Source: an uncultured Muribaculaceae bacterium
Lineage (GTDB): Bacteria; Bacteroidota; Bacteroidia; Bacteroidales; Muribaculaceae
NCBI GenBank assembly: GCA_947625935.1
Contig: CANQQE010000028.1
Span: 1-44,034, forward strand
Direction of reading: 5' to 3'
Length of the DNA stretch: 44,034 bases
A model generated the notes under the pieces. It was not told the origin of the DNA, searched no databases, and saw only the letters and a list, made by a program, of their open reading frames with translations. A program made the translations under genes and the position numbers. Below, in pieces: positions 1 through 44,034 of the stretch. How positions within the stretch are numbered: position 1 is the first letter of the stretch; each line of letters begins with the position of its first letter.

Positions 1-103
1 ACAAAAGTACATGATTAGTACCCACGCCCTCTCAAACCCCTCTGAGAATCAGCCAATTTGCCCAAATAAGAAAAAATGACTAAATTTATCGGAGAATAAA
101 AAA

Positions 104-127
104 GGCGGCATCCTCACGGACACCGCC
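104..127 (-). terminator. Rho-independent terminator of the GH13 gene
   Basis: On the minus strand a GGCGG...CCGCC hairpin follows the GH13 stop codon by about 35 bases and runs into a T6 tract (plus-strand A run at 98-103). It ends the amylase transcript. Confidence 0.75.
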
Positions 128-160
128 CTTAGACATACAAATTACTTTACAACAATAGTT

Positions 161-2860
161 TTATTTCACGACGACTTTTGAAACGTTACCGTCAACCTTG
201 ACGATGTAAAGTCCGGCCGGAACCGTCAGCGAATTGTATTGCTGGCCCGAGACTCCGTAGACTTCAACGTTGTCGTATTCGCCGTTGATTATTATTTCGC
301 CATAACCACCGATTACAGTAGCGGCGTTAGTCATATCGTCGACAATATCGTCGACTCCGCTGACTGCTTTAGATGCGAATACGGCATAACAGTGGGGAGC
401 GATTTTGGCTTTAAGCTGGGTGCCCGACTGGGTGAGTACCGGCTCATCTGTTCCGTGAGATTTAGAGATGAGGGTGTAGGCTGTCGGGGTGATGTTGTTT
501 GACGAGAAGGAAATTTCACGAGCGTTTGTTCCGGGATTTATGAGGATGACTGCCTCTTTGTTGCCGGATACGAGTTTGCCTGAACGTTGGATTGAGCCAG
601 AGAATGTCAGTGTAGCTTGAGCGCTCTTAGAGAATAACTCGGGGTTTGAACGACGCAGCCACATCATGCTCTGGTATGTGTCGTGGAGACCTTTGTAGTC
701 GCTTTCGTTGTAACGACTCCAGATGACAGTCTTGGGGTCGGTGTTGTTATCGTTGCCGTTCTTGGTGTTTTCATCAGCACCGAGTTCACCGAATTGCCAT
801 ACCATCTGAGGGCCGGGTGTAAACAGCATCATAGCAGCGATAGAGCCAAGACGCTGTGTGCGGGTGGTCAGATTGTTTTTCAATGCCGGTGTGCCTGAAA
901 CTTTTGCATCGTAAGCGATGCGCTGTTCGTCGTGGCTTTCCATGTAGCTGACAACCGAACCCCAGGGGCGTTTACCGGCTGCTGAGAAAATATTAGTGTT
1001 GGGGGTGAGACCTTTAGCATAGTTGGCCGCTGTTCCGGTCTGCTTGTTCCAGCAGAGCTGACCATCGTTGCCGTATTCAACTTCTTCCTGCTCCGGCCCG
1101 AGGAACTCGTTAATGTGGATGCCGTTGGGCTTAATAGCCTTGATGTGGCTGTGGAGTTTCTGCATCACGGGGATTCGGGATGGGTTGTATAGGTCGGTCG
1201 GGCCGTAGGATGTGCCGAGACCTTTGACGAGGTCAAAGCGGTAACCATCGACTCTGTATTCGGTCATCCAGAACTTGATTACGTCTTCCCATTGCTGCTG
1301 AACGAGAGGGTTCTCCTGTTTCCAGTCGTTCAACACGCCCCAGTCGTGGGGAGCGGTTGCGTTATAGAATGGGTTGGCAGCGGGGTCGTACATCTGATAC
1401 CAGGGGTGAAGCCCGTCGGAGTGATTCAATACGATGTCGAGTATCACGGCGATGCCGCGTTTGTGGCACTCATCGACAAATTTTTTCAGTTCGAGAGGAG
1501 AACCATATGCCTTGTCAAGAGAGAAATAGAAGTTGGTGTTGTAGCCCCAAGAGTTGTTTCCGTTGAACTCCATGACAGGCATAAGCTCGACGGCGTTGAC
1601 TCCTAACTGGTGTAGGTAGCCGATTTTATCAATCGCTTGTGCGAGTGTCCCGTTGCCTTCTTTCGCACCTTCAGTACCAGTAAAGTCTCGGAGAAGAAGC
1701 TCGTAGATGACCAATTGATCGTGGTCGGGAATCTCGAAGTTTTCGCATTGCCAGTTGTACTGGTAGAAATTTTTCTGATAAACGCTTAAGATGCGGTCGT
1801 CAAAGCGGCTATAGGGGTATGCGGGGCGATCGTCGAACACACCGTCGGGAAGCCATTTGTCGCTATAGCAGTCAAGCGTCAATTTGCCGTAGGGGTCTCC
1901 GACATTATATTTGCCGTCAACATTGAAATAATAGTTGTAGGCTTTGTTGGGGTCGAGCCCTTTTATCGTTATCCAAAAGTAGCGGAATCCGTTGTAATCC
2001 TGATAGGACATCACGTTTTTGTCGAGTGTGGCGTAGTCGTCCCATGAACCGACAATCATGACGGTGTTTTTACCGGGGGCGGCGATGCAGAATGTCACCG
2101 AGCCGTCGGGGTTGTCAACCGGTCCCATTTTGGGCGTTCCTTCAGGGTAATTCGCTTGCGGTGAGTTGGAGACGTAAACGATGCTGACGCTCTGTGTCTT
2201 TATCTTGTTTCCGGCAGTGGCAGTGGCCTCGACGTTATAGGAACCTTTGGCGTTGAACACCAAGTCTTTGTTGAGGTTAGTGCCGTTGGTCGAATACTTG
2301 ACTTCACCGTTGACTTTGAGTGTGATGTTGGAGGTCTCGGTCACATCAATATTGAAGTTGATTGTTGTGGCCTGGGTGAAGACGGTGCTTGTCGCATCGT
2401 TGGTAAACTGCATCTGATATCCTTCCTCATATACATCGAGGAATTGGTCGGGTGTCTGTCCGGCCGGGCTAACTCCTTTTGGAGTGCGGGCGATGACACA
2501 GACTTTAGTGATTCTCTCAGCGGGGTCGGTCACGCCAAAGTATGAGCGGAGGTCACCAATGGCAAGCTCATAGGTGGTCGCTGTTTTTTTGACGAATTTG
2601 TTGTCGTCTTTATCGATGTTCCATTCATGTTTTATATGTGCCCAAGTGTTTGGTGACTTTGTGGTGTAGACACCGATGTGGGCATAGAGAACATCTTTGT
2701 TGTTTAAAGCAGCAACCCCAGCCTTATCGGCGTGAAATGTGATAACGACATTCTTGGAGCTTTCCTGAAGAATGGCCGGGCTCGAGGTGAAAATCTGAGC
2801 CATCGCACCTACAGATGACAGCATGAAGAATGCAGCCAATAAAGATAGAAATTTTTTCAT
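161..2860 (-). CDS. Secreted GH13 alpha-amylase family enzyme with T9SS-like sorting tail
   Basis: Predicted 899-residue secreted glycoside hydrolase that cleaves alpha-glucans such as starch, glycogen or pullulan. An N-terminal signal peptide ends near the AMAQ sequence. Residues about 25-230 look like beta-sandwich domains, and about 243-325 resemble the early-set/CBM48 domain (GSWDDY). The GH13 barrel follows with its four classic regions: DIVLNH at 475-480, the nucleophile in GYRFD (D543), the acid E585 in INEF, and SHD (D644). The last ~45 residues, ending in GLYIVKVDGN plus a basic VVVK tail, look like a type A sorting domain of type IX secretion. I chose the ATG at 2860; an in-frame TTG two codons upstream is less likely. 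A -7 box lies at 2932-2939 and a terminator follows the gene. It stands alone, with no SusCD pair nearby. Exact substrate is not readable; a pullulanase or neopullulanase activity is possible. Confidence 0.9.
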   Translation of the reverse strand: MKKFLSLLAAFFMLSSVGAMAQIFTSSPAILQESSKNVVITFHADKAGVAALNNKDVLYAHIGVYTTKSPNTWAHIKHEWNIDKDDNKFVKKTATTYELAIGDLRSYFGVTDPAERITKVCVIARTPKGVSPAGQTPDQFLDVYEEGYQMQFTNDATSTVFTQATTINFNIDVTETSNITLKVNGEVKYSTNGTNLNKDLVFNAKGSYNVEATATAGNKIKTQSVSIVYVSNSPQANYPEGTPKMGPVDNPDGSVTFCIAAPGKNTVMIVGSWDDYATLDKNVMSYQDYNGFRYFWITIKGLDPNKAYNYYFNVDGKYNVGDPYGKLTLDCYSDKWLPDGVFDDRPAYPYSRFDDRILSVYQKNFYQYNWQCENFEIPDHDQLVIYELLLRDFTGTEGAKEGNGTLAQAIDKIGYLHQLGVNAVELMPVMEFNGNNSWGYNTNFYFSLDKAYGSPLELKKFVDECHKRGIAVILDIVLNHSDGLHPWYQMYDPAANPFYNATAPHDWGVLNDWKQENPLVQQQWEDVIKFWMTEYRVDGYRFDLVKGLGTSYGPTDLYNPSRIPVMQKLHSHIKAIKPNGIHINEFLGPEQEEVEYGNDGQLCWNKQTGTAANYAKGLTPNTNIFSAAGKRPWGSVVSYMESHDEQRIAYDAKVSGTPALKNNLTTRTQRLGSIAAMMLFTPGPQMVWQFGELGADENTKNGNDNNTDPKTVIWSRYNESDYKGLHDTYQSMMWLRRSNPELFSKSAQATLTFSGSIQRSGKLVSGNKEAVILINPGTNAREISFSSNNITPTAYTLISKSHGTDEPVLTQSGTQLKAKIAPHCYAVFASKAVSGVDDIVDDMTNAATVIGGYGEIIINGEYDNVEVYGVSGQQYNSLTVPAGLYIVKVDGNVSKVVVK

Positions 2861-2931
2861 GTGCAAAATGTGGTATTAATAGATTATTGTTTTTGATAAA
2901 TCGGTTAACGTTATAATTACTATAAGTCTGG

Positions 2932-2939
2932 CAAAGATA
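2932..2939 (-). promoter_or_regulatory. Bacteroidetes -7 box upstream of the GH13 gene
   Basis: Minus-strand TATCTTTG matches TAnnTTTG and predicts a leader of about 65 bases. No clear -33 TTTG is visible at the expected distance. Confidence 0.5.
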
Positions 2940-3004
2940 ATGAAAAAGTCGTTACCAGTATGCTTGCGGAGTGGCTTAATTGTAATTATAGGATTTTTTA
3001 ATAA

Positions 3005-3278
3005 AAGAGACAGCCTCGGATCTGGGCAATCCGTGGCTGTCTCGTATAATTACCACATCAAAGGATGCGATGAAACTCCGAAAGACAGGATTTGAGTGCT
3101 CGCCGGCCTTTGTAATCCGCCTGGGCATTGAAGCCTCCCTCGAAGAGGGATGGGGCCCGCCATCGGTCGGCTAAGCTTGTCTCGGTATTTCACGAAAATT
3201 TGATGAGTTTCCCAATCTACTTTGATGTGGCGAATTTCCGATAAGTAGTGTTGAGCAAAGCTCTCTTGCTTTGAATTG
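3005..3278 (-). ncRNA. Candidate ~270-nt non-coding RNA (or small unrecognised gene)
   Basis: The stretch 2861-3429 holds no recognisable gene, but its middle has the outline of a minus-strand transcription unit. A full-consensus promoter sits at 3285-3317 and a strong hairpin terminator at 3007-3043. Inside are local hairpins: CAAAGC/GCTTTG at 3256-3273 and TCCCTC/GAGGGA at 3136-3150. Two overlapping reading frames are open over roughly 40-90 codons, but neither has a convincing ATG near the predicted transcript start. One frame contains a protein-like stretch (around 3069-3190), so a degraded coding fragment cannot be excluded. I do not recognise it as RNase P, tmRNA, SRP or 6S RNA. Confidence 0.4.
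3007..3043 (-). terminator. Terminator of the candidate ncRNA
   Basis: GAGACAGCC pairs with GGCTGTCTC, and an inner CGGAT pairs with ATCCG. On the minus strand the hairpin is followed by TTTTAT, which points to leftward transcription. Confidence 0.65.
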
Positions 3279-3284
3279 ATAACA

Positions 3285-3317
3285 CAAAGGTAACGAAGAT
3301 TGTTGTGAAATCCAAAT
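3285..3317 (-). promoter_or_regulatory. Minus-strand housekeeping promoter of the candidate ncRNA
   Basis: On the minus strand TTTG (3314-3317), 21 bases, then TACCTTTG (3285-3292): a full match to the Bacteroidetes TTTG/TAnnTTTG promoter. The predicted start is near 3278. It is back to back with the promoter of the efflux operon. Confidence 0.6.
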
Positions 3318-3318
3318 T

Positions 3319-3350
3319 TTGTCGGCAATATTTTTTAATCATAAATTTGA
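3319..3350 (+). promoter_or_regulatory. Housekeeping promoter of the first efflux operon
   Basis: TTTG (3319-3322), 20 bases, then TAAATTTG (3343-3350) matches the Bacteroidetes consensus fully. Transcription would begin near 3357, leaving a leader of about 70 bases before the ATPase gene at 3430. Confidence 0.65.
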
Positions 3351-3429
3351 CCGCTGTTGCAACTTTATGGACGGCAAGCGCATCTAAGAGATAAAAAAGG
3401 AGATTCACATATCAACGTTTAATCACATT

Positions 3430-4098
3430 ATGTCTAAAATCATCAGTTTAAAAGATGTCAACAAGACTTATACCGGGGTAGTTCCGCTTCACGTTTTGAA
3501 GGGGATTAACCTTGAAATAGAAAAGGGGGAATTGGTCTCCATAATGGGCGCATCGGGTTCGGGGAAATCGACGCTGTTAAATATCCTCGGTATTCTTGAC
3601 AATTATGACAGCGGGGAATATGAGCTCGATGGCCAAATTATCAAGAACCTGAGTGAAAACAAGGCGGCCGAGTTGCGCAACCGTATGATAGGCTTCGTGT
3701 TTCAATCGTTCAATCTGATTAATTACAAGAACGCAGTTGAAAATGTCGCGCTGCCATTGTTTTATCAGGGTATCTCCAGAAAGAAGCGGAATGCTTTGGC
3801 TATGGAACAGCTCGACCGAATGGGTCTCGCCGACCGCGCGCATCACCTTCCCGGGGAGCTGTCGGGAGGCCAAAAGCAGCGCGTGGCGATAGCCAGGGCA
3901 TTGATAACCAATCCATCAATCATACTCGCAGACGAGCCTACCGGCGCACTCGACAGTAAGACATCGAAGGATGTGATGCAAATCATGCGTAATCTCAATG
4001 AGGAGGGTATGACGATTGTCATAGTGACGCATGACCCCGGCGTCGGCGAGCAGACTAACAGGATAATAAGAATATCTGACGGTGTAATAACAGCATAG
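3430..4098 (+). CDS. ABC transporter ATP-binding protein, MacB/LolD type (efflux system 1)
   Basis: A 222-residue stand-alone nucleotide-binding subunit that powers the two permeases encoded directly downstream. The Walker A motif GASGSGKST is at 40-48, the signature LSGGQKQR at 144-151, Walker B ILADE at 165-169 and the switch histidine at H201. Length and motifs fit the MacB/LolD/FtsE class, which drives mechanotransmission across the envelope rather than passage through the membrane. The first permease starts 4 bases after the stop codon, so this is the first gene of a five-gene operon. The cargo cannot be told from the ATPase. Confidence 0.93.
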   Translation: MSKIISLKDVNKTYTGVVPLHVLKGINLEIEKGELVSIMGASGSGKSTLLNILGILDNYDSGEYELDGQIIKNLSENKAAELRNRMIGFVFQSFNLINYKNAVENVALPLFYQGISRKKRNALAMEQLDRMGLADRAHHLPGELSGGQKQRVAIARALITNPSIILADEPTGALDSKTSKDVMQIMRNLNEEGMTIVIVTHDPGVGEQTNRIIRISDGVITA

Positions 4099-4102
4099 GC
4101 CA

Positions 4103-5326
4103 ATGTTTGATTTGCTAAGAGAAATAGCGCAGTCGATGAAGCACAACAAGCTGCGCACGTCGTTGACCGGTTTTGCGGTAGCATGGGGTATATTTATGCT
4201 GATAGTGCTCCTCGGTATGTCGAAAGGTATACTCAATTCGTTTAATTCCAGCATGATGTCGCAATCGTCGAACTATCTTTTAGTCTGGGGAGGCCGCACG
4301 GAAAAGGCTTACAAGGGCTATAAGGAGGGTAGAAGCATCGATTTGAAGCAGGGCGACATAGACGCCATAGACGCTTCGAATACGGATGGGGTTGCCGCCA
4401 CCACGCCGGTGAAACGGTCATCGGCGCAATTGGCCATATCGACATCAAAAGATTATATCAGCGGTTCCTACTCGGGAGTCTATCCAGATATGCAAACCAT
4501 CGACGGCATAAAGATGATTGCCGGACGATTCATAAACCAGAGCGATATCAATAATCGCAGGAAAGTGATGTCGATAAATAAGAATAACGCTGAGGTGCTT
4601 TTTGACAGCGTAGCATCGGCAGTAGGCCAATATGTGAAGTGCAACGGGTTGACATTTACAATCATAGGCGTATATGACAGTGAATGGCGCAGTGACATTT
4701 ACATTCCATACACTACGGCCAGGATGCTCGCATCGGATGACAATAACATTGACCAACTGACAGTTTCGCTTAAAAATATCAACTCGATAGAGGCAGGCGA
4801 AAGAGTGGAAAGTGACGTGCGCTTGACATTGGCTCAGTCACGCGGGTTTGACCCTGAAGATAAGTCGGCCGTGTGGATCTGGAATCGGTTCACACAACAC
4901 TTGCAGACATCAGAGGGTCTTAACTTTCTGAACATAGCAATCTGGGTGATCGGCATCTTTACAATGCTCTCAGGTATAGTCGGCGTCAGCAACATAATGT
5001 TTGTGTCGGTGAAGGAGCGTACCCATGAAATAGGCATACGCCGCGCTATAGGGGCGAAACCCCGTAACATACTTGCCCAAATCATAGTGGAAAGTGTATT
5101 GCTGACGGCGTTATTCGGTTACATTGGTATATTTATGGGCATCCTTGTCGACGAGGGGCTTGGCATGGCGTTCGCAGGGCAGGAGTGGATCAAAGATCCC
5201 GCCGTGGATCTTTCAATAGCTGTACAAGTGACAATAGTTTTGATAACAGCCGGAGCGTTGGCCGGAATATTCCCCGCTTTCAAGGCATTGAAAATTAAAC
5301 CTGTGGAGGCTCTTAGAACAGAGTGA
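4103..5326 (+). CDS. ABC transporter permease, MacB/FtsX type (efflux system 1, first permease)
   Basis: A 407-residue inner-membrane subunit with the MacB layout: a cytoplasmic start, one membrane segment near residues 20-45, a large periplasmic domain (about 45-270), then three membrane segments in the FtsX-like C-terminal half. The conserved loop KERTHEIGIRRAIGAKP (around 305-321) is the typical FtsX coupling region that contacts the ATPase. It probably pairs with the next gene product as a heterodimer, since both share the same fold and lack a fused ATPase domain. The gene is packed in the operon with 4- and 8-base gaps. Confidence 0.9.
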   Translation: MFDLLREIAQSMKHNKLRTSLTGFAVAWGIFMLIVLLGMSKGILNSFNSSMMSQSSNYLLVWGGRTEKAYKGYKEGRSIDLKQGDIDAIDASNTDGVAATTPVKRSSAQLAISTSKDYISGSYSGVYPDMQTIDGIKMIAGRFINQSDINNRRKVMSINKNNAEVLFDSVASAVGQYVKCNGLTFTIIGVYDSEWRSDIYIPYTTARMLASDDNNIDQLTVSLKNINSIEAGERVESDVRLTLAQSRGFDPEDKSAVWIWNRFTQHLQTSEGLNFLNIAIWVIGIFTMLSGIVGVSNIMFVSVKERTHEIGIRRAIGAKPRNILAQIIVESVLLTALFGYIGIFMGILVDEGLGMAFAGQEWIKDPAVDLSIAVQVTIVLITAGALAGIFPAFKALKIKPVEALRTE

Positions 5327-5334
5327 CAAATTGA

Positions 5335-6579
5335 ATGAGAAATCCTGTATTTGACATAGAAAACTGGCGAGAAATCGGAGCGACCCTTGCCCGAAACAAG
5401 ACGAGAACTTTTTTGACGGCTTTCGGAATATTCTGGGGCACAGCAATGCTCGCCATGCTTCTTGGAGGTGCCCAAGGGCTTGAATATGTGTTGCGTCGCA
5501 ACTTTGACGGTTTCGCAACCAATACCGGGGTCATGTTCCCGGGCAATACCTCGATGGCTTACAAGGGCTATAACAAGGGTCGTCAGTGGAGCATGACAAC
5601 CTCGGATATCGACCAGATCAGACGCGCCGTTCCTGAAATCACGGCGTTGACCACACTCAACAGCTACAGCTCGGCGGTGGCCTACGGTCGCCGGCACACC
5701 TCGGCCCAATTGCAGGGCGTGGATAGCGATTATCCGCAAATCTATCTGCCGAAGATGTATGAAGGGCGTTTCATCAACGCCACAGACGATGCTTCGGACC
5801 GTAAGGTATGCGTGCTCGGTAAGACGGTGTCGGACAATCTGTTTCCGGGTGTGTCGCCTCTCAATAAGTATGTGTCGGTCAACGGTATTTATTACAAGGT
5901 AGTGGGAGTGGCCGGCCAAACGAGTGAGATGACGCTGAACGGACGGCTTGAAGAATCGGTGGTTATACCGAGTTCCACAATGCGAAAATCGTACAATCTC
6001 GGAAACAGTGTAGGCGCCGTCATGTTCATGGTGAAAAACGGTGTGACCCCTACGGACATCAAGCCGCGCATAATAAGAATACTTTCCAACAACCATTCTC
6101 TCCATCCCGACGACAAGCAAGCAATCATGTACTGGGACATATCGGAGCAGTTTGCCATGATCGACAATCTTTTCATGGGTATCTCGATATTGGCGTTGTT
6201 CGTGGGCGTCGGCAGTCTGTTGGCCGGTATCATAGGCATCGGCAATATTATGTGGGTAATCGTCAAGGAGCGTACGCAGGAAATAGGGGTCAGACGGGCC
6301 ATCGGGGCGAAGCCTCGCGACATAATCGTCCAGATTCTTTCGGAAGGCGTTGTGTTGACGGCCATCGCGGGTGTAGCCGGTATATGTTTTGCCGTCATAG
6401 TCCTTGCTATTTTTGAATTTATCACAGTCGGTACGACGGATATGTCGGTCTTTCAGTTAAGTTTCTCAAAGGCCATGGGCATATTAATCACATTCCTTGT
6501 TCTGGGAACTTTGGCCGGTGTCATACCTGCATTGAAAGCTATGAGAATCAAACCGATCGAGGCAATGAACGATAAGTAG
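5335..6579 (+). CDS. ABC transporter permease, MacB/FtsX type (efflux system 1, second permease)
   Basis: A 414-residue paralogue of the preceding permease. It has the same plan: N-terminal helix, periplasmic MacB domain (about 45-270) and a C-terminal three-helix FtsX domain with the motif KERTQEIGVRRAIGAKP. The sequence MAYKGYNKGRQWSM after the first helix parallels KAYKGYKEGRSID in its neighbour, which points to an old tandem duplication. It follows the first permease by 8 bases. It should assemble with it, the ATPase, the adaptor and the TolC channel into a three-part pump. Confidence 0.9.
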   Translation: MRNPVFDIENWREIGATLARNKTRTFLTAFGIFWGTAMLAMLLGGAQGLEYVLRRNFDGFATNTGVMFPGNTSMAYKGYNKGRQWSMTTSDIDQIRRAVPEITALTTLNSYSSAVAYGRRHTSAQLQGVDSDYPQIYLPKMYEGRFINATDDASDRKVCVLGKTVSDNLFPGVSPLNKYVSVNGIYYKVVGVAGQTSEMTLNGRLEESVVIPSSTMRKSYNLGNSVGAVMFMVKNGVTPTDIKPRIIRILSNNHSLHPDDKQAIMYWDISEQFAMIDNLFMGISILALFVGVGSLLAGIIGIGNIMWVIVKERTQEIGVRRAIGAKPRDIIVQILSEGVVLTAIAGVAGICFAVIVLAIFEFITVGTTDMSVFQLSFSKAMGILITFLVLGTLAGVIPALKAMRIKPIEAMNDK

Positions 6580-6610
6580 AAATAAGTAATAACAAAAACA
6601 TAATAAACCA

Positions 6611-7708
6611 ATGAAGAAGTTTTTTCGCATCGCGCTCTGGACAGTGATAGGCTGTGTCTTTGTGGGCACCTTTGTGTATCTGTTCAATAAATCGAGGTCT
6701 AAACAACCGGTGTATGAGCTTGTGTCGCCCGTGATTTCAGACATAGAACGTACGACAGTGCTTACCGGCAGCATCGAGCCTCGCGACGAGATTGAAATCA
6801 AGCCGCAGGTGTCGGGCATCATCTCAGAGATTAACGTGGAGGCCGGCGATCATGTGAACGCCGGAGATGTCATCGCTAAAATCAAGGTGATACCCGACGA
6901 GTCACAATTGTCGGCGGCAGAGAACCGGGTTTCGGTGGCCCGTGTAGACCTCGCTCAAAAGAAGTCGGCTTATGAGCGCACAAAGTCGCTGTATGACAAA
7001 AAATTCGAGAGCCGCGAGCAGTATGAACTTGACGAGGCATCGTATCATAAAGCGAAGGAGGAGCTTGCCGCCGCGATTGACGCATTGTCGATTGTCCGTG
7101 ACGGAGTGTCGAGCACAAACGCCCAGTCGAGCAACACGCTTGTCAGAGCGACCATCACGGGTCTTGTGCTTGAAGTGCCGGTGAAGGTGGGAAGCTCGGT
7201 AATACAAGCGAACACCATGAACGATGGAACCACCATAGCGAAGATAGCAGATATGAATGACTTGATATTCAAGGGCAAAATAGATGAAACGGAGGTGGGA
7301 ATGCTCAAGGAGGGAATGCCGATGACAATATCGGTGGGAGCAGTCGATAACGCCACCCTCGACGCAGTGATTGAAAAGATAGCACCGCAGGCTACCGAGG
7401 ATAACGGAACCAACACTTTTGAAATCAAGGCCGCTGTGACCCCCGACCCGTCGATGAATCTGCGAGCCGGTTACAGCGCGAATGCAACTGTAACGCTGCA
7501 GAAGGCGGCTTCGGTGGTGGCGATACCCGAGAGTGTCATAGAGTTCGCCGGTGACAGCACTTTTGTCTATGTCCTTACCGACAGTGTGCCTCATCAGAAG
7601 TTTGACCGCAAGCAAGTCAGGACGGGCCTGAGCGATGGAATCAACATTGAGTTGACCGATAGCGCAGTGACCAAAGACTGCAAGCTCCGCGGGGCGGAAA
7701 TAAAGTAA
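6611..7708 (+). CDS. Periplasmic adaptor protein, MacA/HlyD type (efflux system 1)
   Basis: A 365-residue membrane-fusion protein linking the inner-membrane permeases to the outer-membrane channel. It begins with an N-terminal membrane anchor (about 5-25). A biotinyl-lipoyl half-motif follows (about 55-95, with QVSGIISEINVEAGDHVNAG). A coiled-coil hairpin spans about 100-160, with the second lipoyl half and beta-barrel after it (to ~300), and a C-terminal membrane-proximal domain ends the protein. The gene is 31 bases after the second permease and 19 bases before the TolC-family gene. Family membership is clear; transported compound unknown. MacA relatives export macrolides, peptides or lipids. 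Confidence 0.9.
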   Translation: MKKFFRIALWTVIGCVFVGTFVYLFNKSRSKQPVYELVSPVISDIERTTVLTGSIEPRDEIEIKPQVSGIISEINVEAGDHVNAGDVIAKIKVIPDESQLSAAENRVSVARVDLAQKKSAYERTKSLYDKKFESREQYELDEASYHKAKEELAAAIDALSIVRDGVSSTNAQSSNTLVRATITGLVLEVPVKVGSSVIQANTMNDGTTIAKIADMNDLIFKGKIDETEVGMLKEGMPMTISVGAVDNATLDAVIEKIAPQATEDNGTNTFEIKAAVTPDPSMNLRAGYSANATVTLQKAASVVAIPESVIEFAGDSTFVYVLTDSVPHQKFDRKQVRTGLSDGINIELTDSAVTKDCKLRGAEIK

Positions 7709-7727
7709 ACCGTATATAAGCAATAAG

Positions 7728-9026
7728 ATGAAAAAACTCGCAATATTATCAGTAATAGCATTGTCGACCGCATTGCCCGGCCGTTCCGAGGTGTGGACTC
7801 TTGACAGTTGCATCTCATATGCCATATCGCACAACCTGACCGTGAGGGCCCGTGAACTTGACCGCAAAAACGGAGAGCTGTCGGTAACGGAAGCCAAGTC
7901 GGGCTTTCTGCCTACCGTCGGGGCAAATGCCGGGGAAACGTTCAGTTTCGGCCGCGGGCTGACTGCGCAGAATGTGTATGCCAACCGCAACACCACAAAT
8001 TTCCAGTGGGGGGCAAGCGCAAGCGTGCCGTTATTCCAAGGGTTGTCGAATGTGCGCAAACTCAAAGCCGCTCGTACATCGCTGCGGGCGTTGGTCTACA
8101 AACTTGACGCGGCAAAGGATGATGTGACACTCAACATAATCTCGCAATATCTGCAGGTGTTATATTGCGACGAGGTGTTGAAAACAGCCATAGGGCAGGT
8201 GGAACTTTCACAAGCGCAGCTCGAACGGCAGAAGGCTTTGGCGACGGAAGGTAAAATCGCAGAGGTGGAAGTGCTTCAAGCCACATCGCAACTTGCACAG
8301 GATGAGCTGACGGTATCGGACGCACGCAATGATTACACTATGGCTCTGGTGGATTTAGCCCAGTTGATGCAGCTCAACGATATAGAGGGGATGTCGGTAG
8401 CGGAGTTGCCCGAGGCATCGCCTGTGATACCCGCGGCAGAAAGCGTGTATGCCTCGGCATCGGTCAATAACAACGCAGTCAGGGCAGCCGACATCGATAT
8501 AGCAGCCGCCTCAGACCGCATCAAGGTGGCTCAATCGGGGTACCTGCCTACGCTGTCGTTCAACGCCGGCACGGGGAGCAGTTATTACACGGTCAGCGGT
8601 GTAAACAATCCATCGTTTACCTCGCAGATGCGCGATAATTTCAATACTTATCTCGGCTTTTCGCTGAACATCCCGATTTTTGACGGATTTTCGACACGAA
8701 ACGCCGTGAGACGCGCCAAGGTGGAGAAGTTCACGGCAGAGTTACAACGCGAGGAAACCCGCTCCAATCTGTATAAGACGATACAGCAGGCTTATTATCA
8801 GGCCGTAGGCGCACAAAACAAGTATAACACCTGCCTGACAAATGAGGATGTCATGAGGCAGTCGTTTGAAGCGATGAAAGAAAAGTATGAGATGGGGCGT
8901 GCCAATTCGACTGAGTTTGAACAGTCGAAAACCGACTACTTCAAGGCTACGCTGCAACGCATACAAGCCCGATATGAGTACATATTGCGCCATAGAATCC
9001 TGACGTTCTATGCGAAAATGGATTAG
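7728..9026 (+). CDS. TolC family outer-membrane efflux channel (efflux system 1)
   Basis: A 432-residue outer-membrane factor. A signal peptide (about 1-20) is followed by two repeats of the OEP fold. Each repeat starts with long helical segments (LDSCISYAISHNL near 25-37; later VNNNAVRAADIDIAAAS) that would form the periplasmic tunnel. Length is normal for the family. It closes the operon and is followed by a strong hairpin terminator shared with the converging MFS gene. It gives the pump its exit through the outer membrane. Confidence 0.9.
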   Translation: MKKLAILSVIALSTALPGRSEVWTLDSCISYAISHNLTVRARELDRKNGELSVTEAKSGFLPTVGANAGETFSFGRGLTAQNVYANRNTTNFQWGASASVPLFQGLSNVRKLKAARTSLRALVYKLDAAKDDVTLNIISQYLQVLYCDEVLKTAIGQVELSQAQLERQKALATEGKIAEVEVLQATSQLAQDELTVSDARNDYTMALVDLAQLMQLNDIEGMSVAELPEASPVIPAAESVYASASVNNNAVRAADIDIAAASDRIKVAQSGYLPTLSFNAGTGSSYYTVSGVNNPSFTSQMRDNFNTYLGFSLNIPIFDGFSTRNAVRRAKVEKFTAELQREETRSNLYKTIQQAYYQAVGAQNKYNTCLTNEDVMRQSFEAMKEKYEMGRANSTEFEQSKTDYFKATLQRIQARYEYILRHRILTFYAKMD

Positions 9027-9056
9027 ACATATAGATTAATTTGATTAGTGGAAATG

Positions 9057-9090
9057 AACAGGGAGCAACCGATGAAGGCTGCTCCCTGTT
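9057..9090. terminator. Bidirectional terminator between TolC and MFS genes
   Basis: AACAGGGAGCA pairs exactly with TGCTCCCTGTT around a 12-base loop. It lies between two converging genes and can serve both directions. Confidence 0.75.
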
Positions 9091-9122
9091 AGATTATTAT
9101 CGAGATGTCGGTTGACGGCAGT

Positions 9123-10916
9123 TTATTGCTGGGCGTCAAATTCGACTTCGGCGTCCTGAGATTTTATGTTTGGTTCCTCAAGGCCGTAGTGGCGGCGTGC
9201 ATTCAGGGCTTTGAGCCACAGGCCGAATATGAGAGCGAGAACACCCAAGGACGCGAACACGGTCATGGGCCATGTGTAATCGTAGTTGAGCGGGTTATTG
9301 ACTCCGGGGTTTGAAGCGACCAGTATCGATCCGATGAGCATCGGGAATGCGTAGAGGCCAATGTTCTGAATCCAGAATATCACCGCATAGGCTGAGCCGA
9401 TGAGCTTTTTGTCGACTAACTTAGGAACAGATGGCCATAGCGATGCGGGAACCAATGCGAAGGATATGCCAAGTATGATGATGGCGAGGAAGGCCACAAA
9501 CATACCTGCAAATCCGCTCGGGGCTGACAGTTTGAGAATCTTGACAGAGAAATCGTTTTTGAGATTCATGGCTTTGGCGTAATCGACCTTGTCGGTGGCG
9601 AAGAATCTCACGAGTTTCTGTGCTGTCGTCTTAGGCTCAACACCTTGTTTCGAGAAAGCGTTCCAGGGATTGATTACAATTGTTTCGCCAACTTCGCGGC
9701 CAACCAATAATTGAGCGGATTTCTGGTTGGTGAAATGGTCGGGAGTGAACACGACCTCGGCTTTTAGTGGCTTGTCGTTGACGTCGAGCTGTGTAACCTC
9801 GGCGGTAATGATGGTGTTTTCCTCGATGCGTGTCAAGTCGTCGCCGCGGAGCGCGGGCAGCACGAACGCGAAGGTCGAGTGGCACACAATCATCAATATA
9901 GCTCCAAGAATAAGCATGGACGCGCCTTTGCCTTTGCGGTCGAGGAAGTTGCCGAGTATCGGGGTTATGGCTGCCGCTCCGAGGGGGAATACCGCAAAAA
10001 TGAAGCCGGCTGTTTCGTTGCTGATGCCGAGCGTGCATTGGAGCATATTGGCCGCATATTTCTGGAATGGGAATATCGCTGAATAATAGAGGACGCACAA
10101 CAGGGCTACAAGCCAAAATACCTGAGAGGAAAGGATGTAACGCAAATCGCTGATTTTGAACGGGTCGTCTTTTTCTTCAGTGTTGCCAATCTGTTCTTCA
10201 AGTTTTTTGTCCATGAAGAAGTAGACTATGAATGAAATAAGACCTATAATCAGCAGCAATGCGGCCAACCCGACAGGGCGTGAAACACTCAAATCGCCAC
10301 CAAGAGCCGAAAAAAACGGAGAGCTGATGAACACGACAAACACGCCAACTCGCGCAAGCGCCATCTCGGTTCCCATGGCAAGCGCCATCTCTTTTCCGGC
10401 AAACCATTTTACGATACCGCGGGATACTGTGATACCGGCCATTTCAACTCCACAGCCGAATATCATGAAGCCTATGGCCGACAGTTTGGCTGAAGCGGGC
10501 ATGCCCTCGTAGAACGGGGTAACATTCCACCATGCGTCGGGAAGATTGAGCGAGGTTTCCATGAAACGCTCAACGGAACTTCCGATAAACATATCGGTCA
10601 ACGCCAGATAATTAATTATCGCACCAATAGCCATAACAGCTCCAGACAACACAGCGGTGAAACGAACACCCATTTTGTCGAGAATGATGCCGGCAAAAAT
10701 CAGGAAGAAAATGAACACGTTGAGGAATGTCTCGGATCCGGCGTAATGGCCGTAGGCGTTGGGGTTCCAACCTCGAAGTTCCTGCAAAGTTGATTGCAGC
10801 GGTGACAGCACATCCATGAAGATGTAGCCGAAGAACATGGCAAGCGCCAAAAGCGCCAATGCCGTCCAACGCGCTGATTTTGAATCGCTCAAAACAGCAG
10901 TGGAATTTTTAATCAT
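9123..10916 (-). CDS. MFS transporter with large internal soluble insert
   Basis: A 597-residue major facilitator protein. Six membrane helices can be seen in the first ~240 residues and a second set after ~260, with an MFS-like loop DRKGKG near 326-331. The protein is longer than the usual 400-450 residues because a soluble stretch of about 110 residues (roughly 356-465, rich in T, V, K and E) is inserted late in the second half, and a shorter one lies near 107-145. It resembles Bacteroidetes MFS proteins distantly related to nitrate or oxalate/formate carriers, but the substrate cannot be read. It has its own -7 box at 10954-10961 and stands alone. Confidence 0.85.
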   Translation of the reverse strand: MIKNSTAVLSDSKSARWTALALLALAMFFGYIFMDVLSPLQSTLQELRGWNPNAYGHYAGSETFLNVFIFFLIFAGIILDKMGVRFTAVLSGAVMAIGAIINYLALTDMFIGSSVERFMETSLNLPDAWWNVTPFYEGMPASAKLSAIGFMIFGCGVEMAGITVSRGIVKWFAGKEMALAMGTEMALARVGVFVVFISSPFFSALGGDLSVSRPVGLAALLLIIGLISFIVYFFMDKKLEEQIGNTEEKDDPFKISDLRYILSSQVFWLVALLCVLYYSAIFPFQKYAANMLQCTLGISNETAGFIFAVFPLGAAAITPILGNFLDRKGKGASMLILGAILMIVCHSTFAFVLPALRGDDLTRIEENTIITAEVTQLDVNDKPLKAEVVFTPDHFTNQKSAQLLVGREVGETIVINPWNAFSKQGVEPKTTAQKLVRFFATDKVDYAKAMNLKNDFSVKILKLSAPSGFAGMFVAFLAIIILGISFALVPASLWPSVPKLVDKKLIGSAYAVIFWIQNIGLYAFPMLIGSILVASNPGVNNPLNYDYTWPMTVFASLGVLALIFGLWLKALNARRHYGLEEPNIKSQDAEVEFDAQQ

Positions 10917-10953
10917 AGCAAATTCAATAATGATTGGTTATTATATTATGCGA

Positions 10954-10961
10954 CAAAGTTA
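10954..10961 (-). promoter_or_regulatory. -7 box for the MFS gene
   Basis: Minus-strand TAACTTTG matches TAnnTTTG, 38 bases upstream of the start codon. No clear -33 element. Confidence 0.4.
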
Positions 10962-10983
10962 ACCATAAATTGCATATATTTCG

Positions 10984-10991
10984 TAATTTTG
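10984..10991 (+). promoter_or_regulatory. -7 box for the AI-2E family gene
   Basis: TAATTTTG matches TAnnTTTG, 23 bases before the start codon of the gene at 11014. It is divergent from the MFS promoter; the -33 element is not clear. Confidence 0.4.
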
Positions 10992-11013
10992 TGGCGATAA
11001 ACCATTCATAACA

Positions 11014-12141
11014 ATGTATACGAGACAACCTTACACGTTTGATCGGGTGGTCAGGCTTGTTATCTCAGTCATAATCGTTCTTGGCGCCATATGGCTGATT
11101 AACTTGTTGAAAAATGTTCTTTTGCCGTTCTGTGTGGCGTGCCTGATTGCCTATCTCTTTGAACCATTCGTGCAATATAACCGCCGTTTGCTTCATCTGA
11201 AGGGGCGTATAATCGCTATATTTGTCACTCTTTTCGAGTCGTTGACACTATTTTCAATACTGTGCTATCTTTTGGTCCCATCGATTATTGAGGAGATGAG
11301 CCAAATGGGTGCGCTTTTCCAACGTTATGCCACAACGGAGATGAATGTTCCGTTGCTTCCGGAGGGTGTGCATAATTTTCTGAGAAAAGCTGTGGATTTC
11401 AACAGTCTGTCGCAGATGTTGAGCAATCAGGATATAAACACGCTTATAGAGAAGGGGGCGACTTTCCTAAGCAGTGGAATCAATATCATTTTAAGTGTGT
11501 TCAGTTGGTTCTTAGTGTTGCTTTATGTCGTGTTCATCATGCTTGACTATGACCGGCTAATGAGGGGGTTCAAGATGATTGTGCCGCCTAAGTATCGCCC
11601 GATGGCATATAAAATCGGAAATGACATAAAGCGCAGTATGAATCACTATTTCCGCGGTCAGGCGCTTGTGGCGTTTATAGTCGGAATACTTTTCAGTATA
11701 GGTTTTTTGATAGTCGGGCTGCCGATGGCAGTTGTGCTTGGGTTGTTTATTGGTCTGCTCAATATGGTTCCATATCTGCAGTTGATCTCGATTATTCCAA
11801 CCTCGTTGCTTTGTTTGGTTTATTCCGTGGACCATAACGAGGGATTCTGGGCCATATGGTGGGAGTGCATCGCCGTCTATTGCATAGTGCAGCTTATTCA
11901 GGATCTGTTTTTAACTCCCAAAATCATGGGTAAAGCTATGGGCCTTAATCCAGCCATTATATTATTGTCGCTTTCGGTGTGGGGAACCTTGCTCGGCTTC
12001 ATCGGCCTAATCATCGCATTGCCGTTGACCACATTGCTGATAGCATATTACGACCGATATGTGTTGGGCCGCGATAATGGCGAACCTGCCAAGGAACGGA
12101 ACCGGGAGGAACGGAACTTCCGCCGTATCGTCGAAAAATAA
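11014..12141 (+). CDS. AI-2E family transporter (YdiK/PerM-like membrane protein)
   Basis: A 375-residue membrane protein of the AI-2E/UPF0118 family. A pair of helices near residues 15-45 and another near 60-85 are followed by a soluble linker (about 95-155) and then a cluster of helices from about 160 to 345. The conserved family features are visible: a P-rich segment MIVPPKYRPMAYKIG, and LNMVPYLQLISIIPTSLL in the fourth quarter. Some members are exporters of signalling molecules or sodium/proton antiporters; the name does not prove autoinducer transport. The C-terminal ~25 residues are highly charged and probably cytoplasmic. Confidence 0.88.
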   Translation: MYTRQPYTFDRVVRLVISVIIVLGAIWLINLLKNVLLPFCVACLIAYLFEPFVQYNRRLLHLKGRIIAIFVTLFESLTLFSILCYLLVPSIIEEMSQMGALFQRYATTEMNVPLLPEGVHNFLRKAVDFNSLSQMLSNQDINTLIEKGATFLSSGINIILSVFSWFLVLLYVVFIMLDYDRLMRGFKMIVPPKYRPMAYKIGNDIKRSMNHYFRGQALVAFIVGILFSIGFLIVGLPMAVVLGLFIGLLNMVPYLQLISIIPTSLLCLVYSVDHNEGFWAIWWECIAVYCIVQLIQDLFLTPKIMGKAMGLNPAIILLSLSVWGTLLGFIGLIIALPLTTLLIAYYDRYVLGRDNGEPAKERNREERNFRRIVEK

Positions 12142-12149
12142 CGGCTATT

Positions 12150-12176
12150 TTCTCAAGCCGATGAAAATCTTGAGAA
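12150..12176 (+). terminator. Possible terminator after the AI-2E gene
   Basis: TTCTCAAG pairs with CTTGAGAA around an 11-base loop, shortly after the stop codon. There is no T run, so it is a weak candidate. Confidence 0.4.
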
Positions 12177-12245
12177 GACCGGTTTCCAAATGAATAGAAT
12201 ATATCCTATACATATAGTCAATAAAAGAAGAAATTAACCCCATAT

Positions 12246-13694
12246 ATGTTATTTAATTCATTTCAATATTTAATTTTCCTTCCAATTGTATTCATATTTT
12301 ATTGGCTTATTTTTAAATCAATAAAAATACAGAATCTGTTTGTTGTTATCGCCAGTTCAATATTTTATGGATGGTGGGACTGGAGATTCTTGATTTTAAT
12401 ATATATAACCATAGGACTCAGTTATGTAACTTCTTTGATGATAGGGAGTTATCCAAAATGGGGGGGGGTAATTGCCGGAGTTAACGTAATAATAAACCTT
12501 AGCATATTATGTTATTATAAATATCTTAATTTTTTTGCTGATAGTTTAAAAGTGCTGTTTAGCCAGTTTGGTTATCAACTGGATTGGTTCACATTGGATG
12601 TCCTACTTCCGGTAGGTATTAGTTTTTATACCTTTCAGGCATTAAGTTATTCAATTGATGTCAGACGAGGGAGTATAGAACCAACTAAGGATTTTATCGC
12701 TTTTGCGGCTTATATCTCTTTTTTCCCACAATTAGTCGCTGGTCCTATAGAGCGATCGACACAATTGTTACCGCAGTTTCTTCAACGACGAGTGTTTGAT
12801 TATACAACAGCTGTGGATGGCATGAGACAAATTCTGTGGGGATTTTTTAAGAAATTAATTATAGCTGATAATTGTGCGTACCTCGCAAATCAAATTTTTG
12901 ACGGATACGAGAGCTGTAATGGGTCATTGCTGGCTTTGGGAGCATTGTTTTTCACTTTCCAAATATATGGCGATTTCTCAGGCTATTCTGACATTGCCAT
13001 AGGCACAGCAAAATTATTTGGTATACGACTAATGAGGAACTTCAATTTGCCATATTTTTCAAGAGATATTGCTGAATTTTGGCGCAGATGGCATATTTCA
13101 TTGAATAAATGGTTTATTGACTATGTGTATATTCCTATAGGAGGAAGCCGTTGCGGAAAACTAATTAATATGAGGAATATATTGATCGTGTTTTTATTGA
13201 GTGGTTTATGGCACGGGGCAAACTGGACGTTTGTTGTCTGGGGAATCTATAACGGAGTGTTGATTATAGCATATTTACAATTGGGATTAAACAAAAAACG
13301 TCCTGAAATAATCTCACCGAATAATTATATCCCAAGTATTAAGGAAATCATGGAGATGTTTGTTACATTTTCCTTGGTAGTAATCGGTTGGATTATATTC
13401 AGAGCAGAGTCTTTGCAGCATGCGGTAGGATATTTAAAAGGAATGATTGACAAATCATTGGTTCAGCGTCCCAATTTCCATAATGTCGAAATCGGGGGTA
13501 CGCAGTTGGTGTATACTTTGATATTTATTTGCGTGCTTCAAGTCGTTGAATGGGTCTTTCGTAAAAGAGGTTTCGGTTTTGATTTGAGTCAATGTCCATC
13601 AAGAGTATTACGATGGGCGGTATACCTGAGTATCATAGTTTTGCTAACAGTGTTTAGTGGTGAGCAAGAAAAATTTATTTACTTTCAATTTTAA
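12246..13694 (+). CDS. MBOAT family O-acyltransferase (AlgI-like)
   Basis: A 482-residue multi-helix membrane enzyme that would pass an acyl (usually acetyl) group across the inner membrane onto a surface polysaccharide. The MBOAT signature is complete: EFWRRWHISLNKW at about 277-289 and the catalytic histidine H323 in SGLWHGANW. The gene is paired with an SGNH-like gene 9 bases downstream, the usual AlgI/AlgJ or DltB/DltD arrangement. Base composition is much more AT-rich than in neighbours, suggesting transfer. A run of nine G (12460-12468, coding W-G-G near residue 72) could shift the frame by slippage. In this sequence the frame is intact. Confidence 0.9.
   Translation: MLFNSFQYLIFLPIVFIFYWLIFKSIKIQNLFVVIASSIFYGWWDWRFLILIYITIGLSYVTSLMIGSYPKWGGVIAGVNVIINLSILCYYKYLNFFADSLKVLFSQFGYQLDWFTLDVLLPVGISFYTFQALSYSIDVRRGSIEPTKDFIAFAAYISFFPQLVAGPIERSTQLLPQFLQRRVFDYTTAVDGMRQILWGFFKKLIIADNCAYLANQIFDGYESCNGSLLALGALFFTFQIYGDFSGYSDIAIGTAKLFGIRLMRNFNLPYFSRDIAEFWRRWHISLNKWFIDYVYIPIGGSRCGKLINMRNILIVFLLSGLWHGANWTFVVWGIYNGVLIIAYLQLGLNKKRPEIISPNNYIPSIKEIMEMFVTFSLVVIGWIIFRAESLQHAVGYLKGMIDKSLVQRPNFHNVEIGGTQLVYTLIFICVLQVVEWVFRKRGFGFDLSQCPSRVLRWAVYLSIIVLLTVFSGEQEKFIYFQF
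12460..12468 (+). repeat. Nine-G homopolymer inside the MBOAT gene
   Basis: The codons TGG GGG GGG GTA create nine consecutive G in an otherwise AT-rich gene. Gain or loss of one G would truncate the protein soon after residue 74. Such tracts are classic slipped-strand contingency sites in other bacteria. Confidence 0.8.
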
Positions 13695-13703
13695 ATCTCC
13701 AAG

Positions 13704-14627
13704 ATGAAGCTATTTATATTACGTTCGTTATTGTTTGTTGTATGCTCTATTACCGTCTTGCTCGCAATGTGGATTCCCTATGTTATCTCTGCTGATAAAT
13801 GTATGAAGATTAATAATAACCAACATATTCTATTCTTGGGCAATTCACACATAGAATGCAGTATTGACGATAGAATTGTTAATGATAGCTTTAATTTCGC
13901 AAGAGGAGGAGAGCGTTTAGAATGTGCTTACAATAAATTAAAGCTATTGACCGAGAAAAATATTGGTATCATTGATACTGTGTATATGAGTTATGACTAT
14001 ATGTTTCTTACTACTTCAACCGATTCAGTCCCTCCTCCGTCGTATTATTACAGCCCATGGTTAATGTCGCAAAATACATTGACTGATTGGTTAAAAATAT
14101 TCACATTATCTTCAGTCGACTACTCATTTGGCCATTTTAGCCATTTATATGTCTATTGGAAATATATGGATATGTTATCTTTCTTAAGAACGGAAGATTC
14201 GATAGTGAAAAATAAATACTTAGGAGGTTATTTATATCTGAAACGAGATAAATTAGATGAAGCGATTAGACGGAGGAAAAGCAATCCGACCATTTCAATC
14301 GATAAGATAGATAGGTTGAATTTGTATTTTCTTGACAGGATTGTTGACTATTGTAAGAAAAATGGGATTGTGTTGTGCTTTATTACTCCGCCACAACATA
14401 AGCTAGCACCAGAAAATATGGTTCTATGCCACCAACTCCATAGTGAACGATATGGTGATATCCCATTGTTGGATTTCAGATATATGGAGTTGCCTGATAG
14501 TTGTTTTGGCGACTTAGATCATTTGAACTATAGGGGCGCAAAGTTTTTTTCTGAATATCTTGAAAAAAAAGTAATACACAAAAATAATTACCCTTCAAAC
14601 AAAGAGAATGAAGGCATTAAAGAGTAA
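13704..14627 (+). CDS. SGNH-like protein, probable partner of the MBOAT acyltransferase
   Basis: A 307-residue protein with an N-terminal membrane anchor or signal (about 5-28) and an extracytoplasmic domain. FLGNSHIE (S48) fits the block I serine of SGNH/GDSL enzymes, and DLDHLNYRG (D270, H273) fits block V with its Asp-His pair. AlgJ, AlgX and DltD-type proteins use this fold to move acetyl groups onto polysaccharides together with an MBOAT protein. The tight 9-base gap to the MBOAT gene supports that role. The gene shares the low GC content of its partner and ends only 8 bases from the converging DUF2007 gene, with no terminator seen. Confidence 0.7.
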   Translation: MKLFILRSLLFVVCSITVLLAMWIPYVISADKCMKINNNQHILFLGNSHIECSIDDRIVNDSFNFARGGERLECAYNKLKLLTEKNIGIIDTVYMSYDYMFLTTSTDSVPPPSYYYSPWLMSQNTLTDWLKIFTLSSVDYSFGHFSHLYVYWKYMDMLSFLRTEDSIVKNKYLGGYLYLKRDKLDEAIRRRKSNPTISIDKIDRLNLYFLDRIVDYCKKNGIVLCFITPPQHKLAPENMVLCHQLHSERYGDIPLLDFRYMELPDSCFGDLDHLNYRGAKFFSEYLEKKVIHKNNYPSNKENEGIKE

Positions 14628-14635
14628 AAAATGAG

Positions 14636-14875
14636 TTATTGTTGGTTGGGGAGGGGGGAGGAGTGCATGATGCGGTAGGCGAGGTCGGCGTCTTGTTTTC
14701 TGATCCAAAGGCGTATGGCTCCCAGCGGGGTCATGGTCAGGGGGTAGACGTTAGAGATTATCTCATTGGTTATGACGCAAGGGACTCCGTTGGTTTCAAG
14801 GACTCCTTTGTCGATATAGGCATCGGCATCGTTGTAGTATGTGTTGTATAACACGAGTTCGTTGTCGTCTTTCAT
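14636..14875 (-). CDS. DUF2007 family small protein
   Basis: A 79-residue cytoplasmic protein. The sequence LYNTYYNDADAYIDKGVLE..GVPCVITNE, then PLTMTPLGAIRLWIRKQDADLA, matches the DUF2007 'putative signal transducing' fold. This is a small ferredoxin-like domain related to the regulatory domain of PII-like and ATP-phosphoribosyltransferase proteins. The biochemical role is unknown. It lies 17 bases after mltG and probably shares its transcript. Confidence 0.8.
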   Translation of the reverse strand: MKDDNELVLYNTYYNDADAYIDKGVLETNGVPCVITNEIISNVYPLTMTPLGAIRLWIRKQDADLAYRIMHSSPLPNQQ

Positions 14876-14892
14876 CGGTGTATGTGGTTTTG

Positions 14893-15942
14893 TCAGTTAA
14901 TTGAACGCCTGTTTAGCTCGGCTTGATAACGTCGCGCATTGGCCTGGTGGGTAGCGAAGTCAATTGCGAAGTTGTGGTAGCCGGAGAAGTCTTCCTTGGC
15001 GCACATATAGATGTAGTTGTGTTTTGGTGAATGGAGAACAGCGTCGATTGCTGATTTATCGGGAATCCTGATCGGACCGGGCGGCAAGCCGGTGTGCAGG
15101 TATGTGTTGTAGGCAGATTTCGTGGCCAGATGGTTACCTTTTATGCGGCGCAGGGAGAAATCACCTGTTGCGAACTTTACAGTCGGATCGGCTTGAAGTT
15201 TCATCCCCCGTTCAAGGCGGTTGATGTATAGACGCGCGACTTTGGGGCGTTCGTCGGCTTTCAGGGTTTCTTCCTCGACGATTGAAGCGAGTGTGGCGAC
15301 TTCGACGGGGGAGAGGCCGATATCGCGTGCGATTGCTCTTCTGTCGCTGTCCCAATAATCATTTCGGTATCTGAGTAGCTTGTTTACCACATTGTTGACA
15401 GGGGTGCTCCAATAAAATTCATAGGTGTCAGGAAGAAATGCAGCGGTGAATTGTGGTGTCGTAAAGCCGTGTTTAGGCAAAATGGTGTCGCACGCATTAA
15501 TGAAATCCTCTGAAGACCACTCCATTTTAGATGAGAGCTTTGACGCAAGGTCGGAGAGTGTGCGGATGTTGTTGAACGTCAACCTAACGGGGGTCTGCGC
15601 CCCATTTTTTAGCGTCCGAGCCGCTCTCCAAGCCATAGTCGAATGGTCGATGCGATAGGCTCCATGCGCAATCGCGGGGTCTCCTCCCATCCAACTCCAT
15701 AGCCGATAAACCCTGGGGCCGAAATCGTTGCCAAGGGCATTGCGGAGAGAGTCGCTTACCGCTTCGGATGTGGCCCCCGCCGGGATATGCACCCAGGTTG
15801 TCTCGCCGCGGTAACCCACTAATGAAAATTGCCATAGCGCCACGCTGCCGACGATGAGCAATGCGATTATCGCACCACCGGCATAAGCCCATTTGAGCGG
15901 ATTTTTTCGTGTAGTTGAGTTGTTCTTATTGTTTTTTGCCAT
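14893..15942 (-). CDS. mltG: Endolytic transglycosylase MltG
   Basis: A 349-residue peptidoglycan lytic transglycosylase that cuts nascent glycan strands and sets their length. A short basic cytoplasmic tail and a single membrane helix (about 17-40) lead into the periplasmic YceG domain. The catalytic signature ASIVEEET (E223) is followed by KVARLYINRLERGMKLQADPTV and by TYLHTGLPPGPI, both strongly conserved in MltG. Length is normal. A TATCTTTG -7 box at 15954-15961 suggests a promoter of its own, so it need not belong to the efflux/two-component operon ending 46 bases upstream. Confidence 0.95.
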   Translation of the reverse strand: MAKNNKNNSTTRKNPLKWAYAGGAIIALLIVGSVALWQFSLVGYRGETTWVHIPAGATSEAVSDSLRNALGNDFGPRVYRLWSWMGGDPAIAHGAYRIDHSTMAWRAARTLKNGAQTPVRLTFNNIRTLSDLASKLSSKMEWSSEDFINACDTILPKHGFTTPQFTAAFLPDTYEFYWSTPVNNVVNKLLRYRNDYWDSDRRAIARDIGLSPVEVATLASIVEEETLKADERPKVARLYINRLERGMKLQADPTVKFATGDFSLRRIKGNHLATKSAYNTYLHTGLPPGPIRIPDKSAIDAVLHSPKHNYIYMCAKEDFSGYHNFAIDFATHQANARRYQAELNRRSIN

Positions 15943-15953
15943 AATCTTACAGG

Positions 15954-15961
15954 CAAAGATA
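15954..15961 (-). promoter_or_regulatory. -7 box for mltG
   Basis: Minus-strand TATCTTTG, the perfect Bacteroidetes -7 element, lies 11 bases upstream of the mltG start codon in the gap after the kinase gene. The -33 element is not clear. Confidence 0.45.
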
Positions 15962-15988
15962 ATAAAAATAGCGCAGGTTGCAGTGGTT

Positions 15989-17275
15989 TTATTTGGGAAA
16001 ATTGATGGTGAACCGTGTCAGGTTGTCGGAGGGGGATGTCGTCAGAGAGAAGCGGCAATTGTGGTTGCGGAGTATGTGCCTGATAAGAGTCAGCCCAAGC
16101 CCCTGTCCTGATGGTTTGGTAGTGAAAAACGGGGAAAAAAGATGTGTGGCTTTGTCGGATGATATGCCCTCGCCATTGTCAGTAACCGTAACAGTGCGTT
16201 CGCGTGAGTCGGTGGATATCTGGATATAGGTTGTGCCGTCACTCTCAATCGCATTTTTCACAATATTGATCATGACCTGTTCAATCATAGGAATATCTAT
16301 CTCGGCTATGAATGGTTGGGTGGCGATTTGTGGGCGTAATGTTACGCCGGCTTTAGTGCAGATTGAATCGAGAAGTATCAATGACGAATCAATTACCGAA
16401 TTAATATCTGCCGGAATCAGTGACGGTTTTGGAATTTTGACAACTTCGGCGTAGCGGCTGATAAAAGAAGATAATGCTGAGGAATGCTCGCGGCAGGCGT
16501 CGATGGCGGTTACAGCATCATTGGCCGAGTCATCGCCTTCAAACGTAAGTTTTATTGCGTCGAGAGTGGCGTTGACGCTCCCGATGGTGTTGTTGACCTC
16601 ATGCGCCATCAGCCTTATTATGCGTTCGTAAGCCTTGCGCTCAGCCGAAGCGACCTCGGCGGTTAAGATTTCAACGGTGTAGAATGTATGTGGGTACCCG
16701 TTGTCGATGAATGCCAAACGGGAGCAGCGATAGATTTCAGCATCGCTTAGCCTGACAATTTCATGTTCGTTCAGTCTTAGAGCTGCGAGGCATTTGATAA
16801 GTCGGTTGTCAATCTCGTTTAATTTTTTTGACTTTACCTGCTCTCTGAATATCTTTGAAGCCATAGAATTACATAGCGTAATTCTATTGTCGCCGTCGAC
16901 CATTATTATCGCTAAAGGTGACGCTTCCACTATCAGATTGAAAAGGTGGTTCTGCTCTTGCTGTTGTATCTGTCGTTTGCGCAGCTCGTCGATCAGGGGG
17001 TTAAATGTGTCGATGATGTTGTCGGCTTCATATTGCCCGACGTGCCTTAGATGAGTTGAAAAATCCTGAGATTTCAACAGCCCGATCCCATTGGCAATCG
17101 CTTTTAAGGGTTTCAGTACCAAACGGTAAAAAAGAATGATGAAAAAGATGGCCATGATAACCATGCCTTCGGCCACATAAAAAGCCGCTTCCTGATTTGC
17201 GGAATGAAACAGCAGCAGTCCGCACAACGTGACAAGCAGCAATATCAGGATCGTAAATATGTGGATTATCTTCAT
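15989..17275 (-). CDS. Membrane sensor histidine kinase partnered with the NtrC-type regulator
   Basis: A 428-residue kinase. Two membrane helices (about 5-25 and 31-53) enclose almost no periplasmic domain, so it may sense a signal in or near the membrane. A HAMP-like linker (about 54-105) and a PAS domain (about 108-195) follow. The H-box is LMAHEVNNTIG with phospho-acceptor H225. The ATPase domain has an N-box (NIVKNAIE, about 337-344), a G1 box DNGEGIS and a G2 box GQGLGL (about 390). The H-box type HEVNN is like that of NtrY/NtrB kinases. The start codon overlaps the stop codon of the regulator gene (ATGA), so the two are translationally coupled. Confidence 0.93.
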   Translation of the reverse strand: MKIIHIFTILILLLVTLCGLLLFHSANQEAAFYVAEGMVIMAIFFIILFYRLVLKPLKAIANGIGLLKSQDFSTHLRHVGQYEADNIIDTFNPLIDELRKRQIQQQEQNHLFNLIVEASPLAIIMVDGDNRITLCNSMASKIFREQVKSKKLNEIDNRLIKCLAALRLNEHEIVRLSDAEIYRCSRLAFIDNGYPHTFYTVEILTAEVASAERKAYERIIRLMAHEVNNTIGSVNATLDAIKLTFEGDDSANDAVTAIDACREHSSALSSFISRYAEVVKIPKPSLIPADINSVIDSSLILLDSICTKAGVTLRPQIATQPFIAEIDIPMIEQVMINIVKNAIESDGTTYIQISTDSRERTVTVTDNGEGISSDKATHLFSPFFTTKPSGQGLGLTLIRHILRNHNCRFSLTTSPSDNLTRFTINFPK

Positions 17276-18597
17276 CTCAGATGGTATTTGTCCATGCGTC
17301 GGTATAGTGCCTGTCGTGTTATTCCGAGGTGAGCCGCGGCTTTCGACAGATTACCGTCGAAACGATCGATGGCTTCAACGATTGTGTCGCATTCAAGTCT
17401 GTCAAGTGTGGGTTGTCTTCCGCATGAGGTTGATGTGGCGGGAAGTAGTAGTCGAATGTCCTTTGCTTCAATATTCTTTTTCCGGCATATAATGGTAATG
17501 CGCTCCACAATGTTTTTAAGCTCTCGGATATTACCGGGATAGGGTAGTGACGACAGTATCTCCATGGCATCGGGAGTGAAGCGGGGCGCAGGGATTCCGG
17601 CATCGTTCGCGGAGGTCTCGGCGAAATGACGGACCAGCAATGGAATATCATTGCGACGGTCTCTTAAAGGGGGAATGGTTAGTGTGATCAGGTTTATACG
17701 GTAAAACAAATCCTCTCGGAAACTTCTGTCTGCCATCATTGATTGCAGGTCGGCATTGGTAGCACAGATTACTCTGACATCAGTCCTGCGAGACTTGCTG
17801 TCGCCGAGCGGCTCGAATGTGTGTTCCTGAAGCACTCTAAGCAGTTTGACTTGGCAGGCTACATCGAGATCTCCGATTTCGTCGAGAAAAATCGTCCCCG
17901 TATCGGCCAATTCAAACCGGCCGATACGGTCGGCAACGGCTCCGGTAAATGCGCCGCGCCTGTGACCGAACATCTCACTTTCAAACAATGACGGCGATAT
18001 GCCTCCAAGGTTAACCTTTACAAACGGCTTGTCGCTCCTTTTTGAATTTCGATGAATGGCTTCGGCAATCAATTCTTTTCCAGTGCCGTTTTCGCCAAGA
18101 ATCAGCACTGACGCATCGGTCGGGGCTATTCGGGCACAGATGGAAAGGACATCTTTTAAGGAGTCGGTCTCGCCAATGATTCCACAACGGTCAAAGCTGT
18201 TGTCATTTCCCTGAATCGGTTTTTCCCGTCTTAGGGTAGTGACGGTTTCGATCAGACCGAGTAAATGGCGGTTGTCCCAAGGCTTGGTTATAAAGTCTAA
18301 CGCGCCAGCTTTCATTCCCTCAACCGCCAATGGAATGCTTCCCCAGGCGGTCATGAGAATCACAGGAGTGTCGGGGGCGAAAATTTTCACTTTGCGAAGG
18401 AGTTCCAGCCCTTCTTTGCCTGAGACAGTGCTACCGGTGTAGTTCATATCCATCAATATGATTGCAGGAGTTGTATGTCGCACAACTTCGAGTGCCTCAT
18501 GGGGTGAGGCGACAGCGAGACATTCGTATCCGCTGCGATTGAGCACAAGTTTCAGGGATGCCCTGACTGATTTGTCGTCGTCAACTATTAAAATCAT
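17272..18597 (-). CDS. Sigma-54-dependent response regulator, NtrC/AtoC type
   Basis: A 441-residue transcription activator in three parts. The receiver domain (1-120) has acidic residues D6-D8, phospho-acceptor D50 and K105. The AAA+ domain (about 137-370) has Walker A GENGTGKE (168-175), the sigma-54 contact loop GAFTGA (215-220) and Walker B LDEIGDL. The Fis-type helix-turn-helix (about 403-441) ends in [26 protein letters not shown] shows it activates sigma-54 promoters. The only sigma-54-like promoter I found here lies upstream of this same operon, with two palindromes suited to a Fis-type dimer. The gene is 18 bases after the TolC gene, so the operon probably controls itself. Confidence 0.95.
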
Positions 18598-18615
18598 AAT
18601 ACAAAGGTATCATAA

Positions 18616-20088
18616 TTATCGGACAATTCGGTCAAAATCCTCGTCGATGTCGGTGTCGTCGACAAAATCCCAAAGTGTCAAGCCGCGCAATTGGTAAAAA
18701 TATAGCCAGTAAAGGTATAATTCGTTTATATAAGCGGCTTTAGCTTCATCTTTTTTCACCTGGGAATCATTCAGGTCCAGTGTGGATATTTTGCCGAGCG
18801 GGAAGGTCTTGACATTAGTGTCATAGCGGGTAGCGGCTATCGCATCGGCGGAAGCGGCGATATCCACCTGTTGTTGCTGATTGTTGAACCTCTCGACAAG
18901 AATGAAGAGGTCTTGTCGGAAATTAAGGTTCTGTTGTCTTAACTGGCTTTCGACAACTTGTCGGTTGCTCTCGGCCATTTTCACTTTTCCCCGGCGTTTG
19001 CCCCAGTCGAGAATCGGTATTGAAACGCCGATTTCCACAACTTGATTATCTTTCAACCGATTGTATGCGCCTGAAAATTCATTGTCGGTGCCTGTAAAAC
19101 CGATTTGTGCGAACAGATTAATCCGCCGTAAGTCTCCTTTGGCTTTGGCGACGGCATAATCGGCTTCGAGCTGCCGGCGACGGGTGTTGAGCGTTACAGA
19201 GTTGTTGCGCATCGCTTTTTCAAGGGCATCGTCGTAGTTAATGGCAATCGGTCGCACTTCGTCGGGTATGAGGGGGACAACCGTGTCATTATCGTCAAGA
19301 GCGAGGAATGATCTTAGCGAGAACATTGCGCTTTTTTCGGTGCTTTTGGCTGATGTGAGTGTCGACCTGGCTTCGAGTCGATTCAATTCCATCTGAAGCA
19401 GGTCGTTTTTGCTGATTTTTCCCATTGACCGTTTCACTTTTGCTACTTCGTAAAGTGTTTCGGCGTTGTCAAGATTTTGTGAGGCAACGGCCACCGCCGA
19501 CTGAGCTAAAAGCAAGTTGAAGTAGGCGGTTATGGTTTCCATCGCGACTCGTTCGGTCGCTTCCAGATAATCGGCTTGGGCTTCGCGGTATTTCACGGGT
19601 TCGATGCGTTTGTCCCATTTCAATGTATTCACGCCAAACAGGGGCTGTGTCAGAGTCAGTGCGACGGGGAGCGACATAAAGCGGCTATCTTTAGACCCGT
19701 CAAGCTGTTTGAGATAGTTGATGGTTGAGTTAAGCGACAGTTTTCCCCCGGTGAGCGGTATGTTCTGATCTATTGACACAGAGCCGTTGATTTGAAGGTT
19801 GTTGTCGCGGACAAATGTAAAGCTGCCGTCTTCGAGTTGGTAGGCACTGTATTTTTTGTTGTAGGATGGCAGTGTGGCCGAGAAGCTGACTTCGGGTAAA
19901 AATTGCGCCTTGTAGGTTCTATATTCCCAATATGAGGCTTTCAATCTGTTTAGAGCGACAGCGGCATCGACGCTTGACATACGAGCTATTGCAATGGCTT
20001 CATCGAGGGTGACCCGGCGCGTTGTCGCGCCGAGTCCCTCTGACAGAAGCATGAAGAAATAGATAAAAATTGACAGTCTGAATTTCAT
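18616..20088 (-). CDS. TolC family outer-membrane efflux channel (efflux system 2)
   Basis: A 490-residue outer-membrane factor with a signal peptide (about 1-21) and two OEP repeats dominated by long helices. I chose the ATG at 20088 because it gives a clean signal peptide and a 7-base gap from the ATPase gene; an in-frame start 30 bases upstream would put ten hydrophilic residues ahead of the signal. It is the exit duct for the ATPase/permease/adaptor genes just upstream. It is only weakly like the TolC protein of system 1, so the two channels are probably not interchangeable. Confidence 0.88.
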   Translation of the reverse strand: MKFRLSIFIYFFMLLSEGLGATTRRVTLDEAIAIARMSSVDAAVALNRLKASYWEYRTYKAQFLPEVSFSATLPSYNKKYSAYQLEDGSFTFVRDNNLQINGSVSIDQNIPLTGGKLSLNSTINYLKQLDGSKDSRFMSLPVALTLTQPLFGVNTLKWDKRIEPVKYREAQADYLEATERVAMETITAYFNLLLAQSAVAVASQNLDNAETLYEVAKVKRSMGKISKNDLLQMELNRLEARSTLTSAKSTEKSAMFSLRSFLALDDNDTVVPLIPDEVRPIAINYDDALEKAMRNNSVTLNTRRRQLEADYAVAKAKGDLRRINLFAQIGFTGTDNEFSGAYNRLKDNQVVEIGVSIPILDWGKRRGKVKMAESNRQVVESQLRQQNLNFRQDLFILVERFNNQQQQVDIAASADAIAATRYDTNVKTFPLGKISTLDLNDSQVKKDEAKAAYINELYLYWLYFYQLRGLTLWDFVDDTDIDEDFDRIVR

Positions 20089-20095
20089 TGTGAAT

Positions 20096-20770
20096 TTATT
20101 GAACTTGGCGTCCGTCAAAAAAACGGATGATCCGGTTGGTTAACTTCGCCTGGTTTTCGTTGTGGGTAACCATCACTATAGTGCGATGGTCGTCGGTATT
20201 GAGCGAATGCAGTATTTCCATGATTTCAGCTCCCATTTTAGAGTCGAGGTTCCCGGTAGGTTCGTCAGCGAGAATTATTTTGGGATTCCCTACTATGGCT
20301 CTTGCAATTGCGACACGCTGGCATTGACCGCCGGAAAGTTGAGACGGATAGTGGTTGATTCTGTGGGCAAGTCCAACACGTTCCAGCACCTTCATGGCGA
20401 GTTCACGTCTACGTTTGGCGGGCGTGTTTCGGTAAAGTAACGGAATCTCGACGTTGTCAATGACGTTTAACGAGTTTATTAGATGGAAATTCTGAAAGAC
20501 GAAGCCTAACTCATTGTTGCGGAAACGTGCAAGTGAGCGATCGCTCATGGCTGATGCTTCGACGCCGTCAATTTTAACCGTCCCAGACGTGGGTCGATCG
20601 AGAAGCCCGATGATGTTGAGCAGTGTCGATTTACCACAGCCGGATGGCCCCATGACGGAGACAAATTCCCCTTCGTTTATGCTGAGATTGACGTTTTCAA
20701 GAGCAAGAGTCTCTATTTCTTTTGTGCGATAGAGTTTGTTTATGCCGGTTAAGGATATTATGGTATTCAT
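20096..20770 (-). CDS. ABC transporter ATP-binding protein, MacB/LolD type (efflux system 2)
   Basis: A 224-residue nucleotide-binding subunit. Walker A GPSGCGKST is at 41-49, LSGGQCQR at 145-152, Walker B ILADE at 166-170 and the switch histidine at H203. It powers the two FtsX-type permeases encoded upstream. It sits 36 bases after the second permease gene and 7 bases before the TolC gene in the sigma-54 operon. It is a paralogue of the ATPase at 3430-4098, with the same length and motif layout. Confidence 0.93.
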   Translation of the reverse strand: MNTIISLTGINKLYRTKEIETLALENVNLSINEGEFVSVMGPSGCGKSTLLNIIGLLDRPTSGTVKIDGVEASAMSDRSLARFRNNELGFVFQNFHLINSLNVIDNVEIPLLYRNTPAKRRRELAMKVLERVGLAHRINHYPSQLSGGQCQRVAIARAIVGNPKIILADEPTGNLDSKMGAEIMEILHSLNTDDHRTIVMVTHNENQAKLTNRIIRFFDGRQVQ

Positions 20771-20806
20771 GTCTGTTTTGATTGATTGTTGAATTATTGT
20801 GTGGAT

Positions 20807-22114
20807 TTATTCCTCTTTGAGGGAGTATGCGATGTCGGTGTTCGCTATTTTGCGAGCGGGGAGGTATATGCCGACAGCCACTGCGATAGACATCAGTATG
20901 AGAATTATTGCGGCAATGATTGAAAAGTGAACCCAAAAGTGGGATACCCAGGATTCGTTTAATAGATATGAGACGTTGGCATGGCTTGCGGCAAGGCCCT
21001 CTTTTAGCGCATACTGCATAAATATCACGCATCCGGCCGCCCAAGTGACAAATGTCAGAATCAATCCTTCGAGAATCATGGTGACGGCTATGCGTGATGG
21101 CGATGCCCCGAAGGCTTTCATAATGCCGGCCTCAGTGCTGCGTCGTCGGGTCTGCAGGTAAAATGTCCCTACGACTCCGAGAAAAAGATTTATGAGGAAA
21201 AATGTCGCAAGGGCTGAGCCAATGCGCTCTGAGTTGGATATCCCCCACGCTTCCTCGATGTCACGTTTATTTTGCAATAACGACGAGATTTTTGAGACAT
21301 AGAAATTTCCAGCTTTGAGGCTGTTGGCCCATTCAGTGTTATCAGTGACAAATTTCTCGGAATCAACACCTTGTTTAAGTCTCAGCATAATGCTGAATCC
21401 ATCGTTGACGGGCATTTTAGTCCCGTCGAACTCCCTATCGCCAGTGGGTCGACATGGGCGAAAATACATTGTGGTGACATTCATGGGACTTTTTGGTCTC
21501 ACATCGTCAATAACGCCGACCAGCACGGTTTCGACTCCCCAATGTGGAACCGTCACGCGCCCAACGGCATTTTCGTCGTGGAATAACCGGCGCGCCAACT
21601 CTCGCGTGATAACTATTTCATTGTCACTGAATGGCCGAGAGTCAAGGTCGGCAATATCGGTTTTCGGGTCTGAGGCGGTTATACCATGGGTTGAAAAGAA
21701 CCCGGTGCCGGGGACGAAGAACATTTTAATAGGAAATACTGTGTCGGTCTCTGTGCTGAGTGATTGAGTCATCATTCCCTCGCCTTCAAGCGACTGTCCG
21801 TCGGCAATAGGTGTGACGGATTGTACTTGCGGATTTTCGGCGGCCATAGAGAGCAGTCTGAAATAGTCGTCAATCACGGTTACCGAATCGGAGGCTGCGG
21901 GGTTGTAGCGGTAGGTGCCTTCAGAAGTGGCACTCACGGACAGGAGCACGAGGCGGTCAATGTCGTATCCCGGGGATGAATTACGATCATAGACACTCAC
22001 CACAAGAGGGTCGATGATAATCCATGCTAAAATTGCTATAATTATCAACTCTACCGTCAGCCATCCGTTGACCGCACGTCGGTTCCAAAGATTTTTAAAT
22101 ACGAATCGGATCAT
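20807..22114 (-). CDS. ABC transporter permease, FtsX/MacB type (efflux system 2, second permease)
   Basis: A 435-residue inner-membrane subunit. One N-terminal helix (about 18-40), a periplasmic MacB-like domain (about 45-285) and three C-terminal helices make the FtsX plan. The coupling loop reads RRRSTEAGIMKAFGASP near 330. Compared with system 1 permeases the loop is less typical, so this subunit has diverged. It lies 14 bases after the first permease and 36 bases before the ATPase gene. A heterodimer with its neighbour is likely. Confidence 0.88.
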   Translation of the reverse strand: MIRFVFKNLWNRRAVNGWLTVELIIIAILAWIIIDPLVVSVYDRNSSPGYDIDRLVLLSVSATSEGTYRYNPAASDSVTVIDDYFRLLSMAAENPQVQSVTPIADGQSLEGEGMMTQSLSTETDTVFPIKMFFVPGTGFFSTHGITASDPKTDIADLDSRPFSDNEIVITRELARRLFHDENAVGRVTVPHWGVETVLVGVIDDVRPKSPMNVTTMYFRPCRPTGDREFDGTKMPVNDGFSIMLRLKQGVDSEKFVTDNTEWANSLKAGNFYVSKISSLLQNKRDIEEAWGISNSERIGSALATFFLINLFLGVVGTFYLQTRRRSTEAGIMKAFGASPSRIAVTMILEGLILTFVTWAAGCVIFMQYALKEGLAASHANVSYLLNESWVSHFWVHFSIIAAIILILMSIAVAVGIYLPARKIANTDIAYSLKEE

Positions 22115-22128
22115 ATAATACTATAGTT

Positions 22129-23427
22129 TTAACGTTTTTCATTAAGGGATTGGACTATTGGATGACGCAGGGTCCACCATGAGGGGATGAGCGATGAGGC
22201 GATGTTGAGAATCAACGCGGCAATGAGGACTATGGCAAACAGGGTTGGCGACAGTAGCATCTCGGGGGAAAGTTCAGGGACAGAGTCGTATGCGTTGACC
22301 CAACTGTCGGAAATCGTGAAAATCCATTGGCGCGAGAAGTAAACCGCAACATATGACAGGAACAAACCGGCAATCGCTCCCAAAAGCGTCAGAATGAAAT
22401 TTTCGACCATAAGCTGCCATAGTAATCCGGAACGCGACGCCCCAAATGATTTGCGTATGGCTATTTCTCCACTGCGCCGGTTAATGCCGCCGATAATTAG
22501 TCCGCTCAGGTTCATCGCCGGGACCAACAGCAGAATTAAAGCCACTATGGCGTAATAACCCAATGTTTTTGCATCTTTGGCGTTTCCGTCCTCATCGACA
22601 TAGGCAGAGCCGAATGTCTGTTCGTAATGAGTGTAGGGCTGATTGAATATGTAGTGTGTGACATCGATGGTGGAGTCGCTTTTGCGTATGTGCTCGCTGA
22701 TTTCTGCTTTTAAATCGTCAATTGTTTTGCCGGGTTTTATGAGGAACACTGCTATATATGGCCCGACATCTCCATCTTTGTCATATCCCGGTATCGCGGT
22801 GTAGGGGAGAAAAGCCTCACCAAAGGAATTCGCAGAGATTGCGCTGCCGGGTTTTACCACTCCGATTACTTTTGTCGATTTGAAGTTTACTTCAATTTCA
22901 CGCCCAATGCTCGCTTCAGCGTTCCCAAACAACTCATCAGCCTTATTCTGATTGAGAACCGCTACATTGCGCCCTGCCGCGATGTCATCTGGAGAAAACG
23001 GAACGCCGGCTATAAATTCATAGTCATATACTTTAAAGAAATCAGGGTTGGTGAATTTGGTCACTGCGTTATACAGTATTTCTTGTCCCGGTATCATTAT
23101 TGTGGCCGGTTGGTCGGAGTCACTGATGACAGCAACTGCGTCAGCCGACTTTAAATCGGACAGCCAGTTTTTAACAAGAGTGTGTGACATGTAATACTGT
23201 GACATTCCCGAACCATCTTTCTTTGTGGCTCGAACCTGTTGCAGATATGCCATGCGGTCACGGTTGTTCTCAGGGTAGATTGGCGATAATTTGACGTGGT
23301 AGATAATTGACAGCACCATAACGGTGGTGACTGCCAACGCCACGCCCGAGATGTATAAGGCGGTGTTGAGCGGTGCCGTCTTAATCTGGGTCAGCGCCGA
23401 CCGGATTAATTGTTTTGTTGTAATCAT
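22129..23427 (-). CDS. ABC transporter permease, FtsX/MacB type (efflux system 2, first permease)
   Basis: A 432-residue permease with a leading helix (about 17-45), a periplasmic domain (about 50-275) and three further helices. The coupling loop NRRSGEIAIRKSFGASR precedes the third helix. The motif RKSFGAS is characteristic of the Bacteroidetes FtsX/MacB permease family. The start codon overlaps the adaptor's stop codon (ATGA), so adaptor and permease are translationally coupled. Substrate unknown. Confidence 0.9.
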   Translation of the reverse strand: MITTKQLIRSALTQIKTAPLNTALYISGVALAVTTVMVLSIIYHVKLSPIYPENNRDRMAYLQQVRATKKDGSGMSQYYMSHTLVKNWLSDLKSADAVAVISDSDQPATIMIPGQEILYNAVTKFTNPDFFKVYDYEFIAGVPFSPDDIAAGRNVAVLNQNKADELFGNAEASIGREIEVNFKSTKVIGVVKPGSAISANSFGEAFLPYTAIPGYDKDGDVGPYIAVFLIKPGKTIDDLKAEISEHIRKSDSTIDVTHYIFNQPYTHYEQTFGSAYVDEDGNAKDAKTLGYYAIVALILLLVPAMNLSGLIIGGINRRSGEIAIRKSFGASRSGLLWQLMVENFILTLLGAIAGLFLSYVAVYFSRQWIFTISDSWVNAYDSVPELSPEMLLSPTLFAIVLIAALILNIASSLIPSWWTLRHPIVQSLNEKR

Positions 23428-24671
23428 TTTATTTTTAAATTGTTGTGTGATTGATATTTTTTCATGTTTGATGTCACAATTGTCTCTCCGGGGGTCAGGC
23501 CTGAGATGACCTCAATATGATCGTAGTTCCCGCCGCCGAGGGTTATGGTGCGTAGTTTCAGTTCATCGTCGCCGCTAAGCACATAGATATTGTATTGCCC
23601 CGGTCCTGAATAGGATTGTATGTTTGGTATTATTACCGCACTGTCAATCAGTTCGCTGACAACATGGACATCTACCCTTAATCCCGGCCTCAACTTGAGT
23701 GAATCGCCTTCGACCAATGCTACAGAAAATTGCACTAATCCGTTGGATGATTGTGGTTTTACGCTTATGATGCGTCCTAATCCGCGTTTTTTCCCTATTG
23801 ATACGATTGCTTTTGCACCCGGTTGTATTAACTCGGCATAATTGTCGGAAGTCTCGCTATCGACTTTGAAATGTGTCAAATCGGCAATGGTAGCAATCGC
23901 ATCGCCACGGGTCACGGATTGCCCCACGCTACCATTGACAATGGTGATAACCCCGTCAAGCGGCGACAATATACGAGCATTATTCAGAAGGCGCGACTGA
24001 GCGTCGAGCGAGCGTTGCGCTATGCCCAATTCAAATGTGCCGGTGCGTTTTCTCATGTCGGCTGACGATTCTATGTTGACAAGCTGACGGCGCAATTGCT
24101 CAACTTCAAGCATAGCGGTCTTGTAGGAAAGTAACGATTGCCGGACACGGTCGCCTGTGCCAGAGCCAAGGCTGTCGAGGTAACGCTCGTTTTCTACTTC
24201 AACTTTGAGTTTATCGACCTCCATTTCTTTGACTTTTATACGCATAAGAATGTCGTCAATCTGATTGCGGTCGGTCAAATGCTGCTGCTCGATTGCCAAA
24301 GCCGCCATGCTTCTGTTGTCGGCCATTTTTTCGACTTCGGCCTGGGTGTCATTCAAATCGAGTTTCATTATTGGGGTTCCTGCAGTAACCGAATCACCCG
24401 GATAATGGTATATTTCGACAATTCTTGACGCTATCGGGGAGGTCACTATTTCTTCACGGGAAGGAGCTACCCGACCGGTGCATGAAATTGAGATTTCGAT
24501 ATCCCCTTGCCCAACGGTGGCAAACTCCAGCTCGGAACGGTCGACGGTTTTCCGCATGGTGTTGGTTGCTAAGGCTATCGCCGCTACCACAGCCGCTGCA
24601 GCCGCACCGATAATAATCAGCTTGCGTCGTCGTTCGCGATTCAGTTGTTCTTTTGGTATTTTTTTGTCCAT
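23424..24671 (-). CDS. Periplasmic adaptor protein, HlyD/MacA type (efflux system 2)
   Basis: A 415-residue membrane-fusion protein and the first gene of the sigma-54 operon. The N-terminus is basic (KEQLNRERRRK) with one membrane anchor (about 15-35). It then shows a lipoyl half-domain, a long coiled-coil hairpin (about 105-215), the second lipoyl half (SPLDGVITIVNGSVGQSV) and a beta-barrel with LRPGLRVDV. I chose the ATG at 24671 because the sigma-54 promoter lies just upstream at 24698-24713. A longer reading frame (to 24788) would place the promoter and an operator palindrome inside the coding region. The predicted leader is only about 16 bases. Confidence 0.9.
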   Translation of the reverse strand: MDKKIPKEQLNRERRRKLIIIGAAAAAVVAAIALATNTMRKTVDRSELEFATVGQGDIEISISCTGRVAPSREEIVTSPIASRIVEIYHYPGDSVTAGTPIMKLDLNDTQAEVEKMADNRSMAALAIEQQHLTDRNQIDDILMRIKVKEMEVDKLKVEVENERYLDSLGSGTGDRVRQSLLSYKTAMLEVEQLRRQLVNIESSADMRKRTGTFELGIAQRSLDAQSRLLNNARILSPLDGVITIVNGSVGQSVTRGDAIATIADLTHFKVDSETSDNYAELIQPGAKAIVSIGKKRGLGRIISVKPQSSNGLVQFSVALVEGDSLKLRPGLRVDVHVVSELIDSAVIIPNIQSYSGPGQYNIYVLSGDDELKLRTITLGGGNYDHIEVISGLTPGETIVTSNMKKYQSHNNLKIK

Positions 24672-24697
24672 ATTAATAATCTTTGCTGAAAATATAT

Positions 24698-24713
24698 TGC
24701 CAATACCGTGCCA
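24698..24713 (-). promoter_or_regulatory. Sigma-54 (-24/-12) promoter of the efflux/two-component operon
   Basis: The minus strand reads TGGCACGGTATTGGCA. The sigma-54 consensus is TGGCACG-N4-TTGCA, so only one base differs and the spacing of the invariant GG and GC pairs is exact. Transcription would start about 24687, 16 bases before the adaptor start codon. The operon's own regulator carries GAFTGA, the sigma-54 contact motif. Confidence 0.85.
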
Positions 24714-24757
24714 AAAATGTAATGCTCTGATTATCAGAAGTGGCATAGACGTAATAC

Positions 24758-24795
24758 TGTACGAATCCGTACAGATTGATGTACGCAAGCGTACA
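24758..24795. promoter_or_regulatory. Twin palindromic activator sites (enhancer) for the NtrC-type regulator
   Basis: Two perfect inverted repeats of the same form, TGTACGAATCCGTACA (24758-24773) and TGTACGCAAGCGTACA (24780-24795), share arms but not the 4-base spacer. Their centres are 22 bp apart, about two helical turns. They lie about 79 and 101 bases upstream of the predicted sigma-54 start, a normal position for enhancer-binding activators. Identical arms and helical phasing make a dimer-binding operator much likelier than chance. Confidence 0.8.
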
Positions 24796-24881
24796 AATCG
24801 GACTTTCTTGTCGTTTTTAGTAAATTTGTATTATCTCTGACTGTCGTCTAAGATACTTTCGCTCGGCAAAGTTCAAATAAA

Positions 24882-24914
24882 TTTGGCTTTGCTCTCGACT
24901 TATTCGTATCTTTG
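24882..24914 (+). promoter_or_regulatory. Housekeeping promoter of the DUF6377-like gene
   Basis: TTTG (24882-24885), 21 bases, then TATCTTTG (24907-24914): full consensus. The predicted start near 24921 leaves a leader of about 27 bases. Confidence 0.65.
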
Positions 24915-24947
24915 TCAGAAATAGTTTAATTCCATTTGAAATCAAGC

Positions 24948-26525
24948 ATGACTAAAACGATAGCCATAGTTATAGCGATATTTTTTGCAATTTTCAATCT
25001 TCACGCCATAAAAGTCTCTGACCGGCAAGTCAAGCAGGCTCTTGAACGGTTAGACAAGGAACTTGCCCGAAGGGGAACGTACATATCGGCTCGTCAGTCG
25101 AGGATAGATTCACTTAATAATGACCGACTTGGAGCGAATACGCCCGGACGGTTACTGAAAACCACGATGGAACTTGCCAATGAGTACACATCTTTTAATA
25201 ATGATTCAGCAATATTCTACTACGATCAAGGCTATCGGAAGGCCGTCGAGTTGAATCTTGACTCGCTGGCTAATGTTTTTAGACTTAAACGAGCTACCTA
25301 TATGCCTTTGGCTGCATTTATCGATGAATCGATAAGAGAATATGGCCGAATTGACACCTTGTCAATGGACGATGATTTGAAAGAGCTATACTATGACTCC
25401 GGCCGTCAGCTCTATTCCTATATTTCATCTTTTTACGCGAGTTATCCGGAGTTTTATGAGCTTTGGCATAGGAAAAGCATGGTTTCGCAGAAGTCACTAT
25501 TGAACCATCTGGATCATACGTCATCAAAATTTAAGTTAAATAAGGGGGAGTACCATTTTGCTCATCAAGAGTACTCAAAAGCAAAAGCCATCCTTGTCGA
25601 TTTGCTGAGCCGCCTGCCTGAAGATGACAACCTATATGCCCGCGCTTCGCACATACTCGCTGATATAGCCAAAGCCCGCGGAGAACACAACGAGTATGTG
25701 TATTATCTGACGTTGTCGGCCATCTCTGACATCAAGGGCGCAACGCTTGAGGTTATGTCGCTTCAGGAGCTTGGAGAATTGCTATTCGGTCTTGATGACG
25801 TGGACCGCGCGCACCGTTATCTGTCGACGGCTCTTGCGAGCGCGGTGGCTTGCCACGCATCAATGCGAATGATTCAGTCATCGTCGGCTTTGCCGGTAAT
25901 CGAAGAAGCTCACAGCGTTGAGGTCAGTAAATGGCGTAAACGCATTTATCTCGTGCTTGGCGGGTTGGCATTAGTGATACTGTTGCTTGGATGCGTGTTG
26001 TTGTTTCTTAGGCGCGAGATGCACAAGATGAGTGTCCTACAAGGGAAACTCAAAAGTGCAAATGACGTTAAAGAAGTGTATATAAGCCAATTCCTTAACC
26101 TGAGCTCAATATACATGGATAAATTGAACCAGTTTAGCGAGACAGTAAACAGAAAAATCACCGCGAATAAAGTCGATGACCTGTACAAGATAACTAAATC
26201 AGGCAAATTTGTCGAGGAGCAAAGCAAGCAGTTTTACGAAGTTTTTGATAATGCGTTTCTTCATATTTATCCCACGTTTGTGGAGTCGATAAACAATTTG
26301 TTGAGACCTGAGGCGCGCATAGAGTTGAAAGAAGGTGAGCTGCTGAATACGGATTTGAGAATCCTCGCATTCATGAGACTTGGAATCAAGGAAAGCACTC
26401 GTATAGCGCAGGTGTTGAACTATTCGGTGCATACGATTTACACTTATCGGAATAAGTTGAGAAATAGTGCCTACGACCGTGATAATTTTGAGAGTGAGGT
26501 TATGAAAATAAGCTCAATATCATAA
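24948..26525 (+). CDS. DUF6377-like membrane protein with TPR-type sensor and C-terminal helix-turn-helix
   Basis: A 525-residue protein with a signal peptide (about 1-21). A helical, TPR-like extracytoplasmic part follows (about 25-320, with repeats such as AKAILVDLLSRLPEDDNLYARASHIL split over helices). One membrane helix lies near 328-348, then a cytoplasmic coiled coil, and a C-terminal domain with a LuxR-like helix-turn-helix (about 465-512: STRIAQVLNYSVHTIYTYRNKL). This is a common Bacteroidetes layout for membrane-spanning transcription regulators. The ligand is unknown. The ATG at 24948 was chosen over an in-frame TTG four codons earlier. It is divergent from the sigma-54 operon and may share its control region. 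Confidence 0.75.
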   Translation: MTKTIAIVIAIFFAIFNLHAIKVSDRQVKQALERLDKELARRGTYISARQSRIDSLNNDRLGANTPGRLLKTTMELANEYTSFNNDSAIFYYDQGYRKAVELNLDSLANVFRLKRATYMPLAAFIDESIREYGRIDTLSMDDDLKELYYDSGRQLYSYISSFYASYPEFYELWHRKSMVSQKSLLNHLDHTSSKFKLNKGEYHFAHQEYSKAKAILVDLLSRLPEDDNLYARASHILADIAKARGEHNEYVYYLTLSAISDIKGATLEVMSLQELGELLFGLDDVDRAHRYLSTALASAVACHASMRMIQSSSALPVIEEAHSVEVSKWRKRIYLVLGGLALVILLLGCVLLFLRREMHKMSVLQGKLKSANDVKEVYISQFLNLSSIYMDKLNQFSETVNRKITANKVDDLYKITKSGKFVEEQSKQFYEVFDNAFLHIYPTFVESINNLLRPEARIELKEGELLNTDLRILAFMRLGIKESTRIAQVLNYSVHTIYTYRNKLRNSAYDRDNFESEVMKISSIS

Positions 26526-26632
26526 TATATACGTTTATATTTTCGATTAGTTTGTTTTTAACTAAATAGTTGGTAAACAAGTATATGATATGTTTATCGA
26601 GTTTATATTTTTTATAAAACGTTTAGAAATAC

Positions 26633-26663
26633 TTTGTGACCTCTTGACACGGTTATAAATTTG
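26633..26663 (+). promoter_or_regulatory. Full-consensus promoter in a gene-free gap
   Basis: TTTG (26633-26636), 19 bases, then TAAATTTG (26656-26663). No gene of convincing length follows before the terminator at 26801-26832, so the promoter probably drives a small RNA. Confidence 0.55.
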
Positions 26664-26669
26664 CATCAC

Positions 26670-26838
26670 AAAATCAATCACATAACTGTGTTATCGGTTC
26701 ACTTATTTTATGTTTTAGGGTTAGTATAGATTGTTAGTTCATTAGCTTAATGCTAAAATTGTGTTTTATGTTAGGTTTTAAAAGTCTTTAATTAGACGTA
26801 AACGAGGGCGCTCCGTGAGAAGCGCCCTCGTTGCGTCC
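26670..26838 (+). ncRNA. Candidate small RNA of about 170 nt
   Basis: The gap 26526-26915 contains a consensus promoter and, about 135 bases later, a perfect 12-bp hairpin. Only very short reading frames lie between them (the longest ATG frame I see is about 13 codons). The interval is AT-rich. The hairpin lacks a long T run, so the 3' end is uncertain. It could also be a long leader of the TerD gene at 26916. Confidence 0.4.
26801..26832 (+). terminator. Hairpin terminator before the TerD gene
   Basis: AACGAGGGCGCT pairs exactly with AGCGCCCTCGTT around an 8-base loop. It is followed by mixed sequence rather than a T run. Confidence 0.6.
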
Positions 26839-26915
26839 ATAAAGTGTCAAAAACAAGCAGTATATTCATTTTTTTTGATTAAGTTTGTCGAATAAAACAA
26901 ATATCAGCTTCAGGC

Positions 26916-27515
26916 ATGAATAAAGAGTGTCAAAAAATAGATATAGGCCAACGAACCCATCTGAGTGTAAAGCTAAGATGGCATGGGAAAGTAGACCTTG
27001 ATTTGTCGGCATTTATGCTAAACAAGGATGGTTATATCGACAATGAGTCGGATTTAGTGTTCTATAACTCGACCCATCGAAGCGAAAACTTTGACCCTGA
27101 GCGATATGCCAGTGAGGAAGACTGGATTTCAAAAACCGTGCCCATTTCGGCTGACTCATCATTGATCGGTGCTACCGATGCTGAAGGTATCATTGACGGA
27201 CGCTCTGTTGAAACGATGTCGCTTGACCTGCTGAATGTTAATGAAAATATCTGTAGAATAGTGTTTTGCGTGTCTATTTTTCAATCAAAGCTTTATGGCG
27301 TGGATGAAAATGGGCAACTTCAATCAGATATTTCTCTAATTGACTCTGATACGGGGGAGGTGCTGTCGTCCTTCGCTTTGGATGCGCTGGACGGCTCGGT
27401 GACTTCGACTGAAACGTATGATTTTGAGCGGATACCTAACTATGGATGGGAATGTCGTTTATGCAATGTGACCCATGATGGCGGATTGCACTCTATTATA
27501 GATAAATATGTGTGA
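26916..27515 (+). CDS. TerD family protein
   Basis: A 199-residue cytoplasmic protein of the TerD/CABP family, linked to tellurite resistance and general stress. Family landmarks are LSVKLRWHGKVDLDLSAFMLNKDG near the start, DLVFYNSTHRSE, then the acidic calcium-binding style segment. A final beta-rich part holds FALDALDGSVTSTETYDFERI. Usual TerD operons carry several ter genes; here it stands alone ahead of an unrelated acidic protein. A -7-like TAAGTTTG lies at 26880-26887. Role in this organism not known. Confidence 0.85.
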   Translation: MNKECQKIDIGQRTHLSVKLRWHGKVDLDLSAFMLNKDGYIDNESDLVFYNSTHRSENFDPERYASEEDWISKTVPISADSSLIGATDAEGIIDGRSVETMSLDLLNVNENICRIVFCVSIFQSKLYGVDENGQLQSDISLIDSDTGEVLSSFALDALDGSVTSTETYDFERIPNYGWECRLCNVTHDGGLHSIIDKYV

Positions 27516-27551
27516 CGAAACTTTACCCTGTAAAATTATAATTTCAAAATT

Positions 27552-28310
27552 ATGAATAGGATAGACGTTGATTCCGTATATAAAAACCTCTTGGAACTCG
27601 AAGGGCTTTTGCTTTTGATTCGTGAAAGGGGGGATGAAGCACCCGATGAATTGTTATCATATTTTAAGGAGCGTCTGTTGACACTGTGCGATTCTCTGGG
27701 GGGCGAATTTGCGTTGAATTTCGGAAATCAGAAGAAAAACGATGAATCACCTGTCGTTGATTCCGAGGCTAACGCGTCTCGGAGAGACGATGAAGTCGAT
27801 ATTTGCCCCGCTGTTGACGGTTCGGTTGCGGATATCGACTGTGAGCCTGCCGCGTGTGGAGGATGCGATGGATCTGTTGACGCATCGGTTGAAGAAACCA
27901 CGCAGCATGGACAGAACAATGTTGAGTCAACATCTGAGCCGGATTGCGAACGCATAGCCTCGAATGCAGAATTTGAGGAGGAAGAAGACGCCGACGAGGT
28001 CGATCGGGAGGAAAATGTTGCGGAGTCGTCTGTGGCATCTGATGTAGCCAGAGTGGGTGACATGATACCGCGCCAAGGCCAACATGACCTACGTCGTTCG
28101 TTCACCTTAAATGACCGTTTTCGTTTCCGTCGCGAACTTTTCGGCAACAACGATAATGAATTTGCCGACGCTCTGAATCTCGTATCGGCGATGAACTCAC
28201 TGTCGGAAGCAGAAGAATATTTTTATGATGACCTTGGCTGGGACGCTTCAAACGAGGAGGTCAAGGAGTTCATATCGATTATCTCACGTCACTTTAACGG
28301 TAAGCGTTGA
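27552..28310 (+). CDS. Hypothetical acidic protein upstream of rsmI
   Basis: A 252-residue protein that I do not recognise by family name. It has a helical N-terminal part (1-55), a long low-complexity acidic middle (about 60-165, rich in D, E, S and A), and a C-terminal domain (about 170-252) of well-formed sequence (FTLNDRFRFRRELFGNNDNEF, split here across a helix, then helical segments). The C-terminal domain resembles a segment seen in many Bacteroidetes hypothetical proteins. Its stop overlaps the rsmI start by one base, so translation is coupled. No signal peptide or membrane helix. Function unknown. Confidence 0.75.
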   Translation: MNRIDVDSVYKNLLELEGLLLLIRERGDEAPDELLSYFKERLLTLCDSLGGEFALNFGNQKKNDESPVVDSEANASRRDDEVDICPAVDGSVADIDCEPAACGGCDGSVDASVEETTQHGQNNVESTSEPDCERIASNAEFEEEEDADEVDREENVAESSVASDVARVGDMIPRQGQHDLRRSFTLNDRFRFRRELFGNNDNEFADALNLVSAMNSLSEAEEYFYDDLGWDASNEEVKEFISIISRHFNGKR

Positions 28311-29041
28311 TGGCCGGCAAATTATATATCGTACCAACGCCGGTGGGAAATCTGTCGGATATGTCTCCGCGAGCCATCGAAGTGTTGAAAAACTGTGACC
28401 TGATACTTGCCGAAGATACGCGCACGAGCGCGGTGGTCATGAAGCATTTCGACATAAATGTCCCAATGAGCAGCCATCATAAATTTAACGAGCATGAAAC
28501 CGTCGCACCGTTTATCGAACGGTTAAAAAACGGTGAAACAATCGGATTAGTCTCAGACGCCGGCACTCCTGCTATATCTGATCCCGGATTTATGATGACC
28601 CGCGAATGCCGTCGTGAAGGAATCGAGGTTGAGACGCTTCCGGGGCCTACCGCTTTTGTCCCGGCTTTAGTCAATTCGGGGCTTCCATGCGAGCGGTTTT
28701 GTTTCGAGGGCTTCCTGCCTCAAAAAAAAGGTAGGTCGTCGCGGTTGGCTGAGCTTGGCGACGAGCAGCGCACATTTATAATCTATGAGTCACCGCTCAG
28801 ATTAGTCAAGACTTTAAAGGAGTTGGCTGATGTCTGCGGCCAAGAACGGGAGGCCTCGGTGTCGAGAGAAATTTCAAAATTGCATGATACTACGCATCGA
28901 GGCACTTTGGGTGAACTAATTTCTTATTTTGAACAGAACAATCCGCGAGGAGAGATTGTTGTTGTTGTAAACGGCAAACGCGGTGAAAAGGAGCGTCGCG
29001 TGCACCGCAATAAATATAAGACTGAGCAATCAGAAAACTAA
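28310..29041 (+). CDS. rsmI: 16S rRNA 2'-O-methyltransferase RsmI
   Basis: A 243-residue enzyme that methylates the ribose of C1402 in 16S rRNA. The tetrapyrrole methylase fold is marked by PTPVGNLSDMS near the start, LAEDTRTS, the SAM-site sequence GLVSDAGTPAISDPG (about 83-97) and LPGPTAFVPALVNSGLP. The ATG at 28310 is used; a TTG directly before it would be unusual. Its first base is the last base of the upstream stop codon. Confidence 0.95.
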   Translation: MAGKLYIVPTPVGNLSDMSPRAIEVLKNCDLILAEDTRTSAVVMKHFDINVPMSSHHKFNEHETVAPFIERLKNGETIGLVSDAGTPAISDPGFMMTRECRREGIEVETLPGPTAFVPALVNSGLPCERFCFEGFLPQKKGRSSRLAELGDEQRTFIIYESPLRLVKTLKELADVCGQEREASVSREISKLHDTTHRGTLGELISYFEQNNPRGEIVVVVNGKRGEKERRVHRNKYKTEQSEN

Positions 29042-29079
29042 ATTTCAACTAAATATTTATAAACTTACAAATTATCAAA

Positions 29080-29937
29080 ATGAAAAAGTTAGCATCGACA
29101 TTTGTCACAGCGTTGCTTGTCATGACGGCATGTAACGGAAGTAAGAGCGAATCGACAGAAGGTGTTCCCACCACCCACGATTCATTGGAAGTCGCTCTTG
29201 CCAATCAGGACAGCCTTCTGAATCTGATGAACGACATTACCGAGGGAATGAACCAGATTAAGGATCTGGAGCAGATATTGTCGAATACCGCAGATCTTGG
29301 GGCGGAATCGAAATCACGCCGCGACCAGGTGCGTGAGGATATGGTGGCCATCCAGAAGGCACTTCAGGAACGTCGTCAGCGTCTGGAGGAACTTGAGAAA
29401 AAGTTGGCGTCGAGCAATTCAAACAATGCTACTCTGCGCAAGTCAATCGAGAGCCTGAAGTCACAGATAGCCTCTCAGGAATCGACAATCGAAACGCTGC
29501 GCAATGACCTCGCCGCAGCCAATATCCATATTGAGAAACTTGGCATGACGGTCGATTCTCTCAATACGACGGTGGAGGGCGTTACCGCAGAACGTGACGC
29601 AGCCCAGCAACAATCGATGAAGCTTAATGAAGAACTCAACACTTGCTACTATGCCATAGGAAGCAAGAAGGAGCTCAAGGAAAACAACATAATTGAAACC
29701 GGCTTCCTGCGCAAGACCAAGATTATGCCCAGCGATTTCAAACAAGGGTTCTTTACCACCGCCGACAAGACCAATATATCGGTTATCAATCTGCACTCTA
29801 AAAAAGCTAAAGTGCTTACTAACCAACCGGCAGATTCTTATGAAATTGTTGACGAAAATGGTCAGAAGGTACTGAAAATCACCAACTCGAAACGCTTCTG
29901 GGGCCTGTCGAACTATCTTGTTATCCAAATCGACTGA
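29080..29937 (+). CDS. Coiled-coil lipoprotein, Cbp1-like
   Basis: A 285-residue predicted lipoprotein. The signal ends in a lipobox (LVMTAC, Cys near 18). A long coiled coil covers about 40-200. A compact C-terminal domain (about 205-285) holds CYYAIGSKKELKENNI, GFLRKTKI and ends in LVIQID. That C-terminal pattern resembles proteins annotated as Cbp1-family collagen-binding adhesins in Bacteroides; I recall the pattern but cannot run a comparison. Collagen binding is therefore only an inherited label. It has a strong terminator downstream. Confidence 0.7.
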   Translation: MKKLASTFVTALLVMTACNGSKSESTEGVPTTHDSLEVALANQDSLLNLMNDITEGMNQIKDLEQILSNTADLGAESKSRRDQVREDMVAIQKALQERRQRLEELEKKLASSNSNNATLRKSIESLKSQIASQESTIETLRNDLAAANIHIEKLGMTVDSLNTTVEGVTAERDAAQQQSMKLNEELNTCYYAIGSKKELKENNIIETGFLRKTKIMPSDFKQGFFTTADKTNISVINLHSKKAKVLTNQPADSYEIVDENGQKVLKITNSKRFWGLSNYLVIQID

Positions 29938-29961
29938 TAATATCAACGATAATAGTATAAG

Positions 29962-29993
29962 AATCTCCGCTGTCACATGAGACGGCGGAGATT
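29962..29993 (+). terminator. Rho-independent terminator
   Basis: AATCTCCGC pairs with GCGGAGATT, extended inward by GTC/GAC, and followed by TCTTTT. It ends the Cbp1-like transcript. Confidence 0.8.
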
Positions 29994-30022
29994 TCTTTTA
30001 GCTCTATTTTGTAATTAAATGA

Positions 30023-30054
30023 TTTCCCAATGTCTTAAATTATCGCTATCTTTG
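30023..30054 (+). promoter_or_regulatory. Promoter of the purU-his cluster
   Basis: TATCTTTG (30047-30054) is a perfect -7 box. TTTC at 30023-30026, 20 bases upstream, is one base off the -33 consensus. Start is predicted near 30061. Confidence 0.5.
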
Positions 30055-30083
30055 CCATCGGTTTTACAATTATTCAATTTCTG

Positions 30084-30956
30084 ATGGTGGAAAAGAAAAA
30101 ACAGAATACAGCGGTGCTGTTGATGCATTGCCCTGATAAGCCAGGTATTATTGCCGTGATAACAGAATTTATTAATGCAAACGGTGGTAATATACTCTAT
30201 CTGGACCAGTATGTAGACCGAATCAACGGCGTTTTCTATATGAGGGTGGAATGGGATCTCGACAATTTCGGGATTCCGTCGGAAAAAATCAATGACTATT
30301 TTCAGACGCTGTATGCCCAGCGTTATGAGCTGACTTATAAACTATCGTTCACATCCAAGCCACAAAGAATGGCGATTTTCGTATCGAAAATGTCGCATTG
30401 TCTGTATGACATACTCGCCAGATACATAGCGGGTGAATGGGATGTCGAGATTCCGCTTATAATCAGCAACCATCCTGATTTGAAAATTGTCGCTGACCAG
30501 TTTGGCATTCCTTTTGAAGTGGTTCCGCTAAACAGCAGCAATAAAATTGAGATGGAACAGGTCGAATTTGACCTTTTGGCTCGATATGACATAGATTTTA
30601 TTGTTCTGGCACGATATATGCAGGTGTTGTCGGAGGATTTTATAAACAGATACCACGACCGCATAATCAACATCCATCATTCGTTCCTTCCGGCTTTCGT
30701 CGGAGCAAAGCCATATCATGCCGCATATCAGCGTGGGGTCAAGCTAATCGGAGCAACAAGCCACTATGTCACTACCGACCTTGACGCAGGGCCTATCATA
30801 GAGCAAGATATTGTCAGGATAACACATAAGGACACAATCGATGATCTGGTGAAAAAAGGCCGCGATCTGGAGAAGATTGTATTGTCGCGAGCTGTCGAGA
30901 AACATATCCAAAGAAAGATATTGACATACAACAATAAGACTGTTGTTTTTAGCTGA
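30084..30956 (+). CDS. purU: Formyltetrahydrofolate deformylase PurU
   Basis: A 290-residue enzyme that hydrolyses 10-formyl-THF to formate and THF, balancing one-carbon units with purine and histidine synthesis. An N-terminal ACT domain (about 8-85) precedes the formyltransferase domain. The catalytic set is visible: N196 and H198 in INIHHSFLPAF, and D234 in TTDLDAGPI. It lies 9 bases before hisH, in one likely transcript with hisHAF. Histidine synthesis releases AICAR, which consumes 10-formyl-THF, so the neighbours fit metabolically. Confidence 0.95.
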   Translation: MVEKKKQNTAVLLMHCPDKPGIIAVITEFINANGGNILYLDQYVDRINGVFYMRVEWDLDNFGIPSEKINDYFQTLYAQRYELTYKLSFTSKPQRMAIFVSKMSHCLYDILARYIAGEWDVEIPLIISNHPDLKIVADQFGIPFEVVPLNSSNKIEMEQVEFDLLARYDIDFIVLARYMQVLSEDFINRYHDRIINIHHSFLPAFVGAKPYHAAYQRGVKLIGATSHYVTTDLDAGPIIEQDIVRITHKDTIDDLVKKGRDLEKIVLSRAVEKHIQRKILTYNNKTVVFS

Positions 30957-30965
30957 TTTTGAAAG

Positions 30966-31559
30966 ATGGCGCAAATTGCGATTGTGAAATATAACGCCGG
31001 CAATAATTTCTCGGTACTATGCGCATTACGCCGCCTTGGCGTTGACGCTGTTGTCACCGATGATCCGGCACAGTTGCGAGACGCCGACAAAGTTATATTC
31101 CCCGGAGTGGGTGAAGCGGCATCGGCAATGGCGCATCTTCGTTCTACCGGTCTTGACCGTGTCATCGCTTCGCTGGCACAGCCTGTGCTCGGTATATGTA
31201 TCGGACAGCAGTTGATGTGCCGGTACTCAGAGGAGGGCGATGTGGACTGTATCGGGATTTTTGACGCGGATGTAAAACGCTTTAAATCTGTCGGCAATGA
31301 TTTCAAAATACCTCACACGGGTTGGGATACATTGTCGGTGGTTAATGGCGGATTTCTGCCAAAAGAGATTTCGGGACGTTATGTCTACTATGTGCACAGT
31401 TATTATGTGCCTGTTATTCCTGATACCGCGGCAATTACGGACTACATTGTTCCGTTCAGCGCTGCATTGCACCGCGATAACTTTTATGCGACCCAGTTTC
31501 ATCCAGAAAAAAGCGGCTCTGTAGGGGAGTCGGTTCTCAAATCATTTTTGGAGTTATGA
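30966..31559 (+). CDS. hisH: Imidazole glycerol phosphate synthase glutaminase subunit HisH
   Basis: A 197-residue class I glutamine amidotransferase supplying ammonia to HisF. The nucleophile is C78 in GICIGQQLMC, and the dyad residues are H179 and E181 in FHPEKSG. The oxyanion segment and PGVGEA near 46 are typical of HisH. Overlaps hisA by four bases (ATGA). Confidence 0.95.
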   Translation: MAQIAIVKYNAGNNFSVLCALRRLGVDAVVTDDPAQLRDADKVIFPGVGEAASAMAHLRSTGLDRVIASLAQPVLGICIGQQLMCRYSEEGDVDCIGIFDADVKRFKSVGNDFKIPHTGWDTLSVVNGGFLPKEISGRYVYYVHSYYVPVIPDTAAITDYIVPFSAALHRDNFYATQFHPEKSGSVGESVLKSFLEL

Positions 31560-32284
31560 TAGAAATAATCCCGGCTATTGACATAATTGGAGGAAAATGC
31601 GTCAGGCTTACCCAAGGGGACTATAATGAAGTCAAATCGTACTCGGACAGTCCTGTCGATATGGCTCTCAGATTTGTGGATGCCGGCTGCCGTAGGCTGC
31701 ATTTGGTGGATCTTGATGGCGCAAAAGCCAGTCATGTAGTAAACTACAAGACATTGGAGAATATCGTGACCAAGACATCATTGATAGTGGATTTTGGCGG
31801 GGGAGTAAAAACAGACGAAGACCTGTCAATAGCGATGGATTGCGGAGCTTCGATGGTAACCGGTGGAAGCGTGGCGGTTAAATCGCCTGACCGCTTTATC
31901 GGATGGCTTACGAAATATGGTGGGGACGTCGTGATTTTGGGGGCAGATGCGAAAAACCGCAAAATAGCCACTTCTGGATGGCTTAATGACTCATCATTAG
32001 ACGTAATCGATTTTATCTCAGATTATAAAAATAAAGGAGTCAAAAAAGTTATCTCTACCGACATCGGACTTGATGGGATGCTTTCGGGCCCGTCGCTGGA
32101 GCTTTATAAGGAGATAATCGAGAAAGTGGACGGAATCTATCTGATAGCGAGCGGCGGCGTCTCGTCTATGGCTGACGTGGAAAGGCTTGACGAGTTGTCT
32201 GTGCCTGAAGTCATAGTCGGGAAGGCTATTTATGAAAGCCGTATTACGCTTAAAGATTTGGAGTCATATAATTTGAAACGTTGA
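31556..32284 (+). CDS. hisA: Phosphoribosylformimino-AICAR ribotide isomerase HisA
   Basis: A 242-residue (beta-alpha)8 isomerase. Catalytic D9 lies in IIPAIDIIGG, with the matching second-half aspartate in GADAKN near residue 127. Phosphate-binding GGGVKT and ASGGVSS loops are present in the two half-barrels. Length is normal. It sits between hisH and hisF in the expected order. Confidence 0.95.
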   Translation: MIEIIPAIDIIGGKCVRLTQGDYNEVKSYSDSPVDMALRFVDAGCRRLHLVDLDGAKASHVVNYKTLENIVTKTSLIVDFGGGVKTDEDLSIAMDCGASMVTGGSVAVKSPDRFIGWLTKYGGDVVILGADAKNRKIATSGWLNDSSLDVIDFISDYKNKGVKKVISTDIGLDGMLSGPSLELYKEIIEKVDGIYLIASGGVSSMADVERLDELSVPEVIVGKAIYESRITLKDLESYNLKR

Positions 32285-32292
32285 AATAGAGT

Positions 32293-33048
32293 ATGTTGGC
32301 TAAACGTATCATCCCATGCCTCGACGTGAAGGACGGTCAGACCGTGAAAGGGGTTAATTTTGTGAATTTCAGGGATGCCGGAGACCCGGTAGCACTTGGG
32401 GAGCGTTACAGTCGGGAGGGTGCGGATGAGCTGGTGTATCTTGATATAACCGCTTCGCATGAGGGGCGAAAGACATTTGTAAATCTTGTCAGTCGGGTTG
32501 CTGAACGTGTAAGCATCCCTTTCACCGTCGGTGGAGGAATCAATGCGGTTGATGATGTCGATAAGTTGTTGAATGCCGGAGCCGATAAGGTGTCAGTCAA
32601 TTCCGCAGCGTTGCGTAATCCTGATTTGATTGACGGTATATCAAGGCGTTTTGGCAATCAGGTTTGTGTCGTTGCAATTGATGCCAGATGCGTTAACGGG
32701 GAGTGGATATGCCACATAAACGGCGGCCGCATACCGACTGAACGAAAGTTGGTCGAATGGGCTTATGAGGCTCAAGAACGCGGTGCTGGCGAGATATTGT
32801 TCACGAGCATGGATCACGACGGCGTTAAGACGGGATTTGCTTGTGACGCACTTGCCAAGTTGCACGAATCGCTCCAGATTCCTGTGATAGCTTCAGGTGG
32901 CGCAGGGGATTACGGGCATTTTTACGATGTGTTTACAGCGGGTGGAGCTGACGCCGCTCTCGCTGCAAGCATATTTCACTTCAATGAAATATCAATTCCT
33001 CAATTAAAAAATTACCTCGGCACACGAGGCGTCGAGGTAAGACTCTGA
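32293..33048 (+). CDS. hisF: Imidazole glycerol phosphate synthase cyclase subunit HisF
   Basis: A 251-residue (beta-alpha)8 cyclase that joins HisH-derived ammonia to PRFAR, giving imidazole glycerol phosphate and AICAR. Catalytic D11 is in PCLDVKDG and D130 in VAIDAR. Phosphate loops VGGGIN and ASGGAGD are intact. It is 8 bases after hisA and ends this partial histidine cluster (hisG, D, C, B and IE are not in the window). A hairpin overlaps its last codons. Confidence 0.95.
33012..33040 (+). terminator. Hairpin overlapping the end of hisF
   Basis: TTACCTCG pairs with CGAGGTAA around a 13-base loop, within the last dozen codons of hisF. The T-rich stretch after the stop codon (33050-33060) makes it a possible terminator between converging hisF and prfC. 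Confidence 0.45.
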
Positions 33049-33083
33049 CTTTTATAATTTTATGGTGTAAACGTGTTCCTGTA

Positions 33084-34664
33084 TCAGAATTCGCTCGAAA
33101 AGTGGAATCTAATTTTGGGAAAGTCGTTTTGTGCCATTGTGAGCACATAGCCCGAATCGGCAAGAAATACATCTCTGCCATCGCGGTCGATTGCCATGAA
33201 TTGATGTTTCCTCTTTTTAAACGCTTCAAGAGCGTCGTTGTCATCGCTCTCAATCCAACAGGCTTTGTGAAGCGAAACGGGTTCCCATCGGCATTGCGCT
33301 CCATATTCGTGCAACAGGCGGTATTGTATAACCTCAAATTGAAGCTGGCCGACTGTGCCAATTAATTTTCGTCCATTGAATTGATTGATAAATAACTGAG
33401 CCACACCTTCATCCATGAGCTGCTGTATCCCTTTCTCAAGCTGCTTTGATTTCATGGGGTCGGTGTTCTCGATGTATTTGAACATTTCGGGCGAAAAGCT
33501 CGGTAGGCCTTTGAAATGAAGTTCCTCTCCAGATGTCAAGGTGTCACCGATTTTGAAGTTGCCTGTGTCGGGTATTCCGACAATATCGCCGGGGAACGCT
33601 TCATCTACGATACTCTTTTTTTGAGCCATAAATGCGGTTGGAGCGGCAAAACGCATCATTTTCCCGGTGCGTATGTGCTTATAATTAGCATTGCGTTCAA
33701 ACTTCCCTGAGCAGACCTTTACAAATGCGATACAACTGCGATGATTGGGATCCATATTGGCGTGTATTTTAAACACGAATCCGGTGAATGGTTCTTCTTC
33801 AGGATTGATTTGTCGCTCTTCTGCGTTCACGGGCTTGGGTGACGGCGCTATTTTTACAAAGCAGTCGAGTAGTTCTTTAACTCCGAATGTGTTCAGTGCC
33901 GAACCAAAGAAGACCGGTGCCAGTGAGCCGTTAAGATATTCACTGACATTAAATTCCGGGTATACGCCTTCAATCAATTCAAGGTCATCGCGTAGTTTTG
34001 AGGCATCGGTCTCGCCAACTGCCTCGTCAATAGCCTTGTCGTTGATGTCATCTATTTCCACTCGTTCCGATACCTTTTGTTTGTTGGGTGTGAACAAATC
34101 AAGAGAATGCTCATAGATATTGTAGACGCCTTTGAATTTAGCTCCGATATTGATTGGCCATGACAGAGGTCGTACGGTTATTTTAAGTTCTGACTCAAGT
34201 TCGTCGAGGATTTCAAAGGGATCGCGACCTTCGCGATCGAGTTTGTTGACGAATATTATTACAGGAGTATTGCGCATCCGGCATACCTCCATCAACTTTC
34301 TCGTCTGTTGCTCGACACCTTTTGCCACGTCTACCACGATGATAACACTGTCAACGGCCGTCAGCGTTCGATAAGTGTCCTCGGCAAAATCCTGGTGACC
34401 CGGAGTATCGAGTATGTTTATCTTGTAATCCCCATAGTTGAAACCCATCACGGAGGTCGCTACCGATATTCCGCGCTGTTTCTCGATGTCCATCCAGTCG
34501 GATGTCGCTGTCTTTTTTATTTTGTTTGATTTGACAGCTCCCGCGATGTGGATAGCGCCTCCAAAAAGCAGAAGTTTTTCGGTCAAGGTCGTCTTTCCGG
34601 CATCAGGATGGCTAATGATTGCGAATGTGCGCCGGCGTTTTATTTCATCAGAGATTGAAGCCAC
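33084..34664 (-). CDS. prfC: Peptide chain release factor 3 (PrfC)
   Basis: A 526-residue translational GTPase that recycles RF1 and RF2 after termination. G motifs are visible: HPDAGKTT (19-26), DTPGH (86-90) and NKLD (140-143). The body matches RF3 rather than EF-G, with HIAGAVKSNK and KTATSDWMDIEKQRGISV. The best start is a GTG at 34664: the protein begins directly with the conserved EIKRRRTFAIISHP, and no in-frame ATG fits. It follows rfbD by 14 bases. Confidence 0.95.
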   Translation of the reverse strand: MASISDEIKRRRTFAIISHPDAGKTTLTEKLLLFGGAIHIAGAVKSNKIKKTATSDWMDIEKQRGISVATSVMGFNYGDYKINILDTPGHQDFAEDTYRTLTAVDSVIIVVDVAKGVEQQTRKLMEVCRMRNTPVIIFVNKLDREGRDPFEILDELESELKITVRPLSWPINIGAKFKGVYNIYEHSLDLFTPNKQKVSERVEIDDINDKAIDEAVGETDASKLRDDLELIEGVYPEFNVSEYLNGSLAPVFFGSALNTFGVKELLDCFVKIAPSPKPVNAEERQINPEEEPFTGFVFKIHANMDPNHRSCIAFVKVCSGKFERNANYKHIRTGKMMRFAAPTAFMAQKKSIVDEAFPGDIVGIPDTGNFKIGDTLTSGEELHFKGLPSFSPEMFKYIENTDPMKSKQLEKGIQQLMDEGVAQLFINQFNGRKLIGTVGQLQFEVIQYRLLHEYGAQCRWEPVSLHKACWIESDDNDALEAFKKRKHQFMAIDRDGRDVFLADSGYVLTMAQNDFPKIRFHFSSEF

Positions 34665-34678
34665 GTTATATTCGGGAT

Positions 34679-35536
34679 TTATTGTTTTGACATACGGTTA
34701 ATGCAATCGGCGAGACTCTCTTCCCAATGAGGAATCTCCACACCGTAGGTCGCCTTGATCCTGCTTTTATTGAGAATGCTGTAGTATGGGCGTGACGCCG
34801 GGGTGGGGTAGTCTTCGGTAGGTATCGGGACAACGGGACATTTAAGGCCGCGAATTCTGATAATGGCTTTAGCGAAATCATACCATGAGCACACTCCTTC
34901 GTTTGAGAAATGATATATGCCCTCTACCCATTGGTGGGATTGCAGTATTTTAACAATTGCTTTAGCCAGATCAACGGCGTAGGTCGGTGTTCCGATTTGA
35001 TCGGCTACGACCTTCAGCTCTTTGCCCTCAGCCGCTCGTTTAAGTATCGTCTTAACAAAATTGTGGCCATATGGAGAATATAGCCAAGCCGTGCGAATGA
35101 TGATGCTCTCGGGCGCAAGCGCAAGCAACGCGGTCTCTCCTTTACGCTTTGATGTTCCGTATTGAGAGATTGGATTGACTTTATCAGATTCGGAATAGGG
35201 CTTGTGGGCAGTCCCGTCGAAGACATAATCGGTAGAGATGTGTATCACCTTTATCCCGTTAGCATCGGCGGCTTTGGCTATATTTTTCACAGCATCGACA
35301 TTGATCGCAGTGCATTGGAGCTTGTCCTCCTCAGCCTTGTCGACTGCGGTGTAAGCGGCGCAATTTACGATGTGGGTGACATCGTTTTTCGTGACGAAAT
35401 GCTCTACTGCGCCGGCGTCTGTCAAATCGAGCTCTTCAATGTCGGTGTACAAGACCTGACCCGGAAAATCAACCTCGAGCTGATTTCTCAATTCATGCCC
35501 AAGCTGGCCGTTTGCGCCTGTTACAAGTATATTCAT
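34679..35536 (-). CDS. rfbD: dTDP-4-dehydrorhamnose reductase RfbD
   Basis: A 285-residue short-chain reductase making dTDP-L-rhamnose, a surface polysaccharide precursor. The NADPH-binding loop GANGQLG is at 7-13, the STDYVFDG segment at 101-108, and the catalytic pair is Y126 and K130 in YGTSK. It is in one minus-strand run with the DUF4924 gene (74-base gap) and prfC (14-base gap). rfbA, B and C are not nearby. Confidence 0.93.
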   Translation of the reverse strand: MNILVTGANGQLGHELRNQLEVDFPGQVLYTDIEELDLTDAGAVEHFVTKNDVTHIVNCAAYTAVDKAEEDKLQCTAINVDAVKNIAKAADANGIKVIHISTDYVFDGTAHKPYSESDKVNPISQYGTSKRKGETALLALAPESIIIRTAWLYSPYGHNFVKTILKRAAEGKELKVVADQIGTPTYAVDLAKAIVKILQSHQWVEGIYHFSNEGVCSWYDFAKAIIRIRGLKCPVVPIPTEDYPTPASRPYYSILNKSRIKATYGVEIPHWEESLADCINRMSKQ

Positions 35537-35610
35537 TGCGTGACTTTTTTGTAAATCGACTGCAAAGTTACACTGTTTGTGCTAAAATTGCAACAGGCAA
35601 TCGGGTTGTG

Positions 35611-36162
35611 TCACTCGTTATCCTTGAATAGCTTGTCCTCGCTGTCTAATTTGAAATAGTGTGAAAGCACGGCAATGAATTTTGAGATTTGTTTGATGGC
35701 GTTTATAGTATCGGGCGACACATCTTTGCCCTGCAGTCTTAACATCAACATCCCGTATAATGCGGTGAAGCAGGTCTCAATCTCACCACTCTTAGCGTCG
35801 CCTGCTTTGGAGCGTAATTCGACAATAAAAGGTAATGTCCGATAAAATTCGGCAGTATATTCCGGGAAACGCGGGTCTTTGAGCAGTGTCTGATGGAGTT
35901 GCACGAGAGCCATGAGCACATTGGTGTTAATTTGCAGATGTCCTTTTTCTGCGACTCCCTCTCTACGCATCATGTCGATAAGGGATTCATACCATTCAAC
36001 CATCTCCTTGCGCTGAGCCTCTGTGAGGGTGTATTTATCAATCACGTTATGCTCTATGCGCTCTAAATCGAGTCCGTTAGCTCTTATGATGTCTTCGATT
36101 TGCCACATATACAGCAGGTATTCGGCGATATTTTCTTTACGTTTCTGTGAAGCTACAATCAT
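35611..36162 (-). CDS. DUF4924 family protein
   Basis: A 183-residue all-helical cytoplasmic protein. The opening IVASQKRKENIAEYLLYMWQ and the mid-segment EAQRKEMVEWYESLIDMM are typical of the DUF4924 family of Bacteroidetes. No function is known. A minus-strand -7 box TATATTTG at 36183-36190 lies upstream. Operon context with rfbD and prfC may be conserved in Bacteroidales, but I cannot test that here. Confidence 0.8.
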   Translation of the reverse strand: MIVASQKRKENIAEYLLYMWQIEDIIRANGLDLERIEHNVIDKYTLTEAQRKEMVEWYESLIDMMRREGVAEKGHLQINTNVLMALVQLHQTLLKDPRFPEYTAEFYRTLPFIVELRSKAGDAKSGEIETCFTALYGMLMLRLQGKDVSPDTINAIKQISKFIAVLSHYFKLDSEDKLFKDNE

Positions 36163-36182
36163 TTTATAGAGATTTTATGGTG

Positions 36183-36190
36183 CAAATATA
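36183..36190 (-). promoter_or_regulatory. -7 box for the DUF4924 gene
   Basis: Minus-strand TATATTTG matches TAnnTTTG, about 20 bases upstream of the start codon. The nearest TTTG upstream is 24 bases away, longer than usual. Confidence 0.4.
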
Positions 36191-36272
36191 GCATACATAA
36201 TAGCCCGCAAGTGCCAAAAGAATGCTTTTAAATGTAAAAATTAGATTTTCGACGAAAAATGTCTGAAAAAAT

Positions 36273-36302
36273 TTTGCAATTTAAAAATTATGCGTACCTT
36301 TG
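36273..36302 (+). promoter_or_regulatory. Promoter of tRNA-Gln
   Basis: TTTG (36273-36276), 18 bases, then TACCTTTG (36295-36302). The start is predicted about 36309, shortly before the tRNA. Confidence 0.55.
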
Positions 36303-36325
36303 CACTCGCAAAACCACTTAAACAT

Positions 36326-36396
36326 TGCCTTGTGGTGTAATGGTAGCACGTCGGATTCTGGTTCCGCCTGTGAGGGTTCAAATCCTTCCAAGGCAA
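36326..36396 (+). tRNA. tRNA-Gln (CUG anticodon)
   Basis: A 71-base cloverleaf. The acceptor stem TGCCTTG pairs with CAAGGCA, with discriminator A. U8 and G9 are in place, followed by a D arm with AATGGTAG. The anticodon stem GGA/TCC encloses the loop TTCTGGT, giving anticodon CUG. The T arm is GAGGG-TTCAAAT-CCTTC. The 3' CCA is not encoded. It would read CAG codons. An integrase remnant lies 190 bases downstream. Confidence 0.85.
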
Positions 36397-36589
36397 CAAA
36401 AGGAGAATTGAAATTCATGCTTCAGTTCTCCTTTTTCATATTTGAATGAATATCAGAGATTTATTAATAATTCGTACTATACGGTTGTTCGACGCAAACC
36501 TCTATTTTCACATGATGGCAGAGGCATGTGCATGAGAAATGTGCAGTGCCTGGCCATAATCGAAGTTGATGGACTGTAAAGATTAAGTT

Positions 36590-36739
36590 ATGTCCAAAAT
36601 TTCGTTAAAATTCGCTAACAAAGACGGCAAATTTTGCCTCTGTGCCCACGTCAAAGGGACACAGGTTCGACACTACAAGATGGTGTCCGGGTTAAATAAA
36701 CCCTTTGACTCGGAAAAATGCTTCATATGTTGTTTGTAG
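36590..36739 (+). pseudogene. Remnant of a tyrosine integrase (N-terminal arm domain only)
   Basis: A 49-codon frame that starts MSKISLKFANKDGKF and continues with HVKGTQVRHYKMVSGL, closely like the N-terminal arm-binding domain of Bacteroidetes tyrosine integrases. These normally run on for ~400 residues with the catalytic R-H-R-Y set; here a stop follows SEKCFICC and no catalytic domain can be found in any frame downstream. It lies just after tRNA-Gln, a favoured integration site. The rest of the gap 36397-36943 shows no other gene. Confidence 0.6.
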
Positions 36740-36943
36740 GATATGTGCATCATATTAGGTGTCGAAATATTTGTTAATTTATCTACTTCGGTATCTGGTT
36801 ATAATTAAACTGTGTTAATAATCATGAGTATGTTTCGTGGATTAGCTATAAATTATTAGTGATTAATTAAATTTGTTGAATAAAGAAAAAGATTTTAAAT
36901 CACCTTATTATTAACAATTTAAAATTATACGCATAGTATAACC

Positions 36944-38365
36944 ATGAAAACATTCCAGCACGAGAAGTTACGACGCTACGCTATATCTGTAGCTCTTTTA
37001 TCAATCACGTCATTGCCGCTTATTGCAGAGTCGGATCTTGATTATAACGGTGTGAGCATTGGAGAATCGGAGCAGACTCTATATCTTTCTCCTTTATGGT
37101 TAGTTTCCGATGGTTTGGAGCAGCATGATGACGGTGACGCTTTTCAGTCAATGACGGTTGTCGGAGATGTGATATACATATCTGATGCGTCAATCGGCGA
37201 TGCTAAACTGTTGCGCCGGTATAGCAGAGCCAATGGCTCTCGATTGACAGACTTGCCGATTGTGTACCCGTCGTCAATACAAGTTCCAGCCGGGCCAATA
37301 ACTCATGTAGGGGCAGATGGCGCGGGTGCGTTATATGTATGGTCGGGGCTTCCTGATGAATCGTCGCCGGTTGTCGATATTGATATAGTTGATCCGCAAA
37401 GCGGCGCTGTTACGAGCCGAATAAGACATGATCTCAGGTTGATTGCGCCTGAACGATATGTAAATATCCGTTCCATCCACCTTGGACATCCTCAAATAAC
37501 GGGTTCGTTATTTTCCGGGAATTACGAGCTTGCGATGACCGAGATATTTTCTATGGCAGGCAGCGATACGGATGGAATCAGACTCTGGCGTATACCAATG
37601 GTCGGCGGAGAGCCTGATGATCCGAGAGCGTCAAAACTATTGTTGCCTAATGACGAATCGGATGGGCGCATCGACGCATTTATTCCGATAGACCGTAACG
37701 CACGCGTAGCAATGATAGATGGCAGTAAGTCCATAGTCGACGACGGGATAAACCGGCCCATGTATTTCCGCGTCAGGAATTTGGGCGTACAGGTCAACAG
37801 TCGTCTCGAAACGTCTGATGGTTCATCACCGGAGGCTAAAGCCAACGGTATGACGATATTTAACTGGGGGCAATATCGTCTTATGATTTATGGTAACAAC
37901 GTTACGAACGGTTCAAACTTTGCAATTGCTCATTGGAAAGACACGTCGGAAGGAATCAGCGGCGGTAATATTGAAAAGTTATGGACTTTTCCTAAACTTG
38001 GATTTGGGCCATCTCTCGGAAAGTCGCCTGTCACATTATCTCATGCAATGACCCATGAAGGGAATGACAAGCGTATTGACTTGTATGTCTATTCATCGGG
38101 TAACGGTCTTGGCGCTTATGCGATTGGCGATACCCGTTACTCGGGGACTACAGACCTGCCAAAGATGAAATATGACTATCCGACTGTTACGATAAATGGC
38201 GCTATTGTGACGCTGACATATCCGGCGGCTCTGGAAGTGGTGTCAATTGACGGCAAATATGTGATGTCATCAGGCCCTGCCGCCAGTCATGATCTTTCTG
38301 GCCTTTCCTCTGGTGTCTATATAATCAAGACCTCTGGTCGGCAATTTAAAATACAATTGCCGTAA
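36944..38365 (+). CDS. Secreted protein of unknown function with T9SS-like sorting tail
   Basis: A 473-residue secreted protein. An N-terminal signal peptide (about 1-29) is followed by a beta-rich body (about 40-420) that could be a propeller: repeated strands with spaced G-D-turns and SGNGLGAYAIGD near 384. I suspect a DUF4623-like fold, but cannot confirm it. The C-terminal ~50 residues (VVSIDGKYVMSSG ... LSSGVYIIKTSGRQFKI) fit a type A type IX sorting domain. It stands alone, downstream of the integrase remnant. Function unknown. Confidence 0.7.
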   Translation: MKTFQHEKLRRYAISVALLSITSLPLIAESDLDYNGVSIGESEQTLYLSPLWLVSDGLEQHDDGDAFQSMTVVGDVIYISDASIGDAKLLRRYSRANGSRLTDLPIVYPSSIQVPAGPITHVGADGAGALYVWSGLPDESSPVVDIDIVDPQSGAVTSRIRHDLRLIAPERYVNIRSIHLGHPQITGSLFSGNYELAMTEIFSMAGSDTDGIRLWRIPMVGGEPDDPRASKLLLPNDESDGRIDAFIPIDRNARVAMIDGSKSIVDDGINRPMYFRVRNLGVQVNSRLETSDGSSPEAKANGMTIFNWGQYRLMIYGNNVTNGSNFAIAHWKDTSEGISGGNIEKLWTFPKLGFGPSLGKSPVTLSHAMTHEGNDKRIDLYVYSSGNGLGAYAIGDTRYSGTTDLPKMKYDYPTVTINGAIVTLTYPAALEVVSIDGKYVMSSGPAASHDLSGLSSGVYIIKTSGRQFKIQLP

Positions 38366-38410
38366 TGCCAATTTATTTGTAGAAATTGCCCCTTGATTTA
38401 GTCAATTAGC

Positions 38411-38453
38411 AGGCAGTCACGATCATGTTCAATCTGCATGACCGTGACTGTCT
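38411..38453. terminator. Bidirectional terminator
   Basis: A 17-base arm (38411-38427) pairs with 38437-38453 through 15 Watson-Crick and two G-T pairs. It sits between the converging sorting-tail and YciE-like genes. Confidence 0.7.
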
Positions 38454-38471
38454 GTTTATTTTGAGGGTTTT

Positions 38472-39104
38472 CTATTCTGCTGATGCGTCTTCGTTGACAG
38501 ACTCAAGAGCGAGAGTAGTGAGTGCTTTGTCGGTCTTTTTCTCATCTTTGAGTATTGACCTCAAAAGTTTCGCGACTTTATCTTCTTTCATCGCATCGGC
38601 AAAGGCGGCAAGCGTGCCATATGTCGCAATTTCGTAATGCTCCACCTTTTGTGCGGCAAGTATGAGCCCGGCATCCCGTATGGCAGAACCTTTGTCGGTA
38701 TCGGCTATTATGCTCTCTGATTCAGAGATCAGCCCTTCCATTGCGTCACACTTTTTTGTCGTCGGCTTTTCTCCCATCAACTCAAATATCTGTTCAATGG
38801 AGGATATCTGAGCCTCGGTATCGGCGATATGATCGTCAAAAGAGGATGCGAGCTCTTTGCCTGTCGCAGCTTTGCGCATTTTAGGCAATGCTTTCTTTAA
38901 GGCTTTTTCCGCCCATAATATGTCCTTTAACTCATCGATGAAAAATGAGCGAAATTCTTCGCCGCTGTTTTTATCGATAGCGTTGCTTTTCGCTGAAGTT
39001 TTCAGCTCGGTTTTAGTTTCAGCCACTTCTTTTTTCTTTGGATCTGCCTTTGCTTTGGCATCATCCTTCTTAGAGGAATCAATTTTCTTAGCTTTGGTTT
39101 CCAT
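38472..39104 (-). CDS. YciE/DUF892 ferritin-like protein with lysine-rich tail
   Basis: A 210-residue protein. The first ~45 residues are a disordered tail rich in K, A and E (KKDDAKAKADPKKKE), like a histone H1-type tail. The rest is a four-helix ferritin-like DUF892 domain: FFIDELKDILWAEKALKKALPKM, SSFDDHIADTEAQI and AAQKVEHYEIATYGTL carry the conserved acidic and histidine residues for metal binding. Such proteins are tied to oxidative and general stress. The ATG at 39104 replaces a longer frame whose first 22 residues are hydrophobic and not family-like. Confidence 0.8.
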   Translation of the reverse strand: METKAKKIDSSKKDDAKAKADPKKKEVAETKTELKTSAKSNAIDKNSGEEFRSFFIDELKDILWAEKALKKALPKMRKAATGKELASSFDDHIADTEAQISSIEQIFELMGEKPTTKKCDAMEGLISESESIIADTDKGSAIRDAGLILAAQKVEHYEIATYGTLAAFADAMKEDKVAKLLRSILKDEKKTDKALTTLALESVNEDASAE

Positions 39105-39408
39105 AATTAAAAGTTGTTTGAAGTTAAAAAACACACATTGAATAAGCGCACAAATGAAAATGTTATCCACTTATTCATTCATGCGTACAAAACGAGAAAC
39201 CATTGGCTATGGTTTTGCGTAATAATCACAATATATATTATAAAATGTGATAAATCATAGCGGATTTAGCCCGATTGCCGACATAAGTTTAAATATTAAT
39301 GGCGAAATAAGAATAACTGTTATTCGGCACAGTCCATTCCATAGATTAGATCGTAATCTTCGGTTTGTTGTACAGAAATTATGAAGCATCATCCCCGGCG
39401 CAAAAGCG
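39105..39408. other. AT-rich gap without recognised gene
   Basis: Between the YciE-like gene and the tRNA-Ser terminator I see no coding frame with family-like sequence and no full promoter. It probably holds the upstream region of the YciE-like gene. Confidence 0.5.
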
Positions 39409-39442
39409 AGGCAGCGGCCCGTCTGAACGTAAGCCGCTGCCT
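39409..39442 (-). terminator. Terminator of tRNA-Ser
   Basis: AGGCAGCGGC pairs exactly with GCCGCTGCCT. On the minus strand it follows the tRNA by about 17 bases, and CGCTTTTG comes after. Confidence 0.7.
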
Positions 39443-39459
39443 TCCAATGTGTTCGGTTG

Positions 39460-39547
39460 CGGAGTGAGGGGGATTCGAACCCCCGAAGCGCTTTTGACGC
39501 TTACACGCTTTCCAGGCGTGCCTCTTCAACCACTCGAGCATCACTCC
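39460..39547 (-). tRNA. tRNA-Ser (GGA anticodon)
   Basis: An 88-base class II tRNA. The acceptor stem GGAGTGA pairs with TCACTCC, discriminator G. The anticodon loop CTGGAAA gives GGA, reading UCC and UCU. The long variable arm (GCGTCAAAAGCGC) is typical of serine tRNA. The T loop is TTCGAAT. The 3' CCA is not encoded. Confidence 0.9.
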
Positions 39548-39572
39548 TTTTATCTGCTTGCTGATTGTGGTG

Positions 39573-39603
39573 CAAATTTAAGCATTATTTCTCGATTGAC
39601 AAG
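39573..39603 (-). promoter_or_regulatory. Promoter of tRNA-Ser
   Basis: Minus-strand CTTG (39600-39603), 19 bases, TAAATTTG (39573-39580). One mismatch from the consensus at -33. Confidence 0.5.
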
Positions 39604-39670
39604 ACTTATCTGCTATTTTGGGCATTAATTTAATCATATGACTGCTTTGGTGAAGCAAACAGAAAGCGGT

Positions 39671-40573
39671 TTAGAATATTTTAATCGGCGGGATGTAGCG
39701 TTTTGGCTGACGTTTCAAATCAACAAGAATTGAATCCAAATCGCTCATTATCAATGTTACTCCATCGTAAAGCGCGGGGTCTTTGATGAGTTTGCCAAGC
39801 GATGAGTTTGGGCTATTGAGCTCGTCAGTGAGCTGTCGCAGGCTTTCGGTGGTCGCGTACAGATTGCGGATTGTTGAATCAATCGGCGCACCGTTGAGAG
39901 TGGCGGCGAATGTGTCAAGACGGCATGAGATTGAAGCTGCGTTATCGCTAAGAGTTCTGACGTTGTTCATAACCGGCGGCAATGACGCAATGGAGGCATT
40001 GAGCGCGCGGGTAGAGGTTTCGAGATTCGCTGTTATGGCATCGAGACGCTTGATTGACGAGAGTAGGGCCGGGTCGCTTACGAGCAGATTAAGGGATGAT
40101 ATCAATGAGTCCACTTTTGGCGCTATCGCGGCAACCGACGGAAGAATATCTTCAGAAACGCTTTCCATCAATCCTCCAGGGGTCTCGGCAATCAAATTGT
40201 CGCCGACGGTGTGATAGTCACCACTTGCCGACATTTCCAACTTGATGGTAGCAGTGCCGAGCATATCTGTCACAAGGAGAGCTTTCGTGCCTTTGGGTAC
40301 CTTTAACTGACGGTCAAGGCTTAACTCAACTTTAACGTGTCCGGGGTTGTCGTACTCATAATTTATCTCTCTGACTTGGCCAACTTTGAATCCATTTACT
40401 GTTACAGGTGCTGACACCGCAAGTCCATTAACGTTTGTGTAGGTCGCATAGTAATAGTTAGCAGCTTTAAACACATTGACTCCTTTCAGATAGTCAATGC
40501 CAAAAAACAGTAGAGCAAGCGTTAGAATTGCACACAGGCCAATTACTACTTCTTTTTTGAATATTTTATTCAT
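39671..40573 (-). CDS. MlaD family (MCE domain) protein
   Basis: A 300-residue inner-membrane-anchored protein. One helix (about 7-24) leads into an MCE domain (about 37-115, with NVNGLAVSAPVTVNGFKVGQV). A helical region of weak heptad character follows (about 140-280). MCE proteins form hexameric tunnels that carry lipids across the periplasm. It follows the amidase gene by 31 bases, a pairing common in Bacteroidetes. No MlaE or MlaF genes are in the window. Confidence 0.88.
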   Translation of the reverse strand: MNKIFKKEVVIGLCAILTLALLFFGIDYLKGVNVFKAANYYYATYTNVNGLAVSAPVTVNGFKVGQVREINYEYDNPGHVKVELSLDRQLKVPKGTKALLVTDMLGTATIKLEMSASGDYHTVGDNLIAETPGGLMESVSEDILPSVAAIAPKVDSLISSLNLLVSDPALLSSIKRLDAITANLETSTRALNASIASLPPVMNNVRTLSDNAASISCRLDTFAATLNGAPIDSTIRNLYATTESLRQLTDELNSPNSSLGKLIKDPALYDGVTLIMSDLDSILVDLKRQPKRYIPPIKIF

Positions 40574-40604
40574 ATGAATTGTGATTATCGTTGTTTATAA
40601 GTAA

Positions 40605-41894
40605 CTACAGGCGCTTGCCATCACGGGTTGTGATAATAAACGCATCCGGGAATTTACTTCTGATTTTTTTCAATATTTTTTCTGCTTCACTCCATGTAGA
40701 GGCTTCGCCGAACGTGTATTTCCACATCCCGTTTTCCTTATAGTAGCTTACGGGATATAGCCCCTTAAATGATTTATCACCTTTTTCATAGAGTCGGGTG
40801 CTCATGAGAAATTGGACTTTGTATATCTTCTTGGCAACTGAGTTTGAGTTTGGGATATTATTACCGGATGTATTGTCCGCTTTTTTCGGCTTGGTTTCGA
40901 TTTCAGCTACAATCGGATCCGTATTGGCATCGTTGTCCGCTGAAGTCATTGACTCGGAGACAATCAATTCGTGGCGATCGGTTTCTTTTTTGTCTTTTTT
41001 TGATTTTTTCCCCTTCTTTTTCTTGGGCTTATCTTTTTTCTGTTTCGATTTATCTTTGTTGTCGTCTCCGTTGTCCGAAATGCGATTTTCAGTAACGGGA
41101 GCTTTTATTGATTTATCGTAGCTTGCTTTGTATCTCTTGAACGCATTCGCTATCGACGTGGCCAGTTTTTTCTGACCTTTGTCGGAAGCAAGGAATTTTT
41201 CTTGCGCCGGGTTGCATATAAAGTCAAGCTCAATGAGTACCGACGGCATTCCGGTGGCCCAAAGAACCCAAAAACCGGCTTGTCGCACCCCTTTATCGGC
41301 TCTCCCGGCGTTTTCGATAAGCTCGTTTTCAATCTCTTGGGCAAATGCGACGCTTTGTTCCATGTGTTTGTTCTGGCTCATCTCAAAAACGATATATGAT
41401 TCAGTTGAGTTGGGGTCAAAGCCTTGGTATTTTGTTGAATAATCGGATTCCAACGTAATCACGGCATTCTCTCGTTTGGCAACTTCAAGGTTGGATGCTG
41501 ATTTGTGTAGACCGAGAGTGTAGACCGACGCACCTTGGACAGTCGTGCGGTTCTTGGACTTTTTGTCGACGGAATTGACATGGATTGATATGAACAGATT
41601 TCCACCGGCCTTGTTGGCTATTTCAGCACGTTCTTTTAGCGATATGAAAGTGTCTGATTTACGGGTATACACGATTTTCACATCATCAAACTCATCATCT
41701 ATTATCTCGCCTACTAATTTTGCGACTGCGAGATTTATGCTCTTTTCATTGGTTATCTTACCTATCGCTCCGTAATCTTTACCGCCATGGCCGGGGTCAA
41801 TTACAAGCACAAAGTCGCCGCCAGCTCTTGCGAAGGCAAGCGCCGGTGCGGCGGCAATCACGAGCAGCAACAATACCGCCTTAATCGTGTTCAT
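40605..41894 (-). CDS. N-acetylmuramoyl-L-alanine amidase with SPOR domain
   Basis: A 429-residue periplasmic amidase that trims peptides from peptidoglycan, typically during division. A signal peptide (about 1-23) precedes an Amidase_3 domain (about 28-235). Zinc-ligand segments VIDPGHGGKDYGA, ERAEIAN and ISIHVN are present. A lysine-rich linker (about 255-305) leads to a C-terminal SPOR domain (about 350-429) that binds denuded glycan. The ATG at 41894 was chosen because it opens a clean signal peptide and a -7 box lies upstream at 41944-41951. Confidence 0.93.
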   Translation of the reverse strand: MNTIKAVLLLLVIAAAPALAFARAGGDFVLVIDPGHGGKDYGAIGKITNEKSINLAVAKLVGEIIDDEFDDVKIVYTRKSDTFISLKERAEIANKAGGNLFISIHVNSVDKKSKNRTTVQGASVYTLGLHKSASNLEVAKRENAVITLESDYSTKYQGFDPNSTESYIVFEMSQNKHMEQSVAFAQEIENELIENAGRADKGVRQAGFWVLWATGMPSVLIELDFICNPAQEKFLASDKGQKKLATSIANAFKRYKASYDKSIKAPVTENRISDNGDDNKDKSKQKKDKPKKKKGKKSKKDKKETDRHELIVSESMTSADNDANTDPIVAEIETKPKKADNTSGNNIPNSNSVAKKIYKVQFLMSTRLYEKGDKSFKGLYPVSYYKENGMWKYTFGEASTWSEAEKILKKIRSKFPDAFIITTRDGKRL

Positions 41895-41943
41895 TATTAT
41901 TGTATGATTGAGCTTCAAACTCATTAGCATAAATTTGTCAATG

Positions 41944-41951
41944 CAAATTTA
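41944..41951 (-). promoter_or_regulatory. -7 box for the amidase-mlaD operon
   Basis: Minus-strand TAAATTTG matches TAnnTTTG, about 50 bases upstream of the chosen start codon. Confidence 0.45.
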
Positions 41952-42060
41952 AGCATTCATTGCCGATTACGGTGACTTATGACGGCTGTTTTTGATTTAT
42001 AACGACCAATTTTATGCTAATTATGCCACAAATAAGTTCAAAAAGATTAATTAATACGAT

Positions 42061-42068
42061 TATCTTTG
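42061..42068 (+). promoter_or_regulatory. -7 box for the GldB-like gene
   Basis: TATCTTTG is a perfect -7 box. It lies 23 bases upstream of the ATG at 42092, so an ATG-like start further upstream cannot be on the same transcript. The -33 is unclear. Confidence 0.5.
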
Positions 42069-42091
42069 CGGTATGTATTAAGATTTCAGTT

Positions 42092-43087
42092 ATGAAAAAA
42101 ATAGTCGTCCTCGCAATAATTTTTATAGTGATGGTATCATGCAGTGATAACACGCGTCGCATTGATGATAGCGCAACCGCTTTACCTATAGAGCGTCTTG
42201 ACCAATTGGTGTACCATTACAATGAAATTGATTCGGCTACTCGTGACTGTCTTACCGATTCAATGTCTCCGGGACTTGACATATATTTGCGGGTTGCGGG
42301 TATCAATAGCGACAGTATCGATGTCGACTCGGCCTTGACTATGTTGTCGGGGAGCCAACCGGTGAAAGTGTTTACCCCGGATGTCGATGACAGGCTCCAC
42401 TCGATTGAAGATTTGGAGATGAGTCTGGGGATAGCCCTGCGGCGCATACAAACCGTTTTGCCCGGAATTGACGTGTCGCATATCTACGGCGTTGTTTCGC
42501 CCTATCGCCAGAGCGTGATCACGGCAGACTCCGTAGTTTTCGTAGCTCTTAATCTATATCTTGGCAGGGACTACCCTGGATATTCCGGATTTGAAGATTA
42601 TTTTAGACAGACAAGAGAATCTGTGCGTATTCCATATGATGTGATAGAGGCGTTAGTGGCCTCCCGCTATCCAATTGACAATGACCGAGCTAAAACAATA
42701 CTTTCCAAAATGCTGTATCAAGGAGCGTTGGTCTACGCTGTCATGTCGTCGATTCCTGACGCTGACTTATCTTTAGCCCTTGGTGTAAGCGGTGAGGATT
42801 TGAAATGGTTGGAGGGCAATGAATCCTTGATATGGGACAAGCTCATCCAGCAGGGATTACTATATTCAAGCTCAGAAATTGATGCTTCAAAATTGCTTAT
42901 GCCATCGCCGGCCACACCGGCCATTCATCCTGAAGCTCCTGGCAGGGTAGGGCGTTATGTCGGTTACGCTATAGTTAAATCATATGTTGACAAGCATAAG
43001 GACGTAACACTGGAGCAGTTGCTGTCATCCGATTATTATGGAGAAACAAAGACCCTGATAGATGCCGGCTACGTTCCTGCGAGATGA
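42092..43087 (+). CDS. GldB-like lipoprotein
   Basis: A 331-residue lipoprotein (signal peptide with lipobox IVMVSC, Cys near 17) related to the gliding-motility lipoprotein GldB. Family landmarks include PIERLDQLVYHY near the N-terminus, NLYLGRDYPGYSGFEDYFR in the middle and APGRVGRYVGYAIVKSYV near the end. In gliding Bacteroidetes GldB is needed for gliding and secretion; in non-motile Bacteroidales the role is uncertain. A start 26 codons upstream is ruled out by the promoter at 42061-42068. Followed by a terminator that overlaps its stop codon. Confidence 0.8.
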   Translation: MKKIVVLAIIFIVMVSCSDNTRRIDDSATALPIERLDQLVYHYNEIDSATRDCLTDSMSPGLDIYLRVAGINSDSIDVDSALTMLSGSQPVKVFTPDVDDRLHSIEDLEMSLGIALRRIQTVLPGIDVSHIYGVVSPYRQSVITADSVVFVALNLYLGRDYPGYSGFEDYFRQTRESVRIPYDVIEALVASRYPIDNDRAKTILSKMLYQGALVYAVMSSIPDADLSLALGVSGEDLKWLEGNESLIWDKLIQQGLLYSSSEIDASKLLMPSPATPAIHPEAPGRVGRYVGYAIVKSYVDKHKDVTLEQLLSSDYYGETKTLIDAGYVPAR

Positions 43088-43100
43088 TGGTTGCATCTCG
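43080..43100 (+). terminator. Terminator of the GldB-like gene
   Basis: CGAGATG pairs with CATCTCG around a 7-base loop, overlapping the stop codon, and is followed by a T6 tract at 43108-43113. Confidence 0.65.
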
Positions 43101-43119
43101 GTTGTGCTTTTTTAACAAC

Positions 43120-43141
43120 CTGCCGGAATCCGCTTCGGCAG
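43120..43141. repeat. Intergenic hairpin
   Basis: CTGCCG pairs with CGGCAG around a 10-base loop just after the T tract. No role is obvious; it could be a second terminator arm. Confidence 0.4.
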
Positions 43142-43194
43142 TGGGTTTCAGCTATATTGGCGACGCTAAAGTGGTGATAACGAGAGCCTACCAT

Positions 43195-43225
43195 TTTGTG
43201 GTTATAACAAAAAAGCGTATCTTTG
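43195..43225 (+). promoter_or_regulatory. Promoter of the thioredoxin-fold gene
   Basis: TTTG (43195-43198), 19 bases, then TATCTTTG (43218-43225): full consensus. Start is predicted near 43232, about 130 bases upstream of the gene. Confidence 0.65.
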
Positions 43226-43231
43226 CATCGG

Positions 43232-43360
43232 TTTTCTTAACCGCGTCATCACAGAGGTGAGACACACGCCGAAAATCGGCACGGATAATGAGGACGTAAA
43301 ATAGTCCGTAAACGGACTGAAGACCGATATTTATCCGAGTATTAACCAAAAATATGCGTA
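43232..43360 (+). promoter_or_regulatory. Structured leader RNA upstream of the thioredoxin-fold gene
   Basis: The leader contains TCAC/GTGA (43250-43260), GCCGA/TCGGC (43269-43281), and two competing stems around 43291-43318: GGAC with GTCC, or AGTCCG with CGGACT. Mutually exclusive pairings just before the coding region suggest a switch or attenuator. I do not recognise a known riboswitch. Confidence 0.4.
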
Positions 43361-43837
43361 ATGAAGAAAACTTTAATTTTTCTTGCGCTTTTGGTCATTA
43401 TAGTAATCTCTTTATCAGCCTATACTCCACGCGTGATAGCGCCAGAGAAAGGCTACACAGTCCCAGCTCTCTCGATTGAAAGCAACGACAGTGTCATCTC
43501 GCTAAGCGACTTCAGAGGGAAGTATCTATTATTGACTTTTTGGGCTTCGACCGACGCTGCGTCACGCATGAGATGCAACGAATATGAAAGCCTTGTTGAC
43601 CAAAACGCAAAGGTTTGCCAACTGTCAATCAATTTTGACAGAAATGAGAGATTATTTAAGGAAATCGTCAGGAATGACAATCTTAATCCCGAGCATCAAC
43701 ACAATCTGCCACCGTCGAAAGCTGATGGTGTGATAGCGGAATTTGACTTAGGCTCTACTCTTAGAACGTTTTTAATCGATCCTGAGGGGCGTGTTATATC
43801 GGTGAATCCCTCATTAACTGAAATTGCAGCCTTGTAA
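43361..43837 (+). CDS. Thioredoxin-fold protein lacking the CXXC active site
   Basis: A 158-residue protein with an N-terminal signal anchor (about 1-20) and a thioredoxin-like domain (about 30-150). SLSDFRGKYLLLTFWAS fits the beta-strand before the usual active site, but the place of CXXC is taken by STDAAS. One Cys lies further on (in RMRCNEYES) and one later (KVCQLS). A family-typical FLIDPEGRVIS strand follows. The domain probably does not do disulfide exchange; it may bind or scaffold. Followed by a strong terminator. Confidence 0.75.
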   Translation: MKKTLIFLALLVIIVISLSAYTPRVIAPEKGYTVPALSIESNDSVISLSDFRGKYLLLTFWASTDAASRMRCNEYESLVDQNAKVCQLSINFDRNERLFKEIVRNDNLNPEHQHNLPPSKADGVIAEFDLGSTLRTFLIDPEGRVISVNPSLTEIAAL

Positions 43838-43872
43838 AAAGATTATTTCTGTAGAAATTATGGAATTATTAA

Positions 43873-43896
43873 AACTTGCCCGGTTAATGGCAAGTT
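43873..43896 (+). terminator. Rho-independent terminator
   Basis: AACTTGCC pairs with GGCAAGTT around an 8-base loop, followed by a T5 tract. The -33 element of the next promoter overlaps its T run. Confidence 0.85.
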
Positions 43897-43898
43897 TT

Positions 43899-43929
43899 TT
43901 TGTTTGTTGGCGATTTATTGTTAAATTTG
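43899..43929 (+). promoter_or_regulatory. Promoter at the right edge of the window
   Basis: TTTG (43899-43902), 19 bases, TAAATTTG (43922-43929): full consensus. No gene follows before the window ends, so the transcript lies mostly outside. Confidence 0.6.
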
Positions 43930-43988
43930 CGCGGAACACGCATTAAATTATAAACCGATATCATTAGTGTCCACTAAAAAATCATAGA

Positions 43989-44000
43989 AGTTCTTTGAAA
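43989..44000 (+). promoter_or_regulatory. BoxA-like antitermination element (probable rRNA leader)
   Basis: AGTTCTTTGAAA resembles the boxA core of E. coli rRNA operons (TGCTCTTTAACA) and the sequence I remember upstream of 16S genes in Bacteroidetes. It lies 60 bases after a consensus promoter. It predicts a 16S rRNA gene beyond the right edge. Confidence 0.4.
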
Positions 44001-44034
44001 TAATTGAAATTCAATTTGTTATAAGTGTTTTGTG

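Follow-up and report, generated by a model that had tools for sequence, protein, structure and literature searches.

What controls the efflux operon whose first gene begins at position 24671 of this stretch, and does that operon encode its own activator? The question arises from the region at 24698-24795, which the original prediction read, within the whole 44,034-nucleotide stretch analysed (the window), as a sigma-54 promoter preceded by twin palindromes. The promoter (TGGCACGGTATTGGCA, 24698-24713, minus strand) was located by a sequence scan, and sites of the same type occupy the same place in relatives. From 24713 to 24698 the minus strand reads TGGCAC-N5-TGGCA, confirming the predicted match; it has GG-N10-GC within TGGCAC-N5-TTGCW and one mismatch to the longer consensus TGGCACG-N4-TTGCW. 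Judging from the -24 GG, transcription would start at 24687 on the minus strand, and the ATG of the first gene, at 24671, lies 16 nt past this point. Two candidate activator sites lie upstream on the same strand: a proximal palindrome (TGTACGGATTCGTACA, 24758-24773), which starts 60 bp upstream of the T of TGGCAC, and a distal one (TGTACGCTTGCGTACA, 24780-24795), which starts 82 bp upstream. Both are perfect 16-bp copies of TGTACG-N4-CGTACA with identical arms and with centres 22 bp apart. Counted from a +1 near 24687, these centres are located at about -78.5 and -100.5, in agreement with the 79 and 101 bases given earlier.

Downstream of the predicted start, seven minus-strand genes are closely packed, with gaps of -23 to +36 bp. 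They encode a periplasmic adaptor of the HlyD/RND_mfp type (23424-24671; Pfam HlyD_3, NCBIfam TIGR01730 above cut-off), two MacB/FtsX-type permeases (22129-23427, Pfam MacB_PCD and FtsX, overlapping the adaptor gene by 4 bp; 20807-22114, Pfam FtsX and MacB_PCD, after a gap of 14 bp), a LolD/MacB-like ABC ATPase (20096-20770, Pfam ABC_tran, after a gap of 36 bp), a TolC-type outer-membrane channel (18616-20118, Pfam OEP in two stretches, with the true start probably within the ORF), an NtrC-family response regulator (17272-18597) and a sensor histidine kinase (15989-17275). A gene for an MltG/YceG endolytic transglycosylase (14893-15942, minus strand) follows 46 bp after the kinase gene and is possibly co-transcribed. 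The regulator has the features of an NtrC-family activator, i.e., a phosphorylatable receiver (D50), an AAA+ domain with GAFTGA at residue 215, and a Fis-type HTH (HTH_8), so the GAFTGA motif and HTH ascribed to it earlier are both present; by sequence, its closest PDB entries belong to the NtrC family of regulators. The genome contains one rpoN match. There are 9 PF00158 matches genome-wide, and a pattern scan placed a GAFTGA-type loop only in the window's regulator and in a second sigma-54 activator on another contig (L005, C15:5785-6285). In two further proteins, L006 (C90:497-940) and L007 (C56:2350-2787), the best Pfam domain is Sigma54_activat, without GAFTGA.

Taken alone, the promoter match is unremarkable, because TTGGCACG-N4-TTGCW at one mismatch or fewer occurs at 16 sites in the genome versus 8 for the reversed pattern. 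Within the window, a promoter scan at two mismatches found 8 sites versus 6.66 in the control, and a palindrome scan at up to two mismatches found 2 versus a shuffled mean of 1.15, a control that does not take in the exactness of the arms. The exact palindrome is present in the whole genome (3,693,617 bases searched) only as these 2 copies. No dyad above 7/10 was present within 110 bp upstream of any of the other 15 sigma-54-like sites of this genome. The combination of promoter and dyads is thus above chance, since it is unique among the genome's 16 sites and recurs in relatives.

To follow the arrangement across relatives, we searched the genome collection with the regulator and took the best 80 loci, in which regulator identity is 56-64%. 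In many of the related efflux operons among these loci, a sigma-54-like site immediately precedes the first gene. With a score of at least 11.5 (on a sigma-54 matrix) and a distance of up to 200 bp from the starts of the adaptor, TolC, permease 1, ATPase or regulator genes, we obtained 47 sites in 45 of the 80 loci. A dyad of the form TGTNCG-N4-CGNACA, matching at 9/10 or better within -84 to -45, accompanies 46 of the 47 sites, before efflux genes and in 44 of the 45 loci. The 47 sites, the window and a same-genus locus (L094) were aligned on the T of TGGCAC. In this alignment the dyad starts at -60 or -61 in 33 of 48 sites (window included), the window's own being at -60, and the distal site in the -60 class of relatives is usually degenerate or a half site. 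Nine sites, all before TolC genes, form a second class, in which the best dyad lies at -47 and usually another at -70. Counted without any promoter condition, exact dyads number 45 in 1,426,645 bases, in 40 of the 80 loci, versus 1, 1, 3, 0 and 2 in five shuffles, and a sigma-54 site lies downstream at one of a few fixed offsets for 39 of the 45. At three loci where regulator and adaptor genes are divergent (L024, L048 and L080), the dyad sits between the two genes.

A strong promoter site is lacking at 35 loci; in 10 of these, a weaker promoter-like site accompanies a dyad of at least 9/10 at a distance of 60-61 bp, which brings the module to 54 of the 80 loci (44 with strong and 10 with weaker sites). 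The other 26 have no dyad of at least 9/10 with a promoter-like site. Two of these (L023 and L061) have an 8/10 dyad at 60-61 bp; a third, L033 (B. fragilis Q1F2), has a good sigma-54 site before TolC without a dyad, and a scan of its whole genome for the TGTCCG composite described below was also negative. The remaining 23 are a mix of absent upstream DNA, unrecognised efflux genes and real absences. Closer to home, in genome G001 of the same genus the dyad is shortened and -12 has GT in place of GC, and two further genomes of the genus, one of them just 68% complete, gave no adaptor match at E 1e-40.

We also searched 248 genomes of the window's family for a composite consisting of the dyad, 28-58 bases and TGGCA. 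The exact TGTACG pair was found in 1 of the 248, the window's own genome, and was therefore rejected as the conserved unit; the looser dyad TGTNCG-N4-CGNACA is conserved instead, so that the palindrome pair sought in related genomes holds in its relaxed form and fails in its exact one. The TGTACG-type composite is found in 13 of the 248 (reversed control, 4 of 248); leaving aside G183, the 12 other genomes, own genome included, look real, all of them with a copy ahead of a gene for an adaptor or TolC. The TGTCCG-type composite occurs in 59 of 248 (reversed control, 7 of 248). Of its 70 match lines, a few of which look spurious by eye, 30 were followed up as loci; together with 14 TGTACG-type loci (the window's two excluded) these make 44, of which one at a contig edge (L150) was left out, giving a second set of 43. 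Its dyad lies at 59-62 in 38 of the 43 and the site is directly before an efflux gene in 39, the adaptor gene in 37. Six of the 43 repeat the first set (L153, L154, L155, L183, L184 and L186 equal L089, L057, L083, L048, L069 and L084, respectively) and 37 are new. The window's genome has one other TGTCCG composite, on contig C52, which is absent from its 16 one-mismatch promoter matches. A stricter composite (TGTCCG dyad plus TGGCAY-N5-TTGC), searched in 393 genomes of the order, was found in 4 versus 0 in the control and is too strict to give a prevalence.

Between the proximal palindrome and the promoter lies a further element that had been overlooked in the first reading. The consensus for IHF is WATCAR-N4-TTR, and AATCAGAGCATTA (24720-24732, minus strand) matches it at 9/9, which is the arrangement expected of an IHF-assisted promoter, with the IHF-like site between activator site and promoter. 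In the first set, a match of at least 8/9 is present in 27 of the 35 sites whose dyad lies at -59 to -62 (window included), 25 of them exactly at -19, compared with a shuffled mean of 1.8 (sd 1.4); in the second set it is present in 28 of 38 (25 at -19) versus 2.9 (sd 1.7) after shuffling. The IHF-like element is thus part of the conserved cis-module. In the nine sites of the -47 class the best IHF score is 6/9, over a shorter stretch; these loci, with the -47/-70 geometry upstream of TolC and without the IHF-like element, are L016, L018, L019, L025, L036, L037, L039, L052 and L060. It is as if the shorter distance had removed the need for a bend. The window's genome has 7 matches to HU/IHF-family genes.

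Judged by its sequence, then, the cis-module is conserved in Bacteroidales, and the predicted wiring, i.e., a sigma-54 promoter with paired sites and an operon that includes the activator gene, gains strong support from the same spacing before related efflux operons. In several lineages the module appears to reach further. Among 24 genomes with regulator relatives, 18 have the TGTCCG composite, with 35 matches (reversed control, 0 of 24); of the six others, two have the TGTACG type and four (the genomes of L033, L061, L078 and L082) have neither. We inspected 30 of the 35 matches as loci, 10 of these sites being already in the first set. Efflux genes follow at 21 of the 30 (10 adaptor, 3 ATPase, 3 permease and 5 TolC), a DUF3836 gene at 3 and a DUF2807 (head-GIN) lipoprotein gene at 3, and 3 look spurious. 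The small secreted proteins behind dyad and TGGCA are L121, L137 and L141 (DUF3836) and L122, L146 and L147 (DUF2807), one protein per group having been assigned by Pfam and the rest by eye from translations. The six promoters are less certain because their -12 departs from TTGC, reading TTGA, TTGT or TTGG. Since the module stands before separate efflux operons and before DUF3836 and DUF2807 genes, the regulator probably acts in several Bacteroides-type genomes on a set of envelope genes beyond its own operon and would thus run a regulon there. In the window's genome only the regulator's own operon carries the module.

Whether the operon's regulator is the protein that recognises the dyads was approached by comparing half-sites with recognition helices. 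Base 4 of the half-site is A only with TRQ helices (9 of 30 half-sites versus 0 of 64) and T only with SRA helices (20 of 50 versus 0 of 44). The helix class changes just 3 times on the regulator tree, so this association is inseparable from phylogeny, and a test on independent pairs was uninformative. We regard binding of the dyads by the window's regulator as likely.

It could instead be that another protein, either a repressor or the second GAFTGA activator, binds the dyads and that the operon's regulator acts elsewhere. Such an activator does exist, and binding by the operon's regulator is a prediction. However, the dyad stays beside regulator or efflux genes even where gene order is rearranged, and the other 15 sigma-54-like sites of the genome, including those before ClpB, Clp ATPase and GroES genes, lack a dyad above 7/10, which makes it probable that the second activator acts at sites of another kind; we regard this explanation as unlikely. 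Four of those dyad-less sites, L100 (C12:59083), L101 (C14:17126), L109 (C47:10552) and L111 (C55:9016), precede genes resembling those for ClpB, a second Clp ATPase, GroES (Cpn10) and an FKBP-type isomerase, both Clp names having been given by eye. They likely form a separate sigma-54 proteostasis set, which would agree with PMC9723704 and PMC12316311, and the second activator is a candidate regulator for it.

The palindromes might also act as RNA hairpins or as terminators of a neighbouring gene rather than as protein sites. In several relatives (L014, L026, L029 and L045) the dyad does continue as a GC-rich hairpin with a T run behind it, and there it may also serve to terminate the upstream gene. 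Neither palindrome of the window has a T run behind it, and the neighbouring gene at 24936-26525 is divergent and so needs no terminator there; the terminator reading of the window's palindromes was rejected on these grounds. With the offset from dyad to -24 nearly fixed in relatives as well, a hairpin role is very unlikely. Nor need the palindromes serve that neighbour, which encodes a DUF6377 protein on the plus strand, because a perfect Bacteroides-type housekeeping promoter, TTTG-N21-TANNTTTG, lies ahead of it at 24882-24914 (plus strand). A TerD-domain gene (26916-27515, plus strand) adjoins the DUF6377 gene. Finally, the -24/-12 match could be fortuitous and a housekeeping promoter could drive the efflux operon. 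The excess of one-mismatch sigma-54 matches over the control rate is, genome-wide, only about twofold. The Bacteroides-type housekeeping consensus has no exact match on the minus strand between 14800 and 25100 and one match at 1 mismatch, at 24877. Against a fortuitous match, dozens of genomes have sites of the same type at the same place and dyad offset ahead of related operons, which makes this last account extremely improbable.

We consider it very probable, instead, that 24698-24795 controls an efflux operon that depends on sigma-54 and activates itself. In the mechanism we propose, the operon's sensor kinase would phosphorylate its NtrC-type response regulator, and the activated regulator, as dimers, would occupy the two 16-bp palindromes, which at 22 bp apart are on the same helical face. 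A protein of the IHF/HU type would bend the DNA at WATCAR-N4-TTR just upstream of -24, and the GAFTGA loop of the regulator would then remodel the sigma-54 holoenzyme at -24/-12, such that transcription fires near 24687. The predicted transcript would run through the adaptor, two permeases, ATPase, TolC, regulator and kinase genes, resulting in positive autoregulation. In other lineages the same module would also serve separate efflux operons and the two kinds of secreted-protein gene, as a regulon.

By hydropathy, the kinase (PAS_8, H225) has two abutting hydrophobic N-terminal segments, at residues 1-28 and 29-61, with almost no periplasmic loop. Two such segments are present in 15 of 20 kinase relatives sampled at every fourth locus; in L025 and L037 the start codon is apparently too far in, and L021, L045 and L081 have one segment. 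Because there is almost no periplasmic domain, the kinase probably picks up its signal inside the membrane or via the transporter, which is the weakest step of the argument, and a membrane-active compound may be the inducer. The envelope-stress or toxin response put forward in the first reading is a conjecture.

The regulator resembles the NtrC, ZraR, AtoC and CbrB types in its order of receiver, AAA+ (GAFTGA) and Fis-type HTH, in the upstream sites and in the IHF-like site before -24/-12. It differs from them in its half-site and in having its gene inside a pump operon, and it scores below cut-off in all 25 NCBIfam models listed (NtrC, 389/559 bits; AtoC, 379/714; ZraR, 340/760). In Pseudomonas putida, CbrB, IHF and sigma-N activate an operon resembling an RND-type pump, according to PMC6296734, which also quotes the NifA upstream activating sequence as TGT-N10-ACA. 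The window's dyad formally conforms to TGT-N10-ACA but has four extra fixed bases (TGTNCG-N4-CGNACA), and the regulator, unlike NifA, is a response regulator with a receiver and stays below the cut-off of the NifA model (323/529 bits). Among efflux systems, MacAB-TolC and ADOP share the MacB_PCD and FtsX permeases, ABC ATPase, adaptor and TolC channel; here, however, the ATPase is encoded apart from the permeases, of which there are two. The NCBIfam MacB cut-off was not reached by the ATPase (231/966 bits) or by permease 1 (55/966), and the ADOP cut-off was also not reached.

A further comparison is with the Bce modules, whose regulators are of the OmpR type. These modules (BceRS-BceAB) combine, in Firmicutes, an ABC transporter with an adjacent two-component system that has an intramembrane-sensing kinase, and their translocator has one unusually large extracytoplasmic loop, as described in PMC3023708. 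The window likewise has, by hydropathy and Pfam, an intramembrane-type kinase beside an FtsX-type ABC transporter. Unlike in Bce modules, its regulator is of the Sigma54_activat/HTH_8 rather than the OmpR type, and in place of the translocator with one large loop there are MacB_PCD/FtsX permeases plus a separate adaptor and TolC channel. For signalling from transporter to kinase, the likeness to Bce is one of gene content.

Sigma-54 circuits had been thought little described in gut Bacteroidales, and in this respect the Bacteroidota prove less blank. A sigma-54 regulon has been mapped in Flavobacterium psychrophilum, with protein-quality, envelope-stress and gliding genes (PMC9723704). Closer to the present operon, PMC12316311 (2025) predicted, by matrices, sigma-54 promoters on COG0577/FtsX-like permeases in Bacteroidia; it calls its result the first evidence of this link and states that activator specificity is not available for all of its organisms. 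The gene class and sigma factor are the same as here; in addition, we propose the activator, its site and the spacing. The terms 'palindrom', 'UAS' and 'upstream activat' are absent from the main text of that paper in a term search. No description of the dyad TGTNCG-N4-CGNACA with its fixed architecture in Bacteroidales was found among the openly licensed literature matches listed.

Tentatively, and as a possibility for which we would claim no great probability, Bacteroidales may share an undescribed sigma-54 envelope-defence regulon with a code of its own, consisting of TGTNCG-N4-CGNACA at -60, an IHF-like element at -19 and -24/-12. The kinase of its NtrC-type regulator, lacking a periplasmic sensor, would read the state of the MacB-type exporter, so that the system would be a Gram-negative, sigma-54 counterpart of Bce that would also bring secreted proteins with DUF3836 and DUF2807 under its control, within the same defence. 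More generally, the conserved module turns the reading of one genome into a concrete, testable cis-regulatory code common to many gut Bacteroidales, with activator, site, spacing and targets, and ties MacB-type exporters and two secreted families of unknown function to one sigma-54 two-component system. The dyad/promoter pattern also serves as a search tool for promoters of this kind in other genomes. Were the inducer identified, possibly a membrane-active compound, one would learn how these abundant gut bacteria detect it.
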